DNA of 64,000 bases, from NCBI GenBank assembly GCA_026981855.1, contig JALSIB010000016.1:1-64000 (forward strand), read 5' to 3'. Position numbers and translations under genes: made by a program. Of the stretch, positions 1 through 64,000 are shown piece by piece; position 1 is the stretch's first letter; each line of letters starts with the position of its first letter. A model generated the notes under the pieces. The model was not told the origin of the DNA and did not search any database. It was given only the letters and a program-made list of their open reading frames with translations. Source of the DNA: Methylothermaceae bacterium (lineage in GTDB: Bacteria; Pseudomonadota; Gammaproteobacteria; Methylococcales; Methylothermaceae).

Positions 1-205
1 TCAATGGGTTATTGCTATACACATTTTACCCGATCAGGAACCCCGATCCTCTCGTTTTGAACCCCTTTTTATCCGTATATCAATGCCTTGCGCTGACCGC
101 TTGGGAAAATTGGGGAGACACTAGGAATCTATTGCTCCTTTCAGGTTACACCATCCAGACAAACGAGAACCCCGTCCAATGCGGCGGGCATGGATAAAGA
201 GACAC
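1..205. other. window edge, no gene recognised
   Basis: I see no credible coding region, RNA gene or strong terminator here. The stretch lies downstream of the minus-strand tupA-like gene. A TupB permease would be expected next in a classical tup operon, but the only minus-strand ATG in this part, near 191, opens a frame that stops after about 16 codons. Any permease would therefore have to start beyond the window. Confidence 0.5.
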
Positions 206-1012
206 TCACGGCAGCACATCGGGCCGGAACAAAGGTTGCCCGTCGACTTTGAACCCGCCGATCAGCTTCTGCCCCACCGGACCTGTGAGGAAAGCCGCGT
301 AACGCATCGCCGCGTCGTAATCGACATTGGGACAGCGCGCCGGACTGACGGCCATGACATGGTAAGGATTGTGCAGCGCCGGATCACCTTCGAACACCAC
401 CGCCAGGTCAAGCTTGGCCCGCATCGCCAGCCAGGTTCCCCGGTCGCTGAGGACATAGGCCTGCTTGTTGTCGGCGAACTGCAATGCCGCTCCCATGCCC
501 TGCCCCACGGCGTTGTACCACTTGCCTTCAGGTTCGATGGCGGCATCCTTCCACAACCGCATCTCCTTTTTGTGGGTGCCGGAATCGTCGCCCCGGGAAA
601 CGAAACCCGCCCGGGCGCGGGCGATTCTCCGTAGCGCATCGGCGGCGTTTCGGGCCTGCCTGACCCCTGCGGGATCGTTTGCAGGGCCGAGAATGACGAA
701 ATCGTTGTGCATCACCGCCAGCCGGTTGATGCCGTGGCCGGCTTCGACATAGGCCTTTTCCGCCGCCGGGGCATGAACCAACACCACGTCCACGTCGCAA
801 TTTTGCCCTAGACGCAGGGCCTTTCCGGTACCGACGGCGATCACATCCACGAGGATACCGGTCTTCCCGGTGAAGACCGGATTGACCACCGCCAGCAAAC
901 CGGAGTTGTCGGTGCTGGTCGTGGTCGCCAGACGCAGGCGCTCACCGGCCACGGCAGCATCGAGGATCCAAAGCAAGGAAACCAGCAACAACATGCGATC
1001 CCGCGTATTCAT
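206..1012 (-). CDS. tupA: TupA-like tungstate/oxyanion-binding periplasmic protein
   Basis: This is a 268-residue solute-binding protein with an N-terminal signal peptide (about residues 1-22). The motif TTTSTDNSGLL at residues 30-40 and SRGDDSGTHKKE at 139-150 are hallmarks of the TupA family, which binds tungstate (sometimes molybdate) for an ABC importer. The ligand-contacting Thr/Ser and Arg-Gly-Asp-Asp-Ser-Gly segments are present. The gene follows the porin by 11 nt, and its AAGGAGG ribosome-binding site overlaps the porin stop codon, so the two are very likely one operon. No TupB or TupC lies in the window. Tungstate specificity is inferred from family motifs; molybdate or another oxyanion remains possible. 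Confidence 0.82.
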   Translation of the reverse strand: MNTRDRMLLLVSLLWILDAAVAGERLRLATTTSTDNSGLLAVVNPVFTGKTGILVDVIAVGTGKALRLGQNCDVDVVLVHAPAAEKAYVEAGHGINRLAVMHNDFVILGPANDPAGVRQARNAADALRRIARARAGFVSRGDDSGTHKKEMRLWKDAAIEPEGKWYNAVGQGMGAALQFADNKQAYVLSDRGTWLAMRAKLDLAVVFEGDPALHNPYHVMAVSPARCPNVDYDAAMRYAAFLTGPVGQKLIGGFKVDGQPLFRPDVLP

Positions 1013-1023
1013 GAAAAGCCTCC

Positions 1024-2406
1024 TTAGAAACTGAGGGTGGTTTGAGTATAAAAGTAATTGACGTCACCCTGGTTGCGGGGCGCGCCAGGCGCCTGACGGG
1101 CAAATTCACCCTTGAACAGGCGCGCCCATCCCGCTTCCAGGAACAGACGGTCTGGTATCGCCCGCCACCGGGCACGTACCTCGATCTGATGCCCCAGGAA
1201 ATCACCGGATCGCCCGCCGGAGTCCTGCAACTTGGCGCCAGTCCAGGCATCGCGCTTCTCGGCAAGCCAGAAGGCCCGGTAGGCAAAAAAGCCGCTCACC
1301 CTCCGGGCCGGTTTGAGCTGCACCCGAAAACCAGGCGTATTCAGGTTGGCGCGGGCGAACGCCCCCCAAATACTGGTGGGACCGAACTCGAAACGGCGGG
1401 CGCCGTAAAGCGTGTCGAAACGCCCATTCCGGCCATCGTCAGGGTTCTTGTCTCCACTGGCATAATCGTACTGGAGGAGCAAACGGGGCCGCCACCGCAT
1501 GGCGAAAGTGTATCCGACCCCCACATGCCCGAAGTAAGCGAAATGATCCAAACGGCTGCCGCCTGCGCTGGTCAGCCTGGAATTTCCAACCTGGAGAGCG
1601 GCTTCGAATTCGAAGTCCAGCCGCCCGGTTTGCGGCTTTCGGAACCAACGAAATCCCGGTGTCCATAATTTTCGATTACGGGTGGGAATGCCATCACTGT
1701 CTTCCTCGTGCAAATAATACGCGTACAGTTCGCCCTGCGACTGCAGGGGCAAGCGCTCCACCCCCACGAAAGTGCCGGTAAAAAAAGTGCCCCAATGCTC
1801 GCGGTCGAATTCGGTCTGCCCCTTGCGCAAGGCCGCCTTGTCACCGGGAAGGCGCGCCACCGGAAACACGAAGAAACTCCGCCAGCGCCAGCCCCCGGGC
1901 CGCTGCAACCGGAAATCGATGCCGTTGAAACCATTGATGGTATTGCGGTAACGGTTACGGGCGATGAGGCGCCGGCTGCCGAAGTTCATGGTCTGGCGCC
2001 CACCCTTGATATAAACGTTCATGCCGGACCCGAAGATATCCTCTTTCTCCCAGGCGAGATAGGCTTGAAGCAATTCCGCCTGGTTGACCAGCGTCGTGTT
2101 GACGGGCGTGCCCGGACTGTCGAGGGCAATCCGGGAATCCTCGAATTCCCCTCCCAGGCGGAATCCCCCGTACCGGGCCTCGGCGAATACCAAGGTGCGG
2201 AAAGCGAGCACCTGGTCATTGCCGTGCCCCCCCTTACGAAACGCGTTGTCCATGGCCTCATAACGGGTCCGGTGATTGATGGAAAAAACCATCCATGACG
2301 GCATCCCCGTCGCCTCATGTAAAGAAGGAAAGCTCACGCTTTCCCCGTCAGCCGCGAACGCCACCGCGGACAGAAACAAGCCGGAAAGAAGTACAATCAC
2401 TCTCAT
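1024..2406 (-). CDS. outer-membrane beta-barrel porin, alginate-export-like family
   Basis: This 460-residue protein has a clear signal peptide (cleavage after about residue 18, AVAFA/AD). The mature part is rich in alternating aromatic and charged strands and ends in Phe, as expected for a BAM-inserted outer-membrane barrel. The FGSRRL segment, the NTINGF-type segment and the many Tyr/Trp/Arg strands resemble the alginate-export porin family (Alginate_exp), whose members are mostly anion or uncharacterised channels rather than alginate exporters. It is the first gene of an operon with the tungstate-binding protein and is divergent from a ModE-like regulator. I infer a role in letting an oxyanion cross the outer membrane. 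Family assignment is by pattern only. Confidence 0.7.
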   Translation of the reverse strand: MRVIVLLSGLFLSAVAFAADGESVSFPSLHEATGMPSWMVFSINHRTRYEAMDNAFRKGGHGNDQVLAFRTLVFAEARYGGFRLGGEFEDSRIALDSPGTPVNTTLVNQAELLQAYLAWEKEDIFGSGMNVYIKGGRQTMNFGSRRLIARNRYRNTINGFNGIDFRLQRPGGWRWRSFFVFPVARLPGDKAALRKGQTEFDREHWGTFFTGTFVGVERLPLQSQGELYAYYLHEEDSDGIPTRNRKLWTPGFRWFRKPQTGRLDFEFEAALQVGNSRLTSAGGSRLDHFAYFGHVGVGYTFAMRWRPRLLLQYDYASGDKNPDDGRNGRFDTLYGARRFEFGPTSIWGAFARANLNTPGFRVQLKPARRVSGFFAYRAFWLAEKRDAWTGAKLQDSGGRSGDFLGHQIEVRARWRAIPDRLFLEAGWARLFKGEFARQAPGAPRNQGDVNYFYTQTTLSF

Positions 2407-2443
2407 ATATGAATTAATATTCTTATTTATTCTGGATTCTTAT

Positions 2444-2469
2444 ATTATATTGGATGACATACTCCAATA
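2444..2469. promoter_or_regulatory. divergent control region with palindromic operator candidate
   Basis: The AT-rich 83-bp gap between the porin (start 2406) and the regulator (start 2490) holds a perfect inverted repeat, TATTGGA at 2448-2454 and TCCAATA at 2463-2469, with an 8-nt spacer. A consensus minus-strand -10 element, TATAAT at 2449-2444, touches its left arm, but no good -35 box is visible. An ATTCTTAT direct repeat occurs at 2419-2426 and 2436-2443. The position suggests that the neighbouring regulator binds here and controls the porin-tupA operon and perhaps itself. Confidence 0.5.
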
Positions 2470-2489
2470 AAATATGAAATCCCATTCCT

Positions 2490-3548
2490 ATGAAAATGAA
2501 GTTACTGCCATTATGGCGCTGCGACCAAGAGGATTGCGCGATCACCCTGGAGCCGAACGTCTTGACCCTGTTGACCGCGATCGGGCGGGGATTGTCTTTG
2601 CAAACGGCCGCACAGGAAGCCGGGATTTCCTACCGGCACGCCTGGGGGCTGCTGGGCCGGTGGGGTGAGATCTTCGGTCACCCTCTGGTCACCATGCGCC
2701 GCGGCAGGAAAACCAGCCTGACCCCTCTGGGCGAGGCTCTGGTCCACGGCGACCACATCATCCGGGAACGCCTCGCTCCCGTCCTGGAGGAAGCGGAAAT
2801 CGAACTGGAACATCGCTTGCGAACAGTCCTTGCCGCCAAAGGCTGCGAACTCAGGCTGTGCGCCAGCCACGACCTCGCACTGGGAAATCTGCGCGCATTG
2901 CTGTCGCAGCGGGGATTGCGCCTGACGGTACGTTTCTGCGGCAGCCTGGAAGCCTTGCGGCGCCTCAAAGCGGGGGAATGCGATATCGCAGGATTCCACT
3001 TTCCGGAAGGCGAGTGGGGACGATCATTGGCCAGACGATACAGGAACCTTCTGGCGGGAGAAACCCGGCTCCTGCTGGTGGTTCGCCGCCGCCAGGGGCT
3101 GATGACCGCGGCGGGAAACCCGAAACGAATTCGCGATCTTTCCGATCTGGCCCGCCCGGGCGTACGCTTCATCAACCGGCAGGCCGGATCGGGAACCCGC
3201 CTGGCATTCGACGCCCTGCTCGGCCAAGCCGGGTGCAACCCGGAAACCATCGAGGGTTATGAAGACGAAGAGCACACCCATTCGGCTGTGGCGGCGCTCA
3301 TAGCCAGTGGCGCCGCAGACGCGGGTTTGGGACTGGAAGCGGCGGCCCGCCGCTTCCGGCTGAACTTCATCCCCCTCTACTGGGAACGCTACCATATCGC
3401 GCTGCCGCAGCAGGAATTGAACGGGAAAAAAATGGAAACTCTACGCTCGACCCTGAAGAGCAAGGCGTTCCGGGAACAGATCACCGCCTTGACAGGTTAC
3501 GATGCACGCAATGCCGGCTCTATTATGCCGGCGGCCATCCCTTCTTAA
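2490..3548 (+). CDS. ModE-like HTH regulator fused to periplasmic-binding-protein domain
   Basis: This 352-residue one-component regulator has two parts. Residues of about 13-75 form a ModE/LysR-type winged helix-turn-helix (AAQEAGISYRHAW, then a basic wing RRGRKTSLTPLG). Residues of about 118-340 resemble the substrate-binding fold found in molybdate/tungstate-type regulators, including RQAGSGTR. The lack of a signal peptide places it in the cytoplasm, where the binding domain would sense an oxyanion or related ligand. It is divergent from the porin-tupA operon and is the obvious candidate regulator. The start has no clear Shine-Dalgarno sequence; the first ATG was chosen because the HTH begins soon after it. 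The ligand is inferred. Confidence 0.8.
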   Translation: MKMKLLPLWRCDQEDCAITLEPNVLTLLTAIGRGLSLQTAAQEAGISYRHAWGLLGRWGEIFGHPLVTMRRGRKTSLTPLGEALVHGDHIIRERLAPVLEEAEIELEHRLRTVLAAKGCELRLCASHDLALGNLRALLSQRGLRLTVRFCGSLEALRRLKAGECDIAGFHFPEGEWGRSLARRYRNLLAGETRLLLVVRRRQGLMTAAGNPKRIRDLSDLARPGVRFINRQAGSGTRLAFDALLGQAGCNPETIEGYEDEEHTHSAVAALIASGAADAGLGLEAAARRFRLNFIPLYWERYHIALPQQELNGKKMETLRSTLKSKAFREQITALTGYDARNAGSIMPAAIPS

Positions 3549-3730
3549 CCGGCAGACACCGGCCAAACGGCGCCGGTTCCGCCCTCCCGCAGCGCAATCG
3601 TATGGCCGCGGCGCTCCCGTTCAAACCCGATTTTGCACGGCCTTGAAGCCCCTCTCCCAAAGGGAGAGGGGGAAATCGGTTCGTGCGATTGCCCTGCGCC
3701 TTCCCGGGGCGGCGCCCATCCACGCCCCCG
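3549..3730. other. convergent intergenic region with hairpins
   Basis: This gap separates the convergent regulator gene and the large flavoprotein gene. It contains no plausible gene. Its notable content is a perfect 10-bp hairpin followed directly by a copy of a palindromic repeat (listed separately). Either may act as a transcription end point, although there is no long T tract. Confidence 0.6.
3649..3694. repeat. hairpin plus dispersed palindromic repeat, copy 1
   Basis: CCCCTCTCCC (3649-3658) and GGGAGAGGGG (3662-3671) form a perfect 10-bp stem with an AAA loop. Partly overlapping its right arm, 3669-3694 reads GGGGAAATCG, a 7-nt loop, then CGATTGCCC. It matches the element at 18588-18614 except at two loop positions and one stem base. 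Such GC-rich intergenic palindromes are typical of REP-like repeats. Confidence 0.6.
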
Positions 3731-6700
3731 TCATGACTCGCCAACCTCCGGCCCGAGGATGTAATCCAGCCACTTTCCGGAGAGCTTCTCCTGCACCGTG
3801 TTCTGGCGTAATCTCGCGTGCAGGTGATCGAAATCGACCCGGTCCAGCGCCTGATCCTGGTTGTAGCAGGAATAGACGAAGTACTCCCCGCCGCTTTCGG
3901 GATCGACATGACGGCACAGGCACTGACCGCAGACCCCCTTGAGCATGCACTGCATCGGTGAATTGATCGATCCGATGGCGGTATGCTGTTTTTTCATGTA
4001 AGGCGCGAGCACCCCGTAACGGGCCTCCTTGACCGCCTTCATCATCCGGTCGGAGCCGATCACGATCAGGTAATCCACATCGTCCATATGGATCGGGGTC
4101 GCCCCCAGACCGCCTTCGGCATAGGCCACCATGGCCTGGACGATGTTGCCGACGAAGGTCTTGTCCTGGGGGCGGGTCGGCTGAATGGGATCGTTGCCGG
4201 GCAGATCGTCCACCGACCAGACGATGACATCCGACGCCTCCTCGATTTCCTTGACCTTGAACACATCGGAGGATTTGCGGTATCCGGCGAAATAGAGCAC
4301 CTGATTGCCCGCCGCCCGCAGCGCCTTGCCGATGGAGAACAAGACCGCATTACCGAGACCACCCCCGACCAGGAGCACCGTCCGGCCGGAGGGGATCTCC
4401 GTGGGCGCGCCCGTCACGCCCATCACCACCAGCGGGTCGCCGGGTTTCCACAGGGCGCAGAGTTTCGATGAGGTTCCCATTTCCAGCACGATGAGGGAAA
4501 CCACCCCCCGCGCCTTGTCCACCCACGCCCCGGTCAGAGCCAGTCCCTCCGAAGCCAGGCGGGTGCCGTGACGGGTCGGGGCGTGAACCTCGAAATTCTG
4601 GATCCGGTAGAACTGTCCCGGGGCGAAGTGTTTGGCCGCCATGGGCGCCTTCACCACCACCTCCACGATGTTCGAGGTCAGACGGATCACCTCGACGATC
4701 CGCGCCTGGAGCAAATGATCGAGCCCGGAGCGGAACGAGCGCCACGCCTGATCGCGCGCTTGCTGACTCCTCCCGTCACCCGCCAGTTCCTTCTCGAACA
4801 GGCGCACGATGTGGGGATAGCTGTCCTTGGCCGACGCCATGGCCCGCACCACATTCCCCGCATACACGGGGTTGTTGTCCCCATAGAAGGTGATGAACTT
4901 GCCGCCCCGCCGATACGATGTGAACGGCGCCGGCGGGTTCACTTTGGGCGCCGGCCATTTTTCTTCCACCGGCTTCAACTCCGGCACGTCGTCGATCCAT
5001 TCGGGCACGAAGGCTTTGTAGAACTTGCCCTGCATTTCGAAAGTGCCGGGATGCTCCTCTTCGTAGAGGGTGTTGGGGGAAGTGCCGGCCGCCACCATCA
5101 GACTCCGCAGCGGCACTTCGATCACTTGGTCGCTGGCCCGCCATTTGCCCTCTTCCTCGATCATCCGCTGGAACCTGACCGCTTTCAGGTGCCCGTAGGA
5201 ATCCTCCACCGCCTCCAGCGGACTCATGCCTTCCGCCAGCCGGATTCCCTCTTCGAGCGCTTCGCGGATCTCCTCGTGATTCTCCCGGTAGGAAGGGGCG
5301 TTGCGCATTCCGCGGCGATAGAACACCGTCACCCCGCCCCACTGGTTGAGCAGCGGCAGAAAATCTGGGGTTTCCCCGGCGGACTCGGCCCGCCGCCGCG
5401 CCTCCCGCACCGCCCGGCCATGGGCCAGAAACTCGTCCAGGATCTCCAGCTCTTCTTCGTCATAGCCTTCCCGCACCCGGTCTTCGCCGAACACCCCCGA
5501 CAAAGTCTCGTAACGGTGCAGAATCTTCTCCACCTGCAACGGATAATAGGCGAGCAACTCGGTGGCGGTGTCGATGGCGGTCAACCCCCCCCCGATGACG
5601 CCGGCGGGCAGGCGCACCTGGAGATTGGCCAGCGAAGACCGTTTGGCGGCGCCGGACAATTGCAGCGCCATCAGGAAATCCGAAGCCTTGCGAATGCCAC
5701 GGATGAGGTTGTTCTTGAGGGGGATGATGGTGGGCTTCCCGGCTCCGGCGGCGACGGCGATGTGATCGAAACCCAGATCCCAGGCTTCGTTGATGGTCAG
5801 GGTGCCACCGAAGCGCACCCCGCCGTAGCAGGCGAAATTGTGGCGCCGCGCCAGGGTAAGGTAGATCACCTTGAGGAAATTCTTGTCCCAACGCACCGTG
5901 ATGCCGTATTCGGCCACGCCGCCGAACCCCAGCATGATCCGGTCGCCCAGTTCCTCGTAGAGCTCCCTGAAATCCCGGATCGGCCGCGGAGGGGTGTCGA
6001 GATCGCCCACCAGTTCCGCAGGCAGCGGCTCGATCTTGAGCCCGTCGATGCCCACGACACCGAACCCTTCGTTGGCGAGATAGTGGGCCAGGGTGTAACC
6101 TGCAGGCCCCATCCCCACCACCAGCACGTTTTTGCCGTTATAAGGCAGCATATAAGGGCGTTTGACATTGAGAGGATTCCAGCGGGTCAACAGGCTGTAG
6201 ATCTCGAAACCGTAAGGCAGATCGAACACGTCGGTGAGCACATTGGTTTCGATTTCCGGTATGTTGACCGGCTCTGTCTTCTGGTAGATGCAGCCTTTCA
6301 TGCACTCGTTGCAGATCCGGTGCCCGGTGCCCGGACACATGGGGTTGTCCACCATGATCAGGGCCAGTGCCCCGATGTCGTCCCCCTGGCGCTTGACCCA
6401 GTGCATTTCGGAGATCTTTTCTTCCAAGGGGCAGCCGGTCACCGGATTGCCGAAGGGACCGGTCTTGTACCCGCCCTTCTTCTTGTCGCGCATGCCTTTG
6501 GAGCAGGAATCGGTGTCGCGTTCGTGGCAATAGATGCAATGATCGACCTCGTAGAGCACCGGCCGGAGCTCGCGATAGCGATTGTCGGTCAAATTGAAGC
6601 CGTCACGGCGACGGTGATGGCCTTCGGGGGTCACCCAGGACTTCACACCATCGCGCTCGACCACATCGTGGGCGACCAGATTGTCGAAATCGGTTCTGGC

Positions 6701-7435
6701 CGGAGTCTTGAAACTGACCCACCCGGCAACCTGCCGTTGCAAAGCGGGGTGGCGCGTTGCCGCATAGGTCCAGCGCAGCACGCAATCGTACAGCGATTCT
6801 GCCAGCCGTTCTCCCGGCATGGCCAGATCGGCGGCGAAGCCCTCGGCCGCCCGGGGATGCTGTTCCAGTTTTTGCCGCAGCTGCGCCAGCTGTTCGTCCA
6901 GCGGGGAAAGATCTCCCGTTTCCGCCAGCTTGCGCGTTTCCTCCGCCAACCTTTGCAGATCGGTGGCCACCCGGGCCACCGCCTTCTCCCGATCCGTCCC
7001 GTCACCGGCCAGGGCATCGATCAAGGCCTGAAAACGATTGTCCAGGAGATCGAAATCCCAGCTCTCGGGCTTTTCCCGTTTGAATCGTTTGACCGCCTCC
7101 TTGCCCACGATACGGTCGCGGTAGTGGAAAACAGTTTCCATCTCTTCGCGTATCCGCGCCATCTGGTCCTTGCGAGGCGCTTCGACACGAAACAAACGGG
7201 CCAGGAAATCCCCCAGATATGGCGCCATTCTCACCAGCAACCCGGATATCTTCTCCGGCGCCATGCCCTCCCCCTGACAGGCGCGGTATTCTGCGAATTC
7301 CTGTAACAGATGGGGATCTTGCCGCTCCACATGCTGGTCGAAGGCCGCGGCCAGATCCTTGAGACGGTGCGGATTGTACAGATCCTGATAGGTGAATCCG
7401 TCGATACCCAAAAGCCAGCTTGCGTGTTCTGCCAT
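3731..7435 (-). CDS. giant iron-sulfur flavoprotein, NfnB/NfnA-like fusion
   Basis: This is a predicted soluble oxidoreductase of 1234 residues. About residues 1-290 are a helical region I do not recognise. Eight cysteines follow (CIYC near 298, SC, GCP near 334, then CPG, CNEC and GC at about 368-382), the pattern for two [4Fe-4S] clusters in GltD/DPYD-type proteins. A GxGPAG FAD-binding motif lies near 441 and a second dinucleotide motif, GVIGGGLTAID, near 615. The C-terminal third resembles the PyrK/NfnA ferredoxin-reductase module, with GGGLGNA near 1021 and a 2Fe-2S-like cysteine set around 1165-1190. Together these parts resemble both Nfn subunits in one chain, suggesting NAD(P)H/ferredoxin electron exchange. 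I chose the ATG at 7435 because GGAGAGAG precedes it; an upstream in-frame ATG at 7489 lies in the leader. Confidence 0.78.
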   Translation of the reverse strand: MAEHASWLLGIDGFTYQDLYNPHRLKDLAAAFDQHVERQDPHLLQEFAEYRACQGEGMAPEKISGLLVRMAPYLGDFLARLFRVEAPRKDQMARIREEMETVFHYRDRIVGKEAVKRFKREKPESWDFDLLDNRFQALIDALAGDGTDREKAVARVATDLQRLAEETRKLAETGDLSPLDEQLAQLRQKLEQHPRAAEGFAADLAMPGERLAESLYDCVLRWTYAATRHPALQRQVAGWVSFKTPARTDFDNLVAHDVVERDGVKSWVTPEGHHRRRDGFNLTDNRYRELRPVLYEVDHCIYCHERDTDSCSKGMRDKKKGGYKTGPFGNPVTGCPLEEKISEMHWVKRQGDDIGALALIMVDNPMCPGTGHRICNECMKGCIYQKTEPVNIPEIETNVLTDVFDLPYGFEIYSLLTRWNPLNVKRPYMLPYNGKNVLVVGMGPAGYTLAHYLANEGFGVVGIDGLKIEPLPAELVGDLDTPPRPIRDFRELYEELGDRIMLGFGGVAEYGITVRWDKNFLKVIYLTLARRHNFACYGGVRFGGTLTINEAWDLGFDHIAVAAGAGKPTIIPLKNNLIRGIRKASDFLMALQLSGAAKRSSLANLQVRLPAGVIGGGLTAIDTATELLAYYPLQVEKILHRYETLSGVFGEDRVREGYDEEELEILDEFLAHGRAVREARRRAESAGETPDFLPLLNQWGGVTVFYRRGMRNAPSYRENHEEIREALEEGIRLAEGMSPLEAVEDSYGHLKAVRFQRMIEEEGKWRASDQVIEVPLRSLMVAAGTSPNTLYEEEHPGTFEMQGKFYKAFVPEWIDDVPELKPVEEKWPAPKVNPPAPFTSYRRGGKFITFYGDNNPVYAGNVVRAMASAKDSYPHIVRLFEKELAGDGRSQQARDQAWRSFRSGLDHLLQARIVEVIRLTSNIVEVVVKAPMAAKHFAPGQFYRIQNFEVHAPTRHGTRLASEGLALTGAWVDKARGVVSLIVLEMGTSSKLCALWKPGDPLVVMGVTGAPTEIPSGRTVLLVGGGLGNAVLFSIGKALRAAGNQVLYFAGYRKSSDVFKVKEIEEASDVIVWSVDDLPGNDPIQPTRPQDKTFVGNIVQAMVAYAEGGLGATPIHMDDVDYLIVIGSDRMMKAVKEARYGVLAPYMKKQHTAIGSINSPMQCMLKGVCGQCLCRHVDPESGGEYFVYSCYNQDQALDRVDFDHLHARLRQNTVQEKLSGKWLDYILGPEVGES

Positions 7436-7456
7436 CTCTCTCCTTCCCATAGATCT

Positions 7457-7498
7457 GGCGGTTTTGACAAACCGCCGCCGATAAATCATGCCATTATA
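7457..7498 (-). promoter_or_regulatory. -10 element and 5' UTR hairpin before the flavoprotein gene
   Basis: On the minus strand a consensus TATAAT occupies 7498-7493, but the region 16-18 nt upstream is a poor -35. Between it and the start codon, 7476-7457 can form an 8-bp hairpin (GGCGGTTT paired with AAACCGCC, 4-nt loop). No T tract follows, so it is more likely a leader structure than a terminator. The gene is therefore probably transcribed separately from amrS despite sharing its strand. Confidence 0.45.
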
Positions 7499-7608
7499 AC
7501 GCCGGCAGACGGTTTTTCTCTGGAAAGGCGCCGGGAAACAGTCTGTTCTTCGTCAAAACGAACCCTCATTCGGGCCAATATGGCAGAGCGAGGTTGAGGC
7601 GGGCGGGA

Positions 7609-8709
7609 TCACTCGACGAATCGCGACATGTCCACCACGTATCGTTTCGCCCCCCAATCCCCCGGCTTGTCCTCGAACACGCCGGCCAGAGGGGTTCCAC
7701 ACTGGTTGCATTTTCCCTCCGGCGTGAGGTTCCAGTCGGTCAACACGTACCAGTCACGGCCGATGAGAAGTTGTCCGCATTGATGACAGCGGGTACTGTC
7801 GCCTTCAGGATTATGGACATTGCCGGTATAGACATGACGCAAGCCATTTTCCATGGCGATCTTGCGCGCCCGGATCAAAGTGGAAAGGGGTGTCGGGGAA
7901 TGGTCCATCATCTTCCAGTCGGGATGAAACGCGGTGAAATGGTGGGGAACATCGGGACCCAGCTTTTCGACCACCCAGCGGGTCATCCGGTCGATTTCCT
8001 TGTCCGAGTCGTTTTCCCCGGGAATCAACAGCGTGGTCAGCTCCAACCAACAGTCGGTCTGGTGCTTGATGTATTCGAGTGTCTCGAGCACAGGCTGCAG
8101 ATGACCGCCACAAATCTTGCGATAGAAATCCTCGGTAAAGGCTTTCAAATCCACATTGGCGGCATCCATGTAACGGTAGAATTCCTGACGCGGTTCAGGC
8201 GTGACATAACCGGCGGTCACTGCGACGGACTTGATCCCGGCCTTGCGGCATTCCTTGGCCGTATCGATCACGTACTCGTGGAAAATGACCGGATCGTTAT
8301 AGGTATAAGCGACGCTCTTGCAGCCGAGTGATCGGGCGGCCCTGGCGATCGCGTCGGGCGGGGCTTCCACGGTGAGGGTATCGAATTCCCGCGACTTGCT
8401 GATGTCCCAGTTCTGACAGAATTTGCAGGCCAGATTGCACCCGGCGGTTCCGAAGGAAAGAATCGGCGTGCCGGGAAGAAAGTGATAGAGGGGTTTTTTC
8501 TCGATGGGGTCGATGCAAAAGCCACTGGCCCGACCATAGGAAGTCAAGACGATCTGCCCTTTCTCACAGGCCCGGACGAAGCACAACCCCCTTTGCCCTT
8601 CATGGAGCTTGCAAAACCTCGGGCACAGATCACACTGGATCTTTCCATCATCCAGCTTGTGCCAATATTTGGTCGGGACGGTGTCTTTGACCGCTTTGGT
8701 GCTGTTCAT
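7609..8709 (-). CDS. amrS: AmmeMemoRadiSam system radical SAM enzyme
   Basis: This 366-residue radical SAM protein has the CNLACKFC signature (Cys91, Cys95, Cys98) that binds the [4Fe-4S] cluster for S-adenosylmethionine cleavage. It has an extra N-terminal cysteine set (CDLCPRFC at residues 26-33, Cys43) and two C-terminal CxxC pairs (CHQC, CNQC), the layout of AmrS. I chose the ATG at 8709, preceded by GGGGGA, because an upstream in-frame start would run through the divergent control region and into the MEMO gene. The substrate of this family is unknown to me. It is divergent from the MEMO and AMMECR1 genes, completing the AmmeMemoRadiSam set, and lies upstream of the large flavoprotein. 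Confidence 0.9.
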   Translation of the reverse strand: MNSTKAVKDTVPTKYWHKLDDGKIQCDLCPRFCKLHEGQRGLCFVRACEKGQIVLTSYGRASGFCIDPIEKKPLYHFLPGTPILSFGTAGCNLACKFCQNWDISKSREFDTLTVEAPPDAIARAARSLGCKSVAYTYNDPVIFHEYVIDTAKECRKAGIKSVAVTAGYVTPEPRQEFYRYMDAANVDLKAFTEDFYRKICGGHLQPVLETLEYIKHQTDCWLELTTLLIPGENDSDKEIDRMTRWVVEKLGPDVPHHFTAFHPDWKMMDHSPTPLSTLIRARKIAMENGLRHVYTGNVHNPEGDSTRCHQCGQLLIGRDWYVLTDWNLTPEGKCNQCGTPLAGVFEDKPGDWGAKRYVVDMSRFVE

Positions 8710-8794
8710 CGTATTCCCCCATTGAATTGACGCCTGTTGGATCATATATAGGTAACAGCCACCGATTTCAACCCCCGACACCAGGAGGTTCACC

Positions 8795-9580
8795 ATGACT
8801 TCAGTACGCTTTCCCGCCGTTGCCGGCATGTTTTACCCGGACGATCCCGTTGCACTCGATGAAATGGTGCGCACCTACCTCGAGTCCTCCACTGCGGAGG
8901 GGCCAGTCCCCAAAGCGATCATCGCCCCTCACGCCGGCTATGTCTATTCCGGTCCGGTGGCTGCCAGCGCCTATCGGCTGTTGATACCGGCGAAAGATGT
9001 GATCAAAAGAGTCATCCTTCTGGGGCCGGCCCACCGCGTCCCCTTCCGGGGAGTGGCGGCGCCCGGCATGGATTTCTTCATGACGCCCCTTGGCAGTGTC
9101 GCCGTGGACAAGAAGGCCATCGAAGCGATCGCCGATCTGCCGTGGGTGACGATTTCCGACACCCCGCATGAACCCGAACACAGTCTCGAGGTCCATTTGC
9201 CCTTCCTGCAGGAAGTCCTGGATGACTTCACGGTGGTTCCCATCGTGGTGGGAGACGCCACACCCGAAGAGGTGGCCGCCGTACTGGAAAGGCTCTGGAA
9301 TGGGCCTGAGACACTGATTGTCATCAGCTCGGATCTGAGTCATTATCACGATTACACCACCGCCAGGAAAATGGATACCGCAACCTCACAGGCAATCGAG
9401 TCCCTCGATCCGGAAGCCCTCACCTTCGAATCCGCCTGTGGCAGAATACCGGTGGCGGGGCTTCTGCTGGCGGCGAAAAAACACGGGCTCAAGGCCAAAA
9501 CGGTGGACTTGAGAAACTCCGGCGATACCGCCGGCCCCAAGGATCAAGTCGTAGGATATGGCGCCTATGCCTTCTATTGA
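8795..9580 (+). CDS. amrB: MEMO-family protein (AmmeMemoRadiSam system protein B)
   Basis: This 261-residue protein matches the MEMO family, related in fold to class III extradiol dioxygenases. Candidate metal-site residues are present: His46 in APHAGYVYSGP, His80 in GPAHRVPF, and a cysteine in the CGRIPV segment near residue 215. EHSLEVHLPF and SSDLSHY are further family blocks. The start is preceded by CCAGGAGG. Human MEMO1 is reported to bind metal, but the bacterial role is not settled. The gene overlaps the next one (AMMECR1) by 14-23 nt, so the pair is translationally linked. Confidence 0.9.
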   Translation: MTSVRFPAVAGMFYPDDPVALDEMVRTYLESSTAEGPVPKAIIAPHAGYVYSGPVAASAYRLLIPAKDVIKRVILLGPAHRVPFRGVAAPGMDFFMTPLGSVAVDKKAIEAIADLPWVTISDTPHEPEHSLEVHLPFLQEVLDDFTVVPIVVGDATPEEVAAVLERLWNGPETLIVISSDLSHYHDYTTARKMDTATSQAIESLDPEALTFESACGRIPVAGLLLAAKKHGLKAKTVDLRNSGDTAGPKDQVVGYGAYAFY

Positions 9581-10151
9581 AGAAAATAACGAAAACCGCC
9601 TGACGGAAGAGGAGCGCCGGTTACTGTTGCAACTGGCACGAGACTCCATCCGCCACGGCGTCCTTTATGGCAAACCGCTGGACGTGGACCTGAACAAGCT
9701 GCCCCCGTCCTTGAGACGAATCCGGGCGACCTTTGTGACCCTGGAGGAAATGGGCCAGCTCCGAGGCTGTATCGGATCGCTGGAGGCCCGCCGCCCCTTG
9801 GCGGAAGACGTGGCGCAAAATGCTTTTGCCGCGGCTTTCCGGGATCCGCGCTTCCCGCCTGTCACGGAACAGGAGGTGGACAAGCTGGAGATCCATATCT
9901 CCGTACTGACCCCAATGCAGGAAATTCACTTCGAATCCCGGCAGGATCTGCTGGATCAGATTCGCCCCGGCATCGACGGGTTGGTCCTGGAAGAAGGCCC
10001 CTATCGCGGCACGTTTCTTCCCGCAGTCTGGCAATCCTTGCCGGACAAGCGGGATTTTCTCCGTCATCTCAAAATGAAGGCAGGGTTACCGGCCGATTAT
10101 TGGTCCGACACCATCAGGGTATGGCGCTATACCACCGAAGTGATCGAGTAA
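9558..10151 (+). CDS. amrA: AMMECR1-domain protein (AmmeMemoRadiSam system protein A)
   Basis: This is a 197-residue AMMECR1-domain protein. The invariant LRGCIG motif is at residues 68-73, followed by the conserved RPLAEDVAQNAF and FRDPRFPPV blocks. The domain's biochemical function is unknown. Its start lies inside the 3' end of the MEMO gene; either the ATG at 9558 or that at 9567 is possible, and both overlap the MEMO stop at 9578-9580. It ends 7 bp from the convergent malQ stop. In many genomes the AMMECR1, MEMO and AmrS functions are linked, as here. Confidence 0.9.
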   Translation: MAPMPSIEENNENRLTEEERRLLLQLARDSIRHGVLYGKPLDVDLNKLPPSLRRIRATFVTLEEMGQLRGCIGSLEARRPLAEDVAQNAFAAAFRDPRFPPVTEQEVDKLEIHISVLTPMQEIHFESRQDLLDQIRPGIDGLVLEEGPYRGTFLPAVWQSLPDKRDFLRHLKMKAGLPADYWSDTIRVWRYTTEVIE

Positions 10152-10158
10152 CCCCCCC

Positions 10159-11643
10159 TCAGGCCCTGCCGTAAAGGTGGGCCCAATGTCTGAGCCGGTC
10201 GCTGTGGCCGGGCTGCAGCTGCTCCCAGTGGAAACGCCAATTCCAGTTGCCTTCGGTGGTTCCCGGGGTGTTCATTCTCGCCTCCTTGCCAAGACCCAGG
10301 ACATCCTGCATCGGAATCATCGCCAAAGCGGCCACTGAAGCAAAAGCGGTCTGCATCAGGGCCCAGGGCATGGAAACCTGGGGATGCCCCAAATAATCGT
10401 AGACATGATCCTTCCGCCCTTGACTCAGCGACTCGAACCAGCCCAATGTGGTGTCATTGTCGTGGGTGCCGGTATAGACCACGTTGTCGGCCGCATGATT
10501 GTGAGGCAGATAAGGGTTGCCCGCTCCCCCCTCGAAAGCGAATTGCAATACCAGCATTCCGGGAATCCCGAACTTCTTCCGCAGCGCCTCGACCTCCGGC
10601 GTGATGATGCCGAGATTCTCCGCAATCAGAGGCAACGCTCCGAAATGCTCGTAGATCGCCGTCATCAGCGCCTCGCCGGGCGCCACCACCCAGCGACCCT
10701 CTATGGCGGTGTCGGAATCCGCCGGGATCTCCCAATAGGCTTCGAAACCGCGAAAATGATCGATACGCACCCAATCGAAAAGCTCCAATTGCGTGTGCAT
10801 ACGCTCGATCCACCATTTGAACCCGTCCTGCTCCATGACCGGCCAATCATAATGAGGGTTACCCCAGCGTTGTCCGGTCACCGAGAAATAATCCGGAGGC
10901 ACGCCGGCCACCACCGTCGGCTGTCCGGAGTCGTCGAGCAGAAAATAATGGCGGTTGGCCCAAACGTCGGCACTGTCGTTGGCAACGAAGATCGGCATGT
11001 CGCCGAAAAGCAGAATGCCGTGATGATGGGCATGGCGGCGCAGCTCGTGCCACTGCTGGAAGAACACGAACTGTTCGAATTCGACCTGGCCGATGTATAC
11101 CTCCAGTTCCACCCGCATTTCCTCGAGCGCCGCGGATTCCCGGTCCCGGTAAGGGGCGGGCCATTCCCACCAGGGAAGGTTGCCGAAATGACGCTTCAGC
11201 GCCATGAACAAAGCGAAGTCTTCCAGCCAGTATGCATGCAAGTGGACGAATCGCCGGTGCTTCTCAAGCAACGCCGCCGGGTTCGTGCCGCGAAAGGCGG
11301 CATACGCATCCCCCAGGCAGCCCAGTTTGGCTTCCCTTTCCCGAAGGCCGGCGGCCGCCCGCTCGGGATCGAGCAGACCCTGCTCCACCAGCCACTGAAG
11401 ATCGATCAGCAGCGGATTCCCCGCATGGGCCGACAAGCACTGGTAAGGCGAGCCATCGGAATGGGTCGGCCCTACCGGCAGGGTTTGCCAGACCAGCAGG
11501 CCGCTATCGGCCAGGAACTCGATGAAGCGAAAGGCATCGCCCCCCAGCGTTCCGAGGAAACCCTCCCCGGGGAGCGATGTGATGTGCAAGAGAATGCCCG
11601 CGCGCCGCTTCTCCAGAACATTGTTTTCAATGTCGATCGTCAT
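10159..11643 (-). CDS. malQ: 4-alpha-glucanotransferase (amylomaltase)
   Basis: This 494-residue enzyme of glycoside hydrolase family 77 transfers alpha-1,4-glucan segments between maltodextrins. Family motifs include RIDHFRGFEAYWEIP with the nucleophilic Asp, IAENLG with the acid/base Glu, and THDNDT with the transition-state-stabilising Asp. Length fits the short bacterial/plant-type amylomaltases. The start codon shares one base with the glgC stop codon (TGATG), so translation is probably coupled. It would process short maltodextrins alongside glycogen synthesis and turnover. Confidence 0.95.
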   Translation of the reverse strand: MTIDIENNVLEKRRAGILLHITSLPGEGFLGTLGGDAFRFIEFLADSGLLVWQTLPVGPTHSDGSPYQCLSAHAGNPLLIDLQWLVEQGLLDPERAAAGLREREAKLGCLGDAYAAFRGTNPAALLEKHRRFVHLHAYWLEDFALFMALKRHFGNLPWWEWPAPYRDRESAALEEMRVELEVYIGQVEFEQFVFFQQWHELRRHAHHHGILLFGDMPIFVANDSADVWANRHYFLLDDSGQPTVVAGVPPDYFSVTGQRWGNPHYDWPVMEQDGFKWWIERMHTQLELFDWVRIDHFRGFEAYWEIPADSDTAIEGRWVVAPGEALMTAIYEHFGALPLIAENLGIITPEVEALRKKFGIPGMLVLQFAFEGGAGNPYLPHNHAADNVVYTGTHDNDTTLGWFESLSQGRKDHVYDYLGHPQVSMPWALMQTAFASVAALAMIPMQDVLGLGKEARMNTPGTTEGNWNWRFHWEQLQPGHSDRLRHWAHLYGRA

Positions 11644-12911
11644 CAGCGGGCGAAATGGATTTTCTGCCCGAGCATATCCGGCGTGACGGTGACGATTCCT
11701 CCGGGACTGACATCAAAACCCCGTTCCCTGTCCGCATCCAGATCGTAACCGATCTCCATGCCTTCTGGAATCCGGCAGCCACGATCGATGATGGCGCGGC
11801 GGATCTTGGCGTGCCGCCCCACGTTGACCTCCGGCAACACCACCGCGTGCTCCACCAGTGCCCAGGAATTGACCCTGACATCCGGTGACAGAATGGAGTG
11901 GCGCACGGTGGCGCCTGAAATGATGCAACCGCCACAGATCATGGAGTCGAAGGACTGACCGACCCGGTCGTGTTCGCGGTCCTCGAATACGAATTTGGCG
12001 GGGGGCGCCTGAACCTGATAGGTCCAGATGGGCCAGTCACGGTCATAAAGGTTCAGTTCCGGATTGACCCCGATCAGTTCCATGTTGGCCGACCAGTAGG
12101 AATCGATGGTACCCACATCACGCCAGTAACTCTGAACGCCGGTTTCGACGTTGAGGAAGGGATAGGCGAAGACCCGGTATTTCTTGATAGCCTGGGGAAT
12201 GATGTCCTTGCCGAAGTCGTGACTGGAATTCGGGTCGTCGGCATCTTTGATCAGCTGCTCGAACAGGAATTTCGCATTGAAAATATAAATTCCCATCGAT
12301 GCCAGCGCCATGTCGGGACGGCCGGGAATGCAGGGAGGATATTCGGGTTTCTCAACGAAGTCGACGATCCGGCTTTGCTCATCCACCTGCATCACCCCGA
12401 AAGCGGTGGCATCCTTGATCGGCACCTCGATACAGGCGATGGTGAGGTCGGCCTCGCTGTGGGCGTGATAGGCCAGCATTGCCCCATAGTCCATTTTGTA
12501 AACATGGTCGCCGGCCAGAATCAGAACGTGTTCGGGAGAGTAGGTTCGGAGGATGTCGAGATTCTGGTAGACGGCATCGGCCGTCCCCTGATACCAGGAT
12601 TCATGGAGACGCTGCTGGGCCGGCATGAGATCGATGAACTCGCCCAGCTCCCCGCGGAGAAATCCCCAGCCCTTCTGGATATGGCGTATCAGGGAATCGG
12701 CCTTGTATTGCGTCAGAACGCCGATTCTGCGGATCCCCGAATTGAGGCAGTTGGAGAGGGTGAAATCGATGATGCGGTATTTGCCACCGAAATGCACGGC
12801 GGGCTTGGCGCGCCACTCGGTCAGTTTCCTGAGACGGGACCCGCGCCCTCCGGCGAGTATGAGCGCCACCGATTGGCGGGTCAGACGACTGACTACACGG
12901 TTTGTTGACAT
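11643..12911 (-). CDS. glgC: glucose-1-phosphate adenylyltransferase
   Basis: This 422-residue enzyme makes ADP-glucose from ATP and glucose-1-phosphate, the committed step of bacterial glycogen synthesis. The N-terminal nucleotidyltransferase motif [11 protein letters not shown], followed by [12 protein letters not shown], is intact, and a C-terminal left-handed beta-helix region follows ([16 protein letters not shown]). I chose the ATG at 12911 because AGGGAGA lies just upstream; the frame is open to 12947. It forms an operon with malQ and is divergent from glgB-glgA. Confidence 0.95.
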
Positions 12912-15204
12912 GGAAGATCTCCCTAGCGTGGCAGAATTTGATACCATTGGATTCCAAAAGCTCCTCCATTATCAAAGAATCGATAAAGTGAACTCAAGTC
13001 TTTCTGCCCCTGATAATCTTCCGCCGGAAATAGACAGGATCGTCAAGGCGCGTCACCACGATCCCTTCTCGGTGCTGGGACGTCACCACGAAGACGGCGA
13101 CGACCTCGTCAGAGCATTCATCCCCGGCGCCCGGAAAGTCGCGATAGAAGACGGGCCGGTGCTGCAGCGGCTGGAAGGAACCGACCTCTTCCAGGGATCT
13201 GTCAAGGGCTTCAACCTCCCGCTCCATTATGCCCTGGTGTGGACCGATGCCGAGGGGAACGAACACCGCGTCATCGACCCCTATACCTTCGCCCCCCAAA
13301 TACCGGATTTCGACCTGTACCTGTTCGGTACCGGCAAACACTGGCATATCTATCGGGTGCTGGGAGCCCATTTGAAAACGGTCGATGGCATCGATGGAAC
13401 GTTGTTCTCCGTCTGGGCACCCAATGCCGAGCGGGTCAGCGTCGTTGGCGACTTCAACCGGTGGGACGGACGCTGCCACCCCATGCGCTGCCGTTATGAT
13501 GCCGGTGTCTGGGAGCTTTTCATTCCCGGGCTGGACGAAGGCACGATCTACAAATTCGAGATCCGCAACCGCCGCAGCGGGGATGTCTTCCTCAAGACCG
13601 ACCCTTACGGCCGGTTCTACGAATTGCGTCCCAAAAACGCCGCCATCGTCGTCAGGGACGACAGCTATTCCTGGCAGGATCGCGAGTGGATGGAAAAACG
13701 CAACGGCTGGGACTGGCAACACACCCCCATGTCCGTCTACGAAGTCCACCTGGGTTCCTGGCGCAGAGACGAGGACGGCGGCTTTCTGGGGTACCGGGAG
13801 ATGGCCAGGGAACTGGTCGGCTACGTCAAAGCGCAAGGGTTCACCCACATCGAGCTGCTTCCCATTACCGAGCACCCCCTGGATATGTCCTGGGGTTATC
13901 AGGCAACCGGTTATTTCGCCCCCACCAGCCGCTTCGGCACACCGGACGATTTCCGCTGGTTCGTCGATCATTGCCACCAAAACGGCATCGGCGTCATCCT
14001 CGACTGGGTTCCCGCCCATTTTCCGAAAGACGCCTGGGCCCTGGCCTGGTTCGATGGCGAACCCTTGTACGAACATGCCGACCCGAGGCGGGGGGAACAC
14101 CGAGACTGGGGCACCCTGATTTACGACTATGGCCGCAACGAGGTCAGAAACTTCCTCCTCGGCAGCGCGATGTACTGGCTCGAGGAATACCACCTCGACG
14201 GGCTCAGGGTCGATGCCGTCGCATCCATGCTGTACCTGGACTATTCCCGGGAGCCGGGCGACTGGGTTCCCAACAAATACGGTGGCAACGAGAACCTGGA
14301 GGCCATCGACTTCCTGCGCGAACTCAACAGCGTCACCCAAGAACAGCATCCAGGCACGGTCGTGATCGCCGAAGAATCGACCGCATGGCCCCAGGTCACC
14401 CGCCCGCCGTGGGTTGGCGGACTGGGGTTCGCCATGAAATGGAACATGGGCTGGATGCATGACACGCTGTTGTATTTCTCCAAGGATCCCGTGCACCGCA
14501 AATACCACCACGACCAGCTGACCTTCGGGTTGCTCTACGCCTTCACCGAAAATTTCGTGTTGCCTTTTTCCCACGACGAAGTCGTGCACGGCAAGGGCTC
14601 CATGCTGGGCAAGATGCCGGGAGACGAATGGCAACGCTTCGCCAATCTGCGCCTGCTTTACACCTACATGCTCACCTATCCGGGAAAGAAGCTCCTGTTC
14701 ATGGGGTGTGAATTCGCTCAGCCGGCGGAGTGGAACTATGACAGCGAACTGGAATGGGAGGTTGTGAAATACCCCCTGCACAAGGGTGTCCAGAGCCTGC
14801 TGGCGGATCTCAACCGCCTGTACCGGAAACATCCGGAATTGCACCAATACGATTTCGACTCCGGAGGGTTCGAATGGATAGATTGTCACGATTCGGCCCA
14901 ATCCACCTTGAGTTACATCAGGAAGAGTGATGACGATTTCCTCCTGGTGGTACTCAATTTCACCCCGGTACCCCGTCACGACTACCGGATCGGCGTACCC
15001 GAACCCGGAATTTATCAGGAGATTTTCAATTCCGATTCCACCTTCTATGGCGGCAGCAACGTCGGCAACGCCTGGGTGGAAGCGGAAAAAAAACCCTGGA
15101 TGGGCCGTCCCTACTCCATCAGCATCACTCTGCCTCCGATGGCGGGCATCGTACTGTGCCTCCAGCCCGGGGAAACAGAACAAGAACCAGAAGAAAAAGA
15201 CTGA
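12910..15204 (+). CDS. glgB: 1,4-alpha-glucan branching enzyme
   Basis: This enzyme introduces alpha-1,6 branches into glycogen. The catalytic GH13 core shows GLRVDAVAS (nucleophile Asp, about residue 434), IAEES (acid/base Glu, about 487) and [13 protein letters not shown]. An N-terminal CBM48 region ([15 protein letters not shown]) precedes it. The start is uncertain. The ATG at 12910 gives 764 residues but overlaps the divergent glgC start and lacks a ribosome-binding site. GTG at 12928 or 12988 (738 residues) would begin closer to the conserved [20 protein letters not shown] segment and leave room for promoters. Confidence 0.93.
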
Positions 15205-15216
15205 CCACCTTGTGAC

Positions 15217-16659
15217 GTGAAAATATTATTCATCACCAGTGAACTGTATCCGCTCGTGAAGACGGGGGGGCTGGCCGATGTCGCCGGCAGCCTGCCTCAG
15301 GCTTTACGCGACCTCGACCAGGATGTGCGGGTGCTGCTGCCCGCCTACGGCAAAATCAAGGAACACCTTCCCACCGCCGCGCCCATCGCGGAAATGCATC
15401 TTCTGGGGCAACCAACGAGACTGCTGGCGGCGAACGCTCCCGGCAGTGACATCCCATTGTGGCTGCTGGATGCCCCCAAATGGTTCGACCGGCCTGGAAA
15501 CCCTTACCTGCAACACGACGGTACGCCATGGCACGACAACGACGAACGGTTCGGCGCCCTGTGCTGGGCAGGTGTCCACCTTGCCCTGAATCAGGCCGGG
15601 CTGGACTGGCAACCTGATATCGTCCACTGCAACGACTGGCAAAGCGGGCTGGTACCGGCCCTGCTTTCGCTCAGAGACGAGCGGCCGGCGACGGTGTTCA
15701 CCATCCACAATCTCGCTTATCAAGGTGTCTTTCCAAAAAGTTCGCTTTCCAAACTGGAGCTCCCAGCGGATCTGTGGACGCCGGAAGGATTGGAATTCCA
15801 CGATCAGCTTTCTTTCATCAAGGGAGGGCTCGTCTTTTCCGACCGCATCAATACCGTCAGCCCCACCTATGCCCGGGAAATTCAAACACCCCGCTTTGGT
15901 TGTGGTCTGGAAGGCCTGCTCAGGCACCGAAGCGGTCGTTTGAGCGGTATTCTCAACGGGATCGACACCGACAAATGGAACCCTGAAAACGACCGGCTGA
16001 TTCCGCAGAATTACGACGCAAAATCCCTGGACAAAAAAAGCGTCAACAAACGAGCACTTCAGGAACGATTCGGTCTGCCCATCGAGGAAAAAATATTGAT
16101 GGCCTTCATCGGCCGCCTGGTTCCGCAGAAAGGGATCGACCTGATCCTCAAGGCATTGCCCACCCTGCTCGAGCATCCATTCCAAATGGTTTTCCTGGGG
16201 TCGGGATCCAGCGACTACGAACACAGTCTGGTCTACTGGTCACGCCGCCATCCCGATCAGGTGGCGGTCCATATCGGCTATGACGAGGCGTTATCCCACT
16301 TGGTGGAGGCGGGCGCCGACATGTTTCTGATGCCCTCCAAATTCGAGCCCTGCGGGCTCAACCAGATGTTCAGCCAACGCTACGGAACCGTCCCTATCGT
16401 CCATCGCACCGGAGGATTGGCCGATACCGTGGAAGACGCGATCCCCCCGCAATTGAAAAAAGCCACCGGAATCAGCTTCGACCTCACCGAAGCCGGTGCC
16501 CTCCTGGAAGCCCTCAAGCGGGCATGGTTGTTGTACGAGCGACCGGCCGCCTGGCGTCAGCTCCAGCGCTCAGCCATGGCGAAAGACTTCTCCTGGCACC
16601 GCAGCGCCCGGGAATACTGCAAGCTCTACCAGCAGGCCCTTGCGGATAATCATCCCTAA
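15217..16659 (+). CDS. glgA: glycogen synthase, ADP-glucose type
   Basis: This 480-residue GT5 glycosyltransferase elongates glycogen from ADP-glucose. KTGGLADV at residues 15-22 is the ADP-glucose-binding motif, and the C-terminal EPCGLNQMFSQRYG and RTGGLADTV segments complete the active site. It starts with GTG 12 nt after glgB; the Shine-Dalgarno sequence is weak, so coupling to glgB translation is plausible. Together with glgB, glgC and malQ it gives a near-complete glycogen pathway; no glycogen phosphorylase or debranching enzyme is in the window. Confidence 0.95.
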   Translation: MKILFITSELYPLVKTGGLADVAGSLPQALRDLDQDVRVLLPAYGKIKEHLPTAAPIAEMHLLGQPTRLLAANAPGSDIPLWLLDAPKWFDRPGNPYLQHDGTPWHDNDERFGALCWAGVHLALNQAGLDWQPDIVHCNDWQSGLVPALLSLRDERPATVFTIHNLAYQGVFPKSSLSKLELPADLWTPEGLEFHDQLSFIKGGLVFSDRINTVSPTYAREIQTPRFGCGLEGLLRHRSGRLSGILNGIDTDKWNPENDRLIPQNYDAKSLDKKSVNKRALQERFGLPIEEKILMAFIGRLVPQKGIDLILKALPTLLEHPFQMVFLGSGSSDYEHSLVYWSRRHPDQVAVHIGYDEALSHLVEAGADMFLMPSKFEPCGLNQMFSQRYGTVPIVHRTGGLADTVEDAIPPQLKKATGISFDLTEAGALLEALKRAWLLYERPAAWRQLQRSAMAKDFSWHRSAREYCKLYQQALADNHP

Positions 16660-16777
16660 AACTGCTACATTTAGGATGTTTGAATAACGGCCGCCATCCC
16701 CCTGGAAATATGGGCGGAGACGGGTTCCCGAGCCGGCATTCACCCCATCAACCACGCCACAGCACTGCAATTCCCCC

Positions 16778-18547
16778 ATGAGCGTCGATGTCTGGATGGC
16801 CCTGGTCACCACTTCCCTCTGCGTCATCCTGCTGGCGTGGGGACGGTGGGCACCGGAGCTGATCTTGCTGGGGGGCGTCACGGTACTTTTTCTCTCCGGC
16901 ACGATCGATGCTCACCAGGCCCTGGCCGGCCTCAGCAACCCCGCCATGGTCACGGTTGCGCTGATGTATGTCCTGGTGGCCGGCATAAGAGAAACCGGTG
17001 GCGTCGAAACCATCGTTCGCCATCTTCTGGGACGGCCCCGCTCGATCACCGGCGCCCTGTTTCGCACCATCACCCCTGTCTTCATTCTCAGTGCCTTCCT
17101 CAACAATACCCCGGTGGTCGCCACCTTCATCCCGGCGGTGGTCACCTGGTCGAGGAGATTCAAACTTCCCGCCTCCAGGTTGCTCCTGCCACTGAGTTAT
17201 GCCGCCATGTTGGGAGGCGCCTGTACCCTCATAGGCACCAGTACCAATCTGGTCGTCAACGGATTGCTGGCCCAGCGTCATCCGGAGCTTGCGCTGAATC
17301 TGTTCGATCTGGCCAAAGTGGGGATTCCCATTGGCCTGGCGGGGCTCGCTTATATGTTGATCTCCGCCCACTGGCTGCTGCCTTCCCGCAATACCAGCGC
17401 CGCGGCCTTCGCCAACCCCAAGGAATACACCATCGAAATGGAAGTCGACCCCCACGGCCCTCTGGTGGGAAAAACCATCGAGAATGCGGGGTTGCGTCAT
17501 CTGGGAGACGTCTATCTGGTGGAAATCGAGCGCAACGGCGACATTCTCGCCGCCGTGGGCCCGAAAGAAAGACTCAAGCGTGGCGACCGCCTGATTTTTG
17601 CCGGCAGCACCCATGCCGCCATCGACTTGCAGCAGATCAAGGGGCTTCGCCCTTCCACCCATCCCGGCTTCAATCTAATGAACCACCCCGATCGTTGTAT
17701 CGTCGAGGTGGTGGTGTCGCCGGAATGCGGACTGGTGGGGCAAACGATTCGGGACGGGCGTTTCAGAACCCAGTACGGCGCCGCGGTGCTGGCGGTGTGC
17801 CGCGATGGCCACAGAGTCGAAGGCAACCTGGGGAAGGTCCGGCTTAAACCGGCCGACACGCTTCTGTTGGAGACCCGCCCCAGTTTTCTGGACCAATTCG
17901 GCCAGGCGCGCGACTTCCTGCTGGTCAACGAAGTCGAAGGGCCCGCCCGCCCCGACCACAGCAAAAACGGCCTCGCATGGATGATCATGCTGGCCGTGGT
18001 CGGTTTGGCGGCCACGGGCATCCTCGACCTGCTCACGTCCGTCCTGGCCGGCGGCGCGGCCATGCTGCTGACAGGTTGCTGCACTTTCAGCAAAGCCAAG
18101 CGCAGCGTGGACGGTTCCGTGTTATTGACCATCGCCGCCTCCTTCGCCCTGGGCAAGGCACTGGAGGTTTCCGGGGCCGGCATGTTGCTGGCGCAAATGT
18201 TGCTCACCCTCGCCGACAGCCCGACAATCCTGCTGGCCCTGACCTACCTTCTGGTGACCTTGCTCACTTCCCTGATCACCAACAACGCTGCGGCGGTCCT
18301 GGTCTTTCCCATTCTGATGGCGGTGACCGATCAACTGCGGTTGAATCCGACCCCCTATGTGATCATTCTGATGTTGGCCGCCTCGAGCAGCTTCGCCACC
18401 CCCATCGGCTACCAGACCAATCTCATGGTGTATGGACCCGGTGGCTACCGTTTTCGCGATTACCTGATCTTCGGCGGCGGGCTGACCCTGCTGGTGGGTA
18501 TGATGGCGGTCTGGCTGGTTCCCCTGTTCTGGCCACTGCGATCGTGA
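16778..18547 (+). CDS. SLC13-type permease with two RCK_C domains
   Basis: This 589-residue membrane protein has two blocks of hydrophobic helices separated by a soluble insert. Conserved pore motifs of the SLC13/ion-transporter superfamily appear twice: NNTPVVATFIP with TSTNLVVNG in the first half, and ITNNAAAVLVFP with ATPIGYQTNLMVYGPGGY in the second. The insert holds two TrkA-C/RCK_C-like modules (about residues 216-277 and 306-366), which typically bind a small regulatory ligand. Substrates in this family include sulfate, dicarboxylates and other anions; none can be assigned here. The gene stands alone, 118 bp after glgA. Confidence 0.85.
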   Translation: MSVDVWMALVTTSLCVILLAWGRWAPELILLGGVTVLFLSGTIDAHQALAGLSNPAMVTVALMYVLVAGIRETGGVETIVRHLLGRPRSITGALFRTITPVFILSAFLNNTPVVATFIPAVVTWSRRFKLPASRLLLPLSYAAMLGGACTLIGTSTNLVVNGLLAQRHPELALNLFDLAKVGIPIGLAGLAYMLISAHWLLPSRNTSAAAFANPKEYTIEMEVDPHGPLVGKTIENAGLRHLGDVYLVEIERNGDILAAVGPKERLKRGDRLIFAGSTHAAIDLQQIKGLRPSTHPGFNLMNHPDRCIVEVVVSPECGLVGQTIRDGRFRTQYGAAVLAVCRDGHRVEGNLGKVRLKPADTLLLETRPSFLDQFGQARDFLLVNEVEGPARPDHSKNGLAWMIMLAVVGLAATGILDLLTSVLAGGAAMLLTGCCTFSKAKRSVDGSVLLTIAASFALGKALEVSGAGMLLAQMLLTLADSPTILLALTYLLVTLLTSLITNNAAAVLVFPILMAVTDQLRLNPTPYVIILMLAASSSFATPIGYQTNLMVYGPGGYRFRDYLIFGGGLTLLVGMMAVWLVPLFWPLRS

Positions 18548-18587
18548 ACATCAGGCGCATTTGAAATGCCCGTCCTTTTGGTCACGG

Positions 18588-18614
18588 GGGGAAATCGGTT
18601 CATACGATTTCCCC
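18588..18614. repeat. dispersed palindromic repeat, copy 2
   Basis: GGGGAAATCG (18588-18597) and CGATTTCCCC (18605-18614) form a perfect 10-bp stem around a 7-nt GTTCATA loop. The same sequence, with two loop changes and one stem change, occurs at 3669-3694. It sits 40 nt beyond the stop of the SLC13 gene. It may serve as a transcript-stabilising or terminating hairpin, but no T tract follows. Confidence 0.6.
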
Positions 18615-18699
18615 TCAACCCTTATCGGTATGCTTTTTCGGGCTCCGGCGAACCCCTCCCACAGAAGTGATAGGTGGTAAGCGATTTCCCTGGATATAC

Positions 18700-18728
18700 G
18701 TGACTGAAAGACCGCCAGGAATTAAAAT
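18700..18728 (+). promoter_or_regulatory. candidate gpmA promoter
   Basis: GTGACT (18700-18705) and TAAAAT (18723-18728) are separated by exactly 17 nt and match four and five of six sigma-70 consensus positions. The predicted start of transcription lies about 40 nt before the gpmA ATG. Confidence 0.45.
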
Positions 18729-18773
18729 TGATCTTTTTTCCGGGATATACACCCATTGAGGAGCTATCAATCC

Positions 18774-19475
18774 ATGAAACCATCCACCCTGACCCTCATT
18801 CGCCACGGCCAGTCCATCTGGAACCTGCAAAACCGCTTCACCGGCTGGATCGACGTGACCCTGAGTCCCCAGGGAATCGAAGAGGCCCGGAAAGCCGGTG
18901 AGTTGCTCGCCGACCAACGGTTCGATATCGCTTTTGCCTCGACCCTGATTCGGTCCCAGGAAACCCTGTATGAAATTCTGCGGCTGAACCGCCACTGTGT
19001 GGGCTATCGCCGGGTTCACGAAGGAGAAAATCCGTGGTACGAACACTTCCAGCCCGGAGAAGAAGACGCCCACACCCTCCCCGTCCATTTCTCGGAAACC
19101 CTCAACGAGCGCTTCTACGGAGATCTCCAGGGCCTCAACAAAGATCAGGCGCGGCAAGAGTTCGGCGCCGAACAGGTACATATCTGGCGGCGCAGCTTCG
19201 ACATACCGCCCCCCAACGGAGAAAGCCTGGCTTCCACGGCAGCCAGGGTCATCCCCTACTTCAAGGACTGCCTGATCCCACACCTGCGGCAAGGCAGGCA
19301 CATGCTGATCGCCGCCCACGGCAACTCGCTGCGCGCCTTGATCATGCACCTGGAAAACATGACGCCGGAACAGATTCTGGCCTATGAGCTGGAAACCGGC
19401 GTTCCCATCCAGTATGAACTGGACGCGCAGCAAAACGTAACAGGCAAGAAGGTTTTTTCAACCTCCACCGCCTGA
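18774..19475 (+). CDS. gpmA: 2,3-bisphosphoglycerate-dependent phosphoglycerate mutase
   Basis: This 233-residue histidine phosphatase superfamily enzyme interconverts 3- and 2-phosphoglycerate. LIRHGQSIWN places the catalytic His at residue 11; FTGWIDVTLS and the second His in AAHGNS (about residue 182) are characteristic of the dependent mutase. The ATG at 18774 is chosen because GAGGAG lies 10 nt upstream and the RHG motif falls at the usual distance. It is flanked by a candidate promoter and a shared terminator, so it is probably monocistronic. Confidence 0.93.
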   Translation: MKPSTLTLIRHGQSIWNLQNRFTGWIDVTLSPQGIEEARKAGELLADQRFDIAFASTLIRSQETLYEILRLNRHCVGYRRVHEGENPWYEHFQPGEEDAHTLPVHFSETLNERFYGDLQGLNKDQARQEFGAEQVHIWRRSFDIPPPNGESLASTAARVIPYFKDCLIPHLRQGRHMLIAAHGNSLRALIMHLENMTPEQILAYELETGVPIQYELDAQQNVTGKKVFSTSTA

Positions 19476-19564
19476 CAGGCGGCAACCCTTCCCTTCCCAG
19501 CCCTGCCCGAAGCCAGTGGGTATTCGGTAAGGCCTTCGAGCCGGCGCCGGCGGAAGGGAAAAGG

Positions 19565-19603
19565 AAAGGGGCGGATCGGACATTGCCGCATCCGCCCCCT
19601 TTC
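19565..19603. terminator. bidirectional terminator between gpmA and polA
   Basis: GGGGCGGAT (19568-19576) pairs perfectly with ATCCGCCCC (19590-19598) around a 13-nt loop. On the minus strand the stem is followed by TTTCCTTTT, fitting the end of polA. On the plus strand CTTT follows, so gpmA may use it as well. Confidence 0.65.
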
Positions 19604-19612
19604 ATGACGCGG

Positions 19613-22309
19613 TCAATGGGCCTGATCCCAATTGTCCCCCACCCCCACATCGACTTCCAGCGGCACTGACAACGCCGCCGCGCCGCGCATTCTGGATTCG
19701 ATTTCCTTTACCGAAGCTTTCACCCTCAGTTCGTCGATTTCGAATACCAGCTCGTCATGCACCTGCATGATCATCTTCACTCCGCGTCCATTCTCCCTGA
19801 TCCAGGCATCCACGGAAATCATCGCCCGCTTGATGATGTCGGCCGCGCTGCCCTGCATCGGGGCGTTGATGGCGGTACGTTCGGCATACTGGCGGCGCTG
19901 GGGATTTCTCGACTTGAGTTCGGGCAAATAAAGCCTGCGGCCGAACAGGGTCTCCACATAGCCTTGCTCATGGGCGAGGCGTTTGGTCCTTTCCATGTAC
20001 GCCCGGACGCCGGGATAACGCTCGAAATAGGTTTCGATATAGGTTTGCGCCTCCTCGCGCCCGATGCCGAGCTGGCGCGCCAGTCCGAAAGCCGACATGC
20101 CGTAGATCAGGCCAAAATTGATCGCCTTGGCCGATCGCCTCTGGGCCGGCGTCACTTCCTGGAGGCCCACACCGAAAATCTCGGCGGCCGTCGCCCGGTG
20201 GATGTCGGTGCCTTGAGCGAAGGCTGACAGAAGGTTCTCGTCTTGAGAAAGATGCGCCATGATTCTCAGCTCGATCTGGGAATAATCGGCCGCCACCAGC
20301 TTGCATCCTTTCTCCGCCACGAAGGCACGACGAATTCGCCGTCCCTCGTCGCTGCGAATCGGAATGTTCTGCAGGTTGGGGTCGGAGGAAGACAACCTGC
20401 CGGTCGCCGTCACCGCCTGATGGTAGGAGGTGTGGACCCGTCCGGTCGCAGGATGGATCTGTTCCGGCAAGCGATCGGTATAAGTGGATTTGAGCTTGCT
20501 CAGGCCCCGGTAGCGAAGAATCAATTGCGGCAGTTCGTATTCCTCTGCCAATTGCTGCAAGACTTCCTCGGAAGTGGAAGGTTGCCCCTTGGGCGTCTTC
20601 TTGATGACGGGAAGCCCCAGCTTTTCATACAAAACATGCTGGATCTGTTTGGGGGAGGCCAGGTTGAATTCCTCCCCGGCAATGCAGAATACCTGCTGCG
20701 CGATCTCCTTCATCCGCCGGGACAATTCATCGCTCAAAGCGGCCAACGCATCGCGGTCGACTTTGACCCCGTTGCGCTCGATCCGCACCAGCACCGGCAC
20801 CAACGGAATCTCTATCTCTTCATATAACCGCCTGAGTTTGGGTTCTGCCTCCAGTTTCGGCCACAGCACCCGATGCAGACGCAAGGTGATGTCCGCATCC
20901 TCGGCCGCATAGGGCACCGCCTCGGCCAACGGCACCTGCGAAAACGCCACCTGCCTGGCACCCTTGCCCGCCACCTCCTCGTAGCTGACGGTCTTGAGCC
21001 CCAGATAGGTCAGGGCCAGGGAATCCAGGTCGTGCCGGGTCGCCGTGGAATTGAGCACATAGGATTGCAACATGGTATCGTGGGCGATCCCCCGCAACTC
21101 GATTCCATGATTGGCCAGTACATGGGCATCGTACTTGAGATTCTGACCCAGCTTCGGATGCTCCGAGGTCAACAGGGGACACAGCGCCTCCAGCACCGTT
21201 TCGCGCTCCAGTTGCAACGGAGACTGGGGATAATCGTGCGCCACCGGCACATAAGCCGCCTCGCCCGGCTGAATCGCAAAGGAAACCCCCACCAGCCGGG
21301 CGTCGAGGTAATTGAGATCGGTAGTTTCGGTATCAAAGGCGAACAGCGGGGCATCCTGGAGCCTGGCCACCCAGCGTGACAACGATCCGGCGTCCATGAC
21401 CGCCTGATAATCGGCCGGATCGCCACCTTCCGGAACCGCTTTGCGGGTGCCGGGAACGTCGAGCTGACGCAGCCAGGAAGTGAACTCGAAACGTTTGAGC
21501 AATTCGATGAGCTTTACGGTATCGGGTGGACGGCGCTTGAGATCGGCGGGTGTCACCTCCAACGGCACATCGTCATGGACAGTGGCCAGTTGGCGCGACA
21601 GGCGCAATTGCTCCAGATTGGCCCGTAATTTTTCCCCGATCTTGCCCTTGATCTCATCGGCATGGGCAATGATCCCATCCAGAGAGCCGTATTGATTCAG
21701 CCATTTGGCCGCCGTTTTGGGGCCAACGCCCGGAACGCCAGGAATATTGTCGGAAGTGTCTCCAACCAAAGCCAGGTAATCGACGATTCTTTCCGGCGGC
21801 ACGCCGAACTTGCACTCCACCCCTTCGACATCCAGCCGGGTTTCAGACAGGGTGTTGTCCAAAATCACATGGGCATCCACCAGCTGCGCCAAATCCTTGT
21901 CGCTGGTGGCCACCACCACGTCGAACCCTTCGGCCCTGGCCCGCTTGACCAGGGTGGCGATGACATCGTCGGCCTCTACCCCCTGCTCCACGATCAGCGG
22001 GATGCCCATGGCCTCGATCAGCGCCTTGAGCGGCTCCACCTGCGCCCGCAGTTCTTCAGGCATGGGGGGACGGTGCGCCTTGTAGTCCTCGAACAAGTCG
22101 TTTCGGAAAGTCTTGCCGGGCGCATCCAACACCACCGCGAAGTAAGGGGTGTCGTAGTTTTCCTGCAACTTGCGCAGCATATTGGCAACCCCGTAGATGG
22201 CACCGGTCGGCTCGCCCCTGGAAGTGCTCAGGGGAGGCAGGGCATGAAAGGCACGATAGAGAAACGAGGAACCATCGACGAGTACCAGCAGTTTGCGTTC
22301 GTCCGTCAT
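19613..22309 (-). CDS. polA: DNA polymerase I
   Basis: This 898-residue enzyme fills gaps and removes RNA primers. Three domains are intact: a 5' nuclease (about residues 1-290), a 3'-5' proofreading exonuclease with FDTET near residue 325 and YAAEDAD, and a family A polymerase with AADYSQIELR, RRSAKAINFGLIYG and QVHDELVFE near 851. The retained DTE acidic pair indicates that proofreading is likely active. Its start overlaps the upstream rhodanese stop by 4 nt (ATGA), so the two are translationally coupled. Confidence 0.97.
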   Translation of the reverse strand: MTDERKLLVLVDGSSFLYRAFHALPPLSTSRGEPTGAIYGVANMLRKLQENYDTPYFAVVLDAPGKTFRNDLFEDYKAHRPPMPEELRAQVEPLKALIEAMGIPLIVEQGVEADDVIATLVKRARAEGFDVVVATSDKDLAQLVDAHVILDNTLSETRLDVEGVECKFGVPPERIVDYLALVGDTSDNIPGVPGVGPKTAAKWLNQYGSLDGIIAHADEIKGKIGEKLRANLEQLRLSRQLATVHDDVPLEVTPADLKRRPPDTVKLIELLKRFEFTSWLRQLDVPGTRKAVPEGGDPADYQAVMDAGSLSRWVARLQDAPLFAFDTETTDLNYLDARLVGVSFAIQPGEAAYVPVAHDYPQSPLQLERETVLEALCPLLTSEHPKLGQNLKYDAHVLANHGIELRGIAHDTMLQSYVLNSTATRHDLDSLALTYLGLKTVSYEEVAGKGARQVAFSQVPLAEAVPYAAEDADITLRLHRVLWPKLEAEPKLRRLYEEIEIPLVPVLVRIERNGVKVDRDALAALSDELSRRMKEIAQQVFCIAGEEFNLASPKQIQHVLYEKLGLPVIKKTPKGQPSTSEEVLQQLAEEYELPQLILRYRGLSKLKSTYTDRLPEQIHPATGRVHTSYHQAVTATGRLSSSDPNLQNIPIRSDEGRRIRRAFVAEKGCKLVAADYSQIELRIMAHLSQDENLLSAFAQGTDIHRATAAEIFGVGLQEVTPAQRRSAKAINFGLIYGMSAFGLARQLGIGREEAQTYIETYFERYPGVRAYMERTKRLAHEQGYVETLFGRRLYLPELKSRNPQRRQYAERTAINAPMQGSAADIIKRAMISVDAWIRENGRGVKMIMQVHDELVFEIDELRVKASVKEIESRMRGAAALSVPLEVDVGVGDNWDQAH

Positions 22310-22887
22310 GGATGCCCGGCCGCGTCGAAGGGACGGTAGGTCAGCTCTGAATCGATGTCATAAGTATAGGGGAGACCGTAATACTGCCAGCCCTCCACCC
22401 GGCCGCGCAGCCCATAGAAAGGACTGTATTTCCGCAACAGGGCCTTCTCCTTGGGTGAACGGCCCTCGAATGCCTCGCCTTCGAAACCGTCCCGGACATT
22501 ATAGACCTGATCGAAGCCCGCCCGTTTCAGGGCATCGGCCGCCGGTGCACTACGGCCGCCACTGCGGCAGATGATGAGGAGTCTGTCCGTTTTCTTGAAG
22601 CGGGCCGCCACATCCTCGACGAAATGAGGGTTCCGGTGAGGACCACCTTGAAAGAATACGAAAGGAATGTTGTAGGCGCTGGGAGGATGGCCCACCAACT
22701 GGTACTCCTCGGGGCTGCGTACATCCACCAGATAGGTATTGCGGCCACTCTGGCGCAACATATCGTAGGCTTCCAGGGAAGTGATATTCCCGGCCAGCCT
22801 GGCATCCCCCGCGGCCTGGGCCGCAGACAGCCATAACGGGAAAAGCAGAAGCCCGAAAAGGAACCTGGAAATGGCGTGGTAAGACAT
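22306..22887 (-). CDS. secreted rhodanese-like sulfurtransferase
   Basis: This 193-residue protein has a Sec signal peptide (about residues 1-23, ending AQA) and one rhodanese domain. DVRSPEEYQLVGHPPSAYNIPF is the substrate-loop side, and CRSGGRS is an intact active-site loop with the catalytic Cys. A periplasmic sulfur-transfer role is inferred. The ATG at 22887 has GAAGGAGA just upstream and is the only start that gives a proper signal peptide. The gene overlaps polA by 4 nt, an unusual pairing for which I know no functional reason. Confidence 0.85.
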   Translation of the reverse strand: MSYHAISRFLFGLLLFPLWLSAAQAAGDARLAGNITSLEAYDMLRQSGRNTYLVDVRSPEEYQLVGHPPSAYNIPFVFFQGGPHRNPHFVEDVAARFKKTDRLLIICRSGGRSAPAADALKRAGFDQVYNVRDGFEGEAFEGRSPKEKALLRKYSPFYGLRGRVEGWQYYGLPYTYDIDSELTYRPFDAAGHP

Positions 22888-23018
22888 GATTTTCTCCTTC
22901 GTTTGAAACCATAAGCCGGATTTGGCGTCAGGATGCCGGGAGCGATGCGACAAGCACCCGATATCAAAGTAAAATTTTCCCATACTCGGCCCCTCACTCA
23001 AACTCAGGAACGAAACCG

Positions 23019-24173
23019 ATGCGCGATCTCCCTTTCGTCTATGCGGACAACGAGGAAAAACTGCGGCAACTTTGCAAGCAGCTGGCGAGCAGCCCATGGC
23101 TTGCCATCGATACCGAATTCCTGCGGGAATCCACTTACTATCCGGAGTTTTGCCTGCTGCAAATCGCCGGAGAAAACGCGCTCGCCTGTGTCGATCCTCT
23201 CAAGGTGGGGGACCTTTCCCCTTTATGGCGGTTGATCTACCAGCCCGGTATCGTCAAGGTATTTCATGCCGGACGCCAGGATTTGGAAATCTTCTACCAT
23301 CTTCACGGCGACCTTCCCCGCCCTGTCTTCGACACTCAGCTGGCGGCCCCGCTTCTGGGTTATCCCGAACAGATCGGCTATGCCAATCTGGTGGCCGAGG
23401 AGCTCGGTGTCCAGCTGCAAAAAGGACACAGCCGCACCGACTGGCAGCGCCGTCCCTTGAGCCGGGAACAAATCGAATACGCCACCGATGACGTACGGTA
23501 TTTGGCTCCCCTGTATCTCAGGATCCGGGAGAAACTCGAGCGGTTGCACCGCCTGGAATGGCTACAGGAGGATTTCGAAACGCTCACCGACCCTGCCACC
23601 TATACCACGCCTCCCGAGGACGCCTGGCTGAGAATCAAGGGCGCACGCAAACTGAAGGGAAGGCAAATGGCCATATTGAAACGGCTGGCGGCCTGGCGTG
23701 AAGGCGTCGCCCGGGAAGAGAACCTTCCCCGAGGCTGGATTGTCAAAGACGACCTGTTGTGCCATATCGCTCGTCTCAAGCCCCAGACACCCAAAGCGCT
23801 GGCCCAGCTGCGGGGAATCGGTGACAAGACACTGAAACGCCATGGAGAAACCCTGTGCCGCCTGGTCGAGGCGGCGGCCCAGGACGCCATACCGGAGCCC
23901 TCCCGCCGGCCTCCGGCGCGCAGCGCCGAGGAAGAAGCCTTGCTGGATCTTCTCGGCGCGGTGGTCCGGCTGCAGGCGGCCAATCATCACATCACCCCTT
24001 CCGTTCTCGCCTCACGCAAGGATCTGGAGCGCTTCCTCGACCAGCCGGAACGTTCGCGTCTTTTCCAGGGATGGCGCCACAAACTGGTGGGCGAGGCTTT
24101 GACGGACCTGCTCCAGGGCAGGAAAAGGCTGTCGATCGACCAGGGAAGACTGCGCCTGGAAGACAATCCATGA
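23019..24173 (+). CDS. rnd: ribonuclease D
   Basis: This 384-residue 3'-5' exoribonuclease matures tRNA 3' ends. The DEDD exonuclease motifs are visible: DTEF at residues 31-34, the HAGRQDLEIF block, and YATDDVRYL. An HRDC domain follows at about residues 205-285 (ILKRLAAWREGVAREENLPRGWIV). AGGA lies upstream of the ATG. The stop overlaps the next start as ATGA, so the downstream kinase/ATPase gene is coupled to it. It is divergent from the rhodanese-polA pair. Confidence 0.94.
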   Translation: MRDLPFVYADNEEKLRQLCKQLASSPWLAIDTEFLRESTYYPEFCLLQIAGENALACVDPLKVGDLSPLWRLIYQPGIVKVFHAGRQDLEIFYHLHGDLPRPVFDTQLAAPLLGYPEQIGYANLVAEELGVQLQKGHSRTDWQRRPLSREQIEYATDDVRYLAPLYLRIREKLERLHRLEWLQEDFETLTDPATYTTPPEDAWLRIKGARKLKGRQMAILKRLAAWREGVAREENLPRGWIVKDDLLCHIARLKPQTPKALAQLRGIGDKTLKRHGETLCRLVEAAAQDAIPEPSRRPPARSAEEEALLDLLGAVVRLQAANHHITPSVLASRKDLERFLDQPERSRLFQGWRHKLVGEALTDLLQGRKRLSIDQGRLRLEDNP

Positions 24174-25735
24174 CCCCCCGTCCTCCCTTGATCCAGGCCC
24201 TGCTCGCCCCACGGATGTGGGACCATCCCACCTGGGACATCCGCCTGATCGAAACCCACATTTCCTGGATCATCCTCACAGGCCCCTTTGCCTACAAGAT
24301 CAAAAAGCCGGTGGATTTCGGCTTCCTGGACTTCACCACCCTGGAAAAACGCAAGTACTACTGTGAGCAGGAACTGCACCTCAATCAACGCCTGGCGCCC
24401 CAATTGTATCTGGCGGTGGTGAGGTTCACGGGCACCCCCTCCCACCCCCGGCTGGACGGAACAGGTCCTGACGTGGAATTCGCAGTCAAGATGCGTCAGT
24501 TCGACCAGAACGATCTTCTGTCAGAATACGCCAGACGTGATCGGCTGCGGGAATCCCACATTGTGCAACTGGCCGGGTCGATCGCGCATTTCCATGAGCA
24601 GACCGGACGCACCGGCCCCGAGTCTCCTTATGGAGAACCGAAGGCCATCGAAACGGTTTGCCTGGAAAATTTTGCCCACATCGATTGCGACCGGCTGGCC
24701 AGACACGATCTCCGGGAAACGCTCGAGCGGTTGAGAGACTGGACGATACGGAACCATGAACGATTGGCTGCACACTTGCAGGCACGCAAACGGGAAGGAT
24801 ATGTGCGAGACTGCCATGGCGATCTCCATCTCGGCAATATCGTTTTGTGGCATGGCAAGCCGTTACCATTCGACTGCATCGAATTCAATCCGCAGTTGCG
24901 CTGGATCGATGTGATCAGTGAAATCGCCTTCACCGTGATGGATCTGGCAGCCCGGGCACATCGCCCCCTGGGTTTCCGTTTCCTCAACGAATACCTGAGC
25001 GTGACAGGAGATTATGCCGGCCTGAAAGTGCTGCGATTCTACCTGGTCTATCGCGCCATGGTGCGTGCCAAAATCGCCTACTTGACCTTCGATCAAAGCG
25101 GAAACGGCCATCACCTTCATGATCTGGCCCATTATCTTGAACTCGCCCGAGGGTTCAGCCAGCCCCGCTCCAGGATGCTGCTGATCACCCATGGGTTCTC
25201 CGGCAGCGGAAAATCCTTTGCCAGTCGCCGGCTCGCCGCTCACCTGGAGGCGGTGCATCTTCGATCGGACGTGGAGCGCAAAAGATTGGCGGGCCTGCCC
25301 CCCCAACACAAATCGAAAGCGGGATTGGGAAAAGACCTCTACAGCGAAAACTTTAGCCGGCTTACCTACGACAGACTGTTCGAGTTGGCGAAACAAGTGC
25401 TCGAGGCGGAATTCAGTGTCATCGTCGATGCGACGTTCCTCCACCGGAAGGATCGCCAACGATTCGGCGAACTGGCCCAATCTTTGGCTGTGGATTTTCG
25501 TATCCTGGATTTCAAGGCGGAAGAAAAAGTGCTGCGGCAACGCATCGAGGAAAGGCTCGAGGCGGGGAAAGATCCTTCCGAGGCGGATCTGGACGTGCTG
25601 AGGTGGCAGTTCGAACACCACGACCCGCTTTCACCGCAGGAACAGGATCAAACCCTCCCGCTGGACACCAGCCAGGGCTTCGAGCTGGAACAGGCATTGG
25701 CCAAAGTTGCCAGCGATAAAGGTTCGGCCCGCTGA
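24170..25735 (+). CDS. kinase-fold/P-loop ATPase fusion protein
   Basis: This 521-residue protein joins two modules. The N-terminal part (about residues 1-320) has an aminoglycoside-phosphotransferase-like kinase fold with the catalytic HGDLHLGN motif near 217 and DCIEFN after it. The C-terminal part has a Walker A motif, GFSGSGKS, near 342 and resembles small-molecule or nucleotide kinases. This architecture is widespread in bacteria as a bifunctional phosphotransferase/ATP-binding protein, but its substrate is unknown. An antibiotic-resistance role should not be assumed. It starts inside the rnd stop codon and ends 12 bp from the convergent glrR stop. Confidence 0.85.
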   Translation: MTPRPPLIQALLAPRMWDHPTWDIRLIETHISWIILTGPFAYKIKKPVDFGFLDFTTLEKRKYYCEQELHLNQRLAPQLYLAVVRFTGTPSHPRLDGTGPDVEFAVKMRQFDQNDLLSEYARRDRLRESHIVQLAGSIAHFHEQTGRTGPESPYGEPKAIETVCLENFAHIDCDRLARHDLRETLERLRDWTIRNHERLAAHLQARKREGYVRDCHGDLHLGNIVLWHGKPLPFDCIEFNPQLRWIDVISEIAFTVMDLAARAHRPLGFRFLNEYLSVTGDYAGLKVLRFYLVYRAMVRAKIAYLTFDQSGNGHHLHDLAHYLELARGFSQPRSRMLLITHGFSGSGKSFASRRLAAHLEAVHLRSDVERKRLAGLPPQHKSKAGLGKDLYSENFSRLTYDRLFELAKQVLEAEFSVIVDATFLHRKDRQRFGELAQSLAVDFRILDFKAEEKVLRQRIEERLEAGKDPSEADLDVLRWQFEHHDPLSPQEQDQTLPLDTSQGFELEQALAKVASDKGSAR

Positions 25736-25747
25736 TTCTTCCCTGCT

Positions 25748-27109
25748 CTATTTGAAAGAGCGGGGATTGAGGTCGTGACGGTTGAGCAACCGATAGAATT
25801 CCGTCCGGTTGCGCTTTGCCAACTGGGCCGCCTGGGAAACATTGCCACGGGTGATTTGCAACAACCGGACCAGATATTCCCGCTCGAAGCGCAGCCTGGC
25901 CTCCCGAAGCGGCGGCAAGGCCGCACCGGTCATATCGCCACTGAGAGCCGACTGGACAAGGCTGAGGGGAATCAGCGAGGTATTGGCCAAAGCGACACAT
26001 TGCTCCACCACATTGTGGAGTTGCCTGACGTTGCCCGGCCATTCGTAACGCACCAGACATTCCACCGCTTCCGGGGAAAACCCCTTGACGGTGTTGCCAT
26101 ACGTTTCCTCGAGCCGCCTGATGAAATGCGCGGCCAACAGGGGAATGTCTTCCGGCCGCTCGCGGAGGGGCGGGATCTTGAGCGTGACGACATTGAGGCG
26201 ATAATACAAGTCCTCCCGAAAATCCCCCTTGACCACGGCTTCGGCCAAATCCACGTGACTGGCGGCGATGACCCGGACATCGACGGGGAACGTCTCGGTA
26301 TCCCCCACCGGCCGGATCGCCATTTCCTGAATCGCCCGCAGCATTTTGACCTGGAAAGCCTTGGGCATATCCCCTATTTCATCCAGAAAAAGGGTTCCGC
26401 CATCGGCGGCCCGAAACAGCCCTTCGTGATCCCGGGTAGCCCCCGTGAAGGCGCCTTTCTTGTGACCGAAGACTTCCGATTCGAACAGATGCTCAGGAAT
26501 CGCACTGCAATTGACCGCGATGAAAGGCTGTTCCCTGCGAGGGCTGGCTTCGTGAATGGCCCAGGCCAACAGCTCCTTTCCGGTACCGCTCTCCCCCTGG
26601 ATACAGACACTGGCCTTGCTCTGGGCGACCCTTCCCACCTGATTCAGCAACTCTTCGATCAGAGGGCTTTGGGTGATGATCCGGCTCCGCCACGATTCCT
26701 GTGGCTCCACTTCTCCATGGCCGGCGTCCGTGCCCATACACAATTCCATTCCCTGGGTGACTTGGCGCACCAGCTCCTTGTTGTCCACCGGTTTGGTAAG
26801 AAAACCGAATACCCCCCGTTTGGTCGCATCCACCGCATCGTTGATGGTGCCATGGGCAGTGAGGATGATGATTGGAAGGGTGGGACAGCGCTCATGTATC
26901 GCATCGAACAACGCCAACCCGTCCATGCCGTCCATCATCAGATCGGTCACCACCACATGGGGGCGAAACAACTGCAGCTGCGCCAGCGCTTCTTCGCCAC
27001 TGGTCACAGGGTTGACCGAGAAACCGGCAGCGGTCAAACGCATGCTGATCAGGCGCAAAAAGCTTTCATCATCATCGACCACCAGCACGCGTTTTCGTGA
27101 ATCCATCAT
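25748..27109 (-). CDS. glrR: sigma-54-dependent response regulator GlrR/QseF-like
   Basis: This 453-residue NtrC-family regulator has a receiver domain with phosphoacceptor Asp56 (VVVTDLMMDGMDG) and LTKPV. Its AAA+ domain carries Walker A GESGTGKE at residues 172-179 and the sigma-54 contact loop GAFTGA at 219-224. A C-terminal Fis-type HTH ends the protein (GNVSQAAQLAKRNRTEFYRLL). The order glrK-qseG-glrR matches the enterobacterial cassette that activates the GlmY small RNA. Its targets here are unknown; I found no obvious -24/-12 sigma-54 site by eye in the window. It is the last gene of the cassette. Confidence 0.9.
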   Translation of the reverse strand: MMDSRKRVLVVDDDESFLRLISMRLTAAGFSVNPVTSGEEALAQLQLFRPHVVVTDLMMDGMDGLALFDAIHERCPTLPIIILTAHGTINDAVDATKRGVFGFLTKPVDNKELVRQVTQGMELCMGTDAGHGEVEPQESWRSRIITQSPLIEELLNQVGRVAQSKASVCIQGESGTGKELLAWAIHEASPRREQPFIAVNCSAIPEHLFESEVFGHKKGAFTGATRDHEGLFRAADGGTLFLDEIGDMPKAFQVKMLRAIQEMAIRPVGDTETFPVDVRVIAASHVDLAEAVVKGDFREDLYYRLNVVTLKIPPLRERPEDIPLLAAHFIRRLEETYGNTVKGFSPEAVECLVRYEWPGNVRQLHNVVEQCVALANTSLIPLSLVQSALSGDMTGAALPPLREARLRFEREYLVRLLQITRGNVSQAAQLAKRNRTEFYRLLNRHDLNPRSFK

Positions 27110-27113
27110 GTCG

Positions 27114-27686
27114 TCATTGAACCTCGGTATGATTTAGACTTTTTTCGATCTTCTTCAAGGCCTCGAGTTTCATCCGGGTTTCCTTCAACGCCCCGCGGCA
27201 CCCCTCCAGCTGCTTCAGATTCCCCTGGTTGCGCTTTTTCAATCTGGAGATTTCCCCTGTCAGGACACGTTGTTGTTGCGCTCCTTGATGAAGACGAAAC
27301 GCCAACTCCCTGTGATAAGCGAGAAAATCCCTGAGGCCGGAATGTTTCATCGTCGCCATCGCCTCGTCCAGCAGCGACAAAGCCTTTCCGGAGGCGTCAG
27401 CGACGCACTTTTCCGAAACCAGCAGGGAAAGCGCCAGCCGGACACGAATATCCTGATCCTCCTGCTGCCGATGGCGACTCCACAACCTTTTGCATTCGGC
27501 ATCGCGTTGGGAGGCTTGGGGCATGGCCATGAGCTCCTGGATGTATCGCACTGTTTCCTCCAGGGAACGGTCCGCTTCACTGCGGGTGAAGGACGTTTCC
27601 GTCATCGGGGCGCGCTGGAACCAGAAGGAACAGCCACTCATTCCGCCCAGCAGCAATAACGCCAAAACGCGGCAGAACCCGATCAA
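27114..27686 (-). CDS. qseG: QseG-like outer-membrane lipoprotein
   Basis: This 190-residue protein starts with a lipoprotein signal peptide with lipobox GMSGC (Cys19). The mature part is mostly alpha-helical and charged, with a coiled-coil-like C-terminus (ALKETRMKLEALKKIEK). Sequence conservation in this family is low, so the call rests on position between the sensor kinase and the response regulator and on lipoprotein character. QseG is reported to modulate the sensor kinase in enterobacteria. It overlaps glrK by 4 nt and ends 4 nt before glrR. Confidence 0.72.
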   Translation of the reverse strand: MIGFCRVLALLLLGGMSGCSFWFQRAPMTETSFTRSEADRSLEETVRYIQELMAMPQASQRDAECKRLWSRHRQQEDQDIRVRLALSLLVSEKCVADASGKALSLLDEAMATMKHSGLRDFLAYHRELAFRLHQGAQQQRVLTGEISRLKKRNQGNLKQLEGCRGALKETRMKLEALKKIEKSLNHTEVQ

Positions 27687-29128
27687 CGGAAAACACCCTT
27701 GAGCGGAAGGATGACACGGAAAAACGCCCCCTTCCCGAAAGGAGCGTCCAGGACTTCAATTTTGCCCCGATGCATCATCACACTCTCGTTTACGATCGCC
27801 AGCCCCAGACCTGTCCCTTCGATTCCAAGCCTGCGACCCATTTTGCCCAGGAAAAGGGCGTCAAATATCCGCTTCCTCTCTTCAGGGGGAATACCAGGTC
27901 CTTGATCGCGAACCTCGAACTGGAGCGTGTCACCTTTCTGATAGAGATCGATCTGTATTTGGCTGCCGGGGGGAGAATACTTGACCGCATTGGAAATGAG
28001 ATTGTCGACCATGGTGCGTAAAAACGCGGGAAATCCCAGGATTTCCACCGGATCCAACTGGCTTTTTATCCGTATATCGTTGATTTTCAATCGGTCAGTA
28101 TACTCTTCGATGACTTCTTGTACCAGCAGCGCCATATTGATCACCTGGGGCCGGAGGTTTTCTTCCACCTGCTGCATCTGACTGTAGCGGATGAGATCCT
28201 CGATCATCTTATACAATTTGGTGGTATTGCCGGTGATGATCTGGACGATTTCGTCCTGTTCCGTATTCAGCTCGCCGACCACGCGGTCGTGCAATAATTC
28301 CACACCCTCGTGAATGTTGGCCAAAGGGGTCTTCAGCTCATGGGAGATATTGCGCATGAAACGCTGCTTCTCCGCTTCCAGCATCCGCAACCGGGTACGC
28401 ATCCAGTCCAGTGCCTGACCCAGGATTTCCAGATCCTTGGGTCCTTGCACTTCTATCGGCTCTTCGAAATGCCGGTCCCCCAGCCTCCGTATGGCGGCTT
28501 CCAATTGTCGAATGGGGCGAATGATGAGGTAGACGAAAAAAACCAGCAAAACAGCCGCCACCGGAAGCAATATCATCAAGTTACGGACAGTCTGCTGCCG
28601 GGCCTGCTGAGACTGTAACTCCAACTGTTGCAAGCTCTTTCCGACCAGGGTGATGCTCAATTGCCAGACTTCATCGGCCAACCCGCGCAGATAGCCAAAT
28701 TGATCGGCGGCCACCAGCTTGGCGCGATTATCCAGCTCAGGCTCCAGCAACATGGCGTACAAATCGAACTCGTAACCTTCTAGTTTACGTAATCTTTTCT
28801 CCAGATCGGGATACGCTCCCCCCGCTTCCAACAGCTCCTTCATCGCAATGACGAACGTTTCCCTGTTACGTTTGTAAGTGTCCCAGAAGCTGGAATCCTC
28901 CAGCACCAGATATTGTTTGGCGCTGCGCTCCATTGCGATCAGGTGTTCCAATACCATGCGGCTGCCCTGGGTCATCTGCACCGACTGATACACGACCTGC
29001 TGACTCAAACCACTCATCTTTTCTATGGAATAGAGCGCCGACCACAAAGCCAGAATCAATGGCAACATGACCATTGCAAAACTGACCAGAAGCAAGGTAC
29101 GCAGCGAGGGAAAACGAAACCTGTTCAA
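27683..29128 (-). CDS. glrK: sensor histidine kinase GlrK/QseE-like
   Basis: This 481-residue inner-membrane kinase has a transmembrane segment near the N-terminus, a helical periplasmic region, a second transmembrane segment near residue 190 and a HAMP-type linker. The dimerisation box HELKTPLANIHEG carries the phosphorylated His (about residue 261). The N, G1 (DQGPGIPPEERKRIFDA) and G2 (GTGLGLAIV) ATP-binding boxes are intact. It should phosphorylate the adjacent GlrR. It overlaps both neighbours by 4 nt, including epmA upstream, so the cassette is physically joined to the EF-P genes. Confidence 0.92.
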   Translation of the reverse strand: MNRFRFPSLRTLLLVSFAMVMLPLILALWSALYSIEKMSGLSQQVVYQSVQMTQGSRMVLEHLIAMERSAKQYLVLEDSSFWDTYKRNRETFVIAMKELLEAGGAYPDLEKRLRKLEGYEFDLYAMLLEPELDNRAKLVAADQFGYLRGLADEVWQLSITLVGKSLQQLELQSQQARQQTVRNLMILLPVAAVLLVFFVYLIIRPIRQLEAAIRRLGDRHFEEPIEVQGPKDLEILGQALDWMRTRLRMLEAEKQRFMRNISHELKTPLANIHEGVELLHDRVVGELNTEQDEIVQIITGNTTKLYKMIEDLIRYSQMQQVEENLRPQVINMALLVQEVIEEYTDRLKINDIRIKSQLDPVEILGFPAFLRTMVDNLISNAVKYSPPGSQIQIDLYQKGDTLQFEVRDQGPGIPPEERKRIFDALFLGKMGRRLGIEGTGLGLAIVNESVMMHRGKIEVLDAPFGKGAFFRVILPLKGVFR

Positions 29129-30114
29129 GCAGGGACCTGCACAGGGAATGTCAGGACACGATCGATGGACGCATGGCCCAGCTTCAACATCAGCAGCCGG
29201 TCCAGCCCCACGGCGACCCCGCTACACTCGGGCAACCCCGACTCCAGCGCGGCCAGAAACGCTTCATCGAGCTCCGGGCAGGGCAACCCGGCCATCGCCC
29301 GTGTCTTCCGCTCGGCCTCGAAACGGGCGCGTTGCTCCTTGGGGTCGGTCAGTTCGCGGTAGCCGTTTCCCAACTCGATGCCCTGGAGAAAAACCTCGAA
29401 ACGTTCCGCGACCCCGGGATCTCCCGGCTTTAGGCGCGCCAAGGCCGCCATGGGCGCGGGATAATCGTAGACGAACACCAGCCCCCGCGATGCCAGCCCT
29501 GGTTGCGCGATATGGGAAAAAAGGAAGTCGAGCCACAGAGTCCGGTCGTGCCCACAAACCGCCCCGGCTTCGGCCAGTCCCAATTCACTTGCCCGTTGAC
29601 GCAGCCTGGAAATCGGAGCATCCCATGGAACCCCGATGCTTTCCCGAAAAAGATCGCCATAGCGGATTCTCTCTTGGCCGGCTATCCGGTCCTTCAGCAA
29701 ACGGCGCAAAAGGGAAGCCACATCGTCCATCATGCGTCCGAGGTCGTAACCGACCCGATACCATTCCAGCAAAGTGAATTCGAGGCTGTGCCAGCGCCCC
29801 CTCTCCCCACCCCGGAAGGCTTTGCCTATCTGATAAATGTCTCCCGAGCCGGCGGCCAGCAGGCGTTTCATGGCGAACTCAGGTGATGTCTGCAAATAAA
29901 GCTTATGCCCGCCTTCCTCCACGGCAAGAAAATGCAAATGGGGATCAGTACCCACCCGGCCGGCAAGAACCGGGGTTTCCACTTCCATGACCCCTTCTTC
30001 GCGAAAATAGCGCCGGATTTCCGCCAGCATCCAGGCGCGCTGGCGCAAACACTCCATATCGCAACGGGGACGCCAATCGGGCCTATTTTCCAACTCGCGA
30101 GACGTACTCACCAC
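29125..30114 (-). CDS. epmA: EF-P lysine aminoacylase
   Basis: This 329-residue truncated class II lysyl-tRNA-synthetase homologue attaches beta-lysine to a lysine of EF-P. It has the catalytic core (VEVETP, the [20 protein letters not shown] block, [12 protein letters not shown]) but no N-terminal tRNA anticodon-binding domain, as in EpmA/GenX. The start is uncertain: GTG at 30114 gives a DWRP segment resembling E. coli EpmA but overlaps the end of efp by 32 nt, while ATG at 30057 would not overlap. It lies between efp and glrK in one minus-strand run. Confidence 0.93.
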
Positions 30115-30652
30115 TACGGGTGTCCACCTTGATCACTTCCCCGGTCTGCACGAACAATGGCACCCTCACCACCGCCCCGGTCTCCAGTTTTGCCGGTTTG
30201 CCACCTCCGCCGGAGGTGTCGCCCCGGACCCCCGGATCGGTCTCCACCACTTCCAATTCGACGAAATTCGGGGGCGTCACCGCAATCGGAGCGCCATTCC
30301 ACAATGTCACCGTACAAACCGCCTGCTCTTTCAACCATTTTGCGGAATCCCCCACCGCTCTGGCATCCGCCCCGACCTGCTCATAGGTGTTTGGATCCAT
30401 GAAATACCAAAACTCGCCATCGTTGTAGAGATACTGCATCTCGACTTCCAGCACATCGGCGGCTTCGATGGATTCCCCCGATTTGAAGGTACGCTCAATC
30501 ACTCTCCCGGTCTTGAGATTGCGGAATTTCACCCTGTTGAAGGCCTGACCTTTCCCTGGTTTGACGAATTCATTTTCCAGGATGGTACAGGGATCCCCAT
30601 CAAGAATCACTTTCAGTCCACTTTTGAATTCGTTGGTACTATAAGTCGCCAT
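30083..30652 (-). CDS. efp: elongation factor P
   Basis: This 189-residue translation factor relieves ribosome stalling at polyproline sequences. The modification site Lys34 sits in PGKGQA, as in beta-lysylated gammaproteobacterial EF-P, and the C-terminal GEYVSRVGK is typical. Both enzymes that make the modification are adjacent: epmA downstream on the same strand and epmB divergent 33 bp away. The hydroxylase EpmC is not in the window. Confidence 0.97.
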
Positions 30653-30685
30653 GTCTGACTGATTCCTCGTTACCTGAAGTTAAAA

Positions 30686-31684
30686 ATGCCTTCCATTATA
30701 CCCCAGCCCCGCCATGCTCTGACCTGGCAGCAGGAATTGGCCCAATCGTTCACCCATCCCGTTCAATTGCTGAAACAGCTTGGACTGCCTTTAGACATGT
30801 GGGACGGCAGCGCCGAAGCGAACTTCCATTTCCGTGTCCCACGCCCTTTCGCCCAACGGATGCGCCCCGGCGACCCAAACGACCCGCTGCTTCGCCAGGT
30901 TCTGCCCCGGGCGGAAGAAAATCTCTCCCCGGCCGGATTCGTCTCCGATCCTGTGGGAGATGGCAAGGCCCAGGTCGTACCGGGAGTGCTCCACAAGTAT
31001 GAGGGGCGGGCGCTGTTGATCGTGACAGGTGCTTGCGCCATCCACTGCCGCTACTGTTTTCGCAGGGAGTTTCCCTATGAAGCCAGCCAGTTCACCTCCC
31101 CCAGACAGCAGGCCGCCCTGGACTACCTCCGCAAAGATTCCTCCATCGAGGAAGTCATACTCAGCGGCGGGGATCCCCTTTCCGTGTCCAATCGGCGCCT
31201 GCAAACACTTGTCCGTGGGCTCGAGGACATCCCTCATCTGCGGCGCCTGCGCATCCACACCCGGCTGCCCGTGGTTCTGCCCGCCAGGGTGGACCCGGGG
31301 TTGCTGGAAATCCTGTCTTCCAGCCGATTCCCGACGGTCTTGGTGCTGCACATCAACCACGCCAATGAAATCGATGCCGCTGTCCGCGAGGCGGCCCGCC
31401 TGCTCCGCAGGCAAGGCGTTCACTTGCTCAATCAGAGCACTTTGCTGGCGGGCGTCAACGATAGCGTGACTGCCTTGGTGGCGTTGCAGAAGCAATCGTT
31501 CGAGGCCGGGGTTCTCCCTTACTACCTGCACCTGCTGGACCGGGCGCGTGGCACCGCCCATTTCGATGTTCCCGAAATCAAGGCGAAACACCTTCACGAA
31601 GACATGCGGCGCCGGCTTCCGGGGTATCTGGTCCCTCGGCTGGCACGTGACCTCCCCGGCCAGCCATACAAATTACTCATATGA
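30686..31684 (+). CDS. epmB: EF-P beta-lysylation protein, lysine 2,3-aminomutase-type
   Basis: This 332-residue radical SAM enzyme converts L-lysine to (R)-beta-lysine, the donor for EF-P modification. The cluster motif CAIHCRYC (Cys117, Cys121, Cys124) is intact, and SGGDPLSVSNRRL is a family block. The length is that of EpmB rather than catabolic lysine aminomutases, and linkage to efp and epmA supports the assignment. Confidence 0.95.
   Translation: MPSIIPQPRHALTWQQELAQSFTHPVQLLKQLGLPLDMWDGSAEANFHFRVPRPFAQRMRPGDPNDPLLRQVLPRAEENLSPAGFVSDPVGDGKAQVVPGVLHKYEGRALLIVTGACAIHCRYCFRREFPYEASQFTSPRQQAALDYLRKDSSIEEVILSGGDPLSVSNRRLQTLVRGLEDIPHLRRLRIHTRLPVVLPARVDPGLLEILSSSRFPTVLVLHINHANEIDAAVREAARLLRRQGVHLLNQSTLLAGVNDSVTALVALQKQSFEAGVLPYYLHLLDRARGTAHFDVPEIKAKHLHEDMRRRLPGYLVPRLARDLPGQPYKLLI
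30695..30700 (-). promoter_or_regulatory. candidate efp promoter (-10 element)
   Basis: A perfect minus-strand TATAAT lies 43 nt upstream of the efp start and inside the first codons of the divergent epmB. The -35 region is poor. Transcription from here would carry efp, epmA and probably the glrK cassette. Confidence 0.4.
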
Positions 31685-31729
31685 TTCAATTATTTACAAC
31701 AAAATATGGGTTTCGAGTGAAAACAACTA

Positions 31730-31758
31730 TTGAATTCTTTATGGGTCTTGGTTATAAA
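31730..31758 (+). promoter_or_regulatory. promoter of the small lipoprotein gene
   Basis: TTGAAT (31730-31735) and TATAAA (31753-31758) are exactly 17 nt apart in an AT-rich stretch, matching four and five of six consensus positions. They lie 59 nt before the ATG at 31818. Confidence 0.55.
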
Positions 31759-31817
31759 ACACCTGTGCAGTTAGCACTTTATAAAAAATCATTCACGATT
31801 GTGACGAGGAGGAAAAC

Positions 31818-31949
31818 ATGAAGAAAGTTCTGGGACTTTTGGCGCTGATGATGGTAACCGCCTCTTTGGTAGGCTGTGATCCGGCAGGCGAGCCCACCAA
31901 CAAACAGCGCCTCTCAAGCGCAGACATCACCCACAGCGTTTCTGCCTGA
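31818..31949 (+). CDS. small lipoprotein, 43 residues
   Basis: This short gene has a strong ribosome-binding site (GAGGAGG, 5-6 nt from the ATG). The product starts MKK, has a hydrophobic stretch (VLGLLALMMVTASLVG) and a lipobox LVGC with Cys20; a polar tail of 23 residues follows. Asp at the +2 position would, by the E. coli rule, favour retention in the inner membrane. It has its own candidate promoter and a strong terminator, so it is a separate transcription unit. It resembles entericidin-type lipoproteins in size and layout only; I do not recognise the sequence and assign no function. Confidence 0.7.
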   Translation: MKKVLGLLALMMVTASLVGCDPAGEPTNKQRLSSADITHSVSA

Positions 31950-32000
31950 GTCGTCTGACGACCCTCATACCCATAACAACAATCATCTCAGATGCTTTGG

Positions 32001-32026
32001 ACCCGGGGCATTCCCCCGGGTTTTTT
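32001..32026 (+). terminator. Rho-independent terminator after the small lipoprotein gene
   Basis: CCCGGGG (32002-32008) pairs with CCCCGGG (32014-32020) around a 5-nt loop, and TTTTTT follows directly (32021-32026). A32001 and T32021 can extend the stem. Confidence 0.88.
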
Positions 32027-32047
32027 CGTGCCCGGAAAGCAAACGTA

Positions 32048-32053
32048 TATAAT
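32048..32053 (+). promoter_or_regulatory. candidate gshA promoter (-10 element)
   Basis: A perfect TATAAT lies 39 nt before the gshA start and just after the preceding terminator. The -35 region (TTCGTG at 17-nt spacing) is weak. Confidence 0.4.
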
Positions 32054-32091
32054 GGCCTTGACACGGCCATGGCACGCAAGGGATCCATTCA

Positions 32092-33681
32092 TTGAATATC
32101 GACCAATTTCACCAGCGGCTGGAAAAGCTCGCCCCCGTTGCCCATGCTCTTTCCAGGGGACTGAAGGGTCTGGAGAAAGAAAGCATGCGGATCACCACCT
32201 CCGGATACCTGGCGCAAACCCCCCATCCGGTCAAACTGGGTTCTGCCCTCACGCACCCCCATATCACCACGGATTACTCCGAAGCGCTGTTGGAGTTCAT
32301 CACCCCGCCCTTCCCGGATGCCGGCGCCACACTCTCGTTCCTGGACGACATCCACCGCTTCGTCTACCACATGCTGCCTGAAAACGAACTGCTTTTGGCA
32401 ACCAGCATGCCTATCGGATTCAACAGGGATGAGGACATCCCGATCGCCCGCTACGGTACTTCCAATGTCGGCAGAATGAAACATATCTATCGTGTGGGGT
32501 TGGCACACCGCTATGGCCGGGCCATGCAGGCCATCGCCGGTTTGCATTTCAACTTCTCACTGGCAGACTCGCTGTGGCCCGTGCTACGACAAGTTTTTCA
32601 ATTACAAATCGACTCCAAGGCACTGAAAGCCCGCCTGTATTTTTCCCTGATCCGCAACCTGCACCGGTATGGCTGGTTGTTGCTCTATTTGTTTGGCGCT
32701 TCTCCCGCTGTCAATGGCCGCTTCCTTGAATGCCGGGGGGGAATTCCCACCGGGTTCGTCGAACTCTCTGCCGACACCTACGGCATGCCCCACGCCACTT
32801 CGTTACGCATGAGTGACATCGGTTACAAAAACGAAACCCAAGCGGGCCTGCATATCTCCTTGAACAGCCTGGAAGAATACGTCGCCAGCCTGTGCCACGC
32901 CATCGAGACACCCCACCCCCCCTATGAAGCCATCGGGGTCAAGGTCGAAGACGAATATCGCCAACTCAACACCAATATCCTGCAAATAGAAAACGAGTAT
33001 TACAGCCCGGTCCGGCCCAAGCAGATCGCCGAATCCTGCGAGAAACCCACCCTCGCTCTGAAGCGGCGGGGCGTGCGTTATGTCGAGGTCCGTGCGCTCG
33101 ACATCAATCCTTTCGAGCCGTTGGGAATCGACCGGCATCAGATTCATTTCCTGGAAGCTTTTCTGGTTTTCTGCCTGCTTCACGACAGCCCTCCGATCAC
33201 ACCCGCAGAAAACCGGACCATTCATGCCAATCTCCTGGCGACGGCGCAAAGGGGGCGTGACCCAAGGTTAACTCTGATAATGGAAAACCGATCCATTCCC
33301 TTGAATCTTTGGGCCACCCGGATACTGGAAGCGATGGAACCCCTGTGTCGGCTGCTGGATGCCTCTCTTCCGCTTTCCGTTTACCAGGAAGCCCGGCAGC
33401 AACAATGGGAAAAGCTCCAGAACCCCGATACGACACCTTCAGCACAAGTCATCAAGGAAATGAAAGAACACGGAGAGTCCTTCGATCAATTCGCCCTGCG
33501 GCTGTCGAAAGCCCATGCCAGCCATTTCCGCAGTCGTACACTGGAACCGGAGCGGTTAAACTGGTTCAAATCGCTCGCCCGGAAATCGATCGAGGAACAA
33601 CGACGGATTGAGGCAAAAGACAGTCTGACTTTCGATCAATTTCTTCACCACTACCTGAGCCAGACTTGTCAGGCCGCGTGA
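32092..33681 (+). CDS. gshA: glutamate-cysteine ligase
   Basis: This 529-residue enzyme catalyses the first step of glutathione synthesis. It aligns by eye with the E. coli-type ligase from its N-terminus: GLKGLEKESMRI, GSALTHPHITTDYSEALLEFITP and the YVEVRALDINPFEPLGI block are all family motifs. The start is a TTG preceded by AAGGGA; no suitable ATG lies nearby, and the aligned N-terminus supports it. The gene is followed by cysH, so two thiol/sulfur-assimilation steps adjoin. gshB is not in the window. Confidence 0.93.
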   Translation: MNIDQFHQRLEKLAPVAHALSRGLKGLEKESMRITTSGYLAQTPHPVKLGSALTHPHITTDYSEALLEFITPPFPDAGATLSFLDDIHRFVYHMLPENELLLATSMPIGFNRDEDIPIARYGTSNVGRMKHIYRVGLAHRYGRAMQAIAGLHFNFSLADSLWPVLRQVFQLQIDSKALKARLYFSLIRNLHRYGWLLLYLFGASPAVNGRFLECRGGIPTGFVELSADTYGMPHATSLRMSDIGYKNETQAGLHISLNSLEEYVASLCHAIETPHPPYEAIGVKVEDEYRQLNTNILQIENEYYSPVRPKQIAESCEKPTLALKRRGVRYVEVRALDINPFEPLGIDRHQIHFLEAFLVFCLLHDSPPITPAENRTIHANLLATAQRGRDPRLTLIMENRSIPLNLWATRILEAMEPLCRLLDASLPLSVYQEARQQQWEKLQNPDTTPSAQVIKEMKEHGESFDQFALRLSKAHASHFRSRTLEPERLNWFKSLARKSIEEQRRIEAKDSLTFDQFLHHYLSQTCQAA

Positions 33682-33709
33682 ATCCTTTTCCAACCGCACC
33701 GAGGTTTCA

Positions 33710-34429
33710 ATGAGTCAGATAGAATTCGACCTGGAACACTGGCAAACGCTATTGGCAGGCAAAAAACCCCGGGCCATATTGAAGGTCGCGCTGGCAGAAT
33801 TCCCCCATATCGCCATTGCCTTCAGCGGTGCCGAGGATGTGGTACTCATCGACATGGCATGCAAGCTACGTGAGGACATCAGGGTCTTCACCCTCGACAC
33901 GGGACGATTGCATCCGGAGACCTATCGTTTCATCGAAAAGGTGAAACAGCACTACCCCATTCAGCTGGATATCCTTTACCCCGACGCTTCCGCTGTCAGC
34001 AGGCTGGTCAGCGACAAGGGCCTGTTCAGCTTCTACCGTGACGGTCACCATGAATGCTGCGCCATCCGCAAGGTGGAACCCTTACGCCGCAAACTGGCCA
34101 CTCTGGACGCCTGGATCACGGGGCAGCGACGCGATCAGAACCCCGATACCCGTCAAAGCCTCCCAGAGGTCGAGAGCGATCATGCCTTCCCGGGGCGCAC
34201 TGGCCGTTTGATCAAATTCAACCCTTTGGCCAATTGGAATTCAGCTCAAATCTGGGATTACATCGAAGCCTTCGATGTTCCCTACAATGAACTCCACCGG
34301 CAGGGTTTTCGCAGCATCGGTTGCGAACCATGCACCCGCCCCACCCTGCCCCATCAACATGAACGGGAAGGGCGCTGGTGGTGGGAAACAGCCAACAAAA
34401 AGGAGTGCGGCATCCACAGAAAGACCTGA
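33710..34429 (+). CDS. cysH: assimilatory APS reductase (CysH, Fe-S type)
   Basis: This 239-residue reductase converts activated sulfate to sulfite. The protein carries Cys116-Cys117 (HECCAIRKVEPL) and CEPC (Cys205, Cys208), the CC...CxxC ligands of a [4Fe-4S] cluster. That marks the adenylylsulfate (APS)-reducing branch rather than the PAPS-reducing enterobacterial branch. The catalytic Cys233 is in KKECGIH. APS kinase would then not be needed for sulfate assimilation. The gene follows gshA by 28 nt and converges on cysB. Confidence 0.93.
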   Translation: MSQIEFDLEHWQTLLAGKKPRAILKVALAEFPHIAIAFSGAEDVVLIDMACKLREDIRVFTLDTGRLHPETYRFIEKVKQHYPIQLDILYPDASAVSRLVSDKGLFSFYRDGHHECCAIRKVEPLRRKLATLDAWITGQRRDQNPDTRQSLPEVESDHAFPGRTGRLIKFNPLANWNSAQIWDYIEAFDVPYNELHRQGFRSIGCEPCTRPTLPHQHEREGRWWWETANKKECGIHRKT

Positions 34430-34463
34430 GCGCCGGTGAAAGAACCGGAGTTTGCGGCAGGCA

Positions 34464-35480
<1,017 letters not shown>

Positions 35481-35482
35481 TC

Positions 35483-35510
35483 ATTATATATCACATAGTC
35501 AATAATGCAA
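35483..35510 (-). promoter_or_regulatory. candidate cysB promoter
   Basis: On the minus strand TTGCAT (35510-35505) and a perfect TATAAT (35488-35483) are 16 nt apart. The -35 box overlaps the first codons proposed for the divergent transporter gene. The 63-bp gap is AT-rich and would also have to hold any CysB sites. Confidence 0.4.
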
Positions 35511-36344
35511 TATGAAACTGGATTAAGGTTATTAGAACACGTGGATCTTTTGCATATTCTCGCAGGGGCCCTGGTGGGATTCGTCATTGGCCTGACCGGT
35601 GTTGGCGGCGGCTCCCTCATGACCCCAATTCTTATACTGGGCTTCAAGATCAATCCTGCAATCGCCGTCGGTACGGATCTGCTCTACGCGGCACTCACGA
35701 AAGCCAACGGGGTCTACTTTCACCACCGGCAAAGAACCATCGACTGGCACATAACCCTGCGACTGGCTGGAGGCAGCATCCCCGCCTCATTACTGACAGT
35801 TTTGCTGATCAGAAAAATGCATCAAGTGGGATACGACTATGAGCAATTGATGACCACCACCCTCGGCATCATGCTTATCTTCACTTCTTTGGTGGTATTT
35901 TGCCGGCAAAAATTGATCGAATATCTATACAGGGGCTTGAAGCGCAAAGACTCGCTTGTCAGCCGTCTCAAAGCGGTACGGGGAGAAATCACCATTACAG
36001 CCGGCGTCATGCTGGGTTTCCTGGTCACTTTGTCCTCCGTCGGTGCCGGCGCAATCGGAACCGCACTATTGTTTTTGCTCTACCCCAACAAACGCACAGT
36101 CTCTATCGTGGGTACGGACCTGGCCCACGCCGTTCCTTTGACTGCCGTTGCGGGATTGGGACACTGGAAAATCGGCAGCGTAGATCCCATGCTGCTGACC
36201 GGGCTGTTGGTCGGTGGTCTGCCCGCCATTTACTTGGGCAGCCTGGTGGGCAAAAGGATCCCGGATAGATTTTTGAGACCCCTGGTGGCCGTGATCTTGC
36301 TGGCATTAGGACTGCGCTTCAGTCTCAAAGCCGTTTTGGTATAA
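35505..36344 (+). CDS. TSUP-family (TauE/SafE) anion transporter
   Basis: This 279-residue membrane protein has about eight hydrophobic segments in two repeats. [21 protein letters not shown] near the N-terminus and [16 protein letters not shown] in the second half are the paired TSUP signatures. Members move sulfite, sulfate, sulfoacetate or other organosulfur anions, in either direction. Its position opposite cysB suggests a sulfur anion. The start is uncertain: no Shine-Dalgarno sequence precedes the ATG at 35505, and a GTG at 35541 would also give a complete first helix. Confidence 0.85.
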
Positions 36345-36345
36345 T
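36337..36345 (+). promoter_or_regulatory. candidate fdxA promoter (extended -10)
   Basis: TGGTATAAT is a full extended -10 element and overlaps the stop codon of the TSUP gene. The -35 (TTCAGT, 16 nt upstream) is weak, as is common with extended -10 promoters. The fdxA start lies 38 nt downstream. Confidence 0.5.
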
Positions 36346-36382
36346 TATCCAATTCTCACTACGATTACTTCAGGATAGCGCC

Positions 36383-36712
36383 ATGGCATTTGTCATTACA
36401 GAGAATTGTATCAACTGCAAATATACCGATTGTGTGGACGTATGTCCGGTGGATTGCTTCCACGAAGGTCCCAACATGCTGGTGATCGATCCCGATGAAT
36501 GCATCGATTGCACCTTGTGCGAGCCTGAATGCCCTGCCAATGCGATCTATTCTGAAGATGAAGTGCCTGATGAGCAACAGGTTTTTATCGATCTGAACGC
36601 TGAACTGTCCAAGAAGTGGCCCGTCATTACAGAAGTCAAGGAACCCCTTCCCGATGCTGATGACTGGGATGGCAAACCAGGGAAGCTGGAGCTTCTGAAA
36701 AAAGACTGGTGA
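36383..36712 (+). CDS. fdxA: seven-iron ferredoxin
   Basis: This 109-residue ferredoxin carries one [3Fe-4S] and one [4Fe-4S] cluster. Cysteines at 9, 12, 17, 21, 25, 40, 43, 46 and 50 match the Azotobacter vinelandii ferredoxin I pattern shifted by the initiator Met, including the cysteine that replaces a cluster ligand spacing in the first motif (INCKYTDC). The acidic C-terminal extension is typical. CAGGA precedes the ATG. It is a low-potential electron carrier; a partner is not evident from the neighbours. Confidence 0.95.
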
Positions 36713-36732
36713 AACAATTCATAAGACGCATT

Positions 36733-36760
36733 AAAAAAGCCGGGCTTACCCGGCTTTTTT
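36733..36760. terminator. bidirectional terminator between fdxA and rplQ
   Basis: AAAAAAGCCGGG (36733-36744) and CCCGGCTTTTTT (36749-36760) form a perfect 12-bp stem with a CTTA loop. The A and T runs flank the GC core on both strands, so it can end fdxA on the plus strand and the long ribosomal transcript on the minus strand. Confidence 0.92.
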
Positions 36761-36785
36761 ATTTTCAGCTTTGGCGCGCGCCAGA

Positions 36786-37169
36786 TCATTCCGCCGCTTC
36801 TTGCTCTTCCAACGGTCTGTCCACCAATTCGACATATGCCATGGGAGCCGCATCACCCGGACGATGACCACATTTAAGGATACGTATGTATCCTCCCGGG
36901 CGCTCCCGGTAACGAGGCCCGAGTTCATCAAACAGCTTTGTCACCACTTCCTTGTCACGCAATCTTGCAAAAGCAAGCCGACGCCGGGAGGTATTGTCCT
37001 CCTTGGCCAAAGTGATCAGGGGCTCGGCGACCCGCCGAAGTTCTTTGGCTTTCGGCAGCGTGGTCCTGATCAGCTCATGGCGAAACAGCGAGCTCGCCAT
37101 ATTCCTGAACATGGCCTGCCGATGGCTACTGGTACGATTTAGATGTTTTCCTGCTTTACGATGCCGCAT
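36786..37169 (-). CDS. rplQ: 50S ribosomal protein L17
   Basis: This 127-residue protein begins [17 protein letters not shown], the conserved L17 N-terminus, and ends in an acidic tail typical of gammaproteobacterial L17. It binds 23S rRNA near the exit side of the large subunit. It is the last gene of the alpha cluster, 17 nt after rpoA, and is followed by the bidirectional terminator. Confidence 0.97.
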
Positions 37170-37186
37170 TTCCTTTACCTTTTACC

Positions 37187-38209
37187 TTAAGATGCTTTCG
37201 CCTGTTCTTCCTTCTTGCCTTCATCCGGACGTTTCAGATCTTCCGGAGGCCATCCTTCCAAACGCATTCCCAGCGACAATCCCTTCGACGCAAGAACATC
37301 CTTGATCTCGGTGAGAGATTTCTTACCCAGATTGGGGGTCTTCAGCAATTCGACCTCTGTGCGTTGCACCAAATCCCCGATATAGAAGATATTTTCCGCT
37401 TTCAGGCAATTTGCGGAGCGAACGGTGAGTTCCAGATCATCGACGGGTCGAAGCAGGATCGGAGCAAATTTCGGCTGTTTTTCTTCAGGCTCCTCCCTTT
37501 CCTCCTCCTTGAGGTCAACCATGACCGCCAGATGGTCACTGAGAATCTTGGCAGACCTTTTGACACACTCCTCAGGATCGACTGTCCCATTGGTTTCAAG
37601 CTCCAACACCAAGCGATCGAGATCGGTACGTTGATCGACACGGGTACTCTCCACCCTATAGGCCACCTTTCTTATCGGGCTGAAGGATGCATCCAGGCGC
37701 AACACACCGGCGGAAGAGTCCTCCTTGTCTCCACTGCCACGATTGGCGGGTCGATAGCCACGCCCCTTCTCGATTTTGAGAGTCATCTGGAGCTCACCCA
37801 CATCCGTCAAATGGGCAATGACCAGATCAGGGTTGACGATATCAATATCGTGTGTAAGCTCGATATCACCGGCGGTAACAGCCCCCGGCCCTTTTTTGGT
37901 CAATTGCAGCTCTGTGGAATCCCCGTGGTGAAGGATGACGGCCAGATGTTTCAGATTGAGCAGGATGTCAATGACATCCTCCTGAACGCCTTCAATAGCC
38001 ATGTATTCATGCAACACACCCTCGATACGCACTTCAGTCACTGCGCAGCCAGGAATAGAGGACAACAAGACCCGGCGCAGGGCATTGCCTATGGTGTGGC
38101 CATAACCTCGCTCCAAAGGCTCAATGGCGATCCGGGAATGATTTCGCTCCGGATCGGTTTCGAGACTTACGATACGTGGTTTATGTGTATTTAATAAGAG
38201 ATCGACCAT
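37187..38209 (-). CDS. rpoA: RNA polymerase alpha subunit
   Basis: This 340-residue subunit nucleates RNA polymerase assembly. The N-terminal dimerisation domain has [23 protein letters not shown]. After a linker, the C-terminal domain carries [16 protein letters not shown], which contacts UP elements and activators. The Lys/Glu-rich tail is slightly longer than in E. coli (329 residues). It is co-transcribed with rpsD and rplQ. Confidence 0.98.
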
Positions 38210-38231
38210 AATTTAGTGTTCACCGCTCCGG

Positions 38232-38855
38232 TTACTTTGAATACAATTCGACGACCAGCTGCTCCTGGATGTCGGAGCCCAAATCGGCCCGGTCGGGCAG
38301 AGACTTGAACACACCGGAAAAATTCTTTGCATCGACCTCTACCCAGACGGGGAATCCATACTGTTCGGCAACGGTCAGGGCATCTTGTATCCGCTGTTGC
38401 TTTTTGGCCTTTTCACGAACCGCTATGACGTCGCCTGGCTTGACTTGGTAGGACGGAATATTCACCACGGTTCCATTCACCAATATCGCCTTGTGACCGA
38501 CCAATTGCCGGGCTTCGACACGCGTAGAGGCGAACCCCATACGGTAAACGACATTGTCCAGCCTGCTCTCCAAGAGGAACAACAAGTTCTCCCCGGTCGA
38601 TCCCTTTTGCCGCGCCGCTTTTTTGTAGTAATTCCGGAATTGCCTTTCCAGAACCTGATAGATACGTTTTATTTTTTGCTTTTCCCGCAACTGCATCGCA
38701 TAGTTGGACAGACGAGCCCGCCTGCGCTGACCATGCTGACCTGGGGGCTGATCCAGCTTGCATTTACCTTCAAGCGACTTGCCGCGACTCTTCAAGAAAA
38801 GATCGGTGCCTTCACGGCGCGACAATTTACAACGGGGTCCCAGATATCTTGCCAT
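38232..38855 (-). CDS. rpsD: 30S ribosomal protein S4
   Basis: This 207-residue primary 16S rRNA-binding protein has the S4 RNA-binding domain ([19 protein letters not shown]). It starts [16 protein letters not shown] and lacks the zinc-binding cysteine set found in some S4 paralogues. In E. coli S4 represses the alpha operon; a corresponding leader structure is not obvious here. Confidence 0.97.
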
Positions 38856-38870
38856 CAGTGCTTGTCCTCC

Positions 38871-39257
38871 TTATACGCGGCGTTTCTTGGGGGGGCGACA
38901 CCCGTTATGGGGAATCGGTGTAACATCAGATATTTGCACAATTCGGAAGCCGAGGTTATGAAGCGCTCTAACTGCCGATTCACGCCCCGGACCCGGTCCC
39001 TTGACCTGAACGTCCAGGTTTCGCATACCGTATTCCTTCACCACATTGCCTGCCTTTTCCGCAGCCACTTGAGCCGCAAAAGGGGTGCTCTTTCGAGACC
39101 CGCGGAAGCCTGATCCGCCGGCAGATGCCCAAGCCAGTGCATTGCCCTTGCGATCGGTGATGGTGATAATCGTGTTGTTGAAGGAAGCGTGGATATGCGC
39201 TATTCCATCGGAAATCTCTCTCCGAATCCGTTTACGTGTACGACTCGGCGTCGCCAT
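38871..39257 (-). CDS. rpsK: 30S ribosomal protein S11
   Basis: This 128-residue protein has the S11 blocks [18 protein letters not shown] and [13 protein letters not shown] and the basic C-terminus CRPPKKRRV. It lines the platform near the mRNA exit channel. It lies between rpsM and rpsD in the standard alpha-cluster order. Confidence 0.97.
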
Positions 39258-39288
39258 TCGAATACCTCTATGAAATTATGTGATTGAA

Positions 39289-39645
39289 TTATTTACGAAT
39301 CGGACGGCGCGGACCTTTCCGGGTTCGCGCATTGGTGCGGGTACGCTGACCACGAACCGGAAGTCCCCGGCGATGCCGGTATCCTCGATAGCACCCCAGA
39401 TCCATAAGGCGCTTGATATTCATCGAGACTTCCCGACGAAGATCGCCTTCCACTGTATATTTGCCAACCTCGGTCCTGATCTTCTCCACCTGATCTTCGG
39501 TCAGATCTTTGACCTTGGTGGTCGGCTCGATCCGGGCGGCTTCGCAGATTTCCCGCGCCCGCGTGCGACCGATACCATAAATCGACGTCAGTGAGATGAC
39601 GACATGTTTATGAACTGGAATATTGACTCCCGCAATACGTGCCAT
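39289..39645 (-). CDS. rpsM: 30S ribosomal protein S13
   Basis: This 118-residue protein starts [16 protein letters not shown] and has the helix-turn-helix region [14 protein letters not shown]. Its basic tail ([12 protein letters not shown]) reaches the P-site tRNA. It is the first gene of the alpha cluster; 36 nt separate it from rpmJ. Confidence 0.97.
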
Positions 39646-39681
39646 GCACTTAGTCTCCTGCTTGCATCTAATTCAACGTTC

Positions 39682-39795
39682 TCAACCCTGGCGCTGTTTA
39701 TGCCTGGGTTCTTTACAAATAATACGGACCACGCCCTTGCGGCGAATCACCTTGCAGTGACGGCAGATGCGTTTAACCGAAGCTCGTACTTTCAT
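39682..39795 (-). CDS. rpmJ: 50S ribosomal protein L36
   Basis: This 37-residue protein reads [14 protein letters not shown] at its start. It has Cys11, Cys14 and Cys27 and a His at 32, the zinc-binding (C+) form of L36. AGGAGAAG lies just upstream of the ATG. It sits between secY and rpsM, the usual place at the end of the spc cluster. Confidence 0.95.
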
Positions 39796-39817
39796 TTTCT
39801 TCTCCTAAAACGTTTTG

Positions 39818-41173
39818 TCAGCGGGTCAGTCCCGACGGTGTACGGGCACCCTTGCCTTTCAGATTGGCCTTGCGCATCAGCCCTTCATATTGCTGGGACA
39901 TGAGGTGGGTTTGCAACTGCGCCATGAAGTCCATAACCACAACCACAATAATCAGCAAAGAAGTGCCGCCAAAATAGAAGGGAACATTCCAGTACATGAT
40001 CAGGAAGTTCGGCAGCAAACATACCAGGGTGATGTAAAAGGCACCAATGAGGGTCAATCGGCTCATGACCATGTCGATGTACTTGGCCGTCTGGATACCT
40101 GGCCGGATTCCCGGAATGAAAGCCCCGGACTTCTTCAGATTTTCGGCGGTTTCCTTGGCATTGAAGACTACTGCGGTATAAAAGAAACAGAAGAAAATAA
40201 TCGCGGCAGAGTAAAACACGATGTAGAGAGGCTGACCGGGAGACAGGGAGGCCGCGACATCCTGTAGCCATTCCATTCCTTCGGCATTGCTGAACCAGCT
40301 CGCCACGGTAGCCGGAAAAAGAATGATGCTGGATGCAAAAATCGGTGGTATCACACCCGCCATGTTCAGCTTGAGTGGTAAAAAGCTTCGCTGCCCACCG
40401 TATACCTGTCTGCCTACCTGACGCTTCGCATAATGGATCGGAATACGCCTTTGCGCCCTCTCCACATAGACGACGAAAGCTGTGACCCCAATCGCCAGCG
40501 CAAACAGTATGACTACGGTCAAGGGGCTCATTTCGCCGGTTCTGGCCAATTCCAGGGTGGCCGCCACGGCGGATGGCAGCCCGGCCACGATACCGGCAAA
40601 GATGATCATCGAAATACCGTTGCCAATACCTCGCTCGGTGACCTGCTCGCCCAGCCACATCAGGAAAACCGTGCCGGTCACCAAGGTAACGGCGGTAAGA
40701 AATACAAATTGCGGTCCGGGATTCACCACCACTGGAAGACCGCCCGCAGTCTGGTTCTGCAGAGCGATCGCCACGCCGATCGATTGGAACGTCGCCAAAA
40801 ATACAGTTCCATAACGGGTGTACTGGGAGATCTTACGTCTTCCAGATTCGCCTTCCTTTTTGAGTTGTTCCAGTTTCGGCACCACCACCGTCATCAACTG
40901 AATGATGATGGAGGCCGAAATATAGGGCATGATTCCCAGCGCAAAGATACTGAGCCGTTTCAAAGCACCCCCAGAGAACATGTTGAACATGTCCAAAATG
41001 GAGCCACTTTGTTGCTGAAACATCAAAGCCAAGGCCTTAGGATCTATTCCAGGCACTGGAATATGAGTCCCGAGTCGGTACACCACCAATGCGCCCAACA
41101 AAAAGAGCAAGCGCTGACGCAGCTCGGTCAGATTTCCAAACCGCCCCCTCAATGCCGCCGCTGGTGTGCTCAC
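39818..41173 (-). CDS. secY: preprotein translocase subunit SecY
   Basis: This 451-residue inner-membrane protein forms the Sec export channel with SecE and SecG. About ten hydrophobic helices are visible. The cytoplasmic loop with [15 protein letters not shown] and the C-terminal region are typical of SecY. Its start overlaps the rplO stop by 4 nt, so translation is probably coupled. Confidence 0.97.
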
Positions 41174-41607
41174 GAATCTTCTACCTTTCCACCTGCCGCC
41201 TCGATGGCCTGACGGGCCCCCTTGGTCACGTCAATACCCTTGATCGTGAGGGCGCGGTCTATCTTGCCCGAAGCGATGATTTTAACTCTCTTGACGATAG
41301 ACGAAATCAAGTTGGCCTGCCTCAACACCTCTATGTCCACCACGTCGGTAGGAAGACTGTTGAGTTCATGCAGCCGGATCTCATCGACGAAACGTTGGGT
41401 ACGGGATCTGAATCCCACCTTTGGCAGACGCCTGTGCAAAGGCATCTGCCCACCTTCAAAGCCTACTTTATGATATCCGCCGGATCTTGACTTTTGCCCC
41501 TTGTGGCCACGACCACCGGTCTTTCCCAGGGTACTCCCAATTCCTCTACCGACGCGTTTTCGGGGTTGCTTGCTTCCTGAGGCTGGTTTCAACGAATTCA
41601 AGCGCAT
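41170..41607 (-). CDS. rplO: 50S ribosomal protein L15
   Basis: This 145-residue protein has the glycine/basic-rich L15 N-terminus ([20 protein letters not shown]) that threads into 23S rRNA. It overlaps rpmD upstream by 1 nt and secY downstream by 4 nt. Confidence 0.97.
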
Positions 41608-41795
41608 TATTCCACTTCCTCTACATTCAGCATATAAGCTACTTTTCGGACCATTCCCCGGTTCTCGGGTGTGTCATCCACTTCCACTGTCTGATGTATT
41701 TTTTTGAGTCCCAGGCCACGCAGGCAATCTCGATGGGATTTGATCCTTCCTATTTTGCTGCGCACCATCGTCACTTTCAGCTTTTTTCCAGCCAT
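41607..41795 (-). CDS. rpmD: 50S ribosomal protein L30
   Basis: This 62-residue protein has the L30 core [20 protein letters not shown] and [16 protein letters not shown]. Its size is usual for bacterial L30. It follows rpsE by 4 nt and overlaps rplO by 1 nt. Confidence 0.96.
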
Positions 41796-41799
41796 CTTC

Positions 41800-42303
41800 T
41801 CAACCTAAGATTTCCTTCACGCTTTTGCCCCGCTTGGCGGCCACGAACTTGGGATCCTGCATCTCCGCAAGGCCCTTGATGGTAGCGCGCACCACATTGA
41901 TGGGGTTTGTCGTGCCGATACATTTAGCCAATACATTATGTACGCCCACCGCCTCGAAGACGGCGCGCATGGCAGCTCCGGCGATGATGCCAGTACCCTC
42001 GGCCGCGGGCTGGAGGTATACCTTCGCCGCCCCTTCGGTCACGGTAACGGGGTATTGTAACGTATCTCCGCGCAGTTTGACCTGCACCATGTTTTTACGG
42101 GCTTGTTCCATGGATTTTTGAATGGCAACAGGTACCTCTCTCGCTTTACTCAAGCCGTATCCCACTCTCCCGTTACCATCTCCCACCACAGTCAGCGCAG
42201 TGAACCCAAACTGGCGCCCACCTTTGACCACCTTGGCCACGCGGCGCACCGCCACCAGTTTTTCCTGTAGTTCACTCTCGGTTTGTGTCGTTCCGTTCGC
42301 CAT
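41800..42303 (-). CDS. rpsE: 30S ribosomal protein S5
   Basis: This 167-residue protein has the S5 double-stranded RNA-binding region ([21 protein letters not shown]) and the [19 protein letters not shown] block. It helps set decoding accuracy. I chose the ATG at 42303, since AGGAGAGG lies 6 nt upstream; the frame also has a TTG two codons earlier. Confidence 0.97.
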
Positions 42304-42315
42304 ATCCAACCTCTC

Positions 42316-42675
42316 CTAAAACCGCAAGCCCGCTTCGCGGGCCGCCTCTGCAAGAGCCTTGACGCGCCCGTGATAGCGGAATCCCGAACGGTCAAACGCG
42401 ACTTCCTCTATCCCCGCATCAAGCGCTTTTTTCGCTATGACCGAACCAACGATCCTAGCCGCATCAATGTTCCCCGTGCTCTTCACTTGACCACGGATGT
42501 CTTCCTGCACCGTCGAAGCACAGGTCAATACCTTGGAACCGTCACCTGTCGTAATCTGGGCGTAGATGTGCCTTGGCGTACGATGCACAGTCAACCTGTG
42601 GATCCCTATCCGACGTATCCTCGCTCTGGCTTTCGCCGCACGACGCATCCGCGAAGCTTTCTTATCCATTCGCAT
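42316..42675 (-). CDS. rplR: 50S ribosomal protein L18
   Basis: This 119-residue 5S rRNA-binding protein has the L18 blocks [25 protein letters not shown] and [28 protein letters not shown] lies 7 nt before the ATG. It sits in the standard position between rplF and rpsE. Confidence 0.97.
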
Positions 42676-42688
42676 TTGATAACCTCAA

Positions 42689-43222
42689 TTACTTCTTCTT
42701 CGCTTCTTTCCTGACCACATGCTCATCCGCATAACGGATACCCTTGCCCTTGTAAGGCTCGGGGGGTCTGTAAGCGCGAATCTCAGCCGCCACCTGCCCA
42801 ATTTGCTGCTTGTCAGCGCCTTTTATGACGATCTCCGTCTGACTGGGGGTTTCAATGGTAACCCCTTCGGGCACTTCATAAACCACAGGATGGGAGAACC
42901 CCAAGGTGAGGTTGAGCTTCTTTCCCTGGGCCTGGGCCCGATACCCCACGCCCTGCAGCAATAATTTCTTTTCGAAACCCTGACTGACACCGGTGACCAT
43001 GTTATTGATCAATGCCCGCATGGTCCCTGCCATCGCCACGGCCTGTTTGGCTTTGATCCGGGGCTTGACCCGTATTTCTGCCGAATCGATCTCAACCTCA
43101 ACGGTATCATGGATCCGCCAGGACATATTTCCCTTGGCCCCTTTCACGGCCAATTCCTGACCATTCAGAGTGATATCGACACCCTTGGGAATTATTACCG
43201 GTTGATTCGCTATTCTTGACAT
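42689..43222 (-). CDS. rplF: 50S ribosomal protein L6
   Basis: This 177-residue protein has the two-domain L6 fold. It starts [12 protein letters not shown] and ends with the conserved [23 protein letters not shown] region near the factor-binding site of the large subunit. Confidence 0.97.
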
Positions 43223-43240
43223 CTTATATCACCCCAATCA

Positions 43241-43636
43241 TCACGCCACGACACAGATTACTTCGCCGCCAAAACCTTGTTTGCGCGCAGATTTATCGGT
43301 CATCACACCTTTCGATGTCGAGACGATGGCAATCCCCAGCCCCCCGCGGACCTTGGGAAGCTCGTCCTTGCCCAAATAGATACGCCTTCCCGGCTTGCTA
43401 ACCCTTCTCAACTCCTCGATGACGGGCATCCCCTCGAAATATTTCAACTGGATGGTCAGGGCAGGCTTTCCCGCTTCGCTCGAAAGCTCAAAACCATTGA
43501 TGTATCCCTCATCAGCCAGAACTTGACAAATTGCTTCCTTCTGTTTGGAAGAAGGCATCACCACAGCTGTCTTGCCCGCCAATTGCGCATTTCGAATCCG
43601 GGTCAACATATCCGCAATCGGATCGCTCATACTCAT
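43241..43636 (-). CDS. rpsH: 30S ribosomal protein S8
   Basis: This 131-residue protein starts [18 protein letters not shown] and has the C-terminal [18 protein letters not shown] motif. S8 binds the central domain of 16S rRNA and in E. coli represses the spc operon at the rplE start. AGAGGA lies upstream of the ATG. Confidence 0.97.
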
Positions 43637-43648
43637 CGTCTTATCCTC

Positions 43649-43954
43649 TTACCAACTTGCTTTGGTCACGCCTGGAATATCGCCACGCATGGCCAGTTCA
43701 CGCAATTTGTTACGGCCCAGGCCGAACTTGCGGTAATAACCGTGGGGACGACCGGTCAACCCACAGCGGTTTTGCACCCGGGCCGGACAGGAATCCCTGG
43801 GCAATTGCTGCAGTTTCGTCTGCGCTTCCATCTTGGCTTCATAATCAGCCGCTGGATCTTTTAGAATCGCCCTGAGCGCAGCCCGTTTGGCAGCATATTT
43901 CGCCACCAGCTTCTGGCGCCGCCGCTCACGCGCAATCATGGATTTCTTAGCCAT
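43649..43954 (-). CDS. rpsN: 30S ribosomal protein S14
   Basis: This 101-residue S14 is the long, zinc-free (C-) form: the CxxC pairs of the short form are absent and only isolated cysteines remain near [10 protein letters not shown]. The conserved [20 protein letters not shown] segment is intact. It binds the head of the 30S subunit. Confidence 0.96.
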
Positions 43955-43961
43955 CTTATCC

Positions 43962-44507
43962 CTAGCTCCTGAATGGGAAATTAAACATTTCTAACAAGGC
44001 GCGGCCTTCCTCATCGTTTCTGGCACTCGTGGTAATAGTAATGTCCATGCCACGAAGCGCGTCAATCTTTTCATAATCGATTTCGGGAAAAATAATCTGC
44101 TCTTTGACTCCCAGGCTGTAATTGCCATGGCCGTCGAACGCCTTTGGACTCAGTCCACGAAAATCCCTGATGCGGGGTATCGCCACATTGATCAATCGAT
44201 CGAGGAATTCGTACATGCGTTCCCGCCTCAAGGTCACTTTGCAACCAATTGGCATCCCATCACGGATCTTGAATCCGGCAATGGACTTTCGGGCAACTGT
44301 CACGACCCCTTTCTGGCCAGAAATCAATGCCAGATCCTGTAACGCATTTTCCAGAACCTTCTTGTCGGTCACCGCTTCACCCAATCCGATATTGAGGGTG
44401 ATCTTGGTGACCTTCGGCGCCTGCATCACAGACTTATAACCGAATCGCTCCACCAGCTGCGGAACGATCCGTTCCTTATATTCCATTTCCAATCTCGGTT
44501 TAGCCAT
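43962..44507 (-). CDS. rplE: 50S ribosomal protein L5
   Basis: This 181-residue 5S rRNA-binding protein has [35 protein letters not shown] and [10 protein letters not shown], all L5 blocks. I chose the ATG at 44507 to match the family's usual start. An in-frame GTG at 44519 directly follows the rplX stop and is a possible alternative. Confidence 0.96.
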
Positions 44508-44519
44508 GCCAGTGCCCAC

Positions 44520-44837
44520 TTATACGTCAATCACTTCGTTTGTGACCTTGAAGTATCTCACTTTTCGACCATCTTCAAGGATACGGAACCCGACTTTGTC
44601 CGCCTTCTCCGTTTGGGGGTTGTAGATGGCGACATTCGAAACGTGAATTGGCATCTCTTTCTCAATAATTCCACCGGCGATACCCCGTTGCGGTACGGGT
44701 TTCTGGTGTTTCTTGGCGATATTGATACCTTCCACGATCAACCGGTCATTTTCCAGCACTTGCTTGACCGTCCCTCGGTTGCCTTTGTCTTTGCCGACCA
44801 GCACGATGACTTCGTCGCCTTTCTTTATCTTGCGCAT
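44520..44837 (-). CDS. rplX: 50S ribosomal protein L24
   Basis: This 105-residue assembly-initiator protein carries the KOW motif near its start ([20 protein letters not shown]). The remainder ([16 protein letters not shown]) is typical of L24. It follows rplN by 19 nt. Confidence 0.96.
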
Positions 44838-44856
44838 TTCCTTGAACCTTTCTCGC

Positions 44857-45225
44857 TTACAGCACTTCTGGAGCCAGTGAGATGATCTTCATGAACTGCT
44901 CGCTGCGAAGTTCACGCGTCACCGGCCCAAAGATACGTGTGCCAATGGGCTGCATCTGATTGTTCAGCAATACCGCAGCATTGGTATCGAAACGAACCAC
45001 GGATCCGTCAGGACGACGTACACCCTTCTTGGTACGCACAACCACGGCATTGTAAACGTCACCTTTTTTCACCCGTCCTCGTGGAATGGCATCTTTCACA
45101 CTGACCTTGATGACATCGCCTATGCCGGCGTAACGCCGGTGAGACCCACCCAATACCTTTATACACTGGACTTTTTTGGCCCCACTGTTGTCGGCCACCT
45201 CTAGCCTGGTTTGCATCTGGATCAT
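44857..45225 (-). CDS. rplN: 50S ribosomal protein L14
   Basis: This 122-residue protein starts [17 protein letters not shown] and has [14 protein letters not shown] and [17 protein letters not shown], the conserved L14 blocks. It contacts 16S rRNA at an intersubunit bridge. As the first spc gene it is only 22 nt from rpsQ, with no visible promoter. Confidence 0.97.
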
Positions 45226-45247
45226 GATTCTTCCCCTTAATCCGGCC

Positions 45248-45508
45248 TTATTTGGCTTTTTCCAATACTTTCACCAAGGTCCATGTCTTCCGCTTCGACA
45301 AGGGTCGGGAGGTCGTGATTGCGACCAAGTCGCCCATCCGGCATTGGTTGTCCTCGTCATGGGCGAGCATCTTGGTGGAGCGCTTGATGTACTTCCCGTA
45401 CAAGGGATGCTTCACCAGCCTTTCAACCTGGACCGTGATCGTCTTGTCCATTTTGTTGCTGACAACCCGACCGGTCAGGGTCCTGAGTTTTTCCTGATTC
45501 TCACTCAT
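45248..45508 (-). CDS. rpsQ: 30S ribosomal protein S17
   Basis: This 86-residue OB-fold protein has [20 protein letters not shown] and [18 protein letters not shown] chose the ATG at 45508; an in-frame TTG two codons earlier overlaps the rpmC stop. It is the last gene of the S10 cluster. Confidence 0.96.
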
Positions 45509-45510
45509 AT

Positions 45511-45702
45511 TCAAGCTCTCGCCATTTCGCCCATAATTGTCTTCACCCGCGCAATATCCCGACGGACCTTGCTCATCTGATCCGGCTGGGTCAGGGCACC
45601 GGTACCCTTCTGCATCCTGAGATTGAACTGTTCCTTATGGAGTTCGATCAACAAGCTTTCCAGTTCTTCTTTGGACTTTTCCCGTAATTCGCTTGCTTTC
45701 AT
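45511..45702 (-). CDS. rpmC: 50S ribosomal protein L29
   Basis: This 63-residue helical-hairpin protein has [16 protein letters not shown] and [14 protein letters not shown]. It lies at the tunnel exit beside L23. The ATG at 45702 shares one base with the rplP stop codon (TGATG). Confidence 0.96.
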
Positions 45703-46115
45703 CACATCACCGTTCGTACTGCAAATGTGGTTTTCACGGGAAGCTTGGCGGCAGCCAGGCGGAACGCTTCGCGTGCAATGTCTTCAGGAATACCTTCGAT
45801 CTCATACAGCATGGCCCCTGGTTTGATTTCAGCAACCCAGTACTCCACGCTACCCTTACCCTTACCCATACGAACCTCAAGTGGTTTCTTGGTAATGGGT
45901 TTATCCGGAAACACCCGGATCCACAATTTCCCACCACGACGCACATGCCTGGTGATCGCTCGTCGGGCCGCCTCAATTTGACGCGCAGTGATACGCCCGC
46001 GCGAGGTAGCCTTCAAACCGTATTCACCAAAACTCACTCTGTTTCCACGCAAAGCCAAACCTGTGTTTCGGCCCTTTTGCTGTTTTCGATATTTTGTTCG
46101 CTTAGGCTGAAGCAT
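45702..46115 (-). CDS. rplP: 50S ribosomal protein L16
   Basis: This 137-residue protein starts [17 protein letters not shown] and has [11 protein letters not shown]-like and [22 protein letters not shown] blocks. It helps form the A-site region of the peptidyl-transferase centre. Its stop codon is shared with the rpmC start. Confidence 0.97.
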
Positions 46116-46130
46116 GCCGCACTCCTGATA

Positions 46131-46787
46131 CTATGATTTCCCTTGGGTCCGGGCAGTTTCTTCGAAGACTTCGCCCTTGAATATCCATACCTTTACGCCA
46201 AGCACACCATAGGTGGTTTGGGCTTCGGCGAAGCCATAATCGATATCGGCCCTGAGAGTATGCAAGGGGACGCGGCCTTCCCGATACCATTCACTTCGGG
46301 CAATCTCCGCCCCATTCAGGCGACCGCCGACCTTGATCTTGATACCTTCCGCCCCAAGGCGCATGGTATTCTGAACCGCTCGTTTCATCGCCCGGCGGAA
46401 CATAATACGTTTTTCCAACTGCTGGGCCACACCTTCGGCGACCAGTTGCGCATCCAGTTCAGGCTTGCGCACCTCCTCAACGTTGATTTGCAGGGGAATG
46501 CCCATCTTGGCCGACACTTCCCGCCGCAGACGGTCGATATCCTCCCCTTTCTTTCCGATCACCAACCCGGGCCGTGCGGTATGGATCGTGATCTGCGCGT
46601 TGTTCGCAGCACGGCTGATGTGCACCCGACTCACCGAAGCATGGGAAAGCTTGCGTTTAATGAAATCCCTTACTTCCAGATCCTGGTGGAGTAACCCGGC
46701 GTAATCCTTGGAATTTGCGTACCAGCGTGAATTCCAGTCTTTGATATAACCGAGCCGGATGCCGATCGGATGAACTTTCTGTCCCAT
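46131..46787 (-). CDS. rpsC: 30S ribosomal protein S3
   Basis: This 218-residue protein has the N-terminal [20 protein letters not shown] and a KH domain with [13 protein letters not shown]. The C-terminal domain helps form the mRNA entry tunnel. It is directly downstream of rplV, one nucleotide apart. Confidence 0.97.
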
Positions 46788-46788
46788 T

Positions 46789-47124
46789 TTATTCGCTCTC
46801 AGAAACTTTAACGGTGATATGACATGTACGCTTCAGGATTTGATTCGCACGTCCCTTGGCTCGCGGTGAAAAACGTTTCAGAGTCGGCCCCTCGTCAACG
46901 CATATCGTCGACACTTTAAGCTCGTCGATATCAAGACCCTCGTTGTGCTCGGCATTGGCAATCGCAGATTCCAAAACCTTACGAACGATCGCCGCCGCTT
47001 TCCTGTTGCTGTATTTCAGCGTGTCAAGGGCCTTGTCCACTGGAAGGCCACGCACCTGATCAGCGACCAATCGACATTTTTGCGCGGAAATCCTTGCATG
47101 CCGCAATTTTGCTGCCACTTCCAT
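46789..47124 (-). CDS. rplV: 50S ribosomal protein L22
   Basis: This 111-residue protein lines the exit tunnel through its long loop ([20 protein letters not shown]). I chose the ATG at 47124, six nt from AGGGAG; an in-frame ATG at 47130 directly abuts that Shine-Dalgarno sequence and is less likely. Confidence 0.96.
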
Positions 47125-47135
47125 CGTCATCTCCC

Positions 47136-47408
47136 TTATCTGGACTTCTTGTCAGCCGCATGTCCGCGGAAAGTGCGGGTTGGGGCAAACTCACCCAACT
47201 TGTGTCCGACCATATTTTCGCTGATCAGAACCGGCACATGCTGACGGCCATTGTGCACAGCGATTGTCAGACCAATCATATCGGGCACGATCATCGACCG
47301 ACGCGACCAGGTCTTGATTGGTTTCTTGCTTTGGCTTTCCTGCGCTTGTTCGACCTTTTTCATCAGATGATGATCGACAAACGGACCTTTTTTAACCGAA
47401 CGTGGCAC
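47136..47408 (-). CDS. rpsS: 30S ribosomal protein S19
   Basis: This 90-residue protein starts [19 protein letters not shown] and has [19 protein letters not shown] and [17 protein letters not shown]. It sits at the top of the 30S head next to S13. Confidence 0.97.
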
Positions 47409-47431
47409 TGCCTTTTCCTCTCAACTCAATC

Positions 47432-48256
47432 TTATTTAGCCTTGCGACGACGCACGATCATATTGTCCGTACGTTTGTTCCGCCGTGTTTTGTATCCCTT
47501 GGTCGGCTGACCCCATGGGGAAGTGGGATGCTTGCCTTTGTTCCTGCCTTCGCCCCCCCCATGCGGATGGTCGACCGGGTTCATCGCCACACCACGGACC
47601 GTCGGACGGCGCCCCCTCCAGCGACTTGCACCCGCCTTGCCCAGAGAGATCAGGTTGTGCTCGGAGTTGCTGACTTCACCAATCACGGCCTTGCAGTCGA
47701 TGTGGACTTTACGCATTTCACCCGAACGCAGCCTCAAGGTGGCATAAATACCTTCTTTCGCCAGCAATTGCACTGTGGCGCCAGCGCTACGGGCAAGCTG
47801 CGCACCTTTGCCAGGTTTCAACTCGACACAATGGATCTGGGTACCCACGGGGATGTTGCGCAAAGGCATGCAATTACCCACTTTCACGGGCGTTTCATCG
47901 TCCGAGATCAACTCCTGCCCCACTTGCAACCCCTTGGGCGCGATAATGTAACGACGTTCCCCGTCCCGATACAACAACAGGGCAATGTGGGCAGTACGAT
48001 TCGGATCATATTCCAATCTTTCAACACGCGCCGGAACACCCAACTTGTTCCGCTTGAAATCGATAACGCGATAGCGCCTTTTATGCCCACCGCCCCTATG
48101 GCGAGTAGAAATACGGCCTTTATTGTTTCGCCCCCCGGACTTGGTGAGTTTCTCCACCAAGGGTTCATAAGGTTCACCCTTATGCAGACCTTCCGCCTTC
48201 ACACTGATCACAAAGCGACGTCCAGGTGAGGTCGGCTTCGCTTTAAGAATTGCCAT
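47432..48256 (-). CDS. rplB: 50S ribosomal protein L2
   Basis: This 274-residue protein is required for subunit association and peptidyl-transferase activity. The conserved [11 protein letters not shown] segment contains the functionally important His. [18 protein letters not shown] is the N-terminal signature. Confidence 0.98.
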
Positions 48257-48285
48257 GTTCAGTTACCTTCCAATATTGATAGGGG

Positions 48286-48579
48286 TCAGGACACTGACAG
48301 GTCAATTTCTTGACCGGCCTTGAGACGCACGTACGCCTTCTTCCAGTCGGGGCGCTTCCCCAACATACGCCCGAACCGCTTTGCCTTGCCTTTGACATTC
48401 ATCAGCTGCACGGACTCAACCTGCACATCGAACATCAGTTCGACCGCCTTTTTCACTTGCGGATTGCTCGCATCCCTTCTGACCTTGAATACATAGCGGT
48501 TTTCAGTATCAGCAAGACGCGTGCTTTTTTCCGAAATGACCGGCGCCATCAATATCTTCATCAACTCCAGCTGATTCAT
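48286..48579 (-). CDS. rplW: 50S ribosomal protein L23
   Basis: This 97-residue protein at the tunnel exit docks trigger factor and [12 protein letters not shown] and [20 protein letters not shown] are L23 blocks. Its start overlaps the rplD stop by 4 nt. Confidence 0.97.
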
Positions 48580-49199
48580 GCCAAGCGCTCCTCCAAAATC
48601 TTCGCCGCCTTCTCGGTCACCAACACTTTATCCGCCGCAACGAGTGAAACGGGATCCACTCGCCCAGCTACACTGACCTGAACATTCGGCACATTGCGTA
48701 CCGCCAAATCCACCACTGGATTTTCATTTTCGACCAGGATCAGGATCCGCCGGCCCAGTGCGTATTCTTTCAGCTTACTGACAATCGCCTTGGTTTTGGG
48801 CTCCGCAGGCACGACATCCGCGCTTACCAACAAACGGTTCTGGCGCAACAATTCGGAAACGATGGATCGCATACCACGACGATACATCTTCTTATTGAGC
48901 TTCTGCTTGAAGCTCCTGGGCTTGGCCGCAAAGGTGACCCCACCCCCGCGCCAGATCGGGCTGCGGATACTACCAGAACGCGCTCTCCCGGTCCCCTTCT
49001 GCCGCCAGGGTTTTTTTCCGCCACCGCTCACTTCCGAACGGGTTTTCTGCGCCTTGGTCCCTGCCCTGCCATTGGCCAGATAGCCTGTCACCAACTGGTG
49101 AACCAAAGGTTCGTTGAATTCACAACCGAACACCTCATCGGAGACGGTGACCGGCTGCGCGGAATCCTTTTCGTGAACGACTGGAATTTCAACACTCAT
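48576..49199 (-). CDS. rplD: 50S ribosomal protein L4
   Basis: This 207-residue protein extends a loop into the exit tunnel ([20 protein letters not shown]). In E. coli it also represses the S10 operon through the rpsJ leader. Such a leader cannot exist in the usual form here, because rpsJ starts 5 nt after tuf. Confidence 0.97.
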
Positions 49200-49211
49200 G
49201 ATATTTCCTGC

Positions 49212-49850
49212 TTACCTCTTGACCGCTGGCTGCACGATGACATCCGCACCCTTATGGCCAGGCACGGCTCCTTTGATCAGAAGCAGGTTACGCTCCTTGT
49301 CAATAGCCACAATCTGCAAATTCTGGGTGGTACGACGGACATTTCCCAAATGCCCGGCCATGCGCTTCCCTTTGAATACCCGCCCTGGCGTCTGACATTG
49401 CCCGATCGAACCAGGCGCCCGATGGGAAACGGAGTTACCGTGGGTCGCATCCTGGGTTCTGAAGTTGTGCCGCTTGACCGTGCCGGCAAAGCCTTTACCG
49501 ATCGTAGTCCCGACGACATCGACATATTGCCCCTCAGAAAAGGACTCAACACCCAAAGCGCCACCCACCGAAAGATCTTCTCCTTCGCCTTCCTCCAGAC
49601 GAAACTCCCACAAACCTCTGCCGGCCTCCACGCCATTTTTGGCAAAGTGCCCGGCTTCCGGCTTGGTCAGCCTGGAGGGCTTTTGCGACCCCGTCGTCAC
49701 CTGAACCGCCCTGTATCCATCCCGCTCCAAGGTGCGAAGCTGGGTAATACGGTTTCCATCCACATGCACAACAGTCACCGGCACGGATTGACCATCTTCG
49801 GTAAAAACCCTGGTCATACCACATTTACGCCCGACTACTCCGATCGTCAT
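49212..49850 (-). CDS. rplC: 50S ribosomal protein L3
   Basis: This 212-residue protein starts [16 protein letters not shown]. The tip that approaches the peptidyl-transferase centre includes [20 protein letters not shown], with the Gln that PrmB methylates in E. coli. I chose the ATG at 49850 because GAGGAAG precedes it; an in-frame TTG lies five codons upstream. Confidence 0.97.
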
Positions 49851-49861
49851 GGCAGTCTTCC

Positions 49862-50176
49862 TCAATTCAACTTAATCTGTACATCCACCCCGGCCGCGAG
49901 ATCCAGCTTCATCAGCGCATCTACGGTTTTGTCAGTGGGTTCAACGATGTCAATCAACCGCTTATGGGTCCTGATTTCATATTGATCGCGCGCATCCTTA
50001 TTGACGTGCGGGGAAATCAGGACGGTGTAACGTTCCTTTTTAGTGGGAAGCGGGATGGGACCCAGAACCTGGGCCCCCGTCCGCTTGGCGGTTTCAACGA
50101 TCTCGTGGGTGGACTGCTCCACCAAGCGATGATCGAAACCCTTCAATCGAATCCGAATACGTTGCCGTTTATCCAT
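49862..50176 (-). CDS. rpsJ: 30S ribosomal protein S10 (NusE)
   Basis: This 104-residue protein has [20 protein letters not shown] and [20 protein letters not shown]. It also acts as NusE in antitermination complexes. I chose the ATG at 50176; an in-frame GTG lies three codons upstream. Only 5 nt separate it from the tuf stop, and its ribosome-binding site lies at the end of tuf. Confidence 0.97.
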
Positions 50177-50181
50177 CAATC

Positions 50182-51375
50182 TCACTCAATGATTTTCGCG
50201 ACCACGCCGGCCCCGACGGTTCGACCACCTTCACGGATGGCAAAACGCAGTCCTTCTTCCATCGCGATCGGGTTGATCAGCTTCACCGTGACCTTCACAT
50301 TGTCGCCAGGCATCACCATCTCAACCCCTTCCGGCAGTTCCACCGATCCGGTCACGTCCGTGGTACGGAAGTAGAATTGGGGACGGTAGCCGTTGAAGAA
50401 CGGCGTGTGACGGCCGCCTTCTTCCTTCGACAGAACGTACACTTCCGCTTCAAAGTGCGTATGCGGGGTAATCGTTCCAGGCTGCGCCAGAACCTGACCA
50501 CGCTCAACTTCGTCACGCTTGGTACCACGCAGCAGCACCCCCACGTTGTCCCCGGCAACCCCTTCATCCAGAAGTTTGCGGAACATCTCTACCCCGGTCA
50601 CCGTGGTCTTGGTCGTCGGCCGGATCCCGACAATCTCAACTTCGTCTCCCACCGCCACCTTGCCGCGTTCGATTCGTCCGGTCACCACCGTCCCCCGACC
50701 AGAAATCGAGAAAACGTCTTCGATCGGCATCAGGAACGGCTGGTCAATGGGGCGCTCGGGCTCGGGGATGTATTCGTCCATCGACTCCATCAGCTTCAGG
50801 ATCGAGGGCACCCCAATGTCGCTCTGGTCCCCTTCCAGGGCTTTCAGCGCGCTGCCAATCACCACCGGTACGTCGTCTCCGGGAAATTCATATTGGCTCA
50901 GAAGCTCCCGCACTTCCATTTCCACCAGCTCTAGCAGCTCTTCGTCGTCCACCATGTCGGCTTTGTTCAGGTAGACCACGATGCAGGGCACACCCACCTG
51001 ACGGGCCAGCAGGATGTGTTCCCGGGTCTGCGGCATCGGGCCGTCGGCCGCCGATACCACCAGAATCGCACCGTCCATCTGCGCCGCCCCGGTGATCATG
51101 TTCTTCACGTAGTCAGCATGGCCAGGACAGTCAACGTGGGCGTAGTGGCGCTTCGCCGTCTCGTATTCCACGTGCGCCGTCGCAATCGTGATCCCGCGCT
51201 CGCGTTCTTCCGGTGCGTTGTCAATCTGTCCGTAATCCTTGAACTCCGCACCCTGAAAATGATCCGCCGACACCTTCGTCAAGGCCGCCGTCAGCGTCGT
51301 CTTCCCATGGTCCACGTGCCCAATCGTCCCCACATTGACATGCGGCTTCGTCCGCTCAAATTTCTGCTTGGCCAC
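50182..51375 (-). CDS. tuf: elongation factor Tu
   Basis: This 397-residue GTPase delivers aminoacyl-tRNA to the ribosome. G1 ([10 protein letters not shown]), G3 ([12 protein letters not shown]) and G4 (NKADMVDD) are intact. Only one tuf copy is in the window; a second copy elsewhere is common in gammaproteobacteria. It follows fusA by 39 nt. Confidence 0.98.
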
Positions 51376-51414
51376 TGCTACACCTCACTTAAAGATCTTG
51401 TTAGCCCGAATGAT

Positions 51415-53511
<2,097 letters not shown>

Positions 53512-53543
53512 AGCTTCTAAACCTTAAAAATGACTACTTGAAA

Positions 53544-54026
<483 letters not shown>

Positions 54027-54401
54027 TTAACTTTTGGGTCTCTTGGCGCCGTACTTGGACCGACCTTGACGCCGACTCTCCACGCCCGCACAATCAAGCG
54101 CTCCGCGAACGACGTGATAGCGGACACCAGGCAGGTCTTTGACACGCCCCCCGCGGATCAATACCACGGAGTGCTCCTGCAGGTTATGACCCTCACCCCC
54201 AATGTAGCTGGTTACCTCGGCGCCATTCGTCAAACGGACACGCGCAACCTTACGCAAAGCGGAATTCGGTTTCTTCGGGGTAGTCGTATAGACCCGGGTG
54301 CACACGCCACGCTTTTGCGGACACGCTTCCAGCGCCGGCACGTTACTTTTCTCCTGCTTTCTCACCCGAGGCTTTCTAACCAACTGATTGATCGTGGTCA
54401 T
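54027..54401 (-). CDS. rpsL: 30S ribosomal protein S12
   Basis: This 124-residue decoding-centre protein has [12 protein letters not shown] and [13 protein letters not shown]. The lysines at which streptomycin-resistance changes usually arise (Lys43 and Lys88 by the common numbering) are unchanged. It is the first gene of the str cluster; AGGAG precedes its ATG. Confidence 0.97.
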
Positions 54402-54450
54402 ACCTTAAAAACTCCTAACAACCTTTCTCGCGGCACCCTTATTCGACACG

Positions 54451-54504
54451 AAAAAAAACCCCGCGCCCTTTCATTGATTCAATTAAATCAAAAGACTAAG
54501 GGCG
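54451..54504 (-). promoter_or_regulatory. structured rpsL leader with U-rich tract
   Basis: In the transcript from the rpsL promoter, CGCCCTT (54504-54498) pairs with AAGGGCG (54470-54464), with an inner TTGATT/AATCAA stem in between. Five nt (CGGGG) later comes a run of eight T (54458-54451). The order promoter, hairpin, T run, start codon suggests an attenuator or antitermination leader; it could also be only a processing structure. Confidence 0.5.
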
Positions 54505-54531
54505 ACAAAGCCTTCTTGCTTAAAGGCGGGT

Positions 54532-54560
54532 ATTCTAGACGACAAAAGGCCGACTGTCAA
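54532..54560 (-). promoter_or_regulatory. strong sigma-70 promoter for the rpsL transcription unit
   Basis: On the minus strand a perfect -35 TTGACA (54560-54555) is followed after exactly 17 nt by TAGAAT (54537-54532). This is the best promoter pattern I found in the window and is well placed, about 130 nt before rpsL, to drive the str, S10, spc and alpha genes. Confidence 0.88.
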
Positions 54561-54606
54561 CAACTGGCAGCCAGCCCTGTCGTTACTTAGGGGTTTTAAC
54601 GCTGCT

Positions 54607-57600
54607 CTAAGGATTCAAGGCCTTTTTCAACGCCTCTTCGACCTGTTCGGTATCGACCGTTTCCACCCCAGCTTCAGGTGCCATCATCGCTCTCTTGCGC
54701 TTTCTTTCGCGGTGATAGGCCAAGCCCGTTCCGGCCGGAATCAGGCGGCCCACGATGACATTCTCCTTGAGGCCATGCAGATCGTCTCGCAACCCTCTGA
54801 CTGCCGCATCGGTCAGCACCCGCGTCGTCTCCTGGAAGGAAGCTGCGGAAATGAACGACTTGGTTGCCAGGGAAGCCTTGGTGATGCCAAGCAACACAGG
54901 CAGAAACAGAGCAGGCCGTTTGCCTTCCTTCTCCGCTTTCTCGTTCTCTTCAAGCACCTCGGAGCGTTCCGCCTGCTCTCCCACCAGATACTGGGTATCC
55001 CCCGGATCGGTGATCTCAACCTTGCGCAACATCTGACGAATGATCACCTCGATGTGCTTGTCGTTGATCCCCACACCCTGAAGCCGGTATACGTCCTGGA
55101 TCTCCTTTACCAGGTAGGCGGCCAGCTCCTCCACGCCCCGCAGCCGCAGGATATCGTGCGGTGTGAGTTCACCTTCGGCGATGGTCTCGCCCTTTTCCAC
55201 GAACTCGCCCTCGAAGACCGTGATATGGCGCCATTTGGGAATGAGGGTTTCGTGCTGGTTCCCCTCCGAGTCCGTGATGATCAGCCGGCGCTTGCCCTTG
55301 GTCTCCTTACCAAAGCTGACCGTACCGGTCGCTTCCGCCAAGATCGCCGGATCCTTGGTCTTGCGGGCCTCGAACAAATCGGCAACCCTGGGCAGACCCC
55401 CTGTAATGTCACGGGTCTTGGTGGACTCCTGGGGAATTCGGGCAATGACGTCACCCACCTCGACCTTCTCCCCGTCATGCACATTCACGATGGCGCCACC
55501 GGGGAGAAAATACTGGGCCGGAATCTCGGTTCCCGGGATATAGACCTCGTTACCCGTCTCATCCACCAACTTGATCAAGGGCCTCAGATCCCGCCCCGCG
55601 GCCGGCCGCATCTTGGGATCGATGATCACCATGGAACTCAGGCCGGTCACCTCGTCGGACTGCTCGTGAACCGTCACCCCTTCGATGAAATTATCCAGTT
55701 TGGCGATCCCGCTGACTTCGGTGATCACAGGATGAGTATGGGGATCCCAGGTTGCGACGACGTCGCCCCTATTCACCTGGGAGCCATCTTCCACGTTCAG
55801 GATCGCCCCGTAAGGCACCTTGTAACGCTCGCGCTCCCGCCCATATTCATCGATGACACTGATTTCCCCGGAGCGGGACACGGCGACCAACTTGCCCTCC
55901 TTGTTACGCACCGTCTTCAGATTGCTCACCCGGATGGTCCCGGAGGACTTGACCTCGACACTGGAAATGGCCGCCGACCGCGACGCAGCCCCGCCGATAT
56001 GGAAAGTACGCATGGTCAACTGGGTACCGGGCTCACCGATGGACTGGGCGGCGATCACACCGACAGCCTCACCGACGCTGACCCGATGACCACGTCCCAG
56101 GTCGCGGCCGTAACACATGGAACAGACACCGTAACGGGTGTCACAAGTAATGACGCTGCGAACCAGTACCTGCTCCACGCTGTGCTGCTCGAGCTCCTTG
56201 ACCAGGCGCTCGTCCAGCAGCGTGTTGGCCTCGACGATGACGTCCTTGGTCTTGGGATCCAGCACGTCCTCGGCGACCACCCGCCCGAGCACCCGCTCGG
56301 ACAAAGGCTCCACCACATCCCCGCCTTCAATGATCGGAGCCATGGTGATGCCGTTGGAAGTACCGCAATCCTCTTCGGTGATCACCAAGTCCTGTCCCAC
56401 ATCCACCAGGCGGCGGGTAAGATAACCGGAGTTGGCGGTCTTGAGGGCGGTATCGGCAAGTCCTTTACGCGCCCCGTGAGTCGAGATGAAGTATTGAAGC
56501 ACGTTCAAACCTTCACGGAAGTTGGCCGTGATCGGGGTTTCGATGATGGAACCGTCCGGTTTGGCCATCAGCCCCCGCATGCCCGCCAACTGCCGGATCT
56601 GGGCGGCCGAGCCACGGGCTCCGGAATCAGCCATCATGAAGATGGAATTGAAAGACTTCTGCCTGACGACATTGCCTTTCCTGTCGACGGCCTCTTCCTC
56701 GCCCAACACCTGCATCATGGCCTTCGCCACCTGCTCATTGGCGTGGGACCAGATATCGACCACCTTGTTGTAACGCTCGCCATCAGTCACCAGCCCTTGC
56801 TCGTACTGGCGCTGAATTTCCATGACTTCCTTTTCCGCCGTCTGAATGATCCCTTCCTTTTCGGGCGGGATCACCATATCCTCGATCCCGAAGGACACCC
56901 CGGCCTTGGTGGAATTGGAGAAGCCCAGATACATCAGCTGGTCGGCAAACACCACCGTGGCCTTCAGGCCCAAGGCGCGGTAACTGACATTGATCACATT
57001 GGATATGGCTTTCTTGGTCATATCCTGGTTGACCAGGTCGAACGACAATCCCTCCGGGACGATATCCCAGATCAGCGCCCTGCCGGCGGTAGTATCGACG
57101 ATCCGGCGGCGTTCGGTGATCGAGCCGTCCTCTTCCTTGATCCTTTCCTCGATCCGCAGCTTGATCTTACTGTGAACCGTCACCACCTTGTGATCCAGCG
57201 CCTGCCGGACCTCGTCCACATCGGCAAACACGATTCCTTCCCCGGGCGCATTGACACGTTCCCGGCTCATGTAATAAAGCCCCAGTACGATATCCTGGGT
57301 GGGATGAATGATCGGCTCCCCATTGGCCGGCGAGAGAATATTGTTGGAAGACATCATCAAGGCCCGCGCCTCCAACTGGGCTTCCAGCGACAAGGGCACA
57401 TGAACCGCCATCTGGTCCCCGTCGAAGTCGGCGTTGAAGGCGGTACAGACCAGCGGGTGAAGTTGAATCGCCTTGCCTTCGATCAATACCGGCTCGAATG
57501 CCTGGATGCCGAGCCGGTGCAGGGTCGGGGCCCGGTTCAACATCACCGGATGCTCGCGGATGACATCGTCGAGCACATCCCACACTTCCGCCTCTTCACG

Positions 57601-58806
57601 TTCCACCATGCGCTTGGCGGCCTTGATAGTGGTGGCGATACCGAGCGCCTGCAGCTTTCCGAAGATGAAAGGCTTGAACAATTCCAGCGCCATTTTCTTG
57701 GGCAGGCCGCATTGATGCAACCTCAGGGTCGGCCCCACCACGATCACCGAACGGCCGGAATAGTCGACGCGTTTCCCCAGAAGATTCTGGCGGAAACGGC
57801 CTTGTTTCCCTTTGATCATGTCGGCCAGCGACTTCAGCGGCCGCTTGTTGGTACCCGTGATCGCCCGCCCCCGGCGACCATTGTCCAGCAGTGCATCCAC
57901 CGCTTCCTGCAACATCCGCCTTTCATTGCGCACGATGATGTCGGGTGCGTTAAGTTCGAGCAATCTCCGCAAGCGGTTGTTACGATTGATGACCCGCCGG
58001 TACAGATCGTTGAGATCCGAAGTGGCGAAACGCCCCCCGTCGAGCGGCACCAAGGGCCTGAGATCGGGCGGTAACACCGGCAGCACGTTGAGGATCATCC
58101 ATTCGGGACGATTGTTGGAATTCAGGAACGCCTCGATCAGCTTGAGCCTTTTGGAGAGCTTGCGGATCTTGGTTTCAGAACCTGTCAGTTCGATTTCCTC
58201 GCGCAGGGTGGCCACTTCCGACTTGAGATCCAGGGACTTGAGCAATTCCTGGATCGCCTCGGCGCCCATTTTCGCGGTGAAGTCGTCACCGTGCTCCTCC
58301 ACCGCCTCGAGATATTCCTCGTCGGTCAACAGCTGACCGCGATCGAGCGTTGTCAGGCCCGGATCGGTCACCACGAAAGATTCGAAATACAGAACCCTTT
58401 CCACTTCCCGCATGGTCATGTCGAGCATCAACGCAATCCGCGACGGCAGCGACTTCAGGAACCAGATGTGCGCCACCGGGCTCGCCAGCTCGATATGCCC
58501 CATACGCTCACGCCGCACCTTGGCCAAGGTCACCTCGACGCCACACTTCTCGCAAATGACGCCCCGGTGCTTCAACCGTTTGTACTTGCCGCAAAGACAC
58601 TCGTAGTCGTTCACCGGACCGAAAATCTTGGCGCAGAACAATCCGTCACGCTCAGGCTTGAAGGTCCGGTAGTTGATGGTCTCCGGCTTCTTGACCTCGC
58701 CGTAGGACCACGAACGGATCATGTCCGGGGAGGCCAGACCGATGCGGATGGCATCGAATTCCTCAACCTGACTCTGCCTTTTCAAGAATTTGATGAGATC
58801 TTTCAA
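54607..58806 (-). CDS. rpoC: RNA polymerase beta' subunit
   Basis: This 1399-residue catalytic subunit has the N-terminal zinc site ([19 protein letters not shown]) and the absolutely conserved NADFDGDQM loop that holds the catalytic Mg. A second zinc site lies further on in the [13 protein letters not shown] region. Length is close to E. coli (1407). It follows rpoB by 53 nt; no clear terminator is visible after it before the rpsL promoter. Confidence 0.98.
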
Positions 58807-58859
58807 AGCTTCTGCTCCCGCTAAATTGGTAAATTTGGTTGCCTTCAGGATGGCCCGGG

Positions 58860-61800
58860 TTAATCCTGCTCCAGCTCGATATTGATCGCCAGGGCGCGGA
58901 TCTCCTTGATCAGCACCTTGAACGATTCGGGCATTCCCGCTTCCATCCGGTAGTCGCCATCGACGATGTTCTTGTACATCTTGGTGCGTCCCACCACATC
59001 GTCGGACTTCACCGTGAGCATCTCTTGCAGCGTGTATGCCGCGCCATAGGCCTCGAGCGCCCAGACTTCCATTTCCCCGAACCTTTGACCGCCGAACTGG
59101 GCTTTGCCGCCCAGGGGCTGCTGGGTCACCAGGCTGTAGGGGCCGGTCGAACGGGCATGCATTTTGTCATCAACCAGATGATTGAGCTTGAGCATGTACA
59201 TGTAACCCACCGTGACGTCACGGTCGAAGCTGTCGCCGGTACGGCCATCGAACAGCCGGGTCTGGCCACTCTCGGGCAGATCGGCAAGACGCAGCAGGGA
59301 CTTGATCTCATCCTCGGTCGCCCCATCGAATACCGGCGTCGCCATGGGCACACCGTCCTTCAGGTTGTTCGCCAGCTCCAGGATCTCCTCGTCCGAAAGG
59401 CTGTCCAGGTCTTCCTTGCGTCCGCTCTGGTTGTATACCTGATCCAGAAACTCGCGCAACGCCTGAACCTTGGCCTTGGCCTCGAGCATGCGGCCGATCT
59501 TGATCCCCAAGCCTTTGGCAGCCCACCCCAGGTGGGTTTCCAGCACCTGGCCCACGTTCATGCGCGAGGGCACCCCGAGAGGGTTGAGCACAATATCGAC
59601 CGGGGTTCCGTCTTCCAGATAGGGCATGTCCTCGACCGGCACGATCTGGGAAATCACCCCTTTGTTACCGTGACGGCCGGCCATCTTGTCGCCAGGCTGA
59701 ATCCTGCGTTTGACGGCGAGATAGACCTTGACCATCTTCAGCACGCCGGGCGGCAGATCGTCCCCCATGGTGATCTTGGCCTTCTTTTCCTCGAAACGCG
59801 CATCCATGTCCTTGCGCAGGTTCGCCAGCTGCTCGGAGATCGCTTCCAGCTGGAGGTTGAGATCCTCGTCCTGGAGGCGGATCTTCAACCACTCGCTGGC
59901 ATTCAAGCCATCCAGATATTCGGCGGTGATTTCATTGCCATTGCGCAGGCCGCCCGGTCCTGATTCGGCGATTTTGCCCAGCAACATCTGGCGGATTCGC
60001 TGGTAAATATCCTGCTCGACGATCTTGAACTGATCTCCCAGATCTTTCCGGACCTTTTCCAGTTGTGCCTGCTCGATCGATTTCGCACGCGCATCCTTCT
60101 CCACCCCGTCACGAGTAAAGACCTGCACGTCGATGACCGTGCCCGACATCCCCGAAGGCACCCTCAGTGACGTGTCCTTCACGTCGGAAGCCTTCTCACC
60201 GAAGATCGCCCTGAGGAGTTTTTCTTCCGGGGTCAGCTGGGTTTCCCCTTTCGGAGTCACCTTACCCACCAGGATGTCACCTTCTTTGACTTCGGCGCCG
60301 ATATAAACGATCCCCGACTCGTCGAGTTTGGCCAACGCGGATTCGCCCACGTTCGGAATATCCGCGGTGATTTCTTCAGGACCCAACTTGGTGTCTCTGG
60401 CGACGCAGGTCTTTTCCTCGATATGAATCGTGGTGTAACGATCCTCCTCGACCACCCGCTCGGAAATCAGAATGGAATCCTCGAAGTTGTAACCGTGCCA
60501 AGGCATGAAGGCCACCAGAAGATTCTGTCCCAGCGCCAGCTCCCCCATATCGGTGGAAGCGCCATCGGCCAGAATGTCGCCGCGGGCGATCCGGTCACCG
60601 GGATGCACCAGCGGTTTCTGGTTGATACAGGTATTTTGGTTGGAACGGGTGTACTTGATCAGATTGTAGATATCCACACCCGGCTCGCCCGCCTCGGTTT
60701 CATCATCGTTGACCCGGACCACGATACGGGCCGCATCCACCGACACGACCTCCCCGCCGCGCTTGGCCACCACCGCGGTACCGGAATCACGGGCCACGAT
60801 TCGTTCCATGCCGGTCCCCACCAGCGGTTTTTGCGAGCGCAGCATGGGAACCGCCTGGCGCTGCATGTTGGAACCCATCAACGCCCGGTTGGCGTCATCA
60901 TGCTCGAGAAACGGAATCAGCGACGCCGCCACCGAAACGATCTGCTTAGGTGAAACATCCATGTACTGGACGCTTTCGGGAGAGGCCAGGGTAAACTCAT
61001 TCTTGTGCCGGCTGGATACCATCTCGTCGATCAGCCGTCCCTCGTCATCCACCCGGGCGCCCGCCTGGGCGATCACATATTCGCTTTCCTCTATGGCCGA
61101 AAGATAATGGATTTCATCGGTCACCCGCCCATTTTCCACCTTGCGGTAGGCGGTCTCCAAAAAACCGTAATGATTGGTGCGCGAATAGACCGCAAGCGAA
61201 TTGATCAAGCCGATGTTCGGTCCTTCGGGCGTTTCGATCGGACACAGACGACCGTAATGGGTCGGGTGAACGTCCCGAACCTCGAAGCCTGCCCGTTCCC
61301 TGGAAAGCCCGCCCGGACCCAGGGCCGACACCCTCCGCTTGTGGGTGACCTCCGACAGCGGATTGTTCTGGTCCATGAACTGGGACAGCTGACTGGAACC
61401 GAAGAATTCCTTGATCGCCGCCACCACGGGCTTGGCATTGATCACTTCCTGGGGCGTATAGCCTTCCGTGGCGGCCATGGTCAGCCGTTCTTTCACCGCC
61501 CGCTCGACCCGCACCAGACCGATACGGAACTGGTTCTCCACCATTTCCCCGACGCTGCGCACCCGACGATTACCCAGGTGATCTATGTCGTCCACCTGGC
61601 CCTTGCCGTTGCGAATATTGATCAGCTCTGTCAGTACCGCGACGATGTCTTCGTTGGTCAGAACCCTGGGGCCTTTTTCATCTTTGCGGCCCAGGCGCAG
61701 ATTCAATTTCATCCGCCCGACTTCCGACAGATCGTAACGCTCTTCGGTGAAAAACAGATTCTGGAACAAGGTTTCGGCGGCATCCTTGGTAGGAGGCTCA

Positions 61801-62939
61801 CCGGGGCGCATCATGCGATAGATTTCGACCAGCGCTTCCAATTGCGTGGTGGTATGGTCCACCTTCAGCGTATTGGAGATGTATGGGCCCCGGTCGAGTT
61901 CGTTGACGTACAGGGTCTCGATTTTCTCGATCCCGCTTTCGATCAGCTGCTCCAGCAGCTCGGAGGTGATCTCCGTGTTGACAGCCGCAATCACCTCGCC
62001 TGTTTTTTCATCGATGATGTTGTGCGCCAGGATTTTTCCAAAAAGGAACTCTTTCGGCACTTCCAGCCGAGTCAGGCCGGCTTTTTTCATCTGCCGAATA
62101 TGGCGCTGGGTGATCCGCCTTCCCTCCTCGATAATCATGGCGCCATCGTCCAGCCTGATATCGAAGGGCGCCACTTCTCCGCGCAAGCGTTCAGGGACCA
62201 AGTCGAAAACGATCTTGTCCTTGCCAAGATGGAAGGTATCGGTTTCGAAGAACATCCCGATCATCTGCTCGTTGTCATAGCCCAACGCCCGCAGCAATAT
62301 AGTCGCCGGGAGCTTGCGCCGACGATCGATGCGCACGTAGACGATATCTTTGTGGTCGAATTCGAAATCCAGCCACGACCCCCGATAGGGAATGACACGC
62401 GCGTTGAACAACAACTTTCCTGAAGAGTGGGTCTTCCCCCGGTCATGATCGAAGAACACCCCGGGCGAGCGATGCAGCTGCGATACGACCACACGTTCTG
62501 TGCCGTTGATGACGAAAGTGCCGTTCTCGGTCATCAAGGGCAGTTCACCCATGTAAACTTCCTGTTCCTTGATTTCCTTCGTCACCTTGCTGCTGGCGGG
62601 TGAATCCTTGTCATACAGCACCAGCCTCACCTTGACCCGCAGGGGAGCGGCATAGGTGGCGCCTCTCAGCTGACATTCCTTGACATCGAAGGTGGGCTCT
62701 CCGAGGCGGTAATTCACATACTCCAGGACCGCGTAACCATTGTGGCTTTCAATGGGGAAAACCGATTTGAATGCCGCCTGCAATCCCTGCTCCAAACGTT
62801 CGCTGGGTCGCTTGTCGGCTTGAAGAAAATGTCGATAGGAATCGAGTTGAATGCGCAAAAGATAGGGGACTTCCAGAACTTCTGGTCGTTTGGCAAAACT
62901 CTTGCGAATACGCTTTTTCTCGGTGAAAGAATAGGCCAT
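58860..62939 (-). CDS. rpoB: RNA polymerase beta subunit
   Basis: This 1359-residue subunit starts [18 protein letters not shown]. The rifampicin-binding cluster ([20 protein letters not shown], then [11 protein letters not shown]) has the usual sensitive residues at the Asp, His and Ser positions. AAGGA precedes the ATG. The 381-bp gap upstream carries a candidate attenuator. Confidence 0.98.
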
Positions 62940-63320
62940 AGCGGTTCCTTAGATCCTGCAGTAATTGAACGCCGGGGCTGCAGCGGGCAGCGCTACCGGT
63001 GTATGATGGGAAAAAGAAAAGTTAAAACCTGATGAACGCATGCATCGACCATGGGGGTTGTGGGGTCAGCACATTGTGAACACCGCGCCTCCAACAGGTT
63101 GTCACGCTCGACGGTGCATGGGTCACATCGACATGGCATCCATCCGCCATCACCCTCGTGCGCTATGTATGTCGTTTATCACCTCACCCAGCGATCACAA
63201 CTGGATGATATGAAACAGGCACCCGGTAAATCTCCAATCGGCACCTCTGATTCAAGAAGCGGGAAAAGGCCGGCAGTCGAGACTGCCAGCCACTCCCTGA
63301 TAAGCAAAAGAAAACCGGCT
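62940..63320. other. rplL-rpoB intergenic leader
   Basis: This 381-bp stretch holds the candidate attenuator (listed separately) and otherwise no gene that I can support. On the minus strand it includes a T/C-rich segment near 63020-63030. The open frames that cross it on the plus strand are antisense and have no recognisable content. Confidence 0.6.
63264..63291 (-). terminator. attenuator between rplL and rpoB
   Basis: On the minus strand GGCTGGCAGT (63291-63282) pairs with ACTGCCGGCC (63277-63268) around a CTCG loop, with one G-T wobble, and TTTT follows. A partial terminator at this place is well known in gammaproteobacteria and lowers rpoBC expression relative to rplJL. Confidence 0.8.
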
Positions 63321-63701
63321 TTATTTGACTTCGACAGACGCGCCAGCCTCTTCCAGTTGTTTTTGGATCTCTTCGGCTTCTTCCTTGCTGACACCTTCCT
63401 TGACCGGTGCCGGCGCGCTTTCCACCAGTGCCTTGGCTTCCTTAAGTCCCAGCCCAGTAATACCGCGGACCGCCTTGATGACGGCCACCTTATTGGAACC
63501 GAAACCAGTCAGAACCACGTCAAACTCGGTCTTTTCCTCAGCGGCGGCACCGGCTTCCCCCCCTGCTGCCATCGGCACCGCAGCCACTGCAGCGGCGGCA
63601 GAGACACCGAATTTTTCTTCCATGGCGGAAATCAAATCCACCACTTCCATGACGGTCATATTGGAAATCGCATCCAAAATCTCATCTTTAGACAAAGCCA
63701 T
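63321..63701 (-). CDS. rplL: 50S ribosomal protein L7/L12
   Basis: This 126-residue stalk protein has an N-terminal dimerisation region ([10 protein letters not shown]), an Ala/Gly hinge and the C-terminal factor-binding domain ([18 protein letters not shown]). I chose the ATG at 63701, preceded by GGAG. It precedes the rpoB attenuator. Confidence 0.97.
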
Positions 63702-63753
63702 TTTCAACTCCAAAATTCATCGACAGTTTTGCTAGGGTCAGGCCTTCCTGCCA

Positions 63754-64000
63754 TCAGGCGGCCTGCTTTTGATCTCTCACGGCAGCCACGGTACGCACCA
63801 GTTTCGCGTGGGGCTCGGCCATCGTTCTCACCAGTTTCTCTATGGGTGCCTTCATCACGGCCATCAGCATGCTGATCGCTTGCTCCTTGGTCGGCAGGCT
63901 TGCCAGCCGTTCCAGTTCTTCCGGACCGTAAAGCTTGCCTCCCACGGCAACCAATTTGGGCTTCAGATGCTCGTGCTCCTTGGAGAAATCCTTGATCACA
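63754..64000 (-). CDS. rplJ: 50S ribosomal protein L10, C-terminal part
   Basis: This partial gene runs off the window edge; about 82 codons of the C-terminal part are present and the start lies beyond 64000. The LASLPTKEQAISMLMAVMKAP segment and the KLVRTVAAVRD end match L10, the base of the L7/L12 stalk. The C-terminus carries KLVRTMAEPHA followed by KLVRTVAAVRD, making it a little longer than E. coli L10. L10-L12 autoregulation would act at its missing leader. Confidence 0.93.
   Translation of the reverse strand, partial: VIKDFSKEHEHLKPKLVAVGGKLYGPEELERLASLPTKEQAISMLMAVMKAPIEKLVRTMAEPHAKLVRTVAAVRDQKQAA

Follow-up and report, generated by a model that had tools for sequence, protein, structure and literature searches.

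A family of short lipoproteins in Methylococcales encoded by a predicted one-gene unit

Does a 43-codon frame between epmB and gshA in a Methylothermaceae genome (2.75 Mb, 99% complete) encode a protein and, if so, how widespread is that protein, how is it expressed, and what might it do? The frame occupies positions 31818-31949 (+) of the window, that is, of the whole 64,000-nucleotide stretch of DNA that was analysed; its ATG is at 31818 and its stop codon ends at 31949. A sequence-only reading had described it as a stand-alone lipoprotein gene with a promoter-like pair, a ribosome-binding site, a lipobox with Cys20, and a terminator. All of these elements are where that reading placed them; the observation is confirmed, and its extent is larger than the reading had it. 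Common gene callers take frames from about 90 nt, which makes it doubtful that the frame is too short for routine gene calling, as had also been claimed.

Conservation and distribution of the frame

The stand-alone gene was to count as refuted if close relatives had lost the frame. With the window protein as the sole query, we found the frame retained in eight of the nine other genomes of the same genus (E from 3.6e-19 to 1.2e-4), and all eight copies sit between epmB and gshA on the same strand. The short homologues that the sequence-only reading proposed to look for upstream of gshA are present in these relatives, in which epmB is 58-68% identical to the epmB of the window and gshA is 66-81% identical over the part covered. 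In the ninth genome (G007), neither the lipoprotein gene nor gshA was matched at the thresholds used. When the frame is compared with that of the nearest relative, 15.5 of the differences are synonymous and 7.5 are non-synonymous. Pooled pairwise dN/dS was 0.27 in family f1, 0.20 in f8, and 0.15 in f4, and these values are rough because synonymous sites are near saturation in the deeper sets. Judged by this conservation, the frame at 31818-31949 is almost certainly a protein-coding gene under selection, and the gene and its family are almost certainly real.

A first profile of 10 rows (A1) had matches in 269 of 301 genomes of the order (E ≤ 0.1). With a 28-row profile (A2) at E ≤ 1e-6, we found the protein in 262 of the 301 genomes, in 206 of the 228 genomes of good quality, and in 47 of 50 genera. 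(Matches with E above 1e-6 were scored as absent, and some of these may be due to fragments or to gaps in the assemblies; also, the 301-genome sample is dominated by family f8.) In a search of 61 genomes, A2 scores were mostly 50-80 bits in f1, f4, and f8 and 32-40 bits in f3 and in two of the three genomes of f2. Genera g5-g7, the sole genera seen in families f5-f7, had no A2 match at E ≤ 1e-6, and the best score in these families was 20.2 bits (61-genome search); we take f6 to be Cycloclasticus-like. Its presence in 206 of the 228 good-quality Methylococcales genomes sampled, together with its promoter and leader hairpin, makes this protein of about 40 residues a strong candidate for some basic role in the envelope.

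Beyond the order, the only matches above 27.3 bits among 369 genomes of the class were three from Methylococcales, and the best score among 398 genomes of the phylum, after the window's own, was 27.5 bits. Nothing outside Methylococcales in these two samples scored above 27.5 bits. Background matches outside the order mostly covered little beyond the signal peptide, and some weak ones reached profile position 35 or beyond; nine such loci, when translated, gave longer proteins or different mature parts. The window protein has a short full-length frame, and its A2 score of 60.8 bits is well above the background of 27.5 bits (this score is not independent, as the window is a row of A2). On the sequence evidence, the family is a Methylococcales lipoprotein of about 40 residues that lacks a model in the libraries we searched. 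For the comparisons below we used 72 loci, which encode 69 distinct proteins and were chosen for strong matches across genera rather than at random.

Promoter, leader, terminator, and neighbouring genes

A simple promoter and terminator scan lists neither the promoter nor the terminator of the lipoprotein gene, so we took conservation as the test: these predicted elements are unprovable by single-sequence statistics and are proven by conservation. The putative promoter consists of a -35 element, TTGAAT (31730..31735, +), and a -10 element, TATAAA (31753..31758, +), with a 17-nt spacer. It is followed by a predicted hairpin at the 5' end of the mRNA, GTGC-AGTTA-GCAC (31765..31777, +), and transcription would start approximately at the GTGC arm of this hairpin. 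The Shine-Dalgarno sequence, GAGGAGGA (31806..31813, +), contains AGGAGG at 31807-31812, upstream of the ATG. An alignment of nine same-genus regions, the window's included, keeps TTGAAT, TATAA, GTGC...GCAC, GAGGAGGAAA(A/C)CATG, MKK...C...[KR]QR[LI]SS, and the 3' stem of the terminator. The Shine-Dalgarno sequence is GAGGAGGAAAACATG in eight of these nine sequences and GAGGAGGAAACCATG in the remaining one.

The same elements recur across the lipoprotein family. All 72 loci have GGAG no more than 20 nt from the start codon. The pattern TTGNNN-N15..19-TATAA, which we picked post hoc from an alignment already inspected, is found upstream of 59 of the 72 loci (3.4 expected from shuffles), and a few of these 59 matches are misplaced (e.g., in G001 and G143); it was not found in the other 13. 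If the following GTG is included, the count is 58 loci versus 0.3 expected in shuffles. Of the distinct leaders, 55 have a spacer of 17 nt, and in 54 of these the 5' arm, which begins with GTG, finds a 4-bp partner (12.2 expected from shuffles); the remaining leader, that of G010, lacks the GTG arm and folds a different hairpin. The 3' arm is GCAC in 25 leaders, GTAC in 12, GCGC in 11, and something else in 6 (GCAT, GTGC, and ACGT, two each). Two leaders from f3 read GTGTC...GACAC, which is a change on both sides (seen by eye; the partner-count script scored a nearer partner). Across 59 leaders, the mean z score of the fold was -2.1 (mononucleotide shuffles), and in some of them the best fold is a different hairpin. 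The predicted fold of the window's leader, taken by itself, is no more stable than the folds of shuffled sequences (z of -0.65, or +0.41 with the start of the frame).

The conserved arms could instead be a DNA operator or a protein-binding site. A nearly invariant 5' arm would fit such a site, but the spacing of the arms varies and the changes in the 3' arm are mostly compatible with G-U pairing, so an operator is the less likely reading and an RNA hairpin is preferred. We also considered a regulon with a common promoter-hairpin element and rejected it: the exact pattern occurs once in the whole window genome, at the lipoprotein gene.

The predicted intrinsic terminator (31999..32026, +) is a GC stem followed by T6. 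Its fold energy of -17.9 kcal/mol (z of -2.7) was matched by 2 of 200 shuffles, and its 3' stem is kept in same-genus relatives; in G002 this stem has a different sequence with the pairing retained (by eye, in the same-genus alignment). A T-run preceded by a hairpin no more than 90 nt past the stop codon is found in 52 of the 72 loci, and by this rule the other 20 have no terminator. Downstream of the terminator, TATAAT (32048..32053, +) is probably the -10 element of a separate gshA promoter; it is present in eight of the nine same-genus sequences and absent from G001 (by eye).

The only Rfam match was below threshold: anti-hemB sRNA at 31930-32029 of the window, which overlaps the terminator (22.3 bits, E of 0.0067, gathering threshold 49.5). 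We therefore rejected a known RNA family. This match over the 3' end and the conserved non-coding hairpin are what would favour a transcript that acts mainly as a regulatory RNA, with the frame either incidental or a leader peptide of gshA. The pooled dN/dS values, however, indicate conservation at the protein level, and we consider this explanation very unlikely. As for the leader peptide, a terminator lies between the frame and gshA, and the gene has other neighbours elsewhere in the order, so we rejected that reading.

These neighbours differ from family to family. In f1, they are epmB and gshA. At 26 of 30 f8 loci, the gene immediately upstream of the lipoprotein gene has about 634 codons (e.g., L148 3037-4941), and the L148 copy, which we scanned, matches the Pfam model for a DCC1-like thiol-disulfide oxidoreductase. 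At the five f4 loci the neighbours are again other than those in f1. The promoter, hairpin, and ribosome-binding site are conserved despite these differences. On this comparison, the linkage to gshA is local rather than general, and the promoter travels with the gene, in favour of a unit that is autonomous. In the window itself, the upstream neighbours are adjacent genes for the modification of EF-P (29125-31684): an EpmA-like synthetase, EF-P, and an EpmB-like radical SAM protein. (The last was identified by Pfam Radical_SAM and the first two were named by eye.)

The lipoprotein and its comparison with known families

The window gene is predicted to encode a prolipoprotein of 43 residues, with a signal peptide at 1-19, the lipobox LVGC, and the mature part CDPAGEPTNKQRLSSADITHSVSA. 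Across the family, the precursor has 35-56 residues, usually 37-43, and the mature part, counted from the cysteine, has 16-34 residues (18-24 in 63 of the 69 distinct members). The cysteine is residue 20 in 62 members, 21 in six, and 23 in one, and it is preceded by glycine in 63 and alanine in six. All the hallmarks of a type II signal peptide are present: a basic n-region, a hydrophobic stretch, and a small residue before an invariant cysteine. The strict pattern [LVI][ASTVIG][GAS]C fails in 12 of the 69 members, in 11 because of methionine at -2 or -3 and in one because of alanine at -3. The product is probably anchored in the envelope by its lipid. The mature core is close to x-[DN]-x-PDG-x-KQ[KR]; Q[RKN] occurs in 63 of the 69 members and PDG in 40. 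AlphaFold2 predicts that the signal peptide is helical and gives no confident fold for the mature part (pLDDT of about 51-54).

Retention in the inner membrane, suggested earlier on the basis of Asp at position +2, is possible for the window protein; it and three same-genus relatives have this residue. As a property of the family, retention is not supported, because +2 Asp is found in only 4 of the 69 distinct members; the others have Met (22), Gly (22), Leu (12), Ile (5), Asn (2), or Ser (2). The +2 rule of E. coli may also fail in Methylococcales.

The mature tail was not recognised in the sequence-only reading, and the libraries agree. The window protein has no Pfam match. A search of Pfam with 28 members gave seven families at E ≤ 1 (best E of 0.013), and none of the 28 reached a cut-off in NCBIfam (matches at E ≤ 0.001, for models with curated cut-offs). 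Annotation by family models misses this gene. The best NCBIfam score, 27.0 bits, was to the PG1828 family lipoprotein (NF050142) and comes from one member, whose aligned residues (1-40) include the mature part; the score is far below the 50-bit cut-off, and the window protein has no match to this model at E ≤ 1. In the tables that give cut-offs, the models for SA0632 and TrsH reached at best 20.2 and 16.1 bits (cut-offs 70 and 150); for TrsH, some members are known by E value alone (best E of 0.0059). We also set aside a phage origin; matches to PHROGs were weak (best E of 6.8e-6, to phrog_542, for which no function is given). In the open-access literature, judged by title, we found no account of such a small lipoprotein in methanotrophs or Methylococcales.

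One parallel is LptM (YifL) of E. coli, which is also a short lipoprotein. The conserved residues of LptM adjoin the lipidated cysteine, and those of the Methylococcales family do so too. LptM binds LptD and LptE (PMC10567701). Might the family consist of LptM orthologues that aid the maturation of the LPS translocon? Weak NCBIfam matches (E ≤ 1) to LptM (NF047847) in 26 of the 28 members point that way. The best of these, however, has 24.4 bits, which is below the cut-off of 27.7, and its aligned profile positions (1-22 of 31) correspond in essence to the signal peptide; the window protein scores 8.9 bits; and the GPLYLP motif of LptM is missing in the family members displayed. Furthermore, the window genome has its own LptM elsewhere (CGQSGPLYLPPP, 38.8 bits, above the cut-off), upstream of a frame that resembles lysA (by eye). 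Given the scores below the cut-off and the separate LptM in the same genome, we rejected orthology, which we find hardly credible.

Entericidins EcnA and EcnB are lipoproteins of about 40 residues whose genes are sometimes in tandem. The size and architecture of our family are similar to those of entericidins and colicin-lysis proteins, and the tandem genes in G041, G059, and G118, about 0.3 kb apart, recall the EcnA/EcnB pair. A small toxic or lysis lipoprotein would kill or permeabilise its producer under stress. The mature motif of the entericidins is different, though, and no entericidin or lysis model is among the seven Pfam families that the 28 members matched at E ≤ 1. Unlike an accessory toxin, the protein is found in 262 of the 301 genomes of the order, many with a single match. 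We consider toxicity or lysis quite unlikely.

Proposed mechanism and distribution relative to methane oxidation

Conservation shows an autonomous one-gene unit, with a predicted near-consensus promoter of the sigma-70 type, a leader, and a prolipoprotein. We propose that this unit gives a well-expressed lipopeptide, located mostly in the outer membrane, that docks on a partner in the envelope; taken as a whole, the chance that this statement is right is about even. The stabiliser in the ompA leader includes a hairpin, and the lipoprotein leader, of about 60 nt, has a hairpin at its start and a strong Shine-Dalgarno sequence at its end. The 5' UTR of the ompA mRNA is described as a stabiliser that has a strong Shine-Dalgarno sequence (PMC7509114). 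The likeness of the two leaders is by plan, and we make no claim of homology; the likeness to LptM is also by plan only (PMC7509114, PMC10567701). By analogy with ompA, the leader hairpin and strong Shine-Dalgarno sequence would make the mRNA stable and keep its translation steady and high. Through the action of Sec, Lgt, LspA, and Lnt, the product would become a lipopeptide of about 20 residues, which in most species Lol would carry to the inner face of the outer membrane. There, the lipid-proximal segment x-[DN]-x-x-D-G-x-x-Q-[KR] would dock on an envelope protein complex, and the tail beyond this conserved segment would be free to vary.

High expression is somewhat probable. Codon usage does not support it: the codon adaptation index (CAI) is 0.663, about 90% of resampled sequences equal or exceed this value, and all 12 genes that we took as ribosomal by eye have higher values (0.679-0.785). 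Docking at the outer membrane is a more tentative part of the proposal and somewhat less likely than not; the 65 of 69 distinct members in which +2 is not Asp were counted in favour of the outer membrane.

An abundant lipoprotein with a stable mRNA might instead be a major structural protein in the manner of Lpp (Braun lipoprotein), whose gene is also small and monocistronic, with a terminator. The monocistronic layout, leader hairpin, strong ribosome-binding site, and terminator all fit this idea. Lpp is joined to peptidoglycan through a C-terminal lysine, but just 2 of the 69 distinct members end in lysine, and nothing in the codon usage points to abundance. The mature part of Lpp is far longer, and a coiled coil that spans the periplasm needs more than about 20 mature residues. 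Also, the Lpp/OprI profile was matched by 8 of the 28 members, at best with E of 0.035. We therefore think a structural role of this kind improbable and prefer the docking lipopeptide.

Methylococcales is the main order of gammaproteobacterial methanotrophs, and the lipoprotein might be a lineage-defining envelope component tied to the methanotrophic cell plan (e.g., to intracytoplasmic membranes or to the supply of copper to pMMO). In the families with the lipoprotein (f1, f2, f3, f4, and f8), the best scores for PF02461 (PmoA) are above 380 bits. Of the families that lack it, f6 and f7 have PF02461 scores of about 227-369 bits and f5, with one genome, has none. The fit per genome is looser than the fit per family, and many of the 61 genomes are drafts: 11 have no PF02461 match (G000, G007, G008, G010, G013, G018, G024, G025, G034, G051, and G055), six of these 11 have the lipoprotein (G000, G008, G010, G018, G024, and G051), and G023 has PF02461 without the lipoprotein. 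Shared ancestry accounts for the distribution just as well; a tie to methane oxidation is thus no more than a possibility, and we consider it unlikely. Several genera of Methylococcales have cultured strains, and the leader may be usable as a compact native expression unit in work with methanotrophs.

We noted a few minor points about individual genomes. G000 has no match to PF02461 (PmoA/AmoA) at 99% completeness, perhaps because of an assembly gap, and seven of its nine same-genus relatives do have a match. In G059, the gshA match (C1 294122-295641) consists of two overlapping pieces, which may reflect a frameshift or a sequencing error. Tandem copies of the lipoprotein gene, about 0.3 kb apart, are found in genera g12 and g22 (L148, L178, and L153), and in g12 (L148 and L178) the tail of the other copy is longer and different (CMDDPDQGNPKPKGYGS...).
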